Shown here: piece after piece, positions 1 through 64,000 of the stretch
How positions within the stretch are numbered: the stretch's first letter is position 1
Layout: the number at the start of each line of letters is the position of its first letter
Position numbers and translations under genes: made by a program
NCBI GenBank assembly: GCA_902616645.1
Contig: CACMTO010000005.1
Location: 1 to 64,000, forward strand
Origin: an uncultured Pelagibacteraceae bacterium
GTDB taxonomy: Bacteria > Pseudomonadota > Alphaproteobacteria > Pelagibacterales > Pelagibacteraceae
Direction: 5' to 3'
Length of the DNA stretch: 64,000 nucleotides
Notes under the pieces: model-generated
What the model saw: only the letters and a program-made list of their open reading frames with translations
Told to the model about the DNA's origin: nothing
The model's database searches: none

Positions 1-2
1 TT

Positions 3-587
3 GAAAAAAAAGATGTTCAACAATTAGAATTTCATAACGATCTTCCAAGAATAAAAACTGACTCCCAAAAATTTAATTTTGATAAAATTATAATTGCTTG
101 TGGAGCATTTTCTAAAAGATTAACCGACAAATTAGGTGAGAGAATTCCACTAGATACTGAAAGAGGATATCACATACATTTTAAAGATTGTGATCATCTT
201 TTAAGCAGACCGGTTATTTTTTCAAACAGAGGTTTTGGAATTACACCTATGGAACAAGGATTAAGAGTTGTAGGTACAGTGGAATTTGGAGGATTGGATA
301 ATCCACTATCTAAATCAAGAATAAAAAATTTGATTAATAATGCAAAGTATATGCTGGATGACCTTCCAGAACATGAGGATGAGTGGTTGGGATTTAGACC
401 AACTCTCCCTGACTTTTTGCCAGTAATGGGTCCTTCAAAAAATTATAAAAATGTATTTTATTGTTTTGGTCACCATCATTTGGGATGGACATTAGGTCCG
501 ATTTCTGGAAAGATCGTTTCAGGAATGATAGCTAAAGAAAATACAAATTTAAACTTAAGCCCTTATAGTTCTACAAGATTTTCATAA
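3..587 (+). pseudogene. FAD-dependent D-amino-acid dehydrogenase-like (DadA family), C-terminal portion; the frame is open from the window edge
   Basis: Frame open from position 3 (EKKDVQQLEFHNDLPRIKTDSQKFNFDKIIIACGAFSKRL...) into the listed ORF at 249; typical DadA C-terminus (GTVEFGGLD...RPTLPDFLPVMGPS...FGHHHLGWTLGPISGKIVSGMI). Full-length status unknown because the window starts inside it. Confidence 0.75.
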
Positions 588-591
588 TTTT

Positions 592-1044
592 GTGTCAAAT
601 AAAAACTATTTAGCTTATTTATTTTTAGTGCTAGCAACATTTTGCTGGTCAGGTAATTTTATCGTTGGAAAGTTTGCTACATTGTTTGAAATTCCACCTT
701 TAACTCTAAATGTTTTTAGATGGATTTTAGTTTGGTTTATTTTAGTGCCTTTTACTTATAAAGAAATTTTTGAAAATTTACCTTATATTAAAAAAAATTG
801 GCTTGTAATTAGTTTTATGGGAGTGATTACAATTAGCACATTCAACTCTGTAGTTTATTTTGCACTTAACTATACACAAGTGATTAATGCTGTTTTAATG
901 CTTTCAGCTATTCCTGCGGCAACGATTGTTCTTTCGTCATTAATGAAAATTGAAAAAACAAACTTTTTTCAATTACTTGGGTTACTGTTATCAATAATTG
1001 GGATTGGATCAATTATTTCAAATGGGATCATTTTTGGGACGTAA
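592..1044 (+). pseudogene. EamA/DMT-family transporter, truncated to its N-terminal half by the junction at ~1.02-1.04 kb
   Basis: GTG start; hydrophobic, LFLVLATFCWSGNFIVGKFA typical of EamA; ORF stops after ~150 aa where the sequence becomes reverse-complement dadA. Confidence 0.75.
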
Positions 1045-1295
1045 TTCCACTTAAGTGCAAGTGGTCCAGTAGAGCTTAATAACATTGCTGGAACATCAGT
1101 TAAAACATCTGTTCTATTCAATGATAAAGATGCGTAAGGAGAAAAATGACCCGCATTTCCATAGGAAGCAGCAGGACTACCTGGGTCATCTCTATCAAAT
1201 ATAGTAACCTCGAAACCCTTTTTTTGAAGAAACAAAGCATTTGAAATTCCTTGAATACCAGCTCCAACTACACCTATCTTTAAATTATTATTCAT
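1020..1295 (-). pseudogene. DadA-like FAD-dependent oxidoreductase, N-terminal fragment
   Basis: MNNNLKIGVVGAGIQGISNALFLQKKGFEVTIFDRDDPGSPAASYGNAGHFSPYA: Rossmann GxGxxG and DadA N-terminal signature; homology ends at ...KWNYVPKMIPF. Confidence 0.8.
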
Positions 1296-1346
1296 AGAAT
1301 TATTTATACAATTAATATCGAAAATAATTTAAGCGACAAATTATAC

Positions 1347-2474
1347 TTAAGCAATTGCTTGTTGGTTGTGCACTTTTGCACTCATTACGACTCCAAAACC
1401 AAACATGGTTGCTAACATTGAAGAACCTCCATAAGACATGATTGGTAAAGGAGAGCCTACAATTGGGAGAAGCCCTAAAACCATGCTCATATTAATTGTT
1501 ATATAAAAAAAAATTGAAACACCAAAACTGTAACAAAATATTTTTGCAAAGTAGCTTCTAGATGATGCACCAATTGCTATAATTCGATAGATAATAAGTG
1601 CATAAATTATCAAAAGAAAAGCAGATCCCACAAAACCAAATTCCTCTGAAAAAAGTGTAAAAATAAAATCAGTATGTTTTTCAGGCAAAAATTCTAAATA
1701 ACTTTGAGTCCCTTTTAAAAAACCTTTACCAAAAATTCCACCTGAGCCCACAGCAATTTTAGATTGAATAATTTGATAACCAGCACCCAACGGGTCTCTG
1801 TCTGGATTCAAAAATGTTAAGACCCTAAGTTTTTGATAAGGTTTTAAAAAAGAGATTATAAAAGGCAAAGAAATCAAAAATCCCAAGAGGGTATAAATAA
1901 AATACTTATGATTAATTCCAGCAAACCATAATACTGCAAGACCAGTAATTGCAATTAATAGTGATGTTCCTAAATCTGGTTGAACAATTACTAGTCCCAT
2001 TGGTAAAAGAATAATGATTAATGATGTAAAAATTGTGTAAATTGAATTTACATTTTCTAATTTCATTCTATGAAAATATTTTGCAAGACATAAAATAATA
2101 CAAATCTTCATAAGTTCAGAGGGTTGTAAATTTAAAAAGTATAGATTTATCCATCTTTGAGATCCCGAGGACTCTATACCAAATAAATATGTTCCAACTA
2201 AAAGGATTACCGTAATCAAATAAAAAAGATAACCTATTAAAAACCAAAATTTTATATTTATAAAAGAAATTATCAACATCATTAGAGTGAATACAATTAA
2301 TTTTGTAAAATGACTTTTTGTATGAAATAAAATTTTTCCACCATCTGTAGAGTACATTGTTCCTAAGCTAATAAATCCCAATAAAAGGATACATGCTAAT
2401 AAAACATAATCAAAATTTTTAAATTTTTGAAAAAAATTAAAATTGTTATTTGAGAGTCTTGAGTGTTGATACAT
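1347..2474 (-). CDS. rodA: Rod shape-determining protein RodA (SEDS glycosyltransferase)
   Basis: SEDS family motifs (QPDLGTSLL, FLPEKHTDFIF, GLLPIVGSPLPIMSYGGSS); adjacent to mrdA. Confidence 0.95.
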   Translation of the reverse strand: MYQHSRLSNNNFNFFQKFKNFDYVLLACILLLGFISLGTMYSTDGGKILFHTKSHFTKLIVFTLMMLIISFINIKFWFLIGYLFYLITVILLVGTYLFGIESSGSQRWINLYFLNLQPSELMKICIILCLAKYFHRMKLENVNSIYTIFTSLIIILLPMGLVIVQPDLGTSLLIAITGLAVLWFAGINHKYFIYTLLGFLISLPFIISFLKPYQKLRVLTFLNPDRDPLGAGYQIIQSKIAVGSGGIFGKGFLKGTQSYLEFLPEKHTDFIFTLFSEEFGFVGSAFLLIIYALIIYRIIAIGASSRSYFAKIFCYSFGVSIFFYITINMSMVLGLLPIVGSPLPIMSYGGSSMLATMFGFGVVMSAKVHNQQAIA

Positions 2475-4349
2475 CTATATTTCTAAGTATTTTTTATCAT
2501 CGACAGAGTCTCTAAGTGGGTGTCTATCAATAATTAATTTAAATAATTTTTTTGCCATAGGGGCTGCTGTAGTACTTCCATTACCTCCATGTTCAACTAA
2601 AATGCTTAATGCATATCTCGGATCTTTGTAAGGACCAAAAGCAATATATAAAGCATGATCTCTTTCCTCATACGGTATTTGAAATGTTTTAAGATCTAAT
2701 TCTCTGTCTTTTTCTGTAATTTTTTTTACCTGAGATGTTCCAGTCTTACCAGCAAATTGATATTTAAGATTATCAATTCTAGAACGGTAAGAGGTACCCA
2801 TTACTTCATTTGTTGATCCAAACATTGCATCCTGAACAATCCTTATATTCTTTGAATTTTTATACAAAGGTTTATATTTATCATTTGGCTCAAGCTCTTT
2901 TTTATCAGTTGCAATAATTTTTGGGTAAATTTTATATCCGCCATTAGCAATTTGAGCTGTCATTAAACACAACTGAATTGGAGTTGTTTGAATATAGCCT
3001 TGACCAATACCAGTTATCATAGTTTCTCCCAAAAGCCATCCCTTTCCTAATGCGTTTTTTTTCCATGTTGTACTTGGAATTAGACCCTTTTTTTCAATAT
3101 TAAAAAGATTTCCAAAAACTTTATCTCCTAAACCAAACTTTTTTGCAGTTTCACTTAACCTATCAACTCCGAGTTTACGTGCTATTTCGTAAAAATAAGT
3201 ATCACAAGACACTTTCATAGCATTTCTAAGACTAACGAATCCATGACCTTCTTTTTTCCAGCAATGATATGTTTGACCATACATCTCTGTTTTACCTGTG
3301 CATTTCACTGTAAAATTTGTATCAATGATGCCATTCTCTAAAGCTGATAAAGCAACAATTGGTTTGATTGTAGAGCCTGGAGAATAATTTCCTTGTAAAG
3401 TTTTATTTACAAGAGGTTTCATAGGATTATTTCTTATCAACTCCCATTCATCTTTACTAATTCCAAAAACAAATAGATTTGGATCAAACGAAGGGGAAGA
3501 TTGCATTGCAATAATTGAACCCGTATAAATATCCATAACACAGATAGACCCTGATTTTTCTTTAAGAAGTTCACCAGCCAATTTTTGTACTTTTGTGTCT
3601 ATCGTTAATTTAACAGTTTTGCCTTTTTTTCCTTTTTGAAATTCTAACTGACTAATTCTTCTACCATATGCATTTACTTCATATCTTTCAATATCGTTAG
3701 TACCTATAAGTTTTTCCTCCAAAGATTTTTCTAAACCTATTTTGCCAACTTTAAGACCTGGTACAAAATTTTTTTTTATAACTTCAGTATTTTCAACGTC
3801 ATCTTCATTAGCCTGACTCACATAACCAATTATATGTGTAAAATTATCATTATAAGGATAATTCCTTGATATAGATATTACCGGTTTAACACCATTTAAA
3901 TCATAAAGATGATTATTAATTTTGGAAAACTTTTTCCAACTTAAGTTGTCAGAAACAATTAATGTTTCCCATGGTTTTATTTCTTTTCTTTTTTTTAGTA
4001 CTTTTTTAAATTCTCTATCTGATAAATCTAAAAGATCTTTTAGCCGATATATTACATATCTAAAATTTTCAACTTGCTCAGGAATAACATGCAATTGATA
4101 AGCCTCAAAATTTCCAGCTATAACATTTCCAAAATAATCATGAAATTCCCCTCTAACTGGTGCAAGTTTCCATTCTCTGATTCTATTTTTATCAGAAAGG
4201 GTAAGGTATCTTTTATTCTCTTTAACTTGTAAAAAAAATAATCGACTGACAATACCAATCATAATTAGAATCTTAAATGATCCTGTTATAAACATCCTCC
4301 TATTTATCAAATTTAATTTTTTTACATTATCACTTGAGGAATTAATCAT
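2475..4349 (-). CDS. mrdA: Penicillin-binding protein 2
   Basis: Transpeptidase motifs (SPGSTIKP, SCDTYFYE, AGKTGTSQV); mre-mrdA-rodA context. Confidence 0.95.
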   Translation of the reverse strand: MINSSSDNVKKLNLINRRMFITGSFKILIMIGIVSRLFFLQVKENKRYLTLSDKNRIREWKLAPVRGEFHDYFGNVIAGNFEAYQLHVIPEQVENFRYVIYRLKDLLDLSDREFKKVLKKRKEIKPWETLIVSDNLSWKKFSKINNHLYDLNGVKPVISISRNYPYNDNFTHIIGYVSQANEDDVENTEVIKKNFVPGLKVGKIGLEKSLEEKLIGTNDIERYEVNAYGRRISQLEFQKGKKGKTVKLTIDTKVQKLAGELLKEKSGSICVMDIYTGSIIAMQSSPSFDPNLFVFGISKDEWELIRNNPMKPLVNKTLQGNYSPGSTIKPIVALSALENGIIDTNFTVKCTGKTEMYGQTYHCWKKEGHGFVSLRNAMKVSCDTYFYEIARKLGVDRLSETAKKFGLGDKVFGNLFNIEKKGLIPSTTWKKNALGKGWLLGETMITGIGQGYIQTTPIQLCLMTAQIANGGYKIYPKIIATDKKELEPNDKYKPLYKNSKNIRIVQDAMFGSTNEVMGTSYRSRIDNLKYQFAGKTGTSQVKKITEKDRELDLKTFQIPYEERDHALYIAFGPYKDPRYALSILVEHGGNGSTTAAPMAKKLFKLIIDRHPLRDSVDDKKYLEI

Positions 4350-4848
4350 TGAGACCTCTCAGATAGTACTTAAATAATGAGACAAAAATTAAATAAAAAA
4401 TAAATGTAAAAAATGTGTTAACCAAATAATTCATCAAAATAAGATTAAACGAAAAAAATAACGTTAAGATCGAGTAATTAATCGAATTTATAAGACTTAT
4501 TACGAATAAGAAAAAAAACCAATCCTTAATTGGATTCGGCCTAATTGTAATATTTCTAAAATATGACGTCGAAATGCATATTAATACATAAGATAGACTG
4601 CTTATACCAAGAGGTAAGCCAACAACAGTGTCATTAACTAAACCTGCTAAAAAAACTAAAAAATAATCGAAATTTTTAAAGTCTTTTAACGTAAAGAAAA
4701 AAATTAGTATAAATGGGAAGTTGAAGGAGAAATAATTTAGTCTTAAATAATTTAAATCAAATTCATTCATCACTGAGATAAATAAAATTATAATAGGAAG
4801 CCATGAATAAAATCTTAAAAAATGACTTTTTGATTTCAAACTAACCAT
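4342..4848 (-). CDS. mreD: Rod shape-determining protein MreD
   Basis: Small multi-TM protein between mreC and mrdA. Confidence 0.8.
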   Translation of the reverse strand: MVSLKSKSHFLRFYSWLPIIILFISVMNEFDLNYLRLNYFSFNFPFILIFFFTLKDFKNFDYFLVFLAGLVNDTVVGLPLGISSLSYVLICISTSYFRNITIRPNPIKDWFFFLFVISLINSINYSILTLFFSFNLILMNYLVNTFFTFIFYLIFVSLFKYYLRGLND

Positions 4849-6073
4849 TAGTTTTTCCTCCTTTACTTAAAACGCACTCTTTATATTCAGATGTGCCTAC
4901 AACAAATCCCCTATTATTAAAAAAAGATTTTCTACACTTGTGTCCGTGCTCTAAGTTCAATCTAAGAAATTCAATTTCTTGTTTGTCTGTTTTAAATTGA
5001 CTTATTTTATCTTTTTGATTGGAAATTATATTTTTAAAGTTACTAATTTGCTGATTTAGATCATTTAACTTTATTTTTAAAGAATCATTTTCCTCTTTGA
5101 ATTTTAGATTAGTGTCCTCAATAATTTTTTTTTCATCTTCTAAAATTTTCAGTTTAACTTTCATTGGATTATTTTGTTTACTGTCTTTTGCCAATGATTC
5201 ATTTGCTGGTTTCTCGATTTCAAATTGTGTGATTACTTCTGCAAATACATACTTTAATTGTGAAAAATCACTATAAAAATCAACATACAAGTTTTTGTTC
5301 AATTGAGAATTATCAATGATAACTTTACCTATTGGTATACCACTTTTAAAAATTGCGCCTGTTCCAGAAGTATAAACTATACTTTCATCAGTGAACTTGT
5401 CAAATAAACCATCTTTAATATATTTGATAATTCCATAATTCTCTCCTGTGCCTGTAATTATCGCTTGCGTATTTTGGGGAGCAATGGTTACAGGGACATT
5501 TGAGTTAAGATCAGATAATAATAGTACTCTTGAAGTTTTAAAATTTACCTCTATTACCCTTCCCACTAAATAAGACTGATCATAAATATTTGTACCAATT
5601 TTAATGTTATCTTTACTTCCCTTGTTAATGATTATACTTTTTAAAAAAGGACTTTCGTGATCAACTATTATTTTTGCTAGAATTTTGTTAGAACTTGAAA
5701 CATAATCGTTTATAAGTTCTTTGAGCTCTTTGTTTTCAAACTTAATAATCTCACTTGAAATATTTTTTGATCTAAGTTTGTTCAGCTCATCGCTTTTTTT
5801 TTTATAATCTCCATAAAAAGTAGTATAATCACTCACTTCTATAAAAGTATTTTTAAGTGCATTTTCAGGTATCGAGACAAGAAATGAAGACCTATACACA
5901 ACTTCATTAATTCCTATTTTTAAGTATCTAATCACTTTAAAATCAAAATTAGATAATACAATTATAAAAATTGAGGCAAAGACGAGAGTTAATAAAGAAA
6001 ATTTTTGTTGAGTGCTTTTCTTGAGAAAAGCAGATCGAATTGCAATTATAAAATCATCTCTGCTTGTGGCCAT
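4841..6073 (-). CDS. mreC: Rod shape-determining protein MreC
   Basis: Position after mreB; MreC core (VGRVIEVNFKTSRVLLLSDLNSNVPVTI); C-terminal coiled-coil extension. Confidence 0.9.
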   Translation of the reverse strand: MATSRDDFIIAIRSAFLKKSTQQKFSLLTLVFASIFIIVLSNFDFKVIRYLKIGINEVVYRSSFLVSIPENALKNTFIEVSDYTTFYGDYKKKSDELNKLRSKNISSEIIKFENKELKELINDYVSSSNKILAKIIVDHESPFLKSIIINKGSKDNIKIGTNIYDQSYLVGRVIEVNFKTSRVLLLSDLNSNVPVTIAPQNTQAIITGTGENYGIIKYIKDGLFDKFTDESIVYTSGTGAIFKSGIPIGKVIIDNSQLNKNLYVDFYSDFSQLKYVFAEVITQFEIEKPANESLAKDSKQNNPMKVKLKILEDEKKIIEDTNLKFKEENDSLKIKLNDLNQQISNFKNIISNQKDKISQFKTDKQEIEFLRLNLEHGHKCRKSFFNNRGFVVGTSEYKECVLSKGGKTNG

Positions 6074-6078
6074 TGCAC

Positions 6079-8690
<2,612 letters not shown>

Positions 8691-8712
8691 AAGTAAATTA
8701 TTTTCAAAAAGG

Positions 8713-8740
8713 AATATACAACCTATCGTTTAGATTGCAA
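8713..8740 (-). promoter_or_regulatory. Candidate sigma70-type promoter for the leuA-mre operon
   Basis: On the minus strand TTGCAA-16 nt-TATATT in the 88-bp ilvC/leuA gap. Confidence 0.45.
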
Positions 8741-8778
8741 AATAAATTACCCAATTATGCCCATTATGGGACTACAAA

Positions 8779-9804
<1,026 letters not shown>

Positions 9805-9818
9805 TTATCTCCTATTAA

Positions 9819-10370
9819 TTATTTAAATACGTCTGCTCCTCTTGTCATTGCAATTGCACCTGTTCTGGAGGTGCTTATTAAGCCAAGTGATTTTAATTTT
9901 TTACTCATCTTGTCTATTTCACGTCTTAATGCAGTGATTTGAATAACGACTGACTTACTCGATTTATCCAATATAACTGGATTGTAGGTTTTACACGCTT
10001 TAATGCATTTTTCTATCTTTTTTTTCTTTCCCACAACCTTTAATAAAGCCATTTCTTTAAATATTACTTTTTTATCCTCCCTTTTAAAATCCGCTACTTT
10101 ATGAACAGGAACTAATTTTTTTAATTGCAATTTTATTTGGTCAATTACTTGAGGTGTTCCAGTGGTTACTATAGTTATTCTGGAAATATTTTTTGCTGCA
10201 TCGATTTCAGCTACTGCTAAAGATTCAATATTATATCCTCTTCCAGAAAATAATCCAACCACTCTTGCTAATACACCAGACTCATTGTCTACCCATACCA
10301 CAATAATATGTGTATCTGGTTTACCTTTTTTTGTTGGTATGCTGTATGCTGATTTTGGATTTGCCATCAA
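9819..10370 (-). CDS. ilvH: Acetolactate synthase small subunit
   Basis: ACT domain (VWVDNESGVLARVVGLFSGRGYNIESLAV). Confidence 0.95.
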   Translation of the reverse strand: MMANPKSAYSIPTKKGKPDTHIIVVWVDNESGVLARVVGLFSGRGYNIESLAVAEIDAAKNISRITIVTTGTPQVIDQIKLQLKKLVPVHKVADFKREDKKVIFKEMALLKVVGKKKKIEKCIKACKTYNPVILDKSSKSVVIQITALRREIDKMSKKLKSLGLISTSRTGAIAMTRGADVFK

Positions 10371-12133
10371 ACTAAAGCTTTTCCTTTTCCAGTGATCTTA
10401 TTTTCTTCTTTATCGTTAGGTCCTAAAATCATTTGATTATGTGGTTTACCTGATGGGATCATCGGGAAACAATTTTCATTTGGGTCTACCTGACAGTCAA
10501 AAATTACTGGACCTTTATGATCAATCATTTCTTTTATTTTTTCGTCAAGTTCCTCAGGGTTAGAGGCTTTAATACCTTTACACCCATAGGCTTCAGCTAA
10601 TTTTACAAAATCAGGTAATGCCTCAGAATAACTCTCAGAGTAATTTTTTTCATGAAGTAATTCCTGCCACTGTCTGACCATTCCCATATACTGATTATTC
10701 AAGACAAATATTTTAATTGGTAAATTATATTGAACTGCAGTGGACATCTCCTGCATCGTCATTAAAACAGATGCTTCCCCAGCAATATCTATAACTAGTT
10801 TATCTGGGTGTGCAATTTGAACACCTACAGCCGCTGGAAGTCCGTAGCCCATAGTTCCGAGACCCCCTGATGTCATCCATCTATTTGGTTTATTAAACTT
10901 ATAATGTTGTGCCGCCCACATTTGATGTTGACCCACTTCTGTAGTTATAAAAGTATCCTGAGATTTTGTGAGTTCATATAATCTTTTCACAGCATGTTGA
11001 GGTTTTATAGTTTTATCGCTATTGATAAATCCTAAAGAGTCTTTCTCACGCCATTTTTGTATCTGTTCCCACCATTTTGATATTTTTTGTTTATTTGAAA
11101 CTTTAATACCATTTTGTTTTTGATTAATCTTTTTTATAGTCGATCTTAAAACCTCATTTACATCACCAACTATAGCTAAATCTACTTTTATAATCTTATT
11201 AATTGATGATGGATCAATATCAATATGAACTTTTTTTGATTTAGGGGAGAACTCATCAATCTTACCAGTTATTCTGTCATCAAATCTAGCTCCGATATTA
11301 ATTAACAAGTCACAGTCATGCATTGCATTGTTTGCTTCATAAGTTCCATGCATACCAAGCATTCCAATAAATTGATTGTCATCACCTGGGAACGCCCCTA
11401 GACCTTGAAGTGTAGATGTAATAGGAAACCCTATTAGCCTGACAAACTCTCTCAATGCTTCACTCGCTTTTGGTCCAGAATTTATAACTCCTCCTCCAGT
11501 ATAAATCATTGGCTTTTTTGCTTTTGAAATTAGATTAATTAGTTCATTAATGTCATTCTGAGTAAATTTGTTATGAGACTTACCATTAACTTTTTTTATT
11601 TTTTTTGGTTTTGAATAATTTGTCTTTGCAAATTGAATATCTTTTGGAATATCAACTAACACTGGTCCTGGTCGACCAGTTGTAGCAACCTCAAATGCTT
11701 CATGTAAAATCTTTGGTAAATCTTTAATATCTTTTACTAACCAATTATGTTTTGTACATGGTCTTGTGATACCAGTTGTATCACATTCTTGAAATGCATC
11801 TGTGCCAATTAAATGTGTTGGCACTTGTCCTGAAATACAAATTAAAGGAACCGAATCCATATAAGCATCTGTTAATGCTGTGACAACATTAGTTGCACCT
11901 GGTCCAGAAGTGACTAAAACTATACCAGGTTTACCTGATGATCTTGCATAACCTTCTGCGGCATGTCCTGCCCCCTGTTCGTGTCTAACTAATATATGTT
12001 TGATTGATGAATGGTTTTTTAACTCATCATAAATTGGAAGAACTGCACCACCAGGATATCCAAAAATAAATTTGACATCTCGATCCTCAAGACATTTAAA
12101 AACAATTTCAGCTCCTGAATATAATTTAGACAT
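10367..12133 (-). CDS. ilvB: Acetolactate synthase large subunit
   Basis: ThDP enzyme: FGYPGGAVLPIYDEL, RHEQGAGHAAEGYARSSG, GLGTMGYGLPAAVG. Confidence 0.96.
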   Translation of the reverse strand: MSKLYSGAEIVFKCLEDRDVKFIFGYPGGAVLPIYDELKNHSSIKHILVRHEQGAGHAAEGYARSSGKPGIVLVTSGPGATNVVTALTDAYMDSVPLICISGQVPTHLIGTDAFQECDTTGITRPCTKHNWLVKDIKDLPKILHEAFEVATTGRPGPVLVDIPKDIQFAKTNYSKPKKIKKVNGKSHNKFTQNDINELINLISKAKKPMIYTGGGVINSGPKASEALREFVRLIGFPITSTLQGLGAFPGDDNQFIGMLGMHGTYEANNAMHDCDLLINIGARFDDRITGKIDEFSPKSKKVHIDIDPSSINKIIKVDLAIVGDVNEVLRSTIKKINQKQNGIKVSNKQKISKWWEQIQKWREKDSLGFINSDKTIKPQHAVKRLYELTKSQDTFITTEVGQHQMWAAQHYKFNKPNRWMTSGGLGTMGYGLPAAVGVQIAHPDKLVIDIAGEASVLMTMQEMSTAVQYNLPIKIFVLNNQYMGMVRQWQELLHEKNYSESYSEALPDFVKLAEAYGCKGIKASNPEELDEKIKEMIDHKGPVIFDCQVDPNENCFPMIPSGKPHNQMILGPNDKEENKITGKGKALV

Positions 12134-12186
12134 TTATCCAATCTAGCTGAAGTTGTGCTAATTGGTCAAGACTAACTACAAAATAT

Positions 12187-13095
12187 CTAAATTTTTTTTA
12201 AAAATTTATTTAAGGCTTTAAACTCAATTTTGTTCCAATCTAACATATTGCCCCTTCCCCATGTGGTCTGTCTTTTGGCGTATTGTCTGGTCTTTATTGA
12301 TATTTTCTCAATAACTTGGGGGATTTGAATTTTTTTATCCAAATATTCACTTATCTCATTAATGCCTATGGCCTTACTTACGGTCTTATTTTTTGGAATT
12401 TTCAATTTAATAAATCTTTTTACCTCTTGAACAGCGCCTTTCTTAATCATTTCTTTTGAACGATCATTTATTCTTTTTAATAATTCATCTCTCGGAAATT
12501 CTATATAAATTTTAAAGAAATCCTCTTTTTCATAAGCTGATTTGGTTTTTTTAAACCAGTCAAATATAGATTTTTTTGTGTATGATTTTATCTCATATGC
12601 TCTTATTGATCTTTGCGTGTCAGACGGATTTATTCTATATTTTGATAAGGGATCTAGTTTTATCAATTTTAAGAAAAAATTTTTATTACCAATTTTTTTA
12701 TGTAAAGATCTTACTTTTTGTCTGAATTTTATAGGAATGTTTGGGATTTCAACTAAACCGTCTGTAATAGCTTTAAAATATAAACCTGTTCCGCCTACAA
12801 TTATTGGGATTTTTTTTCTTTTTTTTATATCTTTAATCTTTTGATTAGCTAACTTAATCCATTCTCCAGTTGAAAATTTTCTTTTTGAACTTTGAAAACC
12901 ATATAAATGATGTCTTATTTTTTTATAATCTTTAAAAGGAGGTCTTGCAGATAAAATTTTTAAGTCTTTATAAACTTGCATGCTGTCAGCATTTATAATT
13001 TCACCACCAATTTTTTTTGCTAACTTTACCGCGAAATTAGATTTACCAGATGCTGTGGGACCATAAATTAGAATAATTTTGGATTTAAAATCCAT
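12187..13095 (-). CDS. miaA: tRNA dimethylallyltransferase
   Basis: IYGPTASGKSNFAVKLA, NADSMQVYKDL, GGTGLYFKA, KRQTTWGRG. Confidence 0.95.
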   Translation of the reverse strand: MDFKSKIILIYGPTASGKSNFAVKLAKKIGGEIINADSMQVYKDLKILSARPPFKDYKKIRHHLYGFQSSKRKFSTGEWIKLANQKIKDIKKRKKIPIIVGGTGLYFKAITDGLVEIPNIPIKFRQKVRSLHKKIGNKNFFLKLIKLDPLSKYRINPSDTQRSIRAYEIKSYTKKSIFDWFKKTKSAYEKEDFFKIYIEFPRDELLKRINDRSKEMIKKGAVQEVKRFIKLKIPKNKTVSKAIGINEISEYLDKKIQIPQVIEKISIKTRQYAKRQTTWGRGNMLDWNKIEFKALNKFLKKI

Positions 13096-13099
13096 TCGA

Positions 13100-14506
13100 T
13101 TAATTCAATTTTACGCCAATGTATCTTCTTTGATTTTGACTATTATAAATTACCAATAGTATAGTTTTTTGATTTGAATTTATTACTTGATTGACTGCGG
13201 ATATTAAATCATTAGGACTTCTTATTTTTTTCTTTTGAGCCTCAAGAATGATGCTATTAACTTCCAAAGAATTTCTTAGTGGACTGTCTTTCTCTATTTT
13301 GGTTACTATCAAGCCAGTAGTTTGATTTGGCAAATTTCTTGACTTAATATCTTCTTTTGAGAGTTGTCTAACAGATATTTTTAGCTTTTCAATATTTTGT
13401 ATCTTTGGAGTTGATTTTTCCTCAGCAACTTTAAAGTCTTCCGAAGTTTCAAGCCTACCGAGTGTAATTGTTTTAATAATTTCTTTTTTATTTCTCCAAA
13501 TTTTTACTTTTACTTTTTTTCCAACTTCAGTTCTGGCAACTATTATTGGAAGTTCTTTCATTTGATTAATTACTTCTCCATTAAATTCTAAGATTATATC
13601 TCCAGCTTTAACTCCAGCTTTTTGCGAAGGGCTGCTTTCAGCAACACTTGCAACTAAAGCACCTCTTGGCTTATCTAATTTCTCTACCTCGGCAATCTCT
13701 TTTGTTACATCTTGAATTCTTACTCCAAGCCAACCTCTTTTAGTTTCTCCGAACTCTATCAATTGATCAATTACTATCGTTGCGCTATTGGAAGGAATAG
13801 CAAAACCAATTCCAATGGAACCATTTCTACCTAATATAGCTGTATTGATTCCAATAACATCACCATTCATATCAAATAACGGTCCACCAGAATTACCAGA
13901 GTTAATTGAGGCGTCTGTCTGAATATAATCCTCATATCTGGCTAAACCTATTGATCTGTTTCGAGCTGAGATAATTCCAGAGGTGACAGTTCCACCTAAA
14001 CCAAAAGGATTTCCTATTGCTATTACCCAGTCTCCTATTCTAGCTTTGTCTGAGTTACCAAATTTTACTGGTATAAACTTTTCTTTTGTCTCTAATTTTA
14101 AAACAGCAATATCAGAGAGAGGGTCTGCACCAATTACTTTGGCTTTAAATTCTTTGTCCCCATTTGCTCTAACTATTATATCTTCTGCTCCTTGAATCAC
14201 ATGATTGTTTGTAATTACAATTCCATCTTTATCAATTATAAAACCTGAACCAAGTGCCGTAGATTGTCTTTCTTGTGGTGTTCCAAATTCTTTAAACATA
14301 TCTTCAAAGGGAGAGCCTGGAGGAAATTGAAAAGGAAAAGGATTTGATTGAGTGGTGACAGTTGTTGTTGTTGAAATATTTACCACGGAAGGCATTAGTC
14401 TTTCAGCTAAATCAGCAAATGATCCTGGAATGCTCTTTGAATAAGAGACAGTTTGAAATTCAAAAATTAATATAATTGCAAAAAAAATTATCTTCAATCT
14501 TTTCAT
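13100..14506 (-). CDS. degP: Do/DegP-like periplasmic serine protease with PDZ domains
   Basis: Trypsin-like core (ITNNHVI, DIAVLKLE, INSGNSGGPLFD), PDZ repeats, signal peptide. Confidence 0.93.
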   Translation of the reverse strand: MKRLKIIFFAIILIFEFQTVSYSKSIPGSFADLAERLMPSVVNISTTTTVTTQSNPFPFQFPPGSPFEDMFKEFGTPQERQSTALGSGFIIDKDGIVITNNHVIQGAEDIIVRANGDKEFKAKVIGADPLSDIAVLKLETKEKFIPVKFGNSDKARIGDWVIAIGNPFGLGGTVTSGIISARNRSIGLARYEDYIQTDASINSGNSGGPLFDMNGDVIGINTAILGRNGSIGIGFAIPSNSATIVIDQLIEFGETKRGWLGVRIQDVTKEIAEVEKLDKPRGALVASVAESSPSQKAGVKAGDIILEFNGEVINQMKELPIIVARTEVGKKVKVKIWRNKKEIIKTITLGRLETSEDFKVAEEKSTPKIQNIEKLKISVRQLSKEDIKSRNLPNQTTGLIVTKIEKDSPLRNSLEVNSIILEAQKKKIRSPNDLISAVNQVINSNQKTILLVIYNSQNQRRYIGVKLN

Positions 14507-14694
14507 ATTAGTTCTTTTACGTAATAAATAATTATAAACCCAATAACAGCAAAAATTAGGCCACCAGACCTAAGTTGTTTTTCGTTAATAAGCTCAAGTT
14601 TCCTTAGCATACTTTTCATTTTTGCTGGGAATATGGCATATAAAATACCTTCAATGAATAAAAAAAGTCCGAAGGCTATTATTAATTCCTTCAT
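14503..14694 (-). CDS. Small DUF2065-like membrane protein
   Basis: 63 aa, two TM segments, LFLFIEGILYAIFPAKMKSML, between degP and hflC. Confidence 0.7.
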   Translation of the reverse strand: MKELIIAFGLFLFIEGILYAIFPAKMKSMLRKLELINEKQLRSGGLIFAVIGFIIIYYVKELI

Positions 14695-14701
14695 TGGAAA
14701 C

Positions 14702-15571
14702 TTATTCAGTTTTAGGCTTTATATTTCCAAAAAATTTAAAAAATTCACTATCTGGTGATAGAATTAAAGATGTTTCACCACCAATTAATGCTTTTTCATA
14801 AGCTTGCATAGCTCTATAAAATGCAAAGAATTCTGGATCTTGTCCGAAAGCTGAAGCAAAGATATTATTTCTTTTACCGTCACCCTCACCTTTCATAATT
14901 TCCGATTTTTTTTGAGCCTCAGCTAAAATTACAGTTACTTCTTTGTCGGCAGTTGATGTAATTGTAACTGCCATCTCAGCTCCTCTTGCTCTAAATTCTT
15001 TTGCCTCTCTTTCCCTTTCTGTTTGCATTCTTCTAAAAATTGCGTCACTGTTTGCTTGGGGAAGATCCGCCCTCTTAATTCTTACATCAACTATTTTTAT
15101 ACCAAAATTTTCAGCCTCATTGTTTACACCTTCTTGAATTAATGCCATCTGTTTTGTTCTGTCTTCAGAAAGAAGTGTTTGAAGTTCTTGTTGTCCAAGA
15201 ACGTTTCTTATTCTTGAATTTATAATTGTGGCTAATCTTGATCTTGCAACTCTCTCATTTCCTACTGAAATATAAAATTTTAATGGATCTATAATTTGAA
15301 ATCTTGCAAAAGCATCAACTATTAATCTCTTTTGATCAGATGCAATTACTTCCTCTGGTGGTGTATCTAAATTAAGTATTCTTTTATCTAAGAATACAAC
15401 GTTTTGAATAAATGGTAGCTTAAAGTTTAATCCAGGTTTTAAGATTATTCTTTTTGGATCACCAAATTGTAGAACGATTGCTTGATTTACTTCTTTAACA
15501 ATAAAAATAGAAAAGAACGCAATTGCTGCTAAAGCAACAATAATTCCAGCAGTAATTTTTCCAGCATTCAT
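14702..15571 (-). CDS. hflC: HflC, FtsH protease modulator
   Basis: SPFH domain, VNQAIVLQFGDPKRIILKPGLNFKLPF; adjacent to hflK. Confidence 0.95.
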   Translation of the reverse strand: MNAGKITAGIIVALAAIAFFSIFIVKEVNQAIVLQFGDPKRIILKPGLNFKLPFIQNVVFLDKRILNLDTPPEEVIASDQKRLIVDAFARFQIIDPLKFYISVGNERVARSRLATIINSRIRNVLGQQELQTLLSEDRTKQMALIQEGVNNEAENFGIKIVDVRIKRADLPQANSDAIFRRMQTEREREAKEFRARGAEMAVTITSTADKEVTVILAEAQKKSEIMKGEGDGKRNNIFASAFGQDPEFFAFYRAMQAYEKALIGGETSLILSPDSEFFKFFGNIKPKTE

Positions 15572-15572
15572 A

Positions 15573-16679
15573 TTAGTTTGTCACCTTCTTTTTTTGTAAT
15601 TCAGGTAAAGGTAAATAAGGCACTACTCCTGAACCTGCATTTTTTTCAATTATAACTTTGTCAATATCGGCTAAAACTTTTTCCATTGTTTCTAGATACA
15701 TTCTTTCTTGTGTTACAGATTTTGCATTTTTATATTCATTATATATTGCTAAGAACCTACTAGCTTCACCTTCTGCTTTTGCTACAACCTCTTTCTTGTA
15801 TGCTTCAGCAGCTTGTAAAATTTTTTCTGCTTCCCCACGGGCCCTCGGAATAACATCATTTGCATAAGCTTCAGCCTCATTTTTTGATCTTTCCATATCA
15901 GCTCTAGCAGCCTGTACATCTCTAAATGCATCAATTACTTGATCAGGTGGATCAGCTTTCTGTGTTTGAACTTGTGTAATCTGAATACCACTAGTGTATT
16001 CATCTAAAATCTTTTGAATAATAAGTTGTGTGTCTGTCTCTATAACTGACCTTCCCTCAGTTAAAATAGGTTGAATATCTGATCTAGCAATGACTTCTCT
16101 CATTGCAGTTTCTGCTGCAGCTTTTACTGTTCCTTCTGGATCTTGAATTTTAAATAAAAAATTTCCTGCATCTTTTATTACCCAAAAAACTGAAAAATCA
16201 ATGTTGACTATATTTTCATCTCCTGTCAGCATTAAACTTTCTTGAGGTACATCAGCTACTCCTCCAGATGAGGTAAATCCACTATCTCTCTCTGATCTAA
16301 AACCAATATCAATTCTATTTACTTTAGTAACTTTAGGAGTTAACACAGTTTCTACCGGAAACGGAATATGATAATTTAATCCTGGTTGTGTGGTTTTAAC
16401 AAATTTACCAAACCTTAGCACAACACCTTGCTCATCAGGTAAAACTCTATAAAGACCACTTGCTAACCAAATAAAACCAAGAATTATTAAAACTAAAATT
16501 GCCTGTTTACCTCCTGAAGAACTACCTCCGGGTAAAAATTTTTTTATTTTCTCTTGAAATTCTCTAATGATTTTATCAATATCTGGGGGAGTTGGACCTC
16601 TTCCTGAGCCATTACCGCTCCCTCCTCCTGGGGGTGTACCCCACGGACTTCCTCCGCTTTGTCTGAAATCATCTGACAT
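15573..16679 (-). CDS. hflK: HflK, FtsH protease modulator
   Basis: Gly-rich N-terminus, DEQGVVLRFGKFVKTTQPGLNYHIPFP, SPFH domain. Confidence 0.95.
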   Translation of the reverse strand: MSDDFRQSGGSPWGTPPGGGSGNGSGRGPTPPDIDKIIREFQEKIKKFLPGGSSSGGKQAILVLIILGFIWLASGLYRVLPDEQGVVLRFGKFVKTTQPGLNYHIPFPVETVLTPKVTKVNRIDIGFRSERDSGFTSSGGVADVPQESLMLTGDENIVNIDFSVFWVIKDAGNFLFKIQDPEGTVKAAAETAMREVIARSDIQPILTEGRSVIETDTQLIIQKILDEYTSGIQITQVQTQKADPPDQVIDAFRDVQAARADMERSKNEAEAYANDVIPRARGEAEKILQAAEAYKKEVVAKAEGEASRFLAIYNEYKNAKSVTQERMYLETMEKVLADIDKVIIEKNAGSGVVPYLPLPELQKKKVTN

Positions 16680-16730
16680 ATGGCAATCTATATAATGTCT
16701 TTATGATGAAAAACAAGTTAAGATCCAACT

Positions 16731-17555
16731 ATGCCAAAGGAAAAACCAGAATTAAGTGACGCAATGAGAGCAAAAATTAGCAAAAAAACACCTCAAAAAA
16801 ATCCAATTAAAGGCACCAAGTTTACAATTGCCATTTCTAGTGCAAAAGGAGGTGTTGGAAAATCTACATTTGCAACAAACTTGGCTTTAGCATTAAAAAA
16901 AATTGGATGTAAAGTTGGTTTATTAGATGCAGATATTTACGGTCCATCTGTCCCAAAAATGCTAGGGATTAGCGAAAAACCAAAAAGTGATGGTCAAAAA
17001 TTAGAGCCCATAATTAAATATGACGTTCAGTGTATGTCAATTGGTTTTCTTACTGATCAAGAGACACCTATGATTTGGCGAGGACCAATGGTCACAAGTG
17101 CAATCAAAACTTTTACACAAAAAGTAAATTGGAAAGATCTGGATTTTATTATTGTAGATATGCCTCCTGGAACTGGTGATACACAATTAACTTTTTCACA
17201 AGAAATTAAGATGGATGGAGCAATTATAATCTCAACACCTCAAGAGGTTGCTTTACTGGATGTAATTAGAGGAATTAAAATGTTTGATAAGCTTAGTGTC
17301 AAGATTTTAGGTTTAGTGGACAATATGAGTTTTTTTGTTGGAGATGATGGTAAAAAATATAAAATTTTTGGTGAGGGTGGTGTTAAAAAAACAGCAAAAG
17401 ATTATCAAAAAGAATTTTTAGGAGAAATTCCTATTAATTCAGAGATTGGAAAATTTGGTGACTTAGGAAAGCCTATTGTAGAGTCCAACCCAAATCATGA
17501 GATTTCTAAAATTTATTTAAATTTTGCAGAAAAAATTAAATCAACTTATCTTTAA
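16731..17555 (+). CDS. mrp: Mrp/ApbC-family Fe-S cluster carrier ATPase
   Basis: [33 protein letters not shown]. Confidence 0.95.
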
Positions 17556-18483
17556 GATCGAATGCAATCATCAGTTCATTCCACTCTCTTTTTGAGAGTC
17601 CTGAGCTATCTAAATCAACTTTTTCACCCTTAATAAGTTTTTGAATGATTATTCTACCTTTAGCTGAGACTTCTTTACCTCCAACTCTATAATCCATGAA
17701 TGCATCATAAGTAATTGGAACCCATTTCTTAACAGTATCTAACATTATATCTGCATAAACTCTTATTTCATACTGAGCATGGCTATCAGCTCTTAATCTT
17801 AAAAAGTTCATTAAGTTAAGTAAATCAGTTTTCCAATACCACTGTGTATAGGTATTTAATGTTAAATTCATTCTTGCAAGTTCTCTTGCCAAGCCTTTTT
17901 TATTTTCATCAATTTTTGAACCATCATATCTTTCATTAAGCATCTTCTCATAATTTTCATAAGTTCTTTCAGCGTCTTTTTTTAAAAGTTCCAAAACTTC
18001 TTTCGCCTGGTCTCCTTCAATAATCTCTCCTCGTCCTTGTCTATTGCTTAAAGATTGCGCAGCTAAATTTTCTGCTGTTGGTAAATAAAATTCTTTATCT
18101 AAAATAGAATATCTTGCAGAATATTCATTAACATTTGCAGTTCTATGTCTTATCCATTGCCTTGCAATAAATATTGGAAGTTTAATATGATACTTTATCT
18201 CACACATTTCAAATGGAGTACTATGCCAATGCCTCATTAAGTATTTAATCAGACCAGCGTCTGTGGAAACTTGCTTTGTTCCTTTTCCATATGAAACTCT
18301 AGCTGATTGAACTATGGATGTATCATCACCCATATAATCTATCACTCTAACAAAACCATGATCAAGAGCAGGAATCGCTTCAAATAAAATTTTCTCTAAT
18401 TCAGGTGCAGTTACTCTTTTAGTTTGATTTTGTTGAGATTGTTGTTCTTTAATTTCTTGTGATTGTTCTTTTGTTAATTTCAT
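17536..18483 (-). CDS. thyX: FAD-dependent thymidylate synthase (start corrected to 18483; the listed ORF start at 18606 lies in the tmRNA)
   Basis: ThyX motif [28 protein letters not shown] start at 18483. Confidence 0.95.
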
Positions 18484-18519
18484 GATTTTTATTGAATCTC
18501 TTAAAATTGGTTTTATATT

Positions 18520-18790
18520 AATAGTGTTGGCTTGCCAACTACGACGATAAACGAATTTCGTAATAACCATTGCGGACGTGGGGGCAGTACCCACCACCTC
18601 CACCATTTACAACTTAGGGGGGTGAACTAGATTCGACGGGTGACTAAAAGTTATTCTTTCGTTCGGAATTGTTCCTCCGTAAAGGGCTAATTTATAATTG
18701 CTAACGAAAGTTACGCACTTGCTGCTTAATTAACTTGTTAATTAAGTAAACGGGGTCTGGAGGCACCTGGCAACAGAACGCCTCCCTATT
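18520..18790 (+). ncRNA. ssrA: tmRNA (ssrA), circularly permuted two-piece form: acceptor piece to CCA at 18605, coding piece from ~18618
   Basis: Acceptor end GCGGACGTGGGGGCAGTACCCACCACCTCCACCA; 12-nt spacer; then GGGGGTGAACTAGATTCGACGGG. GGGGGUG pairs with CACCUCC. Tag ORF 18700-18729 encodes ANESYALAA-stop. Outer boundaries approximate. Confidence 0.92.
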
Positions 18791-18815
18791 AAATATTTTT
18801 AGATTTAACTTTTTC

Positions 18816-18838
18816 AAACTATATGATAGTTGTTTTTT
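18816..18838 (+). terminator. Putative intrinsic terminator of ssrA
   Basis: AACTAT-ATG-ATAGTT hairpin followed by GTTTTTT. Confidence 0.5.
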
Positions 18839-19156
18839 ATGAAAAAAACTTTTTTACTTATTTCATTATTTTTATTTGTAATATCGTGTGCAACTCCAAC
18901 GGTAGTAAACGTAGTAGGACCAAATGATAGTAAGATGTCATGTTCTCAGCTAGATGTAGAGATAGCTATGGCAAATAAGTATGCTGAAGATGCTAAAAAA
19001 GAAAAAAATTTGGGTACTGGTACAAACATGGCTGCATTACTATTTTGGCTTCCAGGCCTTTACCAAACAAGTGTTAATGTAAAAGAAGCTGTGGATGCAG
19101 CTAATAGAAGAGCAGAGCATTTATCAAAACTAAAAATTGCTAAAAATTGTCCTTAG
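18839..19156 (+). CDS. Small putative lipoprotein
   Basis: MKKTFLLISLFLFVISCATPT lipobox-like signal peptide; ATG at 18839 preferred to TTG at 18830, which overlaps the terminator. Confidence 0.7.
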   Translation: MKKTFLLISLFLFVISCATPTVVNVVGPNDSKMSCSQLDVEIAMANKYAEDAKKEKNLGTGTNMAALLFWLPGLYQTSVNVKEAVDAANRRAEHLSKLKIAKNCP

Positions 19157-19165
19157 CACAAACTT

Positions 19166-20140
19166 TTATTTGCAAGTGATTTTACCATAAAGATCATGAG
19201 CACTTAACCAGCCATTTTCCAACCTTGGACCTCCAAACCAGTCACCACAAATTCCTAAACCAATCCTTTCATCCCAGTAGCTTTGTGTTTTTAATGGTTT
19301 TGAATTAGAGGAATATTTCCATCCATGTATATGGGTAAAATATGTCTTTATGATTTTAATTTTTGTAATTTTTTTAAACTTATTAAGTAAAACATTTATG
19401 AAAAATTTTTTTTTATTTCTGTAGTTATCAGTGTGTTTATTTCCATACTCAAAAGTACTTTGAAGTACCCATAAATCTTTATTACATTTGAATCTTTTTT
19501 TTGAATTTTCTTTAGAAACCCAACCTAAAACTTTGTCATTGGTAAAAAAACTACTCGTCTTAATTCCTGTTTTATTGGTCATTAATAAAACTGTGAGACT
19601 TGAATTCATTATTACTTTATTTTTAAAAAGTTTTGTTTTAACAAACTTAGATGAAAGTTTCTTTGCCTGTGGGAAGGGAATTGATAAGATTAAATTTTTT
19701 GAATAAACATGCTTATTATCTTTAAATCTAAGATACCAGCAATCTTTTTGTCTTTTTATTTCAAATAGTTCTGATTGAAAATTACAATTAATTTTTTTAA
19801 GTAAAAATTTACTTATATCGTTATTTCCTTTAACACCAATTAATTTAATATGTTTTTTATCTTTTTTAACCTTCTCATTTAAAAATTCATGATTTCCTCT
19901 CCAATGTTTGAGAACTTTTTTTTTGATAAGTTTATTGGTAAAAGATTTAAATTCCCTTGATCTTGGAGATAAATATTGAAGACCATGGTCAAAACCTATT
20001 TTGCCTTTATATCGTTTAAAAGAACTTCTGCCGCCAACACCTCTGGCTTTATCATAAACACTGACTGAAAATTTTTTATTTAAAAGATTTGCAATTGTCG
20101 AACCTGAAATGCCTGATCCAATAATGCAAAAATCTAACAT
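19166..20140 (-). CDS. FAD/NAD(P)-binding amine-oxidase/renalase-like protein
   Basis: MLDFCIIGSGISGSTIANLLNKKFSVSVYDKARGVGGRSS dinucleotide-binding fold; C-terminal GICGDWFGGPRLENGWLSAHDL. Confidence 0.85.
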   Translation of the reverse strand: MLDFCIIGSGISGSTIANLLNKKFSVSVYDKARGVGGRSSFKRYKGKIGFDHGLQYLSPRSREFKSFTNKLIKKKVLKHWRGNHEFLNEKVKKDKKHIKLIGVKGNNDISKFLLKKINCNFQSELFEIKRQKDCWYLRFKDNKHVYSKNLILSIPFPQAKKLSSKFVKTKLFKNKVIMNSSLTVLLMTNKTGIKTSSFFTNDKVLGWVSKENSKKRFKCNKDLWVLQSTFEYGNKHTDNYRNKKKFFINVLLNKFKKITKIKIIKTYFTHIHGWKYSSNSKPLKTQSYWDERIGLGICGDWFGGPRLENGWLSAHDLYGKITCK

Positions 20141-20261
20141 AATTTAGTTAAAGTAAATTATAATGTACATTACAAAGTTTGTCATTCAGTTCAATTCAGT
20201 AGCTTATTAAAAGAACTTTAGTCGCAGTGAAAAAAATTAAAAATTTTGTTATAAACTCTAA

Positions 20262-20384
20262 ATGGAAACAACCATATTAATTATTCTAGTAATTGTAGTT
20301 GCGTGGGTACTTTTTAGACCTTTTTCAAAAAGGGAACTAGACAGATACAACAACAAAGATAACTGGTCTAATATGGGTTTTTAA
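20262..20384 (+). CDS. 40-aa single-TM microprotein not in the supplied ORF track
   Basis: METTILIILVIVVAWVLFRPFSKRELDRYNNKDNWSNMGF-stop, ending 2 bp before the next ORF. Confidence 0.5.
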   Translation: METTILIILVIVVAWVLFRPFSKRELDRYNNKDNWSNMGF

Positions 20385-20386
20385 CA

Positions 20387-20605
20387 ATGGGATTAATTAT
20401 GCAAAAACTATCAGTCATTCTAATAATGTTACTTTTTTCAAACTCAGCATTTGCAGGCTCTTGTCCAATGATGGCAAAAAAAGTTGAAGAGAAAATATCA
20501 TCAGCTCAAAAACTATATGAGGAAGGTGTTAACGCACATTCTATGGGAAATCATGGTGAATCGGAAAAACTCTTAAAGGAAGCATTAGATTTATTTAAAA
20601 ATTAA
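20387..20605 (+). CDS. Small secreted hypothetical protein
   Basis: 72-aa ORF with signal peptide (VILIMLLFSNSAFAGSCPMM); a downstream ATG at 20399 is an alternative start. Confidence 0.6.
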   Translation: MGLIMQKLSVILIMLLFSNSAFAGSCPMMAKKVEEKISSAQKLYEEGVNAHSMGNHGESEKLLKEALDLFKN

Positions 20606-20610
20606 CTAAA

Positions 20611-20985
20611 CTAAGTCTTTATAAATTTACTTAAGTTCGGTTTGAAATATTTTGGACCCTTCATAACCTTTCCAAATTCATTATATATTGGTTTACCGTT
20701 TAACCCCAATTTACTCATATTTGAATTTTGTACTTCGTTAAAACATTTATCTAAATTTATTCCAAACGCATGTCCCGCACCATATGTTACATATAAAATA
20801 TCAGTTAGTGCATCCGCAACCTCAACTAAATCTTTATTTTCCATTGCTTCTCTTAATTCTTCTAATTCTTCCTTAATTAGATTTAATCTTAATTGATTAA
20901 TTTTTTCTGTGCCAAATGAAGATTTGTCTTTAACTTCTTGACCAAAAGTTTTCATAAAAACACCAACTTTTTCAAAATTTGTCAT
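20611..20985 (-). CDS. MazG/HisE-like nucleotide pyrophosphohydrolase
   Basis: LIKEELEELREAMENKDLVEVADALTDILYVTYGAGHAFG: MazG-type helices with E..E...D acidic motif. Confidence 0.8.
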   Translation of the reverse strand: MTNFEKVGVFMKTFGQEVKDKSSFGTEKINQLRLNLIKEELEELREAMENKDLVEVADALTDILYVTYGAGHAFGINLDKCFNEVQNSNMSKLGLNGKPIYNEFGKVMKGPKYFKPNLSKFIKT

Positions 20986-21037
20986 TTTGCTCCTATAAGT
21001 TATGAAATTTTTAATATATAATTAATATCATTTATCA

Positions 21038-22426
21038 ATGAAATTTAGAAAAGAATTTGACAGCATAGGTTCAATAAATGTGCCAGCAGAAAAATATTGG
21101 GGTGCATCAACTCAAAGATCAAAAAAATACTTTGATATAGGTGAATTCTTAGTAAGACCAATATTGGTTAAGTCTATTGCAATAATAAAAAAAGCTGCCG
21201 CAAAAGTTCACTTGAAAGAAAAACAAATTTCATCAAATATATCAATGGCAATTATTAAGGCCTCAAACGAAATAATTTCTGGAAAACTAGATGAACATTT
21301 TCCTCTCAAAGTCTGGCAAACAGGTTCTGGGACACAAACAAATATGAACGTAAATGAGGTGATATCTAATAGAGCTATCGAAATTTTAAGAGGAAAGAAA
21401 GGTTCAAAAAATCCTGTACATCCTAATGATCATGTTAATAAATCACAATCTACTAATGATGTTTTTCCTACTGCGATGCATATAGCTATTGCTCTTGAGA
21501 CAAAAAATAAATTAATTCCATCGTTAGAATTATTAAATAAAGAACTAAAGAGAAAAGTTAATAAATTTAAAAGTATTGTTAAAGTTGGAAGAACTCATCT
21601 TCAAGATGCTACACCGCTGTCTTTAGGTCAAGAATTCTCCGGATATCAATCTCAACTTAATGAATGTATTTCTAGAATTAAAAATGCTTTAAATGAAATT
21701 TATTATTTAGCTCAAGGAGGAACAGCAGTTGGAACCGGAATTAATAGCAAAAAAGGTTTTGATAAAAAGATTATAAAAGAGATTAAAAAGATTACAAAAT
21801 TACCTTTTAAACCCTCCAAAAATAAATTTGCTGCTTTAGCCGCACACGATGAAATTGTGAATTTTTCTGGAACACTAAATACTACAGCAGTATGTTTAAT
21901 GAAAATTGCAAATGATATAAGGTTTTTAGGGTCTGGCCCTAGAGCTGGCTATGGCGAACTTATTTTACCAGCTAATGAACCTGGATCATCAATTATGCCA
22001 GGAAAGGTCAATCCCACTCAATCTGAAGCAGTTACTATGGTTTGTGTAAAGGTAATTGGGAATCACAATGGAATTACTATGGCCGGATCTCATGGTCATT
22101 TCGAACTAAATGTATTCAAACCACTAATTGCTCATAATATTTTACAATCAATAGATTTGTTAGCAGATAGTACTAAAAATTTTGCTCTATATTGTATTAA
22201 AGGTTTGAAAGCTGACAGAGAAAAAATAAGCAAATATTTAAATGACTCTCTTATGCTTGTAACAGCACTAGCCCCACACATTGGATATGATAATGCTGCA
22301 AAAATTGCTAAGAAAGCACATAAAAATAAAACTACCTTGAAAACTGAGGTTTTAAAAACAGGATTAATTAATGAAAAACAATATGATAAAATAGTTGATC
22401 CAAAAAAAATGATTTATCCAGCATAA
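21038..22426 (+). CDS. fumC: Fumarate hydratase class II
   Basis: GSSIMPGKVNPTQSEA signature; TGSGTQTNMNVNEVISNRA. Confidence 0.97.
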   Translation: MKFRKEFDSIGSINVPAEKYWGASTQRSKKYFDIGEFLVRPILVKSIAIIKKAAAKVHLKEKQISSNISMAIIKASNEIISGKLDEHFPLKVWQTGSGTQTNMNVNEVISNRAIEILRGKKGSKNPVHPNDHVNKSQSTNDVFPTAMHIAIALETKNKLIPSLELLNKELKRKVNKFKSIVKVGRTHLQDATPLSLGQEFSGYQSQLNECISRIKNALNEIYYLAQGGTAVGTGINSKKGFDKKIIKEIKKITKLPFKPSKNKFAALAAHDEIVNFSGTLNTTAVCLMKIANDIRFLGSGPRAGYGELILPANEPGSSIMPGKVNPTQSEAVTMVCVKVIGNHNGITMAGSHGHFELNVFKPLIAHNILQSIDLLADSTKNFALYCIKGLKADREKISKYLNDSLMLVTALAPHIGYDNAAKIAKKAHKNKTTLKTEVLKTGLINEKQYDKIVDPKKMIYPA

Positions 22427-23910
22427 CTTTTAAAAAAACTACTTATGAAATTCGTAAAAGTGATCCTGTTAAATTCATTTCCCTTCTTTAGATTATAATT
22501 AAAAATAAATTCATCTATATTTTCATTAGATTTTTTATCGATGATAATGTTATCAAAACTTGTTTCATTCTGTGTAAGATTATGAACGAAATCAAACTCT
22601 ATTTCTTTAATCGATTTTCTATAATTTTTATTTACTTGAAATGATCTATAAAAATTATCTATATCAATCATATCTAATTTTACCTTACCAACAATAATAA
22701 TATCATTGTCAATATCACTTATTATACAGTCTTTTAGAGTAATCTTTAAATCGTCTTTCCAAAAAATATTTGAATTAGTAAGGCTAATATATCCTTCTTC
22801 AATACCAATTTTTAAAGATAAGTTATTTAACTCTCTCACATTTACAACATCTTTAACATTTAAGTTTACGTTAACGTTTAAATTTATATTATTAAATAAT
22901 TGTGACTTAATTAAATCATAAAAAATTGAGTCATCATTTAACAAGTTTTTAAAGCTCAATCCTTCATAATTAAAATTAGATGAAAAATAAAAAGGTTTAA
23001 AATCTATAAAACCATTGTAATTATTCTTATTTTTTTTTGAAAAGAAATTTAATGAATTTTTTTTTACTTGATAATTCAACGATGTACTTTTACTGATGAA
23101 TATAATATCTAAAAGCCCTTTCTTTACCTCATTATCATAATCTGTCTCACTATCAATATTTAGTCTTATTTTTTTCGAATTAAAATTTATTAAAATTTTT
23201 TTATTAAATTTATCATTTTTAATTGTAAGTTTGTAAGGAATTTTAAATACTTCATTTTTTGAAACTAAGAGATTTTGAAAATTATTGTAGTCGTAATAGA
23301 ATTCACCGTTCTTTATTTTGTTAATAAATAAAACTTCATTTTCCTCATTCTTAAAAAAAATTTTACTTTGTTTAAAAATTATTTTATTTGAGTTTGGTGG
23401 AGTTTTTAGAAGATTTTCAAAAAAAAATAAATCATTTAAATAAACATTGAAGTCTGTCTTATCAAAAACTAAATCTTTTATATCTATACCATCATTCTCA
23501 AATGAAAAAAATTGACCTATTCCAATAAAAACTTTTAGTGTTTTGCTTGACCCGATTTTTTTTCCATTTCTAACAATTGATAAATTGTTGGAAAAAAAAT
23601 GTGGTTTTGGTAATAACCCATAATTAAGCTGTTCATTGAATTTTACCTTTACACCATAATTTTTATTAATTTGATTCTTTATTTGAGTTTGGATGACATT
23701 TTTATCGTAGAAAGTGGGAATCAAAAAATAAGATAGTGTCAAAATAACAACTGCTCCTATAATCAAAATAAGTCTATTTTCCTTATTAAGTAAAATTTCT
23801 TTATAGTTTGACTTTAAATATTTTATTTTGTTAAAATTTCTTTCTATAAAGTCATTTATATATAAAATTTGTTTTTTAATTTTTTTATTAAATAAATTAA
23901 AATTACTCAT
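22414..23910 (-). CDS. AsmA-like membrane-anchored protein
   Basis: Single N-terminal TM then long beta-rich region (IQTQIKNQINKNYGVKVKFNEQLNYGLLPKPHFFSNNLSI). Confidence 0.6.
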   Translation of the reverse strand: MSNFNLFNKKIKKQILYINDFIERNFNKIKYLKSNYKEILLNKENRLILIIGAVVILTLSYFLIPTFYDKNVIQTQIKNQINKNYGVKVKFNEQLNYGLLPKPHFFSNNLSIVRNGKKIGSSKTLKVFIGIGQFFSFENDGIDIKDLVFDKTDFNVYLNDLFFFENLLKTPPNSNKIIFKQSKIFFKNEENEVLFINKIKNGEFYYDYNNFQNLLVSKNEVFKIPYKLTIKNDKFNKKILINFNSKKIRLNIDSETDYDNEVKKGLLDIIFISKSTSLNYQVKKNSLNFFSKKNKNNYNGFIDFKPFYFSSNFNYEGLSFKNLLNDDSIFYDLIKSQLFNNINLNVNVNLNVKDVVNVRELNNLSLKIGIEEGYISLTNSNIFWKDDLKITLKDCIISDIDNDIIIVGKVKLDMIDIDNFYRSFQVNKNYRKSIKEIEFDFVHNLTQNETSFDNIIIDKKSNENIDEFIFNYNLKKGNEFNRITFTNFISSFFKSYAG

Positions 23911-23944
23911 AGTAATTAGAACAATTTATAATTAAATATTTCAA

Positions 23945-25974
23945 ATGGTAAACTACGAATATTTAAAAAATTTAAATAAAGCACAGAAAGAGGCTGTGAT
24001 GTATCTTGATGGGCCTCTTCTTATAGTTGCAGGAGCAGGATCTGGAAAAACAAAGGTTCTAACCTCTAGAATCGCAAATATCATTAGAGAGAAAAAAGCA
24101 TATCCTAATCAAATTCTATCAGTAACATTTACAAATAAAGCAGCCAAAGAAATGCAGACTAGAGTAAGTAAATTACTTGGATCTTCAGCAACTAGCTTAT
24201 CCTGGTTAGGCACATTTCACTCTATTTGCGCAAAATTATTAAGAAAGCATGCTCCAGCAGTTGGTTTAAACTCAAATTTTACAATTATAGACACAGATGA
24301 TCAGATCAGACTTATTAAAAATATTTGTAAAGCAGAAAACATTGATATTAAGCAATTGGCCCCAAGATATATATTGGCGATAATAGATAGATGGAAAAAT
24401 AAAGGTTATTATCCTAATGAAGTTAAGATTAATTATAAAGATATATACGAAAAAAATATACTACCTATTTACAAAATCTATCAACAAAAACTAATCGCTC
24501 TTAATTCTTGTGATTTTGGTGACCTAATTCTTCATGTTGTAAAAATTTTTGAAAAAAATGATGATATAAAGAATATTTATTCTAAAAATTTTAAATATAT
24601 TTTAGTAGACGAATATCAAGATACAAATTTTATTCAAAGTAAATGGTTAAAATTATTGTCTGAAAAGAACATGAATATATGTTGTGTTGGAGACGACGAT
24701 CAATCAATTTATAGTTGGAGAGGTGCTGAAATCAAAAATTTTTTAGAATTTGATAGCGTTTATAAGAACACAAAAGTAATTAGGCTTGAAGAAAATTACA
24801 GATCTTCACAAAATATTTTATCTGTTGCATCTAATCTAATTTCAAATAACCAAAACAGAGTTGGAAAAACATTAAAAGCAACTTTGGAGGAAGGAGATTT
24901 AGTAAAACTTAATTGTTTTAAAAACGGCAAAGATGAAGCAACAGGAATTTCTGATGAAATAGAAAATATTAAGAAGAAAATTTCTTTTAATAATATCGCA
25001 ATACTTGTAAGAGCAATATTTCAAACAAGAGAATTTGAGGAAAGATTTTTGAAAATTGGAATTCCTTATAGAATATTAGGAGGAACCAAATTTTATGAGA
25101 GATCTGAAATTAAAGACTGTGTAGCTTACTTAAGACTTATATATCAAAGTAAGGATGATTTATCTTTTGAAAGAATTATTAATAACCCAAAAAGATCTAT
25201 TGGAGATAGTTCAATAAAACAAATACACGAATATGCAAAAAAAAATAATTTTAACTTAGAAAATGCCTCTAGAAAAATGATTGAGGAAAATCTAATTAAA
25301 CCAAAAACTAAAATTGGTCTTACAATTTTTTTAGAACTTTTAGCTAAATGGAGAAATGATTTAAATATAAAAAAAATTAATCATGTTAAACTTTTACAAA
25401 CTGTTTTAGATGAGTCAGGATATTCTTCTATGTTGAAACAAAAAAAAGATATTGAGAGTGATAATAGATTGGAAAATATAAAGGAACTTTTAAGTGCAAT
25501 GAAAGAGTTTGACAATTTGGAAAGTTTTTTAGAACATGTTTCACTAGCCACATCTATCGATCAAGAATGGGATGGTGAAAAAGTTAATATGATGACAATG
25601 CATGCTGCGAAAGGGTTAGAGTTCAAGGCAGTCTTTTTACCTGGATGGGAGGAGGGACTTTTCCCTCACCAAAAATCAATCGAGGAAAAAGGTCAAAGCG
25701 GCTTAGAGGAAGAGAGAAGATTAGCTTATGTCGGGATTACAAGAGCAAAAGAAAAAGCTTACATATCTTTTTCTATGAATAGATTTTATCAGGGCGATTG
25801 GATAGATAGTATGGCATCAAGATTTATAGACGAACTTCCAGAGAAATTCTTAGAAAAAAATTCGTTTTTTAATGAAAGTAAAGATGATGAAGTTGATTTT
25901 GAGTTTAATCAAGACTTTGATCAAGAGGATAATATAAGGAGTCCTGGATGGATTAGATATCAAAAAAGATTAAA

Positions 25975-25978
<4 letters not shown>
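23945..25978 (+). CDS. uvrD: UvrD/PcrA-like superfamily 1 DNA helicase
   Basis: VAGAGSGKTKVLTSRI Walker A; VDEYQDTN; GDDDQSIYSWRGA; MMTMHAAKGLEF. Confidence 0.95.
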
Positions 25979-29682
<3,704 letters not shown>

Positions 29683-29685
29683 TTA

Positions 29686-30528
29686 TTAAAATAAGGATCT
29701 AATTCTATCTAATAATTTATTCTTATTTTCTTTCTGATTTTCGCTCTTTTCTTTTTTAATTAAAGAATAATCTTTATTAAATACCTTATATGATTCCTCA
29801 TACCACTCACTTGATTGGTAATTATATCCAAGAATTTTTGCAAATTTTTTAGACTCATTCTCTAAACCAATCAAGTAATATACCTCAACTAGTCTATGTA
29901 ATGCTTCCTCTATATAAATAGTTGTTTCGTATTTAGTTACCACAGTATTAAGTCTATTTATTGCGGCAATCCATTTTTCTTTTTTAATATAGTGACGTGC
30001 TAAATATATTTCTTTTGCAGCTAAGATATCCTGTATTAATTCTAATTTGTATTTTCCATCTAAAGCATAATCTGAATCTGGATATTTGTTCACGATTAAG
30101 GTAAAAAATTTTTTTGCTTCTATGAGAGGTCTCAAATCTTTTTTTTCATCAATAATGCTGTCATAATAATTCATTGCTAATAAATAATATGCATAATCTA
30201 AATTTTTATATTTTGGATATAATTTGATAAATCTTTTAAGCTCATTAATTGAGTTAGAATAATAGGCTTGAGTCCAATAGGCATAAGCCGCCATAAGGGA
30301 AGATCTCGGAGCCCAATCAGATTGAGGGTATAATAGTTCAGCTTCATTAAATTTTTTTGTAGCATAAAGAACATCTCCTTTTTCCAGAGCAGCTACACCT
30401 GAATTATAAGCCTCTATCATTTGCTCCTCTAAGCTATCTCCTTGAACTTTTGTGATAATCTGCTCATTTTTTTTTGAACAAGAGTAAAATAAAAAAATAA
30501 GTGCAATTATTAAAAAAAACCTAATCAT
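29686..30528 (-). CDS. bamD: Outer-membrane assembly lipoprotein BamD
   Basis: Lipobox LFYSCSK; TPR-like repeats (YNSGVAALEKGDVLYATKKFNEAELLYPQSDWAPRS). Confidence 0.9.
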   Translation of the reverse strand: MIRFFLIIALIFLFYSCSKKNEQIITKVQGDSLEEQMIEAYNSGVAALEKGDVLYATKKFNEAELLYPQSDWAPRSSLMAAYAYWTQAYYSNSINELKRFIKLYPKYKNLDYAYYLLAMNYYDSIIDEKKDLRPLIEAKKFFTLIVNKYPDSDYALDGKYKLELIQDILAAKEIYLARHYIKKEKWIAAINRLNTVVTKYETTIYIEEALHRLVEVYYLIGLENESKKFAKILGYNYQSSEWYEESYKVFNKDYSLIKKEKSENQKENKNKLLDRIRSLF

Positions 30529-30569
30529 TTAATTTTTTATTTATCAGTTTTTTTATGAAAACTAAACTA

Positions 30570-31490
30570 TTAAGCTATAGATCTTAGATGACTTCTATTT
30601 AAAATAGTATTAGGGATAACTTTTTCTCCAATTTCAATTACTGAAAAATTATTATTATCACTAAATAATTTTCTAAGTAATTGATTGGTTAAGGAATGTC
30701 CCCCTTGAGAACACTTGATATTTCCAATTATTCTATATCCTGAGAGATATAAATCACCTAAACAGTCTAAGATTTTGTGATTTACAAATTCTTTCTCATT
30801 TCTTAATTTTTCTTTATTTAAAATTTCATTATCTTTCACAACTATTGCATTATCTAAAGAACCACCTAATGCTAAGTTAGATGATCTAAGTTTTTCAATA
30901 TCTTCATATAGACAGAAGGTTCTTGAATTAAATATATCTGTTAAATTTGATTTATACATGTCAACAACATTTCTTTGATTACTAATTAACTCATTTGCAT
31001 ATTTGATTTCAAAATCAACTTCTAAACTAATCTTACTAGGTTTTATGGATATAGTTTTATGTTTCTCTTGATGTTTAACTTCTTTTTCAATTTTAATTAT
31101 CTTAATTGGTACATCGCTAGTTTGTATTCCAACTTTCAAAATTTCTTCTACAAAAATTCTTGCAGATCCGTCTAAAATTGGTACTTCTTTATTGTTAATT
31201 TCAATAAAAGCATTATCAATTCCAAGACCAAAAAGTGCACCCATCAAATGTTCAATTGTTGATACTGAAACACCATTATCATTAGTAATTGTGGTGCAAA
31301 ATGATGCACTACTCACATTATATACATTTGGTATTACAATATTATTCTTATTTATATCGACTCTTTTAAAATAAATTCCTGTGTTTGGTTTAGCAGGATT
31401 TAAAGTCATTGAAACTTTTTTACCAGAATGAAGGCCTATACCATCGAACTTAATACTTTTTTTAATAGTGTTTTGACTTAATCTTGACAT
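30570..31490 (-). CDS. lpxC: UDP-3-O-acyl-N-acetylglucosamine deacetylase
   Basis: FDGIGLHSGKKVSMTLNPA; STIEHLMGALFGLGIDNAFIE; HKILDCLGDLYLSG. Confidence 0.97.
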   Translation of the reverse strand: MSRLSQNTIKKSIKFDGIGLHSGKKVSMTLNPAKPNTGIYFKRVDINKNNIVIPNVYNVSSASFCTTITNDNGVSVSTIEHLMGALFGLGIDNAFIEINNKEVPILDGSARIFVEEILKVGIQTSDVPIKIIKIEKEVKHQEKHKTISIKPSKISLEVDFEIKYANELISNQRNVVDMYKSNLTDIFNSRTFCLYEDIEKLRSSNLALGGSLDNAIVVKDNEILNKEKLRNEKEFVNHKILDCLGDLYLSGYRIIGNIKCSQGGHSLTNQLLRKLFSDNNNFSVIEIGEKVIPNTILNRSHLRSIA

Positions 31491-31554
31491 AGTGAAAGAT
31501 GTAATAGAAATTTCAAAATATTAAAAACAACAAATGTTACGAGAAAATACAATC

Positions 31555-32256
31555 TCAGCTTAATAAATTAAAAAATTTTTCAAAAAAACCTTGTTTTTTC
31601 TTACTTTTAAGGGTCAAAACTACCTCATTTGGATTAAGACCATCTTTTAATTTTTGAGCCATTAAGAAAAAATCTTTCTCATTTTCATCTAAAAATTTTT
31701 TTATATAACTTACACAAAAAATTTGATTAAGAGATATTTGATACTTTTTTAAAATTTTTTCTAGTTCAATTATGAAATTATTTCCTAGGCAAATAAATTT
31801 TACATCAATTGAAAATTGATTACCATTTAAATTATGAGGTAAATTTGAAAAGTTTTGATTATCAATTTTATAATTATCAACCAACATGTGAATTATTTTT
31901 TGATTATTAAAAGTTTTTTTCGTGCAATCTTTTGCTTCATTAAGTAGAAAATTTAAATTCTCTCTGATAACCATACTTTCAAAATTGTTTTTTTTTACCG
32001 ATATTCGAAATATCAAAAAAATATCTAAATCTATCAAAATAGAAATTTTCTCAACAAATTTTTTTAACAATTTTTCAATCTTAAAAATATTTTCATTAAT
32101 GAAATAGTCTATCTCTTCTAACGGTAATTTACTAAATTCTTTTTTAAGTATTAGTTCCTTTAAATAAATTCTTTTTTGTGAACTTGTATAAACTGAAATA
32201 ACCAATTTTTTTTTATTTATTAAAAGATATGTATTATGATCTAAATTATTTTCCAT
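31555..32256 (-). CDS. Putative reduced FtsA-like protein: FtsA domain 1A/1C-like region plus C-terminal amphipathic tail
   Basis: Located immediately after ftsQ, the ftsA position; pattern NQKIIHMLVDNYKIDNQNFSNLPHNLNGNQFSIDVKFICLGNN resembles FtsA SHS2/1C 'vlHv.P..Y.iD...gi.dP.gm.G..l.v..h.vt'; tail KKQGFFEKFFNLLS; only 233 aa. Confidence 0.6.
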   Translation of the reverse strand: MENNLDHNTYLLINKKKLVISVYTSSQKRIYLKELILKKEFSKLPLEEIDYFINENIFKIEKLLKKFVEKISILIDLDIFLIFRISVKKNNFESMVIRENLNFLLNEAKDCTKKTFNNQKIIHMLVDNYKIDNQNFSNLPHNLNGNQFSIDVKFICLGNNFIIELEKILKKYQISLNQIFCVSYIKKFLDENEKDFFLMAQKLKDGLNPNEVVLTLKSKKKQGFFEKFFNLLS

Positions 32257-32920
32257 TTATAATAATTTGGTTCGATTGTCGTAAATCTATTTCTTTAATA
32301 TTTTTAAATTCTTCTTTTCTTAATACAGATTTATATAATTCTAATGCTTTTTTTACCCCTTGTTTTGGCAATTTAATTATAATTCCAGAATTTGTTTCCA
32401 CATCCCATCTTCCTGAATTAAAAAAAAATAAATTTTTCAATTCAAAATAATTTAACTTACTTTCATCAATTATTTTCTTAAGCTCAAAAAATTCTTTAAT
32501 TTCAAATTTACCGAAAATAAATGGTATATTTTTTCCACCTATGTCAACTTTTATAACCTTTCCATTTGATCCTAAATAAAAAGTATCATCAATATTTTTA
32601 ACTTGAGCTAAAATTTTTGTTTTTGTTATATTTATTTTCAATGTAGAAGGATAAATTTTGAAAATCGAGTATTTTTCAATTAAATTATTTGCACCTAAAA
32701 TTTCAATTATTTCAATTTTATTAAGAAAAAGGAGATTATCAAATTTTAAAAAATCTAAGTTTTTTCTTAATTCTAAATTCTCATTATCACTTAAACCTGA
32801 AATATAGATTTGTTTTATTTTTGGATAATCAAAATCATTAAAGTTTTTGTTATTTATACTTCCTATTAAGAGAAATAAAAAAATATATAAAAAAATTTTT
32901 TTATTTATTTTTTGAGGCAT
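32246..32920 (-). CDS. ftsQ: Cell division protein FtsQ
   Basis: N-terminal TM, POTRA-like region, position between ddl and the ftsA-like gene. Confidence 0.8.
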   Translation of the reverse strand: MPQKINKKIFLYIFLFLLIGSINNKNFNDFDYPKIKQIYISGLSDNENLELRKNLDFLKFDNLLFLNKIEIIEILGANNLIEKYSIFKIYPSTLKINITKTKILAQVKNIDDTFYLGSNGKVIKVDIGGKNIPFIFGKFEIKEFFELKKIIDESKLNYFELKNLFFFNSGRWDVETNSGIIIKLPKQGVKKALELYKSVLRKEEFKNIKEIDLRQSNQIIINGK

Positions 32921-33812
32921 CCTTAATGATTAATTCTAATAATTTAATAAAACTTATCCCGTGAAAATTAGCAATCTCTGGTACCAATGAAAGGCTTGTC
33001 ATACCTGGTTGAGTATTAATTTCCAGAAGATAGAATTTTCCTTTATAGTATTTAAAATCTGACCTAGTCACACCTCTGCACCCAATTAAGTTATGTGCCT
33101 TAAATGCCAAACTCATAATTTTATCATATTTAATTTTTGGAATTTCAACTGGAATAATATGTTTTGTCTTAGCTTTTGAATTATATTTTGCTTCGTAATC
33201 ATAAAACTGTCTTTGCGGTTTTAGTTCAATTGCACCAAGTTTCTTTGATCCGATAATTGCTGCTTGGATTTCTCTCCCAGGGATGAATTGTTCTATTAAA
33301 ATTTTTCTATAATTTTTCAATTTTTTTAAATTATTAAAGATATTTTTTTTGGAGCAAATAAAAACATTTACACTTGATCCTTCATTAATTGGCTTGATGA
33401 CCACGGGAAATTTTAATCTTTTTTCGATTGAACTAATCAAGTCAATTTTAGATTTGTTAAAAAAATATAAAATATATTTAGGGGTTAATATATTATTCTT
33501 AATGAAAATTTTTTTTGATAATTCTTTATCCATTGCTATCGCTGAAGCAATAACACCTGAGTGAGTATAGGGTACTTTTGTAGTTTCTAAAATTGATTGA
33601 ATATACCCATCCTCCCCAAATTGTCCGTGTAAAGCGTTAAAAATGATATTTGGTTTAAAGACTTTTATCTTATCTAGAAATTTGGAATTTGGTTCACAAA
33701 TATTAACTTTATATCCATTCTTTTTTAATTCTTTAGCTACTTGTTTACCCGTATCAAGGCTGATAGCTCGTTCTTTTGATATCCCTCCAGAAATTATTAA
33801 TATTTTTTTCAA
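32901..33812 (-). CDS. ddl: D-alanine--D-alanine ligase
   Basis: FNALHGQFGEDGYIQSILE; EINTQPGMTSLSLVPEIA. Confidence 0.96.
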   Translation of the reverse strand: MKKILIISGGISKERAISLDTGKQVAKELKKNGYKVNICEPNSKFLDKIKVFKPNIIFNALHGQFGEDGYIQSILETTKVPYTHSGVIASAIAMDKELSKKIFIKNNILTPKYILYFFNKSKIDLISSIEKRLKFPVVIKPINEGSSVNVFICSKKNIFNNLKKLKNYRKILIEQFIPGREIQAAIIGSKKLGAIELKPQRQFYDYEAKYNSKAKTKHIIPVEIPKIKYDKIMSLAFKAHNLIGCRGVTRSDFKYYKGKFYLLEINTQPGMTSLSLVPEIANFHGISFIKLLELIIKDASKNK

Positions 33813-33813
33813 T

Positions 33814-34752
33814 TTATTTTAAAATTTTAATTTCTTTTTCTAAATTTATTCCAGTTTTCTCTAAAACCTTTTTAGTTACAAAATCAATTAATTTTGACAT
33901 ATCTTCAAATGATGCATTCCCATTATTAACAAAAAAATTGCAATGCTTTTGTGAAATAGACGCATCACCAAATTTCAGGTCTAATGGCACTGATTCTTTT
34001 ATTAGTTCCCAAACTTTTTTATTTGTTTGATATATTGGATTTTTAAATGTACTACCGCTAGTCTTTATCATGGTTGGTTGATTCATTTCTTTTTTTATTC
34101 TCAATTTTTTTACCTCTTGACTTATTGTTTTTGCATCTGTTTTTTTCCCTTTAAAAGAAGCGCTTAAAAATATTAAATCCTCAGACAAATTACTTGTTCT
34201 ATAATCGAAATTAATTTTATCTCGTGGAATGGTAATAACGTTACCAAATTTATCTATAGCCTGGATGGATAATAAAATATCTTTAAATTCTTTCTCAAAA
34301 CAACCAGCATTCATTCTTATTCCACCGCCAATTGTACCTGGTATACAAGATAAAAATTCAAATTCACTTAAATCATTTTGTAATGCAAAATCTGACAAAG
34401 ATTTATCTAAAACACCACTTCCTGCTATCAAAACATCTTTACCTAAAAGGGAAATATTTTTGAAATTTTTACCAAGTTTAATTACAATTCCATCAAACAT
34501 TTTATCAGTAATTAAAGTATTTGAACCTGCTCCAAGAATGAATATTTTTTCTTGGTTTTGCAATGTTTTTAAAAACCTTACCAATTCTTTTAAATCATCT
34601 GCTGTATAAAAAACCTTTGATGTTCCTCCAATATTAAACCAGTTTCTTTTTTTAAGATTGTATTCAAATTGAACTTTATCTCCAAATTCTTTTAATATTT
34701 TTTTTAATTTTTTTGTTTCCATTACATTAGCTGTGGTAGTTTTGCCATCCAA
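33814..34752 (-). CDS. murB: UDP-N-acetylenolpyruvoylglucosamine reductase
   Basis: ILGAGSNTLITD; FLSCIPGTIGGGIRMNAGCF; SGSTFKNP. Confidence 0.95.
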   Translation of the reverse strand: MDGKTTTANVMETKKLKKILKEFGDKVQFEYNLKKRNWFNIGGTSKVFYTADDLKELVRFLKTLQNQEKIFILGAGSNTLITDKMFDGIVIKLGKNFKNISLLGKDVLIAGSGVLDKSLSDFALQNDLSEFEFLSCIPGTIGGGIRMNAGCFEKEFKDILLSIQAIDKFGNVITIPRDKINFDYRTSNLSEDLIFLSASFKGKKTDAKTISQEVKKLRIKKEMNQPTMIKTSGSTFKNPIYQTNKKVWELIKESVPLDLKFGDASISQKHCNFFVNNGNASFEDMSKLIDFVTKKVLEKTGINLEKEIKILK

Positions 34753-36116
34753 TTAGAAATTGAACCTGCACCCATTCCGATGACTATTTTTTTGCCATAC
34801 ATATTCATTTTAAGAAATTTAGCTAATTGAATATTGTCATTCACTAAAAATAATTTTACTTTAGAATTTTTAATTATTTCTTTGGCAAAATTTGTATAAT
34901 TAAATCCTAATCTTATTTTTTCTCCAGCGGTATACACTGGACATAAAACGACTATATCAGCATTTTTAAATGCAAACGAAAATTCTCTTTTTAAATCTTT
35001 TAACCTTGAAATTCTATGAGGCTGAAATATGCAAACTTTATCGTAACCCTTATAAACTTTATTTACTCCATCCAACACGACTTTTATTTCAGTAGGATGA
35101 TGAGCATAATCGTCGTAAAAATCTATTTTATTATATGTAAAAATTTTATTAAATCTTCTTTGAACTCCTTTAAAATTTAATAAACCCTTTTTAATATTTT
35201 GAATTGATATACCAACTGTTAGTGCAACTGCTGCAGCTGCTACAGAGTTTCTTACGTTGTGAAGACCAAGTAGTGGAATTTTTATTTTTTTAATCAGAAT
35301 TTTATTTTTATTGGGAACGCTTATCTCCAAATCAAACTGTGAAAAATTTATATTTTGTATCAAGTTTTTAATCAAAAAATTAGATTTAGAGTTAAATCCA
35401 TATGTATAGATATTTCGATTTTTTAAATTTTTTAAAAGCTCCGAATTAATTTTATCATCTAAACAGACAAATGATTTTCCAAAAGAAGGGACTTTCTCAA
35501 TAAATTGAATAAAATATTTTTTTAAATCTTCCATAGACTTATAAAAGTCCATATGTTCTCTATCTATATTTGTAATAATTGAATAAGTTGGCGTAATGTG
35601 AATAAAGCTTCCATCAGACTCGTCTGCTTCAAGTATAGACCAATCACTCTTACCAAGTTTGGCAGTATTTTTAATTGAATTTATTAGTCCACCGTTGATA
35701 ATCGTTGGATCTAACTTAGTTTTCTGAAAAATTGAAGTTACCAAAGAAGTTGTAGTAGTCTTTCCATGTGAACCAACTATTACAATATTTTTCATTAAAG
35801 AAACAATATGAGCAAGCATCTTACCTCTTTTTATAATTGGTAAATTTTTTCTCTTTGCTTCAATTATTTCAGGATTATTTTTTTTTATTGCTGAGGAAAC
35901 AACTATTATCGTTGCGTTTTTAATATTATTTTTTTTTTGCCCAATAAAAATCTTGATTTTTTCTTTTTTGAGCCTTTCAACATTTTTATTTTGGAGTAAA
36001 TCACTTCCTTGAACTTTAAACCCTTTCCCTTTCATAATTAAAGCTAGTCCACTCATACCTATCCCACCGATTCCTACGAAATGAATAATTTCAGTTTTAG
36101 CTAATTCAATTTTCAT
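34722..36116 (-). CDS. murC: UDP-N-acetylmuramate--L-alanine ligase
   Basis: HFVGIGGIGMSGLA; VGSHGKTTTTSL; YDDYAHHPTEI. Confidence 0.97.
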   Translation of the reverse strand: MKIELAKTEIIHFVGIGGIGMSGLALIMKGKGFKVQGSDLLQNKNVERLKKEKIKIFIGQKKNNIKNATIIVVSSAIKKNNPEIIEAKRKNLPIIKRGKMLAHIVSLMKNIVIVGSHGKTTTTSLVTSIFQKTKLDPTIINGGLINSIKNTAKLGKSDWSILEADESDGSFIHITPTYSIITNIDREHMDFYKSMEDLKKYFIQFIEKVPSFGKSFVCLDDKINSELLKNLKNRNIYTYGFNSKSNFLIKNLIQNINFSQFDLEISVPNKNKILIKKIKIPLLGLHNVRNSVAAAAVALTVGISIQNIKKGLLNFKGVQRRFNKIFTYNKIDFYDDYAHHPTEIKVVLDGVNKVYKGYDKVCIFQPHRISRLKDLKREFSFAFKNADIVVLCPVYTAGEKIRLGFNYTNFAKEIIKNSKVKLFLVNDNIQLAKFLKMNMYGKKIVIGMGAGSISNWMAKLPQLM

Positions 36117-37170
36117 TTAAGCTTTCTATTATTTTTTGATTAACATTATTCCAAGTATTTTGGTAATTTAATTTTTTTAAATTTTCTTTTTTTCTAAAAA
36201 AAGCGCTTCTATCTATAAGAATATTTTTTAGTAAATCTTCAATTTTTTCTTCAAATGACTTTTGATCAATTATCCAGCAACAATCATTCTTTTCATAAAA
36301 AGATGCATTTTCATATTGATGATTATCTTTTGAAGTTGGCAAAGGTACAGCAATAAATGGAAGGTTTAAAATAGAGAGTTCTGCAAGAGTAGAGGCACCT
36401 GCTCTCGTAATACATAAATCAGCCTCTTGAATTATAGATGTAAGATTTTTTTCGAAACTGAATATTCTGTTTTCAATTCGATTTTTTGAATAAAACTCTT
36501 TTAAATTTAAAATATTTTTTTCATTAGTCTGTTGTATTATCTGAATTGACATATTTCTTGAAATATTAGCTATCGATTTTTTTAGGTTTTTATCAAAGAT
36601 ATCTGCACCTTGACTTCCACCTACAATTAATATGGTAAAATTTTTTTTATTTTGATTATGTAATTTTAAATCATAAACATGCTTTTTTACCAGTGGATAA
36701 ATTGTTACTATTCTATCTTTTAAATTATCTGGAAACTTTTTGACTGCCTTTGAATAACAAAAAATCTTTTTGCATGATCTTAAAAAAAATTTATTAGCAC
36801 GTCCTAAAATATGATTAGGTTCTACTAAATAAATTTTTTTTTTCATTATTCGAGCTGCTAAAATCAAAGGAAGAGACATGTAACCTCCTGTAGAAAAAAC
36901 TTTCTCTATTTTTTCTTTTTTTAATAAAAACAATGATTTAATTGTTAAATATAGAACAACCAAAAGATTGAATGGTAAAAAAAAAAGATTATTTAATTTG
37001 GGAGTGTTTATAATTTCAAAATCATAAATATCCTGATCTAAATATTTCAAGCCCCTTTGATCAGTTGAAAAAATTATATTAGCTTCCTTTATTAAATGAT
37101 CATGCAGGATTTTAGCTGGAGTAACGTGACCTCCAGACCCACCAGTTGAGATTAAAAAATTTTTTTTCAT
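36106..37170 (-). CDS. murG: MurG, undecaprenyl-PP-MurNAc-pentapeptide GlcNAc transferase
   Basis: STGGSGGHVTPA; GGSQGADIFD; ITRAGASTLAEL. Confidence 0.95.
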   Translation of the reverse strand: MKKNFLISTGGSGGHVTPAKILHDHLIKEANIIFSTDQRGLKYLDQDIYDFEIINTPKLNNLFFLPFNLLVVLYLTIKSLFLLKKEKIEKVFSTGGYMSLPLILAARIMKKKIYLVEPNHILGRANKFFLRSCKKIFCYSKAVKKFPDNLKDRIVTIYPLVKKHVYDLKLHNQNKKNFTILIVGGSQGADIFDKNLKKSIANISRNMSIQIIQQTNEKNILNLKEFYSKNRIENRIFSFEKNLTSIIQEADLCITRAGASTLAELSILNLPFIAVPLPTSKDNHQYENASFYEKNDCCWIIDQKSFEEKIEDLLKNILIDRSAFFRKKENLKKLNYQNTWNNVNQKIIESLNEN

Positions 37171-37171
37171 A

Positions 37172-38296
37172 TTAATGAATTTTTCTTTTTGTTAAATTTA
37201 AAATTATTCCTGATAATATTGAAATACTTATTATTGAAGATCCTCCATAACTTATAAAAGGAAGTGTCATTCCTGTCGTTGGAAATAACCTTATATTAAC
37301 TCCAATATGTATCATTGCTTGTATTAAAATCAAACTTGTGCATCCTACCAGAATAAGTTTTGTCTTATCATCATCGTAAGAATAAACTTTTTTGAAAACT
37401 GAATAAATAAATATTGTGAATAAAAGTAATATTAAAATAATTGCAATAACACCAAACTCCTCAGAAATTACTGAAATTATATAGTCTGTATGCGCCTCTG
37501 GAACTCTACTCTTTAATGTTCCCTCTCCAATACCTTTTCCAAAAAATCCACCACTAGTTATAGAGTCAATTGCTTTTTCTGATTGTGCATTATGGGTACC
37601 TGTATCAGAATTAAAAAAAGACAAAATTCTATTTTTAATATACTCAAATTTTGTAATAAACTTAATCGATAAAAAAAGCGAAAAAAAAATAACAAAACTT
37701 GATATTGTCAAAAAAACTATATTTATACCTGAAATGAAAATTAAGACTGACCAACTAAAAAAAACTAATAATGTTTGTCCAATATCTGGCTGAACAGCAA
37801 GTAGCAAAGCGACTATCAAGGTGATCAAAAAAGAGAGAGTGTATTTAAAGTATATATTTTCAAACTTTTCATTACTCAATATTAAGCTTATTAAAACAAT
37901 CAAAAAAGGTTTGACTAATTCAATTGGCTGAAATCTCGGCAAAAAATATAAATCTATCCATCTCTGTGCACTATTGACCTCAATTCCAATAAATGGCACC
38001 AAAGATAATGAAATTAATGAAAACAAAAAAATTATAGGGGAAAATTTATAAAGTTTTTCCTCATTTATCGATGATAAAACAAAAATTATTATCATACCTA
38101 ATAAAACATAGGTCAAATGTTTAAAGAAAAAAGTATAATCATTTGTATCAAGCTTATCTGAAACCAATAAGGAAGTTGAGGCTAAAGAAAAGAATAGTCC
38201 GATTGCAAAAAGTAAGAAGATTAAAAAAAATATAAATTTGTCAATATTTTTCCACCAATCATAATAAAGTCTATAAATTAATTTTTTGTAATTCAT
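37172..38296 (-). CDS. ftsW: Cell division protein FtsW (SEDS family)
   Basis: SEDS motifs (VQPDIGQTLL, VPEAHTDYIISV, LFPTTGMTLPFISYGGSS); dcw position. Confidence 0.95.
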   Translation of the reverse strand: MNYKKLIYRLYYDWWKNIDKFIFFLIFLLFAIGLFFSLASTSLLVSDKLDTNDYTFFFKHLTYVLLGMIIIFVLSSINEEKLYKFSPIIFLFSLISLSLVPFIGIEVNSAQRWIDLYFLPRFQPIELVKPFLIVLISLILSNEKFENIYFKYTLSFLITLIVALLLAVQPDIGQTLLVFFSWSVLIFISGINIVFLTISSFVIFFSLFLSIKFITKFEYIKNRILSFFNSDTGTHNAQSEKAIDSITSGGFFGKGIGEGTLKSRVPEAHTDYIISVISEEFGVIAIILILLLFTIFIYSVFKKVYSYDDDKTKLILVGCTSLILIQAMIHIGVNIRLFPTTGMTLPFISYGGSSIISISILSGIILNLTKRKIH

Positions 38297-39590
38297 TTAA
38301 ATTTTTTTTTACCAATCTATTAAAATAACTACCCCTTTCTTCAAAGTTTTTAAACTCATCAAAAGAAGCAGCACAAGGGCTAAATAATATAATTTGATGT
38401 TTTTTTTTATTTATCTTAATGGTCATTAAAATTTTTTTAAAAGCTGCGTTTAAATTTTTGAAATTTTTATATTCTATTTTATTTTTTAATTTATTGTTAA
38501 AAAATTTCTTATCATTTCCAAAAACAAAGGCTTTTATGTTTTTGAAATATTTTTTTGATAAAGCAAATCTATCTTGACTCTTATGAATGCCACCAAGTAA
38601 CCAATAAATGTTGAAATGTTTTTTTAAAATACTTAAGGATGAAGAAAAACTGGTGGATTTTGAATCGTTGATAATCGTTAAATACTTGTTTTTGAAAACT
38701 ATTTGTTGCCGATACTTAAGTCCTCTGAATTTTTGAACTGAAGCAATCAATAAATTTTTTTTAAGAGATAGTTTTTTTGATAATTCTAGAATGAATGATA
38801 AATTTTCTTTATTTGCCTCTGTCGAAAAATAATCATTCTTAATATTTTTTAGAAAATTTTTTAACTTTTTACCATCAACTTTTATTACTTTACTATAAAA
38901 TTTATTTGATTTTAATTTCTTAGACACAATTGAATTATCTTCTTTTACAAACGCAAAATGACCCCTGCTTTGACTTTTGATCAGTTTAAATTTAGCTTCA
39001 GCATATTTATTCATTGTTTTATGCCTCTCAATATGATCAGGAGAAAGATTTAGTATTACAGCATATTTTGATTTAAAAATTTTGCTATATTGTAATTGAT
39101 ACGATGAAGCTTCAATAACAAAAATTGTTTTTTTTTTTACATTTTTGGCAGATAAAATCGGTTTACCAATATTTCCTACTAATTTTGCATCTAATTTTTG
39201 ATTTAGCAAAACTTCATACATGAGTTGACATGTAGTAGATTTTCCATTCGTGCCAGTTATAGTTATACAATCGTTTTTAAAAAAAGAGTAAAATACATCT
39301 AAATCAGAATAAATAATATTATAGTTTTTTTTTAAAAATCTTTTTAATTTACACTTATTGATATCGATACCTGGACTCAATATTATCTTATCAAATTTAT
39401 GACTTGAAATTTTTTTATAACTAATTAATTTTTTTTTAATATTAAAGTCTTTTAAATTTGAGGAATAATCGTCAAATAAAAAAATCTCACTCTTATTTTT
39501 TAAAAATCTGAAAGTTGATAAACCACTTTTACCTAATCCATAAATTAAAATTTTTTTATTAGAGAAGCTATTGATATTTTTAACCATCAT
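38271..39590 (-). CDS. murD: UDP-N-acetylmuramoylalanine--D-glutamate ligase
   Basis: ITGTNGKSTTCQL; EASSYQLQY; LNLSPDHIERH. Confidence 0.95.
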   Translation of the reverse strand: MMVKNINSFSNKKILIYGLGKSGLSTFRFLKNKSEIFLFDDYSSNLKDFNIKKKLISYKKISSHKFDKIILSPGIDINKCKLKRFLKKNYNIIYSDLDVFYSFFKNDCITITGTNGKSTTCQLMYEVLLNQKLDAKLVGNIGKPILSAKNVKKKTIFVIEASSYQLQYSKIFKSKYAVILNLSPDHIERHKTMNKYAEAKFKLIKSQSRGHFAFVKEDNSIVSKKLKSNKFYSKVIKVDGKKLKNFLKNIKNDYFSTEANKENLSFILELSKKLSLKKNLLIASVQKFRGLKYRQQIVFKNKYLTIINDSKSTSFSSSLSILKKHFNIYWLLGGIHKSQDRFALSKKYFKNIKAFVFGNDKKFFNNKLKNKIEYKNFKNLNAAFKKILMTIKINKKKHQIILFSPCAASFDEFKNFEERGSYFNRLVKKNLNELQKINL

Positions 39591-40672
39591 CTCAATTTAA
39601 GTGTAGCCAAACCAATCATAGCCAAAATAATAGAAATAATCCAAAACCTTATAACGACAGTGGATTCTTGCCACCCTTTTTTCTCGAAATGGTGGTGAAT
39701 TGGGGCCATTTTAAATATTCTTTTACCAGTTAATTTAAAGGAAATTACTTGAACCACTACTGATAAGGCTTCTAAAACAAATAAACCTCCAGTAATAGCT
39801 AAAACTATTTCATGTTTTGTAATTATTCCAACAGCACCTAAAGACCCACCTAATGATAGAGATCCAGTATCTCCCATAAAAATTTTTGCAGGCGGTGCAT
39901 TAAACCAAAGAAAACCTAAACAAGCACCAATAATTGATCCACAAAAAATAGATATTTCTCCAGTTCCTTTAATATATAAAATTTGAAGATATTCAGAAAA
40001 AACTATATTACCAGTGACATAACTTATAAATGCAAAACAAGCTGCAACCAAAATAACTGGAACAGTAGCCAAACCATCTAGTCCATCTGTCAAATTTACT
40101 GCGTTAGATGATCCAACGATCACAAAAATTGAAAATGGTATAAAGAACCATCCTAAATTGATCAATAAATTTTTAAAAAAAGGAAAATAAAGATTTTTAA
40201 ATTCAGCATAATCTATGTAGTAAGACAAATAAATTAACCCAATTAAAGCCAAAAAAATCTGCATACCAATTTTTAATTTAAATGAAATCCCAGATGAATT
40301 TGAATTTTTTATTTTTTTATAGTCATCGTAAGCTCCTAGTAATCCGAATGAGGTAACAATATATAAACAAAATAAAATATAGATGTTCGTTAAGTCAGCC
40401 CAAAGAAGAACGGAAACGATTAAACCAATTAAAATAATAACTCCACCCATAGTTGGTGTACCTATCTTTTTGACAATGTGGTCAGTAGGTCCATCTTCTC
40501 TAATTGGGTTAAAAATTTTCCTATTTGAAAATAATTTAATAAATGATCCTCCAATTAAAAGAACAATCGTAAGTGAGGTGAAAAAGGCTAATCCTGTTCT
40601 AAAAGTTATATATTTAAAAACATTTAAAAATGTTAATGTATCTACGTAATTAAGTAAAAATTCATACAGCAT
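39587..40672 (-). CDS. mraY: Phospho-N-acetylmuramoyl-pentapeptide transferase
   Basis: GTPTMGGVIIL; NLTDGLDGLA; MAPIHHHFEKKGW. Confidence 0.97.
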   Translation of the reverse strand: MLYEFLLNYVDTLTFLNVFKYITFRTGLAFFTSLTIVLLIGGSFIKLFSNRKIFNPIREDGPTDHIVKKIGTPTMGGVIILIGLIVSVLLWADLTNIYILFCLYIVTSFGLLGAYDDYKKIKNSNSSGISFKLKIGMQIFLALIGLIYLSYYIDYAEFKNLYFPFFKNLLINLGWFFIPFSIFVIVGSSNAVNLTDGLDGLATVPVILVAACFAFISYVTGNIVFSEYLQILYIKGTGEISIFCGSIIGACLGFLWFNAPPAKIFMGDTGSLSLGGSLGAVGIITKHEIVLAITGGLFVLEALSVVVQVISFKLTGKRIFKMAPIHHHFEKKGWQESTVVIRFWIISIILAMIGLATLKLR

Positions 40673-43508
40673 GTGAACTTCTTTGTTTTAAATTTGACGT
40701 TAAGTAATTAAGTCCTGTTGAATTTGATCCCTTAATCATTAAATAATCATTATTATTTAGATTATCATTAATTAATTTCTTGATATCTAATTTTTTTAAT
40801 ATCTTGGCTTTTTTATTTGATTTTAAGCCTTTAAAAGTCTCTTTAATATATTTTCCTATAACATACACTTTATTGATATTAGTTTTATTTACAATCTTGC
40901 TCATAAGTTTATGTTGTTTATAAGAATGTTTACCTAACTCGAGCATATCTCCTAAAACTAAATATTTTTTAGAATTTCTCGACTCGATATTATCATAGTT
41001 CTCTATTGCAGTTTGAAGTGATAAAGGATTTGAATTATAAGTTTCATCTACTAAGAAGATATTTTTATTTTTAATTTTAATTTTCGATATGTCTCCTCTC
41101 CCACTTGGAATTTTAATATTAAGAAAAATGTTTTTTTTTAATTTTTTTAAATTTATATAAGAATAAATAGATGCTAAGGTCGCAGTTATATTATATAAAT
41201 TACTTTTATTTTTATTTCTTGAATAAAAAGACACAGAGATATTATTAACATTAAAAAATAACTCATATATATTTTTTTTTTTTTTAATTTTGGTAAGTTT
41301 TACCATTGAGGACTTGTTTTTGACTCCAAAAGATATGATTTTTAATTTTTTTTTTATTGCGATTTTTTTATGATAATCATAAAAATTATCATCTTTATTT
41401 AAAACAATTATCCCACCGTATTTAATATTTTCCATTATTTCAGCTTTCGCATCTGCAATTTGCTTTATATTCTTAAAGTTTTTTGAATGAGCATAACTAA
41501 CATTTGTTATTACGCCTAGATCTGGCCTAATCATTTTAGTTAAGTTACTAATTTCACCTTTTTTATCCATGCCAACCTCAAAAATACCAAAATCATCATT
41601 TTGCTTTAGATTGAATAAACTAACTGGCACACCATATTTATTATTAAAAGATTTTGGAGAGAAAGAAGCATTTGATATTTTTCCTAAAGTTTGTCCAACC
41701 ATCTCTTTTAATGATGTTTTTCCACAGCTGCCTGTGATTGAGATTATTTTTGCATTAATATTTTCCCTGAAAATTGAGGCACATTTACTTAAAAATTCTA
41801 GAGAATTATCAACTTTTATTTGTTTTGATAATGAGGATTTTTTATCGAACCGATTTACAATTGTTAAGCTAGAATTTTTTTTAAGAGCTTCTTTAATAAA
41901 TTTATTACCATCGTTTTTTTTTCCTTTAATTGCAAAAAAAACATCATTCTTTTTTAATGTTTTTGAATTGATTGAAATATTATTAATAACTAATTTAGTT
42001 GATATTTTAGACTTTGATTGTTCTTTAATAATATTTAACTTCAGGTCACTTGATAAATTCTTATTTTTTAACTTTATAGATTTTAAAATTACATCTTTAT
42101 CAGAAAAGAATAATTTTCTTTTATCATATTCTTGAATTTTCTCATGACCTTTTCCAGCTACTAAAAGAATATCTCCTGTATTTAAATCTTTGATTGCTTC
42201 GTTGATAGCTTTTTTTCTATTTGCAAATTCAAAAGTTTTGGCTTTTTTGAAACCTCTTTTAATATCACTTCTTATTTTTTGAGGGTTTTCACTTCTTGGA
42301 TTATCATCGGTCAAATAAATTTTATCAGAGTAGATTTCAGCTATTCTTCCCATAATAGATCTTTTTTTAAAATCTCTATCTCCACCACAACCAAAAACTA
42401 AACTAATTTTTTTTTGGGGAAATTGTTGTTTCAGACTCATTAAAGACAACTGTAAAGCTTTTGGTGTATGAGCATAATCTAAAACTACCATACTTTTATT
42501 TTTAATTTTTCCTATCTTTTCTAAACGTCCTTCCGTCGATTTTATTTTGTTAAGGACACCAATTATTTTATGAAATTTTATTCCACTTTTGTAAGCGGCT
42601 ATCATTGCCATTAATAAATTATTTATTTGTATCTTGCCAATTAAATTTACTTCAACAAAGTATATTTTATTATTAAACTTAATTTCAAGATGTTGTTTTT
42701 CATTTACAAATTTATGAGAAATTAAATTAATATTTCTGTCATCATTTATAAGATTAAGATAAATCTTTTTTTTAGTTGCAATATTTTCTATTATTTTTTT
42801 TTGGGGTATTTTTAAATCTGTAATTATTTCTCCCCTTTTTTTTACTAAATTTTTAAATAAATATAACTTCGACTCTAAGTAATTACTCATATTTTTATGA
42901 TAATCCAAATGGTCATGGGATAAGTTAGTAAAAATTCCGATATCAAAAGAAAGTCCGTCAAGTCTGTTCTGTTTTAAACCATGACTAGATGCCTCTAATA
43001 TAATATTATCGATTTTTCTTTTTTTTAAATTTTTTAATATAGAACTTAATTGAATCGGATCTAAAGTTGTATTATTCAAATTTTTTTTATTATTCTTAGT
43101 TCTAATTCCAATTGTACCGATAGATGCAACTTTCTTAAAATTTAAATCTAGTATTTGATAATAAAAATCTGCTACAGACGATTTTCCATTAGTTCCTGTG
43201 ACTGCAATTAATTTTTTTGGTTTTTTTTCTAAAATTTTGTAAGAAATCTCAGCTAACAATTTTCTTACGTTTTTAAAATTCAAAAAAACAACGTCTTTAT
43301 ATTTACTAAATGTTTTTTTTTCTGAAACTATTATTGTTGCACCATTCTTAATAGCAACATCAATATATTTATTTCCATCAAACTTATTCCCTTTGATAGC
43401 AAAAAAAATATTTCTTTTTGAAATCTTAGAACTATCAAAAGAGATACCTGAGAATGAAAGTTCTTTATATTTTTTATCTAAATTAGGAATATAATCTTTG
43501 AGTAACAT
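40662..43508 (-). CDS. murEF: MurE-MurF fusion protein (UDP-MurNAc-tripeptide synthetase plus UDP-MurNAc-pentapeptide synthetase)
   Basis: One 948-aa ORF with two Mur ligase modules: MurE (AVTGTNGKSSVADF, HDHLDYHKNMSNYLESK, DDNPRSENP) then MurF (SITGSCGKTSLKEM, DETYNSNPLSLQTAIENY, LGDMLELG). Confidence 0.93.
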   Translation of the reverse strand: MLLKDYIPNLDKKYKELSFSGISFDSSKISKRNIFFAIKGNKFDGNKYIDVAIKNGATIIVSEKKTFSKYKDVVFLNFKNVRKLLAEISYKILEKKPKKLIAVTGTNGKSSVADFYYQILDLNFKKVASIGTIGIRTKNNKKNLNNTTLDPIQLSSILKNLKKRKIDNIILEASSHGLKQNRLDGLSFDIGIFTNLSHDHLDYHKNMSNYLESKLYLFKNLVKKRGEIITDLKIPQKKIIENIATKKKIYLNLINDDRNINLISHKFVNEKQHLEIKFNNKIYFVEVNLIGKIQINNLLMAMIAAYKSGIKFHKIIGVLNKIKSTEGRLEKIGKIKNKSMVVLDYAHTPKALQLSLMSLKQQFPQKKISLVFGCGGDRDFKKRSIMGRIAEIYSDKIYLTDDNPRSENPQKIRSDIKRGFKKAKTFEFANRKKAINEAIKDLNTGDILLVAGKGHEKIQEYDKRKLFFSDKDVILKSIKLKNKNLSSDLKLNIIKEQSKSKISTKLVINNISINSKTLKKNDVFFAIKGKKNDGNKFIKEALKKNSSLTIVNRFDKKSSLSKQIKVDNSLEFLSKCASIFRENINAKIISITGSCGKTSLKEMVGQTLGKISNASFSPKSFNNKYGVPVSLFNLKQNDDFGIFEVGMDKKGEISNLTKMIRPDLGVITNVSYAHSKNFKNIKQIADAKAEIMENIKYGGIIVLNKDDNFYDYHKKIAIKKKLKIISFGVKNKSSMVKLTKIKKKKNIYELFFNVNNISVSFYSRNKNKSNLYNITATLASIYSYINLKKLKKNIFLNIKIPSGRGDISKIKIKNKNIFLVDETYNSNPLSLQTAIENYDNIESRNSKKYLVLGDMLELGKHSYKQHKLMSKIVNKTNINKVYVIGKYIKETFKGLKSNKKAKILKKLDIKKLINDNLNNNDYLMIKGSNSTGLNYLTSNLKQRSSHAV

Positions 43509-43511
43509 AGA

Positions 43512-45200
43512 TTATTTAACCTCACCATATTTTGTGGCTAAAATGGGCCCAATTTTTTCAATTATTTGGCCAACAACCTCCACTGAAGTCCAGCCTGCAG
43601 TATTATACGGGGTTCCCTTATATCTTATATTTGATCCATCTCTATAATGATAAATATAATCCTTACTAATTTGAGGTTCATCAAGCATTAGTGCCAAAAC
43701 AAATTTTGGTTTAGAGGTCGGAAATATTGATATGAATGAATTAATCTTTTTTCTAGAATAACCTCCTTTCCCGCTTTTTTGTGCAGTCCCTGTTTTTCCT
43801 CCAACTTCATAACCATTAACATTTGCTAAAGAAGCTGTGCCCTCTTCTGTTGAAACAATTTTTCTTAATATAGGTAAAATTTTTTGTGAAACCTCTTTCT
43901 TTAGAATTTGATCATTTTTATCTATTTTTTTTTTTTTAATTAGTTTTGGTTTAATTTCATATCCTCCATTAACTATTATTGAATATGCTTTTGCTAATTG
44001 AAGTAATGTGGTTGTAATACCATGACCAAATGAAGCTGTGGCTAAAGGACATTTGCCCCAGATAAATTCTATTGGTTTTCCAACCTCATTAATATCAAAG
44101 GTTATTTTATCAAGAACACCAATCTTTGATAAAAACAATTTAAATTTATCTTCCCCTAATTTTTGGGCTACCCTAACAGAGCCAATATTACCCGATCTGA
44201 TTAATATTTGTTCAGCCGTCAAAGTTGATGGCATTTCATTATCATATTCCCTGATTGGGAAACCAGCACAATTTAAAGATTTCGGTAAATTAATAAACTT
44301 GGTCTCTGGCTCTAAAATATTTTCCTCAAAAGCAGCTGCAAATGTAAAAGTTTTAAATATTGACCCAAATTCATAAATTCCTTTTGTAGCTCTATTTATA
44401 TAATTAACATCTGCGATTGTTTTTCTTTCATTGGGATTAAAATCTGGAAGTGAAACTAAAGAATAAATTTCACCATTATTAACATTCATCAAGATAGCAG
44501 CACTACCTTTTGTATTAAAGATTTTATTAAATTTAATTAATTCGTTTCTAATCAAGAATTGAATGTCTTTATCAACAGTCAGTTGAACAGGTTTTTTTGA
44601 TTTTTTTAAATCTTTATCTTGTGATTTTTCTAAGCCAGAAATACCATTATTGTTATCATCAATTTGACCTAAAATATGACTAAATAAGTTTTTTTGAGGA
44701 TACATTCTTATTAATTTTTCCTCTGGTTGAATAGATTTATCTCCTAATTGCATCAACTTCTCATAGTTTTCCTCTGAAATTTTTTTTTCTAAATAAAAAA
44801 ATTTTTTCTTTTTTAAATTTTCACTAATAGTCTCAAAATTTTTATTAGGAAAAATATATTTTAAATTTAAAATTAATTTTCTCTGATCTATTACCTTTTT
44901 AGTACTAATCCCCACATCGATTGAACTAACTGTTTTTACGAGATAATTACCATTTCTATCAGTAATATCTGCTCTATAAAGGGCATTTAATGGTTGTTTT
45001 GAATTGTCTGTTTCTAGATTTTGAATATTTCTAGATCCTAAGTGGATAAGGTGAATTGTGTAAATAATAAAAATAATAAAAAAAATAAAGAAAATAAATG
45101 AAACTCTATTGAATGAAATTTTCAATTTTGATTTACTTTTTTTATATGAAAAATTACTCTGTTGATCTTCTAAAATAATTCTTGAATTTTTATTATTCAT
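43512..45200 (-). CDS. ftsI: Penicillin-binding protein 3 (FtsI)
   Basis: Transpeptidase motifs (GSIFKTFTFAAAFEE, RSGNIGSVRVA, GGKTGTAQK); between ftsL and murE. Confidence 0.95.
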   Translation of the reverse strand: MNNKNSRIILEDQQSNFSYKKSKSKLKISFNRVSFIFFIFFIIFIIYTIHLIHLGSRNIQNLETDNSKQPLNALYRADITDRNGNYLVKTVSSIDVGISTKKVIDQRKLILNLKYIFPNKNFETISENLKKKKFFYLEKKISEENYEKLMQLGDKSIQPEEKLIRMYPQKNLFSHILGQIDDNNNGISGLEKSQDKDLKKSKKPVQLTVDKDIQFLIRNELIKFNKIFNTKGSAAILMNVNNGEIYSLVSLPDFNPNERKTIADVNYINRATKGIYEFGSIFKTFTFAAAFEENILEPETKFINLPKSLNCAGFPIREYDNEMPSTLTAEQILIRSGNIGSVRVAQKLGEDKFKLFLSKIGVLDKITFDINEVGKPIEFIWGKCPLATASFGHGITTTLLQLAKAYSIIVNGGYEIKPKLIKKKKIDKNDQILKKEVSQKILPILRKIVSTEEGTASLANVNGYEVGGKTGTAQKSGKGGYSRKKINSFISIFPTSKPKFVLALMLDEPQISKDYIYHYRDGSNIRYKGTPYNTAGWTSVEVVGQIIEKIGPILATKYGEVK

Positions 45201-45498
45201 TAATTAATTCTAAGTTTTTAATTTCTATTTCACCTAAATTTTCATATATTATTTTAATTTCCTGAATATTTTTTTTTATTAATTGATCGTCGAAATATAA
45301 ATTTTGAAACTCCAATAATTTTTCTGCAGAGCTAAGAAATTCATGTTCTAATTTGATTTTACCTAGGTCCTTTTTAAGAATTCTAATATTTTCTTTTTTA
45401 ACAAAAATTTCATCATCTATTCTTTTTGTAGAGTTTTTAATTATTACGGTAAATAATATCAAAAAAATAATTAAAAATGAGGTTAATAATTTTTTCAT
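45193..45498 (-). CDS. ftsL: FtsL-like cell division protein
   Basis: 101-aa bitopic protein with coiled-coil between rsmH and ftsI. Confidence 0.75.
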
Positions 45499-46505
45499 AT
45501 TTTATTTCCAATATTTTCAATCTCTATTAGATTATTAAACTTTTTAAGAACATCTGTTTCAAAATCAAAAAAATCTTTCTTTTTAATTACATACCTTAAT
45601 TTTGCTGATCTAGAAGACAAATTTTTGCTTAGCTCAATTGAAGTTGGTACTTTTGGTTTTTTCTCAATTAATTTAAATAATTTTTCAGGTTGAACTGTTA
45701 AGGGTTGATATCGTGATATACTTTTATTCTCTGATAAACTTGAAAAAAAATATTTAACAATCTTATCCTCCAACGAATGAAAGGTAACAACTGCTAAAAC
45801 TCCGTCTTTTTTTAAAACTTTTGATGCAGAAGTTAATCCATAAATTAATTCACTAATTTCTTTATTTACAAAAATTCTTAAAGCTTGAAAAATTTTTGTT
45901 GCACTATGGGTTCTAAAATTTTTTTTTTTTTTGGTTTTTTCTATAATTCTTACTAATGATTGAGTATCAATTTCTTTTTTTTGCCTTTCTCTTACTATAT
46001 TAACTGCAATTTTTTTTGAGTCTTTTTCATCACCAAAAAATTTGAATATAATTTCTAATTCTTTAGCGCTTAACTTATTAATCACATCTTTTGCTGAATA
46101 ATCATTAATACCCATTCTCATATTCAGATCTCCAAAAGAATTAAATGATAAACCTTTTTTTGGATCTTTAATTTGTTTATATGAAAATCCTAAATCAAAA
46201 ACAATGCCTCTTATATTTTCTTTTTTTAATTTAAGATTTTCTAGTTGGCTAAATTTAAGATTCTTAAATAAGAATCTGCTTTCGAACTTTTTTAATATCT
46301 TATCTGCCTCTTTTTTAGACTCTATGTCCCTATCTAATCCGATTACTTTTGTATTTTTGAAGTTTAATATTTCTTTTGTGTATCCGCCCTGACCAAATGT
46401 GCAGTCAATAAATGTGCCACCATGTTGAGGGGTTAATATACTAATTACTTCATTTAGTAGTACCGGATAATGTTTTGAAGTTTCCGATACCATGGTGGCT
46501 TCCAT
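45495..46505 (-). CDS. rsmH: 16S rRNA (cytosine(1402)-N(4))-methyltransferase
   Basis: [39 protein letters not shown]. Confidence 0.96.
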
Positions 46506-46523
46506 TTATTTTCTTGAAGAACA

Positions 46524-47990
46524 TTAATTTTTTTGTCTTCTTAAAAATGCAGGTATCTCTAGATCATCCTCTTCATTATTTTCAACATTTGATGATTCTA
46601 ATAAACTCTCTGAGCTAGCCTCGTGATTGTCTGCACTAAATAAGTCTGGCTCGTCAGTATCTACACCAAATTCTTTCAGATCATTGGATGGAGCTTCATC
46701 TTTATCTAAAGATTTAATAGCTTCTTGAGAAAATGATTGCTCATTCTCATTTGATGTGTCATGAACTATATTCTCTGCTTCTTGATTTCTCAAAAGCTCT
46801 TCATGATATTGATTATTTAAATCATCTACTGTCTCGTTACCGATATTTTCTGAAATAACCTCATTTTCAAGTTTTAATGCATTAGCACCATGTGAAATTG
46901 GGTTTGTACTTGCATTAGAAAAACTAAAAGAAGCAGTTCCGTTGCTTGTAGTAAAATCAGAATATCCAGGATTACGGTTTTGAATTCTATGAACCATATT
47001 AATTACTGATTTAGTCTCAGGTTGTTGACCATCTAAAGACGTTGCCACTATTGAAACTCTAATTTTACCATCGAGTGAAGTATCTGTAATTGCTCCAATT
47101 ATAACTTCAGCGTCAGCCTCTACTTCAGATCTTATTTTATGTACTACTTCATCAACTTCGAATAATTTAAGATCTTTTCCCCCCGTGATATTTACTAATA
47201 ATCCCTTCGCTCCTTTTAATGAATAATCATCAATTAGAGGATTGCTAATAGCCATATCTGTTGCTTTCATAGCTCTACCATCCCCTTCTGCTTCTCCAGT
47301 TCCCATCATCGCCTTACCCATTGATGCCATAACAGTCTCAACATCAGCAAAATCTAAATTAATAATTCCTGGTCTTACCATTAAATCAGTTACACTTTGA
47401 ACTCCGTGCATTAAAACATTATTTGAAAGCTGAAAAGACTCTTCAAAAGTTGTTTGTTCATTTGCAATCTTAAATAGATTTTGATTAGGGATTACAATTA
47501 TTGTATCAACATGTTTTCTCAACTCTTCTAATCCAATTTGTGCTCTTTTCATTCTTCCTGGACCTTCATACAGAAAAGGAAGAGTTACAACTCCTACAGT
47601 CAAAATATTTAATTCTTTTGCTGCTCTAGCAATTACATGTGCTGCACCAGTTCCTGTTCCACCTCCCATTCCAGCAGCTATAAAAACCATGTTTGCACCT
47701 TGTAAAATATTAATAATATCATTTAGAGACTCATCAGCAGCAGCTTGGCCTATATCAAGTTTTGCTCCAGCCCCTAATCCTTTTGTTAAATTTAATCCAA
47801 TTTGAACTTTTGATTTTGCCTTACTATGTTTCAAATCTTGGGCGTCAGTATTAACAGCTATGAATTCTACCCCCTCCATTCCATTATCAATCATTTCATT
47901 AATAGCATTTCCTCCCGCACCACCAACTCCCATTACTAGAAGTCGTGGCTTCAATTCCTTGATCTCTGGTGCTTTAAAATTAATAGTCAT
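46524..47990 (-). CDS. ftsZ: Cell division GTPase FtsZ
   Basis: [28 protein letters not shown]; conserved C-terminal peptide [11 protein letters not shown]. Confidence 0.98.
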
Positions 47991-48005
47991 TTTTTATCCC
48001 CCTCA

Positions 48006-48461
48006 TTATTTATTTAATTGACTTTCCCATTTAAGACTTGCACGATTCAAATTGGCTTTTTTTCTTGCTATGGCCTTAAATTTTTCAAAGATAGTTGGTT
48101 CCCAGATTTGGAATGTTTTTCCTTGTCCAACAAATAAAATTTTGTTTCTTACTTTTGAATGTTTTAACAATTTAGGTGTAAGTGAAATTCTGCCTTCGCT
48201 ATCAAATTGTAAGTTTATACTCTCAGATAATATTGATGTTGCGAAATAATCTCTTTTTTCCTCAAAAGGGCTTAAAGAATCTATGGTGTTTGAAATTTTT
48301 TCTATCCTATCTTGTGGCCAGGCTTCAAGAGATGGATTATTGAAAGAAGGGTAACATATAAACCCATTATATCCTAAATTTGAAAGATATGATCTAAAAC
48401 TAGCTGGCACAGACACCCTCCCTTTTTTGTCTAGTTTGTTTTCGTAGGTTGATAAAAACAT
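48006..48461 (-). CDS. mraZ: Transcriptional regulator MraZ
   Basis: Two AbrB-like MraZ repeats (NKLDKKGRVSVPASFRSYL; FDSEGRISLTPKLLKHS). Confidence 0.95.
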   Translation of the reverse strand: MFLSTYENKLDKKGRVSVPASFRSYLSNLGYNGFICYPSFNNPSLEAWPQDRIEKISNTIDSLSPFEEKRDYFATSILSESINLQFDSEGRISLTPKLLKHSKVRNKILFVGQGKTFQIWEPTIFEKFKAIARKKANLNRASLKWESQLNK

Positions 48462-48489
48462 AAACCATAATTTCCTAAATTCCCTTATT

Positions 48490-48532
48490 TGGGAATTTAT
48501 GGGACATTATGGGTTTTTTAGCATATTGTCAA
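48490..48532 (-). promoter_or_regulatory. mraZ promoter with candidate MraZ operator (three TGGG repeats at 10-bp period)
   Basis: Minus strand TTGACA (48532-48527), 17-nt spacer, TAATGT (48509-48504). Plus strand TGGG at 48490, 48500 and 48510. Confidence 0.8.
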
Positions 48533-48617
48533 TATATACAATTTTTGATTTAATTGTAGATTATCCTTCTTTCTGCAAAGAAGATTTATGTTGGTTTATA
48601 TGATTAAATTAAAAGTC

Positions 48618-48976
48618 TATGCCAGATAAACTATAAGCCGGGTTCTGTCATTGAAACTTATCATTTATCTAGGCTCAAGATCACTCTTAAGCTCAAGCAA
48701 CTAACCCTGATGACTAGCCAAGGATGGCTTTTAGTTTTACAACAATGTCATCTCTACTTAGTCTTGCTCTCAGTGGGGTTTTCCAGCGTTCATTGTTACC
48801 AATAGAACCGGTGTGCTCTTACCACACCTTTTCACCCTTGCCATGTTATGGCGGTTTATTTTCTGTGGCACTATCCCTAGGGTCGCCCCCGCCAGGTGTT
48901 ATCTGGCACTGTATCCTTGTAGAGTCCGGACTTTCCTCTTTAAAATAATTAAAGCGATAAGTCGTTTATCTGGCTC
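48618..48976 (-). ncRNA. rnpB: RNase P RNA
   Basis: Reverse complement contains GAGGAAAGUCCGGACUC, complementary ends GCCAGATAAAC/GTTTATCTGGC, 3' CCGGCTTATAGTTTATCTGGC. Confidence 0.93.
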
Positions 48977-49024
48977 TAGTAACTTATAATTAAATTTTAA
49001 TTATTCAAGTATTTATTTCTTTGC

Positions 49025-49759
49025 TTACAGATTTTGACTTATAAATAGACATTCTTTATCAATTATTCCATTTACTTTATTTTGCCTAAATCTTCTTTGA
49101 AATGCTAATGTCAATAATTTTGAGTTCTGCGAGTTTTTAATACCTCTTATTTTACAATATCCTAATCTATATAGATTTTTCAAAAATTCCATTTTTTCAG
49201 ATGAATTAATCATAATATTTCTTTTTTGAATTAATTCTTTTTGATCAAGACTGTGCCAATGACATAGATTTTTTTTTGAAAGTCTATACCATGGAAACTT
49301 TTCGCCTGGGTCTATTTTTCTTGATGGAGCTATATCTGAATGTCCTAAAATATTAATAGGTTTTATTCTATATTTCTTAGTGAGAAATTTTAATAATTTT
49401 TCAAGTGACGTAATTTGCTTTATAGAAAAATTTTTGTATCCATTTTTATGTCCTGGATTATTTATCTCAATGCCAATAGAATTCTTATTTAACGAATTAT
49501 ATTCTCTCCAACTTGACTTACCTGCGTGCCATGCTTCATACAAATCAGGTACTATACTTAATACTTCGCCATTATTTTTAATGAAATAATGGGAACTTAC
49601 TTGACTCTTAAAATTACATAATCTTTTAATCGCATGAATTTCTTTTTTCATTCCAGTGTAATGAATTATAATAAACTGAATTGACTTTTTAGGTCTTTTC
49701 AGCGGGTTAAAATTGATGGAGTATTTTCTGATCAAATTTATGCCTATTTTTCGATCCAT
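49025..49759 (-). CDS. N-acetylmuramoyl-L-alanine amidase (AmpD/AmiD-like, amidase_2) with C-terminal peptidoglycan-binding-like region
   Basis: FIIIHYTGMKKEIHAI; SSHYFIKNNGEV; SIGIEINNPGH; ILGHSDIAPSRKIDPGEKFPW. Confidence 0.9.
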   Translation of the reverse strand: MDRKIGINLIRKYSINFNPLKRPKKSIQFIIIHYTGMKKEIHAIKRLCNFKSQVSSHYFIKNNGEVLSIVPDLYEAWHAGKSSWREYNSLNKNSIGIEINNPGHKNGYKNFSIKQITSLEKLLKFLTKKYRIKPINILGHSDIAPSRKIDPGEKFPWYRLSKKNLCHWHSLDQKELIQKRNIMINSSEKMEFLKNLYRLGYCKIRGIKNSQNSKLLTLAFQRRFRQNKVNGIIDKECLFISQNL

Positions 49760-49811
49760 TTTTGTTAAATAGTTAATTTACTTTAATGATTTATATAATA
49801 TAAGAACAACT

Positions 49812-50600
49812 ATGTTTAAAAAATTTATACTTGTATCATTTACAACCCTTGCGCTAACTATTAGCGCTAATGCTGCTTCAGATGGAGAATTGATTTTGAA
49901 GAAAAATGAGCCAACTGAAATAAAAGATTGTTCAGAAACATTTAACAGAGCTACTTTTGCATTCAATCAAGCTTTAGATGGTATTATTTTTAAGCCAATC
50001 GCAAAAATTTATAGAGTTCTGCCTTCTCCTGTTAGATCGGGTGTGAATAATTCATTAGATAACCTCTCTAACTTAGTAACAATTCCAAATAATATTTTAC
50101 AAGGAGAATTTAAGCAAGCAGGAGTGAATACAGGAAGATTACTATTAAATAGTACAGTAGGAATTTTAGGAATAGTTGATGTAGCAGAGCAAATTGGTTT
50201 TCCAGAATATGAGAAAGAAGATTTTGGTCAGTCTTTTGCAAAACATGGTATGGGTCCTGGATGTTACTTGGTATTACCTGTTTTAGGTCCAAGCACTGCT
50301 AGAGATACAATTTCCTCAACTTTAAATTTCGTAGGTGGAGATGCTTGGTATAATTTAACAGTTAGAAATGATACTCAATATTTTTCAGATATAGATTATT
50401 ATACTTCAAAGGTAACAGAGGGAGTTAATTTTAGAGCCAAAAATTTTGACGATATAGAAAGTTTAAAAGAAAATTCTTTGGATTTTTATGCTTCAGTAAA
50501 AAGTTTATATCTTCAGGACAGACAACAAAAAATTTTAAACACTAAAAAAATTATTGAAACCCAAAATGATAGTGATTGGGAAGAAATCGATAGTCAATAA
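49812..50600 (+). CDS. mlaA: MlaA/VacJ-family phospholipid transport lipoprotein-like protein
   Basis: ETFNRATFAFNQALDGIIFKPIAKIYRVLPSPVRSGVNNSLDNLSNLVTIPNNILQG; GPGCYLVLPVLGPSTARDT. Confidence 0.92.
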   Translation: MFKKFILVSFTTLALTISANAASDGELILKKNEPTEIKDCSETFNRATFAFNQALDGIIFKPIAKIYRVLPSPVRSGVNNSLDNLSNLVTIPNNILQGEFKQAGVNTGRLLLNSTVGILGIVDVAEQIGFPEYEKEDFGQSFAKHGMGPGCYLVLPVLGPSTARDTISSTLNFVGGDAWYNLTVRNDTQYFSDIDYYTSKVTEGVNFRAKNFDDIESLKENSLDFYASVKSLYLQDRQQKILNTKKIIETQNDSDWEEIDSQ

Positions 50601-50617
50601 TCTCCTCTATTTTTATC

Positions 50618-51211
50618 ATGAAAATTAGAAAAATTATTTTTACATTTTTAATATATCTTATTTGTTCAAGTAAATTATATTCAATAGAGGCTGACGTATT
50701 TGTTCAATCTACAATAAATAGAGCTTCGGAAGTATTGTCGGAAGATATATCTAAAGAAATAAAAATAAAGGAATTGAAAAAAATAGCCAAAGATACTGTA
50801 GATATAAAAAGAATTGGTTTTTATACTCTAGGACCAATTCGAAAAAATTTAACAGATGATCAAAAGATTAGATATAGCCAATTATTTGAAGAATATTTCT
50901 TAACAAGTTTTTCAAATAGATTAGTAGTATATTCGAATCCAGATATTGATGTTTATGATAAAAAAATTCTCAGTGAAAAATTCGTAATCGTCAATAGCTT
51001 ATTAAAAGGGACCGAGGAAAGACCAGAAGTAAAAATCGATTGGAGAATATACACAAAAAATCCAGAAAAACCTTTGATACTTGATTTAATAATTGAGGGT
51101 TTAAGTTTAGCACGAACGCAAAAAGAGGAATTTGCATCTATCTTAAATTCAAACGATGGAAATATTAATGCTCTTTTTGAAACATTGGAAAGTTTCTCAA
51201 ATAGTAATTAA
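50618..51211 (+). CDS. mlaC: MlaC/Ttg2D-family periplasmic phospholipid-binding protein
   Basis: Signal peptide; FYTLGPIRKNLTDDQKIRYSQLFEEYFLTSF. Confidence 0.88.
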   Translation: MKIRKIIFTFLIYLICSSKLYSIEADVFVQSTINRASEVLSEDISKEIKIKELKKIAKDTVDIKRIGFYTLGPIRKNLTDDQKIRYSQLFEEYFLTSFSNRLVVYSNPDIDVYDKKILSEKFVIVNSLLKGTEERPEVKIDWRIYTKNPEKPLILDLIIEGLSLARTQKEEFASILNSNDGNINALFETLESFSNSN

Positions 51212-51220
51212 TTCAAATTT

Positions 51221-51297
51221 TGGTGGGCCCGCCAGGACTCGAACCTGGGACCAATACATTATGAGTGTACTGCTCTAACCAACTGAGCTACAGGCCC
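51221..51297 (-). tRNA. tRNA-Met/Ile2 (CAT anticodon), CCA encoded
   Basis: Cloverleaf GGGCCTG TA GCTC AGTTGGTTA GAGC A GTACA CTCATAA TGTAT TGGTC CCAGG TTCGAGT CCTGG CGGGCCC ACCA. Confidence 0.93.
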
Positions 51298-51349
51298 TTG
51301 CGTAATATTAGTTACATCATTTTTTAATAGTTATCAATTAAAGATAATT

Positions 51350-51424
51350 TGGTGGGCCGTGTTGGTTACGCTCCAACTACCCCTGCAATGTCAATGCAGT
51401 ACTCTACTATTGAGCTAACGGCCC
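51350..51424 (-). tRNA. tRNA-Val (GAC anticodon) with atypical D- and T-loops, CCA encoded
   Basis: Cloverleaf GGGCCGT TA GCTC AATAGTA GAGT A CTGCA TTGACAT TGCAG GGGTA GTTGG AGCGTAA CCAAC ACGGCCC ACCA. Confidence 0.8.
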
Positions 51425-51428
51425 TAAT

Positions 51429-53255
51429 TTAACTTTCAAGGAAACTTTTTAACTGTTTTGACCTACTTGGATGTTTTAACTTTCTTAATGCTTTAGCTTC
51501 AATCTGTCTAATTCTTTCCCTTGTAACTGAAAATTGAAGTCCAACCTCTTCTAAAGTATGATCAGTGTTCATACCCACTCCAAATCTCATTCTTAAAACT
51601 CTTTCCTCTCTTGGAGTCAACGTTGATAGAATTTTTGTTGTAGCCTCTCCTAAATTTGATTTAATAGCTTGTTCTAAAGGTGCTAAAGCTTTTGTATCCT
51701 CAATAAAATCTCCTAAACTACTATCTTCTTCATCACCAACGGGTTTTTCAAGTGAGACGGGTTCTTTAGAAATTTTCAATACCTTTCGAACTTTGTCTAA
51801 TGGCATTCTAAGTTTTTTAGCTAATTCTTCTGGGGTAGCCTCTCTACCAAATTCACTCAATATCAATCTTTGAGTTCTGACTATTTTGTTAATCGTTTCT
51901 ATCATGTGTACTGGTATTCTAATTGTTCTTGCTTGGTCGGCAATTGATCTAGTTATAGCTTGTCTTATCCACCATGTAGCATAAGTCGAAAATTTATAAC
52001 CTCTACGATATTCAAATTTATCAACGGCCTTCATCAAACCAATATTACCTTCTTGAATTAAATCTAAAAATTGAAGACCTCTATTTGTATATTTTTTGGC
52101 AATAGATATTACTAATCTTAGATTAGCCTCAACCATTTCCTTTTTCGCAATTCTGGACTCTTTTTCTCCTTTTTGGATTCTACTTACTAATTTTTTAAAA
52201 TCAGTCACAGAAATTCCAAGTGTATTACTTATTTCGATTAGTCTCTCCCTGATATTTCTAAATTGTTCCTTATTTTTTGAGAAAAACTGCCTCCAAACTG
52301 TATTAGTATCTAGAAACTTTTTCAAATTCGGATTAATTTCGTTACCGATATAGAATTTTATAAATTCTGTTCTTGGAATTTTTTGATCCATTGCTAACCT
52401 TAAAAGATTTCCCTCTAAGGAAATTATCTTTTTATTTTCTATATAATGTTTTTGAACTAGATCCTCTAAAACTGAGGGAGATAATTGTAAAGACTTTATA
52501 TTCTCTAAAATATCTTTTACAGTCTTGTCATAACTTTTTTCTTTAGCTGTAGAAAAGGACTCAGATTTTAAAATACAATTTAATTTTTCTTTTTGGTATT
52601 TAATAAGCTTATTGTATTCTTTTGTTAAATGGGTAACTGTTTTTAGAACTTTCGGTTTAATTTCAGTTTCCATTGCAGCAAGCGTGGGATTAAATTCTTC
52701 ATCCTCATCATTAGCTCCATCTTCAGTTTTTTCAGTTTCGCCTGCATTTTTTTGTTTTGCACTAGGTCCTGTGGATTCATCTTCCATGTAATTTGTATCT
52801 ATATCGATAATTTCTCTAACTAAGATTTCATCTTTTTGTAGTTTTTGATTCCAGTCAAAAAATTGTTGAGCAGTGATCGGGCTTTGAGACAAAGCTATCA
52901 ACATTACATCTTTTCCTGCTTCTATTCTTTTTGCAATCGCAATTTCACCTTCTCTAGATAAAAGTTCTACTCCACCCATTTCTCTTAGATACATTCTTAT
53001 TGGATCATCACTTTTTTCAATTGTTTTACCTTCCTCCTTTGAGGAACTTTCTTTTTTTCTTAAAACTTTAAAATCAGATTTTTTTTCAACTAAAGTTATT
53101 TTTTCATCAAGTATGTGAATAAAAGCTTGAGCTAAGTTTTCGTCTGAGAGATTTCTCTTTCCAAGTGATTTGCTTAATTCTTCGTAAGTTATAAATCCTC
53201 TGTGGGTTCCTCGACCCATTAATCTTGCGAATGATTTAGTAATTATTCTTTCCAC
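51429..53255 (-). CDS. rpoD: RNA polymerase sigma factor RpoD (sigma70)
   Basis: [70 protein letters not shown]. Confidence 0.98.
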
Positions 53256-53322
53256 AACAATAAAATTAGAGAAGACTTATATAATGTCAATTTCATAAAA
53301 ATCCATTATTAATTTTCGAATT

Positions 53323-55098
53323 TTAGTTGATATTTTGCTTTTTTTTCAGCTCTTTAAGCTCATTAAATGTCTCTTCACTCAAATCTTTTGAAAACTTCGA
53401 TTCTAATTCTTGAATTCTAAATTCTAAATCATAACTATTTAAATCTCGGCTTATATCATCTAGTAATTCAATTATTTCATACTCATTATCTTGCTTGTTT
53501 TTAAGAATATGTTTGATTGGTGCAAACTTAGTTATCTTTTCAATTAATTGATTATCTATATCAAGCATTTCTATTGTTACATTTTCTCCAGATCTTAATT
53601 TTGAAACAATCTTATTTAAAATTTGAATATTAATTTTAGAGAATAATTTTATATTTTCGATTAGGTGAATATTTTCCTGCATTAAATTAAGGTTATGAAT
53701 AACCAAGTATATTAATGAAAACTCTTTTAATTCTACTGCACTTAAATTTTGGCTGTCACTGAAATGTTTCTTTGTTGTGTCCAATGATTTGATTTTTTTT
53801 ATAAAAGAATTTTTTTTATTCTGGCTAGTATATGGAGTTAAATCTGAAATTCTTTCTAAAAAATACTCCAAAACATATTTTTTTATAAAATTGTCTTTAA
53901 TTGTATTTGCAATATTTCTTAATTTTTTTTCAAAAATAGCCATTGAAGATGGATCATTGTTTGTTTGTTTCTTAAAATGATTGAAAATAAATTGATGTAT
54001 AGAAATCTTTGAATTTTTTGAAAAATCTATAAAATAATTTTTGCCATTTTTATTAACAAAACTATCTGGATCTTCCTTATCTGGCAAAAATAAAAAAGAA
54101 ATTTGTTTTTCAGGTTTTAATTCTTTAATAGAATTTTCTGCTGCTCTGACTGCTGCTTTATAACCACTATCATCTCCATCAAAACAAATAATAATGTCAC
54201 TAAAAAATTGATTTAAAATAAGTATTTGTCTATCAGTTAATGATGTACCTAAATTAGCAACAACATTTTCAATTCCATTTTTAGTAAGACCTACAACATC
54301 CATGTATCCCTCTACTAAATAAACATGATCTAATTTGTTTGATATTTTTCTAGCTAAATCCAAATTGTATAAATTTGAACCCTTTTTAAAAAAGGGTGTC
54401 TCTGGTGAATTTATATATTTAGCTAAGTAATCTAAGTTTTCAATAATTCTTCCTCCAAGTGCTATCGGTTGTCCTGAAATATTATTGATTGGAAAAATTA
54501 ATCTCCCCCTAAATCTTTCAACATAAACTTTCTTTTTTTCATCTAAATAAAATAAACCACTTTCAATCAACGATTTTTCATTAAATTCTTTTTTAAGTTT
54601 ATCGAAGAAATTAGATTTTTTTTCTATGTATCCAATTTTAAATTTTTTAACTTCAAGTTTGCTCAAAGATCTATTTTTTAAATAATCTCTCGCATTAGAA
54701 TGGTTATCGTTTTTTAATAGCTCATTATGATAAAAATCAACATACTTAGTATAAATAGCAATATATTCCTTCCATTTTTTTTCTCTTTCTTCATCTTGCT
54801 TAGAAAACATGTAGGGCTGCATCCCTGCCAATTGAGCTAAATGTTTTACCGCCTCACCAAATTTAAAGTTTTGAGTTTTCATAACAAAATCAAAAATATT
54901 TCCATGCTCTGATGTTGCAAAACAATGATAAAATTCCTTTTCATCGTTTACAGTAAAAGACGGTGTTTTTTCATTTTTAAAAGGCGACAAGCCAACATAC
55001 TCCTTACCCCTTTTTTTTAAAGAAACGTATTTTGCTACTACTGTTGAAACTTTTAATCTAGTTTTAATTTCATCAAGATACTCTTTAGGATATTTCAT
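53323..55098 (-). CDS. dnaG: DNA primase with degenerate zinc-ribbon ligands
   Basis: KYVSLKKRGKEYVGLSPFKNEKTPSFTVNDEKEFYHCF; TOPRIM VEGYMDVVGL...FDGDDSGYKA. Confidence 0.96.
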   Translation of the reverse strand: MKYPKEYLDEIKTRLKVSTVVAKYVSLKKRGKEYVGLSPFKNEKTPSFTVNDEKEFYHCFATSEHGNIFDFVMKTQNFKFGEAVKHLAQLAGMQPYMFSKQDEEREKKWKEYIAIYTKYVDFYHNELLKNDNHSNARDYLKNRSLSKLEVKKFKIGYIEKKSNFFDKLKKEFNEKSLIESGLFYLDEKKKVYVERFRGRLIFPINNISGQPIALGGRIIENLDYLAKYINSPETPFFKKGSNLYNLDLARKISNKLDHVYLVEGYMDVVGLTKNGIENVVANLGTSLTDRQILILNQFFSDIIICFDGDDSGYKAAVRAAENSIKELKPEKQISFLFLPDKEDPDSFVNKNGKNYFIDFSKNSKISIHQFIFNHFKKQTNNDPSSMAIFEKKLRNIANTIKDNFIKKYVLEYFLERISDLTPYTSQNKKNSFIKKIKSLDTTKKHFSDSQNLSAVELKEFSLIYLVIHNLNLMQENIHLIENIKLFSKINIQILNKIVSKLRSGENVTIEMLDIDNQLIEKITKFAPIKHILKNKQDNEYEIIELLDDISRDLNSYDLEFRIQELESKFSKDLSEETFNELKELKKKQNIN

Positions 55099-55559
55099 TT
55101 ATTATTTAATAACTCTTTTATAACTGACCCAGCTTTTGCAAAATCAATTTCATCAGCATGAAGCTTTTTTAACTCACCCATAACTTTACCCATGTCTTTA
55201 ATTGAACTTGCTCCAATTTTAGATATCAAATCTGCACATATTTTTTTTGTTTCCTCGCTGCTTAATTGTTTGGGTAAAAATCCTGTTAAAATATTATATT
55301 CATTTTGTTCAATTTCTAGAAGATCTGTTCTATTGTTCTTTTTATAAATATCTATTGATTCGGCTCTTTGCTTTACCATTTTCTTCAAAAGCTTTTTTAT
55401 ATCCTCGTCGTCTGTCTCTTTTTTGTTTTGACCAGATCTGTTTAATATATCCAGGTCCTTAATTGAGGATAAAATTAACCTGTAAGTTGAGATTTTTGTT
55501 TTATCTTTAGCCTTTAGAGCGTTTTTATATTCGGTTTCGATTGTTTCTTTTAATGACAT
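55095..55559 (-). CDS. YqeY/GatB-domain protein
   Basis: NALKAKDKTKISTYRLILSSIKD; LPKQLSSEETKKI; DMGKVMGELK. Confidence 0.9.
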   Translation of the reverse strand: MSLKETIETEYKNALKAKDKTKISTYRLILSSIKDLDILNRSGQNKKETDDEDIKKLLKKMVKQRAESIDIYKKNNRTDLLEIEQNEYNILTGFLPKQLSSEETKKICADLISKIGASSIKDMGKVMGELKKLHADEIDFAKAGSVIKELLNNK

Positions 55560-55686
55560 GACAAATTTAATCTACTGCAAAGATAAAAATCTTCAAAAGA
55601 AAAATTGTTTTTTTACAATTTTATAATACATCTCTGTTGCGATAATAAATCAATTATTGTATTAACCTTTAACTTATGAGTTGTAA

Positions 55687-56880
55687 TTGATCAAAAAAGT
55701 AAAAAAAACTCACTCAAAAAATTCACAAAATAACACAGGTATTTTAGTTCTTGAAAATAGGAAGGTTTTTAGAGGTATTGGCATTGGCTACCAAGGAGAA
55801 GCAACAGGGGAAGTTTGCTTTAATACTTCTTTAACCGGATATCAAGAAATAATATCTGATCCATCTTATGCAGGTCAAATAATAAATTTTACTTTCCCAC
55901 ACATTGGAAATGTTGGAACCAACAAAGAAGATTTTGAGTCTGATAAAATTTGGACTAAAGGAGTAATCTTTAATTCGGAGATTACATCACCATCAAATTA
56001 TAGATCTTTTCAACATTTAAACTCTTGGCTAAAAAAAAATAAAATAGTAGGAATTACAGGTCTAGATACAAGAAGTTTAACTAGTTTTATAAGAGACAAA
56101 GGTGCTCCAAAGGGAACAATTGCTTACTCAAAAAAAGGCAAATTTAACATCAGTAAACTTACAAACTCAACAATTAAATGGAGTGGATTAAATAATTTGG
56201 ATCTTGCAGAAAAAGTGACTACTCCGAGAAATTATGTTTGGAAAGGACTTAAGACTTGGAAAAAAGAAATAGGTTTTAAAAAAAACACCAAAAGTTCTTT
56301 GCACGTAGTTGCTATAGACTATGGTATAAAAAAAAACATATTAAGATATTTTTCTGACTTTAATTGTAAAGTAACAGTAGTTTCTTGTAAAACCGATGCT
56401 GAAAAAATTCTTAAGTTAAAACCAGATGGTATTTTTTTATCTAACGGTCCAGGAGATCCAGCTGCGACTGGAAAATATGCTATAAAAGTAATAAAAAAAT
56501 TAATTAGTAAAGATTTACCGTTATTTGGTATTTGTCTTGGTCATCAGATTCTGGCTTTATCTTTAGGTGGTAAAACGAAAAAGATGAAACTTGGGCATAG
56601 AGGAGCTAATCATCCTGTTAAAAATTTAATAAATGACAATGTGGAAATAACCAGTCAAAATCATGGCTTTGAAGTTGTAAAAGAAAATTTACCTAAAACT
56701 GTTGAAATCACCCATAAATCTTTATTTGATCATAGTATCGAGGGTATAAAATTAAAAAATAAACCTGTATTCTCTGTTCAGTACCATCCAGAATCAAACC
56801 CTGGTCCACAAGACAGCGTTTATTTATTCCAAGAATTCATTAAAAACATGAAAAAAAATGCCAAAAAGAAAAGACTTTAA
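55687..56880 (+). CDS. carA: Carbamoyl-phosphate synthase small subunit
   Basis: TTG start; [33 protein letters not shown] class I amidotransferase. Confidence 0.97.
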
Positions 56881-59800
56881 AAAAATTTTAGTTGTTGGTG
56901 CTGGGCCAATAATTATAGGCCAAGCCTGCGAATTTGATTATTCGGGAACACAAGCATGTAAAGCATTAAAAGACGAAGGTTACAAAGTTGTTTTGATAAA
57001 TTCAAATCCAGCAACAATTATGACTGATCCTGATGTTGCTGATAAAACTTATATTGAACCGATTACTTTAAAAGTTTTAGAAAAAATTTTAAAAAAAGAA
57101 AAACCTGACGCAATTCTTCCTACAATGGGAGGTCAAACAGCTCTTAATCTTGCAATGGAAGCAGAAAAAAAAGGAATTTTAAAGAAATACAAAATTGAAT
57201 TAATAGGAGCAAACTCTAAAGCAATCGCTAATGCAGAGGATAGAAAGAAATTTAGAAAAAACATGATTGATATTGGTTTAGATCTACCTAAATCAGAAAT
57301 TGTTAACAACATTAATCAAGCATCAAAAGTTTTAAGAAAAATTGGTTTGCCCGCTATTATTAGACCAGCATTTACGCTTGGAGGTCTTGGAGGAGGAATA
57401 GCTAAAAATAAAAAAGATTACTTAAAAATTATTAGAAATGGTTTACATGAATCGCCAGTCAGCCAAGTGTTAGTTGAAGAGTGTCTCGAAGGATGGAAAG
57501 AATTTGAAATGGAAGTTGTGAGAGATAAAAAAGACAATTGTATAATAATATGTTCAATTGAAAATGTTGATCCAATGGGAGTACATACCGGAGACTCTGT
57601 TACAGTCGCCCCTGCACTTACATTAACAGATAAGGAATATCAAGTTATGAGAAATGCTTCTATTGCATGTTTAAGAAAAATTGGTGTTGAGACTGGTGGT
57701 TCAAATGTTCAGTTCGCTATTAATCCCAAAAACGGTCGAATGGTAATAATTGAAATGAATCCTCGTGTATCAAGGTCATCAGCACTAGCATCAAAAGCAA
57801 CAGGTTTTCCAATTGCTAAAGTTGCCGCAAAACTGGCGATTGGTTACACGTTAGATGAATTAAAAAATGAAATTACTAAAGTTACTCCAGCATCATTTGA
57901 ACCAAGTATTGATTATGTGGTAACAAAAATTCCAAGATTTACTTTTGAAAAATTTTCAACTTCTCCTGCTACTTTAGGTACATCAATGAAATCAGTTGGA
58001 GAGGCAATGGCGATCGGTAGAAATTTTAAAGAGTCACTTCAAAAAGCTCTAGTTTCACTTGAAACTGGTTTCTCAGGATTAGATAGAATATTTGATTTAA
58101 ATAAAAAACAAATTGAGAAAAAACTTAAAGAAAATATTCCAAATAAATTACTTCTGGTCGCCGAAGCTATTAGAAAAAAAATTAGTTTAAAAAAAATATT
58201 TAAATTATCTAAAATTGACCCATGGTTTTTAGAACAAATAAATGAGTTAGTTGTTAGTGAAATAAGAATTAAAAACAAAGGATTGCCAAAAAATTTTAAT
58301 GAGTTGAATAGAATAAAATCTATTGGTTTTTCTGATAAGAAATTAGCAGAATTAACTAATACCTCTGAAAATGTAGTTAGACGAAAAAGAACTGCTCTCA
58401 ATATTTTGCCAGTATTTAAAAAGGTTGATACTTGTGCTGCTGAGTTTAAATCTTTTACACCTTATATGTACTCAACTTATCAAAGAAACTTCTCAGTAAA
58501 TTCTGAGTGTGAGTCTGATCCAACCATAAGAAAAAAGATTATAATACTAGGTGGAGGACCAAATAGAATAGGACAGGGTATCGAATTTGATTATTGCTGT
58601 TGTCAGGCAAGTTTTTCCTTAAAAAATCAAGGCTTTGAAACCATTATGGTTAACTGTAATCCAGAAACAGTTTCAACTGATTACGATACAAGTGATAGAT
58701 TGTATTTTGAACCTTTAAAAGAAGAGTATGTTTTTAATATAATCAATAAAGAAAAAGAAAAAGGTAACTTAATTGGTATTATTGCACAATTTGGTGGTCA
58801 AACTCCAATTAAACTGGCCAAATTTTTACACGATAACAAACTCCCAATTTTAGGAACACAATATACTTCGATAGATTTAGCAGAGGATCGGAACCGATTT
58901 AGAAACCTGCTTAATAAATTAAAACTAAAGCAAGCAGAAAGCGGAATAGCAAAAACTTACAAACAAGCGATCCGGATAGCAGAAAAAATTGGTTTGCCGT
59001 TGATGGTAAGACCATCATATGTATTAGGTGGAAGAGCAATGGAAATTGTTCATGAAAAAAGTCAGCTTAAAAACTTTGTTCAAGAGGCGTTCAAAGCTGC
59101 AGAGGATAACCCAATTTTAATAGATAAGTTTATCGATCATGCAATGGAAGTTGATGTAGATGCAATATCAGATGGAAAACAAGTTCATGTTGCAGGTATA
59201 ATGCAACATATTGAGGAAGCGGGAATTCACTCAGGGGACTCTGCTTGCAGTTTACCTCCAATATCTATTAAACCATTTTTGATAAAGGAAATTGAAAATC
59301 AAACTAAAAAGTTAGCTTTAGCTTTGAAAGTTAAAGGTTTTATGAACATTCAATTTGCCATAAAGAAAGATGTAATTTATGTGATCGAAGTAAACCCTAG
59401 GGCTAGCAGAACAGTACCATTTGTTTCAAAAGCGAAAGGTTTGCCACTTGCTAAAATTGCATCGCGAGTAATGTCTGGAGAAAAATTATCTAAGTTTAAT
59501 CTAAAAGATAAATCAAAAGGAATGTACGCAGTTAAAGAGGCTGTATTTCCTTTTAATAAATTTCCTAATAGTGATTTATTATTGGGGCCAGAGATGAAAT
59601 CAACAGGAGAAGTGATGGGATTTGATAAAAATTTTGGAATGGCTTTCGCAAAAAGTCAGATTGCATCTGCAAATTCCTTACCAACAAAAGGACTCGCTTT
59701 TATTTCACTTAAAGACTCTCATAAAAAGGAAGGTATTAATCTTGCAAGGGAATTATTAAAATTAAAGTTTAGTCTTTGTGCTACTAAAGGGACTGCAGAA

Positions 59801-60088
59801 CACATAAAAAAACATGGAATGAAATGCAAAAAAATCAATAAAGTAAGTAGTGGATCACCTCATATAGTTGATGTTCTAAATTCAAAAAAAATAGCATTAG
59901 TAATAAATACTGGCGGCGGGAAAAGCGAACACAGAATAAATGATGCTATTGCTTTAAGAAGGGCAACACTAAAAAATAAAGTCCCATATTGCACCAATAT
60001 GTCAACAGCCTTAGCATGTATTGAGGGAATAAAATCTCTTAAGACAAAAAAACTTGAAGTTTGTTCTCTTCAAGATCTTAATTTTTAA
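56858..60088 (+). CDS. carB: Carbamoyl-phosphate synthase large subunit
   Basis: Two ATP-grasp halves ([48 protein letters not shown]); C-terminal MGS domain. Confidence 0.98.
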
Positions 60089-60212
60089 AAATTCAATTTT
60101 TAGTTGTTCCAAAAATTTCAATTAAAAGTTGAAGAAATAATACTGTTTAGGATAAATTTAAATTTATTTTAAAGAAATTGATTAGTAGGCTACTGGCAAT
60201 TAAATTTTTTTT

Positions 60213-60464
60213 ATGAGTATAAAATTTCAAGAAAATATAAAAAAATTTCCTGATGAAACTTTTTATGATGCTGAAATTATCAATTTTCCAAAAGATAAGA
60301 CTCCAGAAAATGGAAATTTATTTGAAACTAAAAAAAATTATATTTGGAAACTTTATGATAAAAATAATGTAAACGAAGATGATGATCAATTAAGAGCTGT
60401 TACTGGTATCTGTTTTATGTTTGCTATTTTGGTTATATTAGGTTTGTACTCTAATCTCTTTTAA
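60213..60464 (+). CDS. Small hypothetical protein with C-terminal TM helix
   Basis: 83-aa ORF filling an intergenic space; VTGICFMFAILVILGLYSNLF. Confidence 0.55.
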   Translation: MSIKFQENIKKFPDETFYDAEIINFPKDKTPENGNLFETKKNYIWKLYDKNNVNEDDDQLRAVTGICFMFAILVILGLYSNLF

Positions 60465-60467
60465 ACG

Positions 60468-61133
60468 CTATTGATCGACTTTCCAATCGGTATGAAAAGT
60501 AACGTAATTTACTTGAATACATCTTCTCTCTTTAATTATTTTTTTCTTTTCCATACCATGCCATGTATTAGGACCACTTGTAAAAAGATAGCCGTAATTA
60601 TGCTTATACGGCACCGTCTTAACTTTCTCCAACTTTTCATTATAAAAATCAGTACCCAAATCTTCGGACTCTTTTGAATTATTCACAAAAATTAAACCTG
60701 ACATTAATTTTTCTTTTATATCACAATGAGGTTTAAGCCAAAAACCTTCTCGATCACAAATAATTTCTACTCTAACATAAGAATTAGATAAATCTTTTTT
60801 TATCATTTTAGAAATTGCTTGATGAGTCTCTTTAGATTGTAATTCTCTAATAAACTTTACTAAATTTGGAAATTGAGACTCATTCTCTTTTGTTACAAAA
60901 CATCTAAATTTTATTGCCTTACCTCCTGATGCAATACCCTTCCTAAATTCTGCAGATCCACCATCTATAGCTCTAGTGCCATCGTATGACAAATTATGTT
61001 TGCTTACGTCCGGAATATCTGCATTTATAATTTCATTTATTGACTCTTCACTTAGAGCATCACTATACTCCCAATGGGCAAAAGGATAGTCATGTTTTTT
61101 CGAATTTTTTAAAATTGAATTAAGAAAAATCAT
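60468..61133 (-). CDS. 2-oxoglutarate/Fe(II)-dependent oxygenase-like protein
   Basis: FWLKPHCDIKEKLMSGLIFVNN...HNYGYLFTSGPNTWHGMEKK: HxD...H facial triad with following R/K (KERRCIQVNY). Confidence 0.75.
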   Translation of the reverse strand: MIFLNSILKNSKKHDYPFAHWEYSDALSEESINEIINADIPDVSKHNLSYDGTRAIDGGSAEFRKGIASGGKAIKFRCFVTKENESQFPNLVKFIRELQSKETHQAISKMIKKDLSNSYVRVEIICDREGFWLKPHCDIKEKLMSGLIFVNNSKESEDLGTDFYNEKLEKVKTVPYKHNYGYLFTSGPNTWHGMEKKKIIKERRCIQVNYVTFHTDWKVDQ

Positions 61134-62070
61134 AATCTTTAAATTTTTTTTTTATGTGATTTGATACTTTATCAGTTTCGTTAAGTTTTTCATAATTCCA
61201 TTTTTCAACTGAACCTTCTAAATTTCTAATAATGTTCAATGATCTAAATAAATTAAAAAACTTCTCAAATCTATAGTTTTTTTTAATTGGCGTCATTTGT
61301 GCAACATATATTGGTTTCCCTGTTATAGCGGCCTCAGAGATCATGGAGGTTGAGTCACACGTTACAACAATATAGTCAGCTAATTTAAGTGAGGAGAGAT
61401 AAGCCTTTTTATCAACATTATTTATAATTACTTGATTTTTATCAAAATAATTAGTTGCTTTATTAATAATTTTTTGAGGTGTTCTCATTGAGGGAATTAC
61501 TATTAATTGATAACCATTATCTATAAAATTTTTTTGTATTTTAGCGAATATTTCACCAATCGATTTATCATTATAGTTGTAATACTTGTTTGGCCCACCA
61601 ATAATTAATGAAATTATTTTTTCCTTATTAATTTTGTTTTTTAGATAATTCTCATTTTGATCGAGTTCATCTTGTTTCAAATAATGAATAGCTCCTATAC
61701 TAGTTATAACATTGTTTCCATTTAAACTATCGTGCTGAGGAACTACAACATAATCAAAATTATTCAAAGAAACCTTTGGATCTTGAATATGAATATTCAT
61801 TATTTTATCTTTGTACTTTTTTTTCAAATAAATTGATGGAATAACGCTTTTTCTTCCACAGGAAATAACGATATCAAAATTTTTTTTAATATCATTTTTA
61901 AAAGTAAAACTTTGAGATGGTGTAAATTTTGGAGGAATAAGCTTCCAAAAAGAATTTAGTTCAATTTTTTCGTGTATAAATTCTATATTTAGTGACTTAG
62001 CCAACCCTTCAACTTGACTAATCATACCGTGCATTCCCTCAGTCAATAATAAACCTTTTAATTTATTCAT
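61120..62070 (-). CDS. ELM1-like protein (Mito_fiss_Elm1 family)
   Basis: LLLTEGMHGMISQVEGLAKSL; DIVISCGRKSVIPSIYLKK; IGGPNKYYNY; DYIVVTCDSTSMISEAAITGKPIY. Confidence 0.8.
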   Translation of the reverse strand: MNKLKGLLLTEGMHGMISQVEGLAKSLNIEFIHEKIELNSFWKLIPPKFTPSQSFTFKNDIKKNFDIVISCGRKSVIPSIYLKKKYKDKIMNIHIQDPKVSLNNFDYVVVPQHDSLNGNNVITSIGAIHYLKQDELDQNENYLKNKINKEKIISLIIGGPNKYYNYNDKSIGEIFAKIQKNFIDNGYQLIVIPSMRTPQKIINKATNYFDKNQVIINNVDKKAYLSSLKLADYIVVTCDSTSMISEAAITGKPIYVAQMTPIKKNYRFEKFFNLFRSLNIIRNLEGSVEKWNYEKLNETDKVSNHIKKKFKDYDFS

Positions 62071-62091
62071 TAATCACTATATAGCTCTCAT

Positions 62092-63036
62092 ATGAATCAA
62101 AATCCAACTAAACACACAAAAGTGTTAATAATTGGGTCGGGTCCTGCTGGATATACGGCAGCAGTTTATGCTGCAAGAGCTATGTTAAAACCAATACTAG
62201 TTTACGGATCAGAACCTGGAGGACAATTAACGACAACAACTGATGTAGAGAACTATCCAGGCTTTGCTGATGTTATACAGGGCCCTTGGCTAATGGATCA
62301 AATGAAAGAGCAAGCAAAAGCTGTTGGGACAGAGATGATAGAAGATCATATTGGGTCTGTGGATCTGAAAAGTTCACCTTTTAAAGCTATTGGAGATAGT
62401 GGGCAAAAATATACTGCTGATAGTATAATTATATCTACTGGTGCGCAGGCAAGGTGGTTAAACTTAAAATCTGAACAAGAGTTTAGAGGATTTGGAGTAT
62501 CAGCTTGTGCTACTTGTGATGGTTTTTTCTTTAAGAACAAAGAAGTAGCTGTAATTGGTGGTGGTAATGCTGCAGTAGAGGAAGCAATGTTTCTTACAAA
62601 ATTTGCATCAAAAGTAAAATTAATTCATAGAAGAGACAGTTTACGAGCTGAAAAAATGCTCCAAAAAAAATTAATGGATAACAAAAAAATTGAAATTATA
62701 TGGGATACAATTGTTGAAGACGTGATAGGTGATAGAGAACCTAAAAATGTAAAAGGTCTTAAAGTAAAAAATTTGAAAACCAATAAAATATCTGAAATTA
62801 AATTAGATGGTGTTTTTATCGCTATTGGTCATGATCCTGCCACTTCATTATTTAAAAACCAATTGAAAATGGATAACGAGGGTTACTTAATCACAAAACC
62901 AGATTCTACTGAAACTAATATTCCAGGAGTTTACGCAGCAGGCGACGTAAAAGACAAAACTTTCAGACAAGCAGTAACAGCGGCAGGAATGGGTTGTATG
63001 GCTGCACTAGAAGCAGAAAAATTTTTATCACATTAA
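62092..63036 (+). CDS. trxB: Thioredoxin-disulfide reductase
   Basis: IIGSGPAGYTAAVYAARA; SACATCDGFFFKNKEVAVIGGGNAA. Confidence 0.97.
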   Translation: MNQNPTKHTKVLIIGSGPAGYTAAVYAARAMLKPILVYGSEPGGQLTTTTDVENYPGFADVIQGPWLMDQMKEQAKAVGTEMIEDHIGSVDLKSSPFKAIGDSGQKYTADSIIISTGAQARWLNLKSEQEFRGFGVSACATCDGFFFKNKEVAVIGGGNAAVEEAMFLTKFASKVKLIHRRDSLRAEKMLQKKLMDNKKIEIIWDTIVEDVIGDREPKNVKGLKVKNLKTNKISEIKLDGVFIAIGHDPATSLFKNQLKMDNEGYLITKPDSTETNIPGVYAAGDVKDKTFRQAVTAAGMGCMAALEAEKFLSH

Positions 63037-63037
63037 A

Positions 63038-63985
63038 GTGAAAAATAATCTTCATGTTTTTTTAGGTTCTACAGTTGCTGACGCTGCTGCAAGACCTTTG
63101 CACTGGGTTTATGATCAAAAAAAATTATATAATTATGTTCGAAGAAAAAAAGACTTTACTTTTTTGAAAAAAAATAAAAGTCCTTTTTATAATATTCAAA
63201 CAGGTAAAGTTTCTGGATATAATGATATTGGTCAAGTAATGTTTAAGACATTGCTTGAAAATCATAATGACATTGAAACTAGATTTAAGAAAAATATTTT
63301 AAAAAATTTTGGTCCTGGAAGTGCATATTGGAAAAATTTAAAATTAAGAAATAAATATAAAAAAGTTAAAGATTGGCGTAGTTTAATTAAAGGCCCATGG
63401 ATACATCAAAATGTCATTGAAACTATTAAAAATATTAAGTCGAAAAAAAGACTAACTGGGGGTAAAAAAGTAAATGAATCTGACGGTTATTGTGCAGCTC
63501 TTCCTTATTTCTTATACGGTCATGACTTTAAATCTCTCAAAAAAATAATCTCTATTGTAACTGTATCAAAAATAAGCCTTAGATATGCTTTATCGAAATT
63601 TCACTTGATAAATCTAGCGCTGAAGGGATCTAAAGATCCAATTAATGAATTTATAAAAAAATTTGAAAAAAATTCATATTTTAGACCTGTAATTAAAAAT
63701 CTTAAAATGGTAATAAAATTAAAAAATACTCCTCACTCTATTGTAGTTAAAAAACTAGGGATAGCTTGCAGTTACCCAGGAACATTTAACAGTTCTATTC
63801 ACTCAATTATAAGTTCAGCGAACTATAAAGTAGCTATTTTAAAGACAATAAAGGCTGGTGGCTGTAATTGCTCGAGAGCAAATTTTATTGGTGCTTATTT
63901 TGCTGCTTTAAAAGGTGTAAATACTATTCCTAAATCTTGGATAAAAAAAACAAAAGCAGCAAAAAAAATATTAGATCAAAAATAG
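63038..63985 (+). CDS. ADP-ribosylglycohydrolase / crystallin-J1-like protein with altered metal-site motif
   Basis: GSTVADAAARPLHWVYD N-terminal motif; C-terminal IKAGGCNCSRANFIGAYFAALKG aligning with the DraG GGDTDT region. Confidence 0.75.
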   Translation: MKNNLHVFLGSTVADAAARPLHWVYDQKKLYNYVRRKKDFTFLKKNKSPFYNIQTGKVSGYNDIGQVMFKTLLENHNDIETRFKKNILKNFGPGSAYWKNLKLRNKYKKVKDWRSLIKGPWIHQNVIETIKNIKSKKRLTGGKKVNESDGYCAALPYFLYGHDFKSLKKIISIVTVSKISLRYALSKFHLINLALKGSKDPINEFIKKFEKNSYFRPVIKNLKMVIKLKNTPHSIVVKKLGIACSYPGTFNSSIHSIISSANYKVAILKTIKAGGCNCSRANFIGAYFAALKGVNTIPKSWIKKTKAAKKILDQK

Positions 63986-64000
63986 AATTATCTAGTATAA

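Follow-up and report, generated by a model that had tools for sequence, protein, structure and literature searches.

The window analysed here is a stretch of 64,000 nucleotides from a SAR11 bacterium (Pelagibacteraceae), whose own assembly comprises 1.04 Mb in 26 contigs. At the position in the division cluster that follows ftsQ, it carries an intact reading frame between ftsQ and lpxC, and the initial annotation was correct in placing a 233-aa product at the canonical ftsA site (Table 1). Comparison loci, referred to as named loci and cited by L numbers (genomes by G numbers), were sampled by a scan with the neighbouring LpxC; the matches all belonged to Pelagibacteraceae, including Candidatus Pelagibacter ubique HTCC9565. 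The order ftsQ-ftsA-lpxC was met in the loci covering this region.

Two further observations concern the surroundings of the gene. The ftsZ gene lies away from its usual site beside ftsA, at the head of the division cluster between mraZ and rsmH (window 46524-48461), and a distance of about 15-16 kb between ftsZ and ftsA was also found in other genomes of the order with both genes on one contig. In addition, ATP motifs of the Mur-ligase type occur twice in a 948-aa reading frame (window 40662-43508), as TGTNGKS and as TGSCGKT, and this frame resembles a MurE-MurF fusion.

Table 1. Position of the reduced ftsA, its parts and the related genes in the window; residue numbers are those of the reduced protein.
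Feature	Position	Strand	Basis
Reduced ftsA, whole CDS, 233 aa, ATG start	31555..32256	-	ORF; TIGR01174; AlphaFold/Foldseek; alignment of 40 reduced proteins
Subdomain IA, first part, residues 6-80; helix with invariant Glu61	32017..32241	-	Alignment with full-length FtsA; Glu 61/61; AlphaFold
Decayed phosphate-1 motif, LINKKKL vs DFGSSKI in full-length relatives	32203..32223	-	Column counts
Subdomain IC / SHS2 domain, residues 81-160	31777..32016	-	Pfam SHS2_FTSA 95-155; TIGR01174 95-195
Subdomain IA, second part, residues 161-190	31687..31776	-	Alignment; AlphaFold
Junction, about 140 IIA/IIB residues absent vs full-length relatives	31672..31692	-	Alignment of 39 representatives
Last IIA helix and N-x-N-E-V motif kept, residues 196-213	31618..31671	-	Aligns with full-length C-terminus
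Basic linker, residues 214-222	31591..31617	-	Low pLDDT; Lys-rich
Predicted C-terminal amphipathic membrane-targeting helix GFFEKFFNLLS, residues 223-233	31558..31590	-	Conservation; hydrophobic moment
ftsQ, 11 bp overlap with reduced ftsA	32246..32920	-	Pfam FtsQ_DivIB_C and POTRA_1
lpxC, synteny anchor, 64 bp downstream of reduced ftsA	30570..31490	-	ORF; named loci
ftsZ, single copy, moved to between mraZ and rsmH	46524..47990	-	
FtsZ C-terminal peptide, unchanged	46527..46568	-	Identical in 16/16 reduced-type genomes
mreB, sole other FtsA-family (PF14450) match in the window's genome	6079..7113	-	

The identity of the product was assessed using sequence profiles and structure prediction. 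The profile TIGR01174 matched with an E-value of 6.8e-9 and 35.3 bits over residues 95-195 only, which correspond to IC and the second part of IA. This score is lower than the curated whole-protein cut-off of 175.85 bits; however, the cut-off was reached by none of the 399 genomes of the genus, carriers of full-length ftsA included, and the full-length Pelagibacter FtsA is therefore already diverged. Pfam SHS2_FTSA, equivalent to IC, matched residues 95-155 (E 5.9e-5), slightly under its gathering score. A search of the PDB with a profile of 40 reduced homologues returned FtsA matches only (E. coli 7q6d, E 6e-5). The AlphaFold model, based on an alignment of the 40 reduced proteins, reached a mean pLDDT of 86.1 and a pTM of 0.80, and Foldseek placed FtsA structures from the PDB at ranks 1-19, the best being the T. 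maritima FtsA:FtsZ-peptide complex 4a2a (E 2.5e-12), with PilM and GspL/EpsL below them. The homology to FtsA far exceeds chance; profiles, synteny, model and structure search all agree on the IA-IC part of FtsA, as the early reading of domains 1A and 1C had it, and the predicted fold is that of FtsA rather than an unrelated one.

PilM and the cytoplasmic domains of GspL/EpsL, which rank next after FtsA, likewise combine an actin-like core with an IC-type domain and dock membrane proteins; the binding of PilN by PilM is reported to be reminiscent of that of FtsN by FtsA (PMC7613929). A half-actin of this type could have replaced FtsA at the locus, and we regard such a replacement as extremely improbable, given that FtsA fills the first 19 ranks, that the sequence profiles match FtsA only and that the position and the tail are the same as in full-length FtsA of the same genus. 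The product would also be anomalous as a PilM, since domain 2 is absent, whereas PilM keeps all four subdomains, and its neighbours form the division cluster and not a pilN/pilus cluster; PilM and GspL/EpsL are encoded outside the division operon. The gene is the SAR11 orthologue of ftsA by descent. Judged on its sequence, the product would nevertheless fall outside the FtsA family by the defining features of that family, having no domain 2, no ATP motifs and a score under the cut-off.

The extent of the reduction was determined by alignment with full-length proteins. Among 39 representatives, the junction was identical in all reduced proteins, with the end of IA leading to the last IIA helix (MAQKLKDGLNPNEV in the window), which has been retained and is followed by the N-x-N-E-V motif, a basic linker and the tail. 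PF14450, the FtsA domain 2, was found in 21/21 full-length and 0/40 reduced proteins, and the product encoded in the window does not match it. The proposal that domains 2A and 2B are missing is thus right for IIB and most of IIA, and has to be amended in that the deletion is internal and spares the last IIA helix. Among the full-length proteins, phosphate-1 contains Asp in 20/21 and Gly in 21/21, whereas Gly occurs in 3/40 reduced proteins and Asp is not among their commonest residues. The phosphate-2 Asp and Gly and the adenosine Gly pair are invariant in the 21 full-length proteins and deleted in the 40 reduced ones. The loss of the "ATP-binding half" described previously is accordingly seen in the phosphate-2 and adenosine motifs, and the change goes beyond it: phosphate-1 in the retained IA has decayed as well, and ATP binding would therefore be lost on both sides. 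The Arg aligned with E. coli R300, a residue that we take to participate in FtsZ binding, shows the same pattern (invariant in 21, deleted in 40). The Glu of the IA helix is conserved in all 61 proteins, reduced and full-length.

The C-terminal tail is the most conserved segment, with a mean pairwise identity of 64% in the reduced and 67% in the full-length proteins, and Phe225 and Phe229 are present in 40/40 reduced proteins. Its hydrophobic moment is 0.52 against a control mean of 0.29, a value reached by 8% of random 11-mers and hence high, not extreme; AlphaFold predicts a helix at residues 224-232 with low pLDDT. The lysine-rich linker and FtsA-like amphipathic segment noticed at the outset are present, the tail being nearly the same as in full-length Pelagibacter FtsA. 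The mean identity of IC is lower among the reduced (30%) than among the full-length proteins (41%), so the binding role of IC may have changed too, and sequence change is faster in the reduced form in most segments. As a separate observation, the model of the full-length FtsA of HTCC9565 (L064 3825-4928) shows the IIB region without beta strands, as though the subdomain that binds FtsZ had begun to shrink there.

In the genus, ftsA length is bimodal, at about 220-245 aa or 368-399 aa with none between; the named loci with an uncut gene, where ftsA is always directly upstream of lpxC, comprise 39 of 223-244 aa and 21 of 368-399 aa. By hand count, an intact reduced ftsA occurs in about 80 genomes of the genus within the sample of the order and a full-length ftsA in at least 34; uncut ftsA from the family's other genera and from the sister family encodes about 378-407 aa. 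Reduced ftsA is present in complete single-contig genomes (G106, G322 and G409, where it is intact, and G424). For related pairs of reduced ftsA, dN/dS was 0.09-0.30; the corresponding ranges were 0.16-0.24 (full-length ftsA) and 0.11-0.43 (ftsQ), with synonymous sites near saturation in the wider pairs. Reduced ftsA is thus under purifying selection similar to that on full-length ftsA and ftsQ. An assembly artefact or pseudogene was rejected on the complete genomes, the abundance of intact copies and the dN/dS values, and the reduced ftsA is a conserved form common to many SAR11 species, not an oddity of one genome.

Short or missing matches had raised the suspicion that certain species have shortened ftsA still more or lost it altogether. 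This was rejected: the cases with an lpxC locus lay at contig ends, and the remaining ones gave no lpxC match, so that the region is probably missing from their assemblies. Two otherwise good genomes carry a reduced ftsA that is frameshifted near an A-rich stretch (L171 4763-5462 in G012; L193 732-1434 in G483), for which sequencing error, slippage and early decay are candidate causes. These frameshifts and the faster change of the reduced form in most segments are the observations that would fit a decaying, functionless remnant. This reading is very unlikely in view of some 80 intact copies in one sample of the genus, the low dN/dS, the fixed size and junction, the conserved tail and the position of the apparent truncations at contig ends.

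Full-length ftsA is ancestral and the reduction is derived, since the outgroups and basal lineages are full-length. In a tree of neighbouring genes (LpxC+Ddl+MurB), the reduced forms appear in about four places and a single clade is rejected (p-AU 2e-73), whereas the FtsA tree gathers all reduced forms in one clade (SH-aLRT 95), and once the junction and phosphate-1 columns are removed, the data do not reject a single origin (p 0.25). Recombination in SAR11 could reconcile the two trees. The reduction may have arisen by one deletion that was spread or reverted by recombination, or by three or more deletions.

A second FtsA or another membrane tether was then sought by profile searches. No second FtsA was found in the window's own genome or in the complete genomes G106, G322 and G409, and in the window's genome PF14450 matched MreB only. 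With positive controls, SepF was found in 0/61 and ZipA in 0/18 genomes. The genome-wide search for an intact FtsA, ZipA or SepF that had been suggested for this locus was therefore negative. The function could be split, with the missing half or an intact FtsA encoded elsewhere, and the window's own assembly, 88.8% complete, would alone leave room for such a gene. The complete genomes with the reduced gene make this highly improbable: their FtsA-profile matches are limited to MreB, a roughly 648-aa DnaK-sized protein and the reduced ftsA itself.

Other division proteins were included in the searches. ZapA was matched in 16/18 genomes, though not in the window's own incomplete assembly; the match is missing in G000 and G009, for which an assembly gap may be the cause. 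Matches to FtsX, considered as an alternative anchor, were weak, far below the cut-off and to proteins of about 400 aa. None of the SPOR proteins seen (L212-L219) could be recognised as an FtsN with a tail in the cytoplasm; they have a lipobox-like N-terminus like RlpA, and FtsN was rejected as a ligand of the IA-IC cleft because they look like RlpA-type lipoproteins that lack such a tail.

FtsZ, the partner of FtsA, is single copy in 28/28 genomes, and no column of its alignment separates genomes of the reduced type from those of the full-length type. The encoded protein ends in the C-terminal peptide that had been claimed for it, and this peptide is constant in 16/16 reduced-type genomes. 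In other bacteria, further partners converge on the FtsZ tail as a hub, and SepF and ZipA serve as alternative membrane tethers of it; the folds of both are unrelated to that of reduced FtsA. Conservation of the tail need not imply FtsA binding, since the tail serves other partners elsewhere.

The known contacts of FtsA are distributed over its subdomains. FtsN, a bitopic divisome protein, is bound through its cytoplasmic tail in the cleft between IA and IC; antiparallel filaments pair laterally into double filaments by IC-IC contacts, and IIA-IIB provides the longitudinal filament contacts (PMC7613929). IIB holds the FtsZ-binding region (PMC8998562). We propose that an in-frame internal deletion removed IIB together with IIA except for its last helix. 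The product would be a peripheral membrane protein anchored by the amphipathic helix, and the remaining IA-IC core would be a docking module that could still pair through IC and could act as a membrane-side receptor linking the ring to the FtsQ/W/I machinery. With the ATP motifs, the IIA-IIB filament contacts and the IIB site lost, the half-protein would be unable to bind ATP, form actin-like protofilaments or bind FtsZ at the known site, and FtsZ would be tethered through another contact, either a different site on the half-FtsA or another membrane protein. A membrane-bound half-FtsA that has kept its divisome receptor role and lost these three properties, with tethering elsewhere, is the best explanation and in our judgement a fairly probable one. 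Against it weigh the failure to recognise an FtsN-type ligand for the cleft, the weaker conservation of IC in the reduced proteins, the unchanged FtsZ tail and the high but not extreme hydrophobic moment of the membrane tail. We infer membrane binding, the receptor role and the loss of FtsZ binding, and the earlier suggestion of a minimal membrane adaptor suits the retained parts, namely, IA-IC and the predicted amphipathic tail. The altered Z-ring tethering proposed with it would follow from the missing IIB site and the unchanged FtsZ tail.

The unchanged FtsZ tail could also mean that half-FtsA still binds FtsZ and remains its tether, with the peptide at a relocated site such as the IA face bared by the loss of IIA or the IA-IC cleft. 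SepF and ZipA were not found, the tail of half-FtsA is its most conserved part and the gene is retained under selection, all of which would be expected of a tether; however, the known site in IIB with its invariant R300-aligned Arg is wholly gone, no FtsZ column co-varies with the reduction and the peptide may be maintained by other partners. We therefore rate a relocated site as rather unlikely, though well worth keeping in mind. By the preferred explanation of a half-FtsA that keeps the receptor role, SAR11 bacteria with reduced FtsA probably attach the Z-ring to the membrane otherwise than in the textbook way. A stronger version, which we advance tentatively and at slightly less than even chances, is that in many Pelagibacter species membrane attachment of the Z-ring does without any actin-fold FtsA, the half-FtsA being only a receptor for the septal-wall machinery and the FtsZ tail being anchored by another protein.

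The closest comparison is with full-length Pelagibacter FtsA (e.g. Ca. P. ubique HTCC9565, 368 aa, L064), which shares the ftsQ-ftsA-lpxC locus, the IA-IC fold, the invariant IA-helix Glu, the last IIA helix and a nearly identical tail with the reduced form, but is about 135-160 residues longer and has IIA/IIB, the phosphate-1, phosphate-2 and adenosine motifs and the R300-aligned Arg. The FtsA proteins of E. coli (7q6d), Vibrio maritimus (7q6f/7q6i) and T. maritima (4a2a) show the same IA-IC arrangement, which binds FtsN in V. maritimus, and an amphipathic C-terminal helix; unlike the reduced form, they have a complete actin fold, ATP binding, IIA-IIB protofilaments and the FtsZ tail bound in IIB. 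No report of a half-size FtsA in SAR11 was found in the literature, subscription papers and preprints being outside the scope of this search.

In the current view, FtsA is a conserved actin that couples the Z-ring to wall synthesis through its ATP-dependent filaments and its contact with FtsZ in IIB. SAR11 bacteria are among the most abundant marine bacteria, and the retention of only IA-IC and a membrane tail in this large, free-living group would show that filaments, nucleotide binding and the known FtsZ contact are all dispensable where FtsZ and wall-synthesis genes persist. The finding makes the indispensable job of FtsA testable with natural full-length and half forms within a single genus, and it also directs attention to a missing FtsZ tether in SAR11. 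If the Z-ring is indeed held without an actin-fold FtsA, the two jobs of FtsA would have been separated naturally in a very abundant bacterial group.
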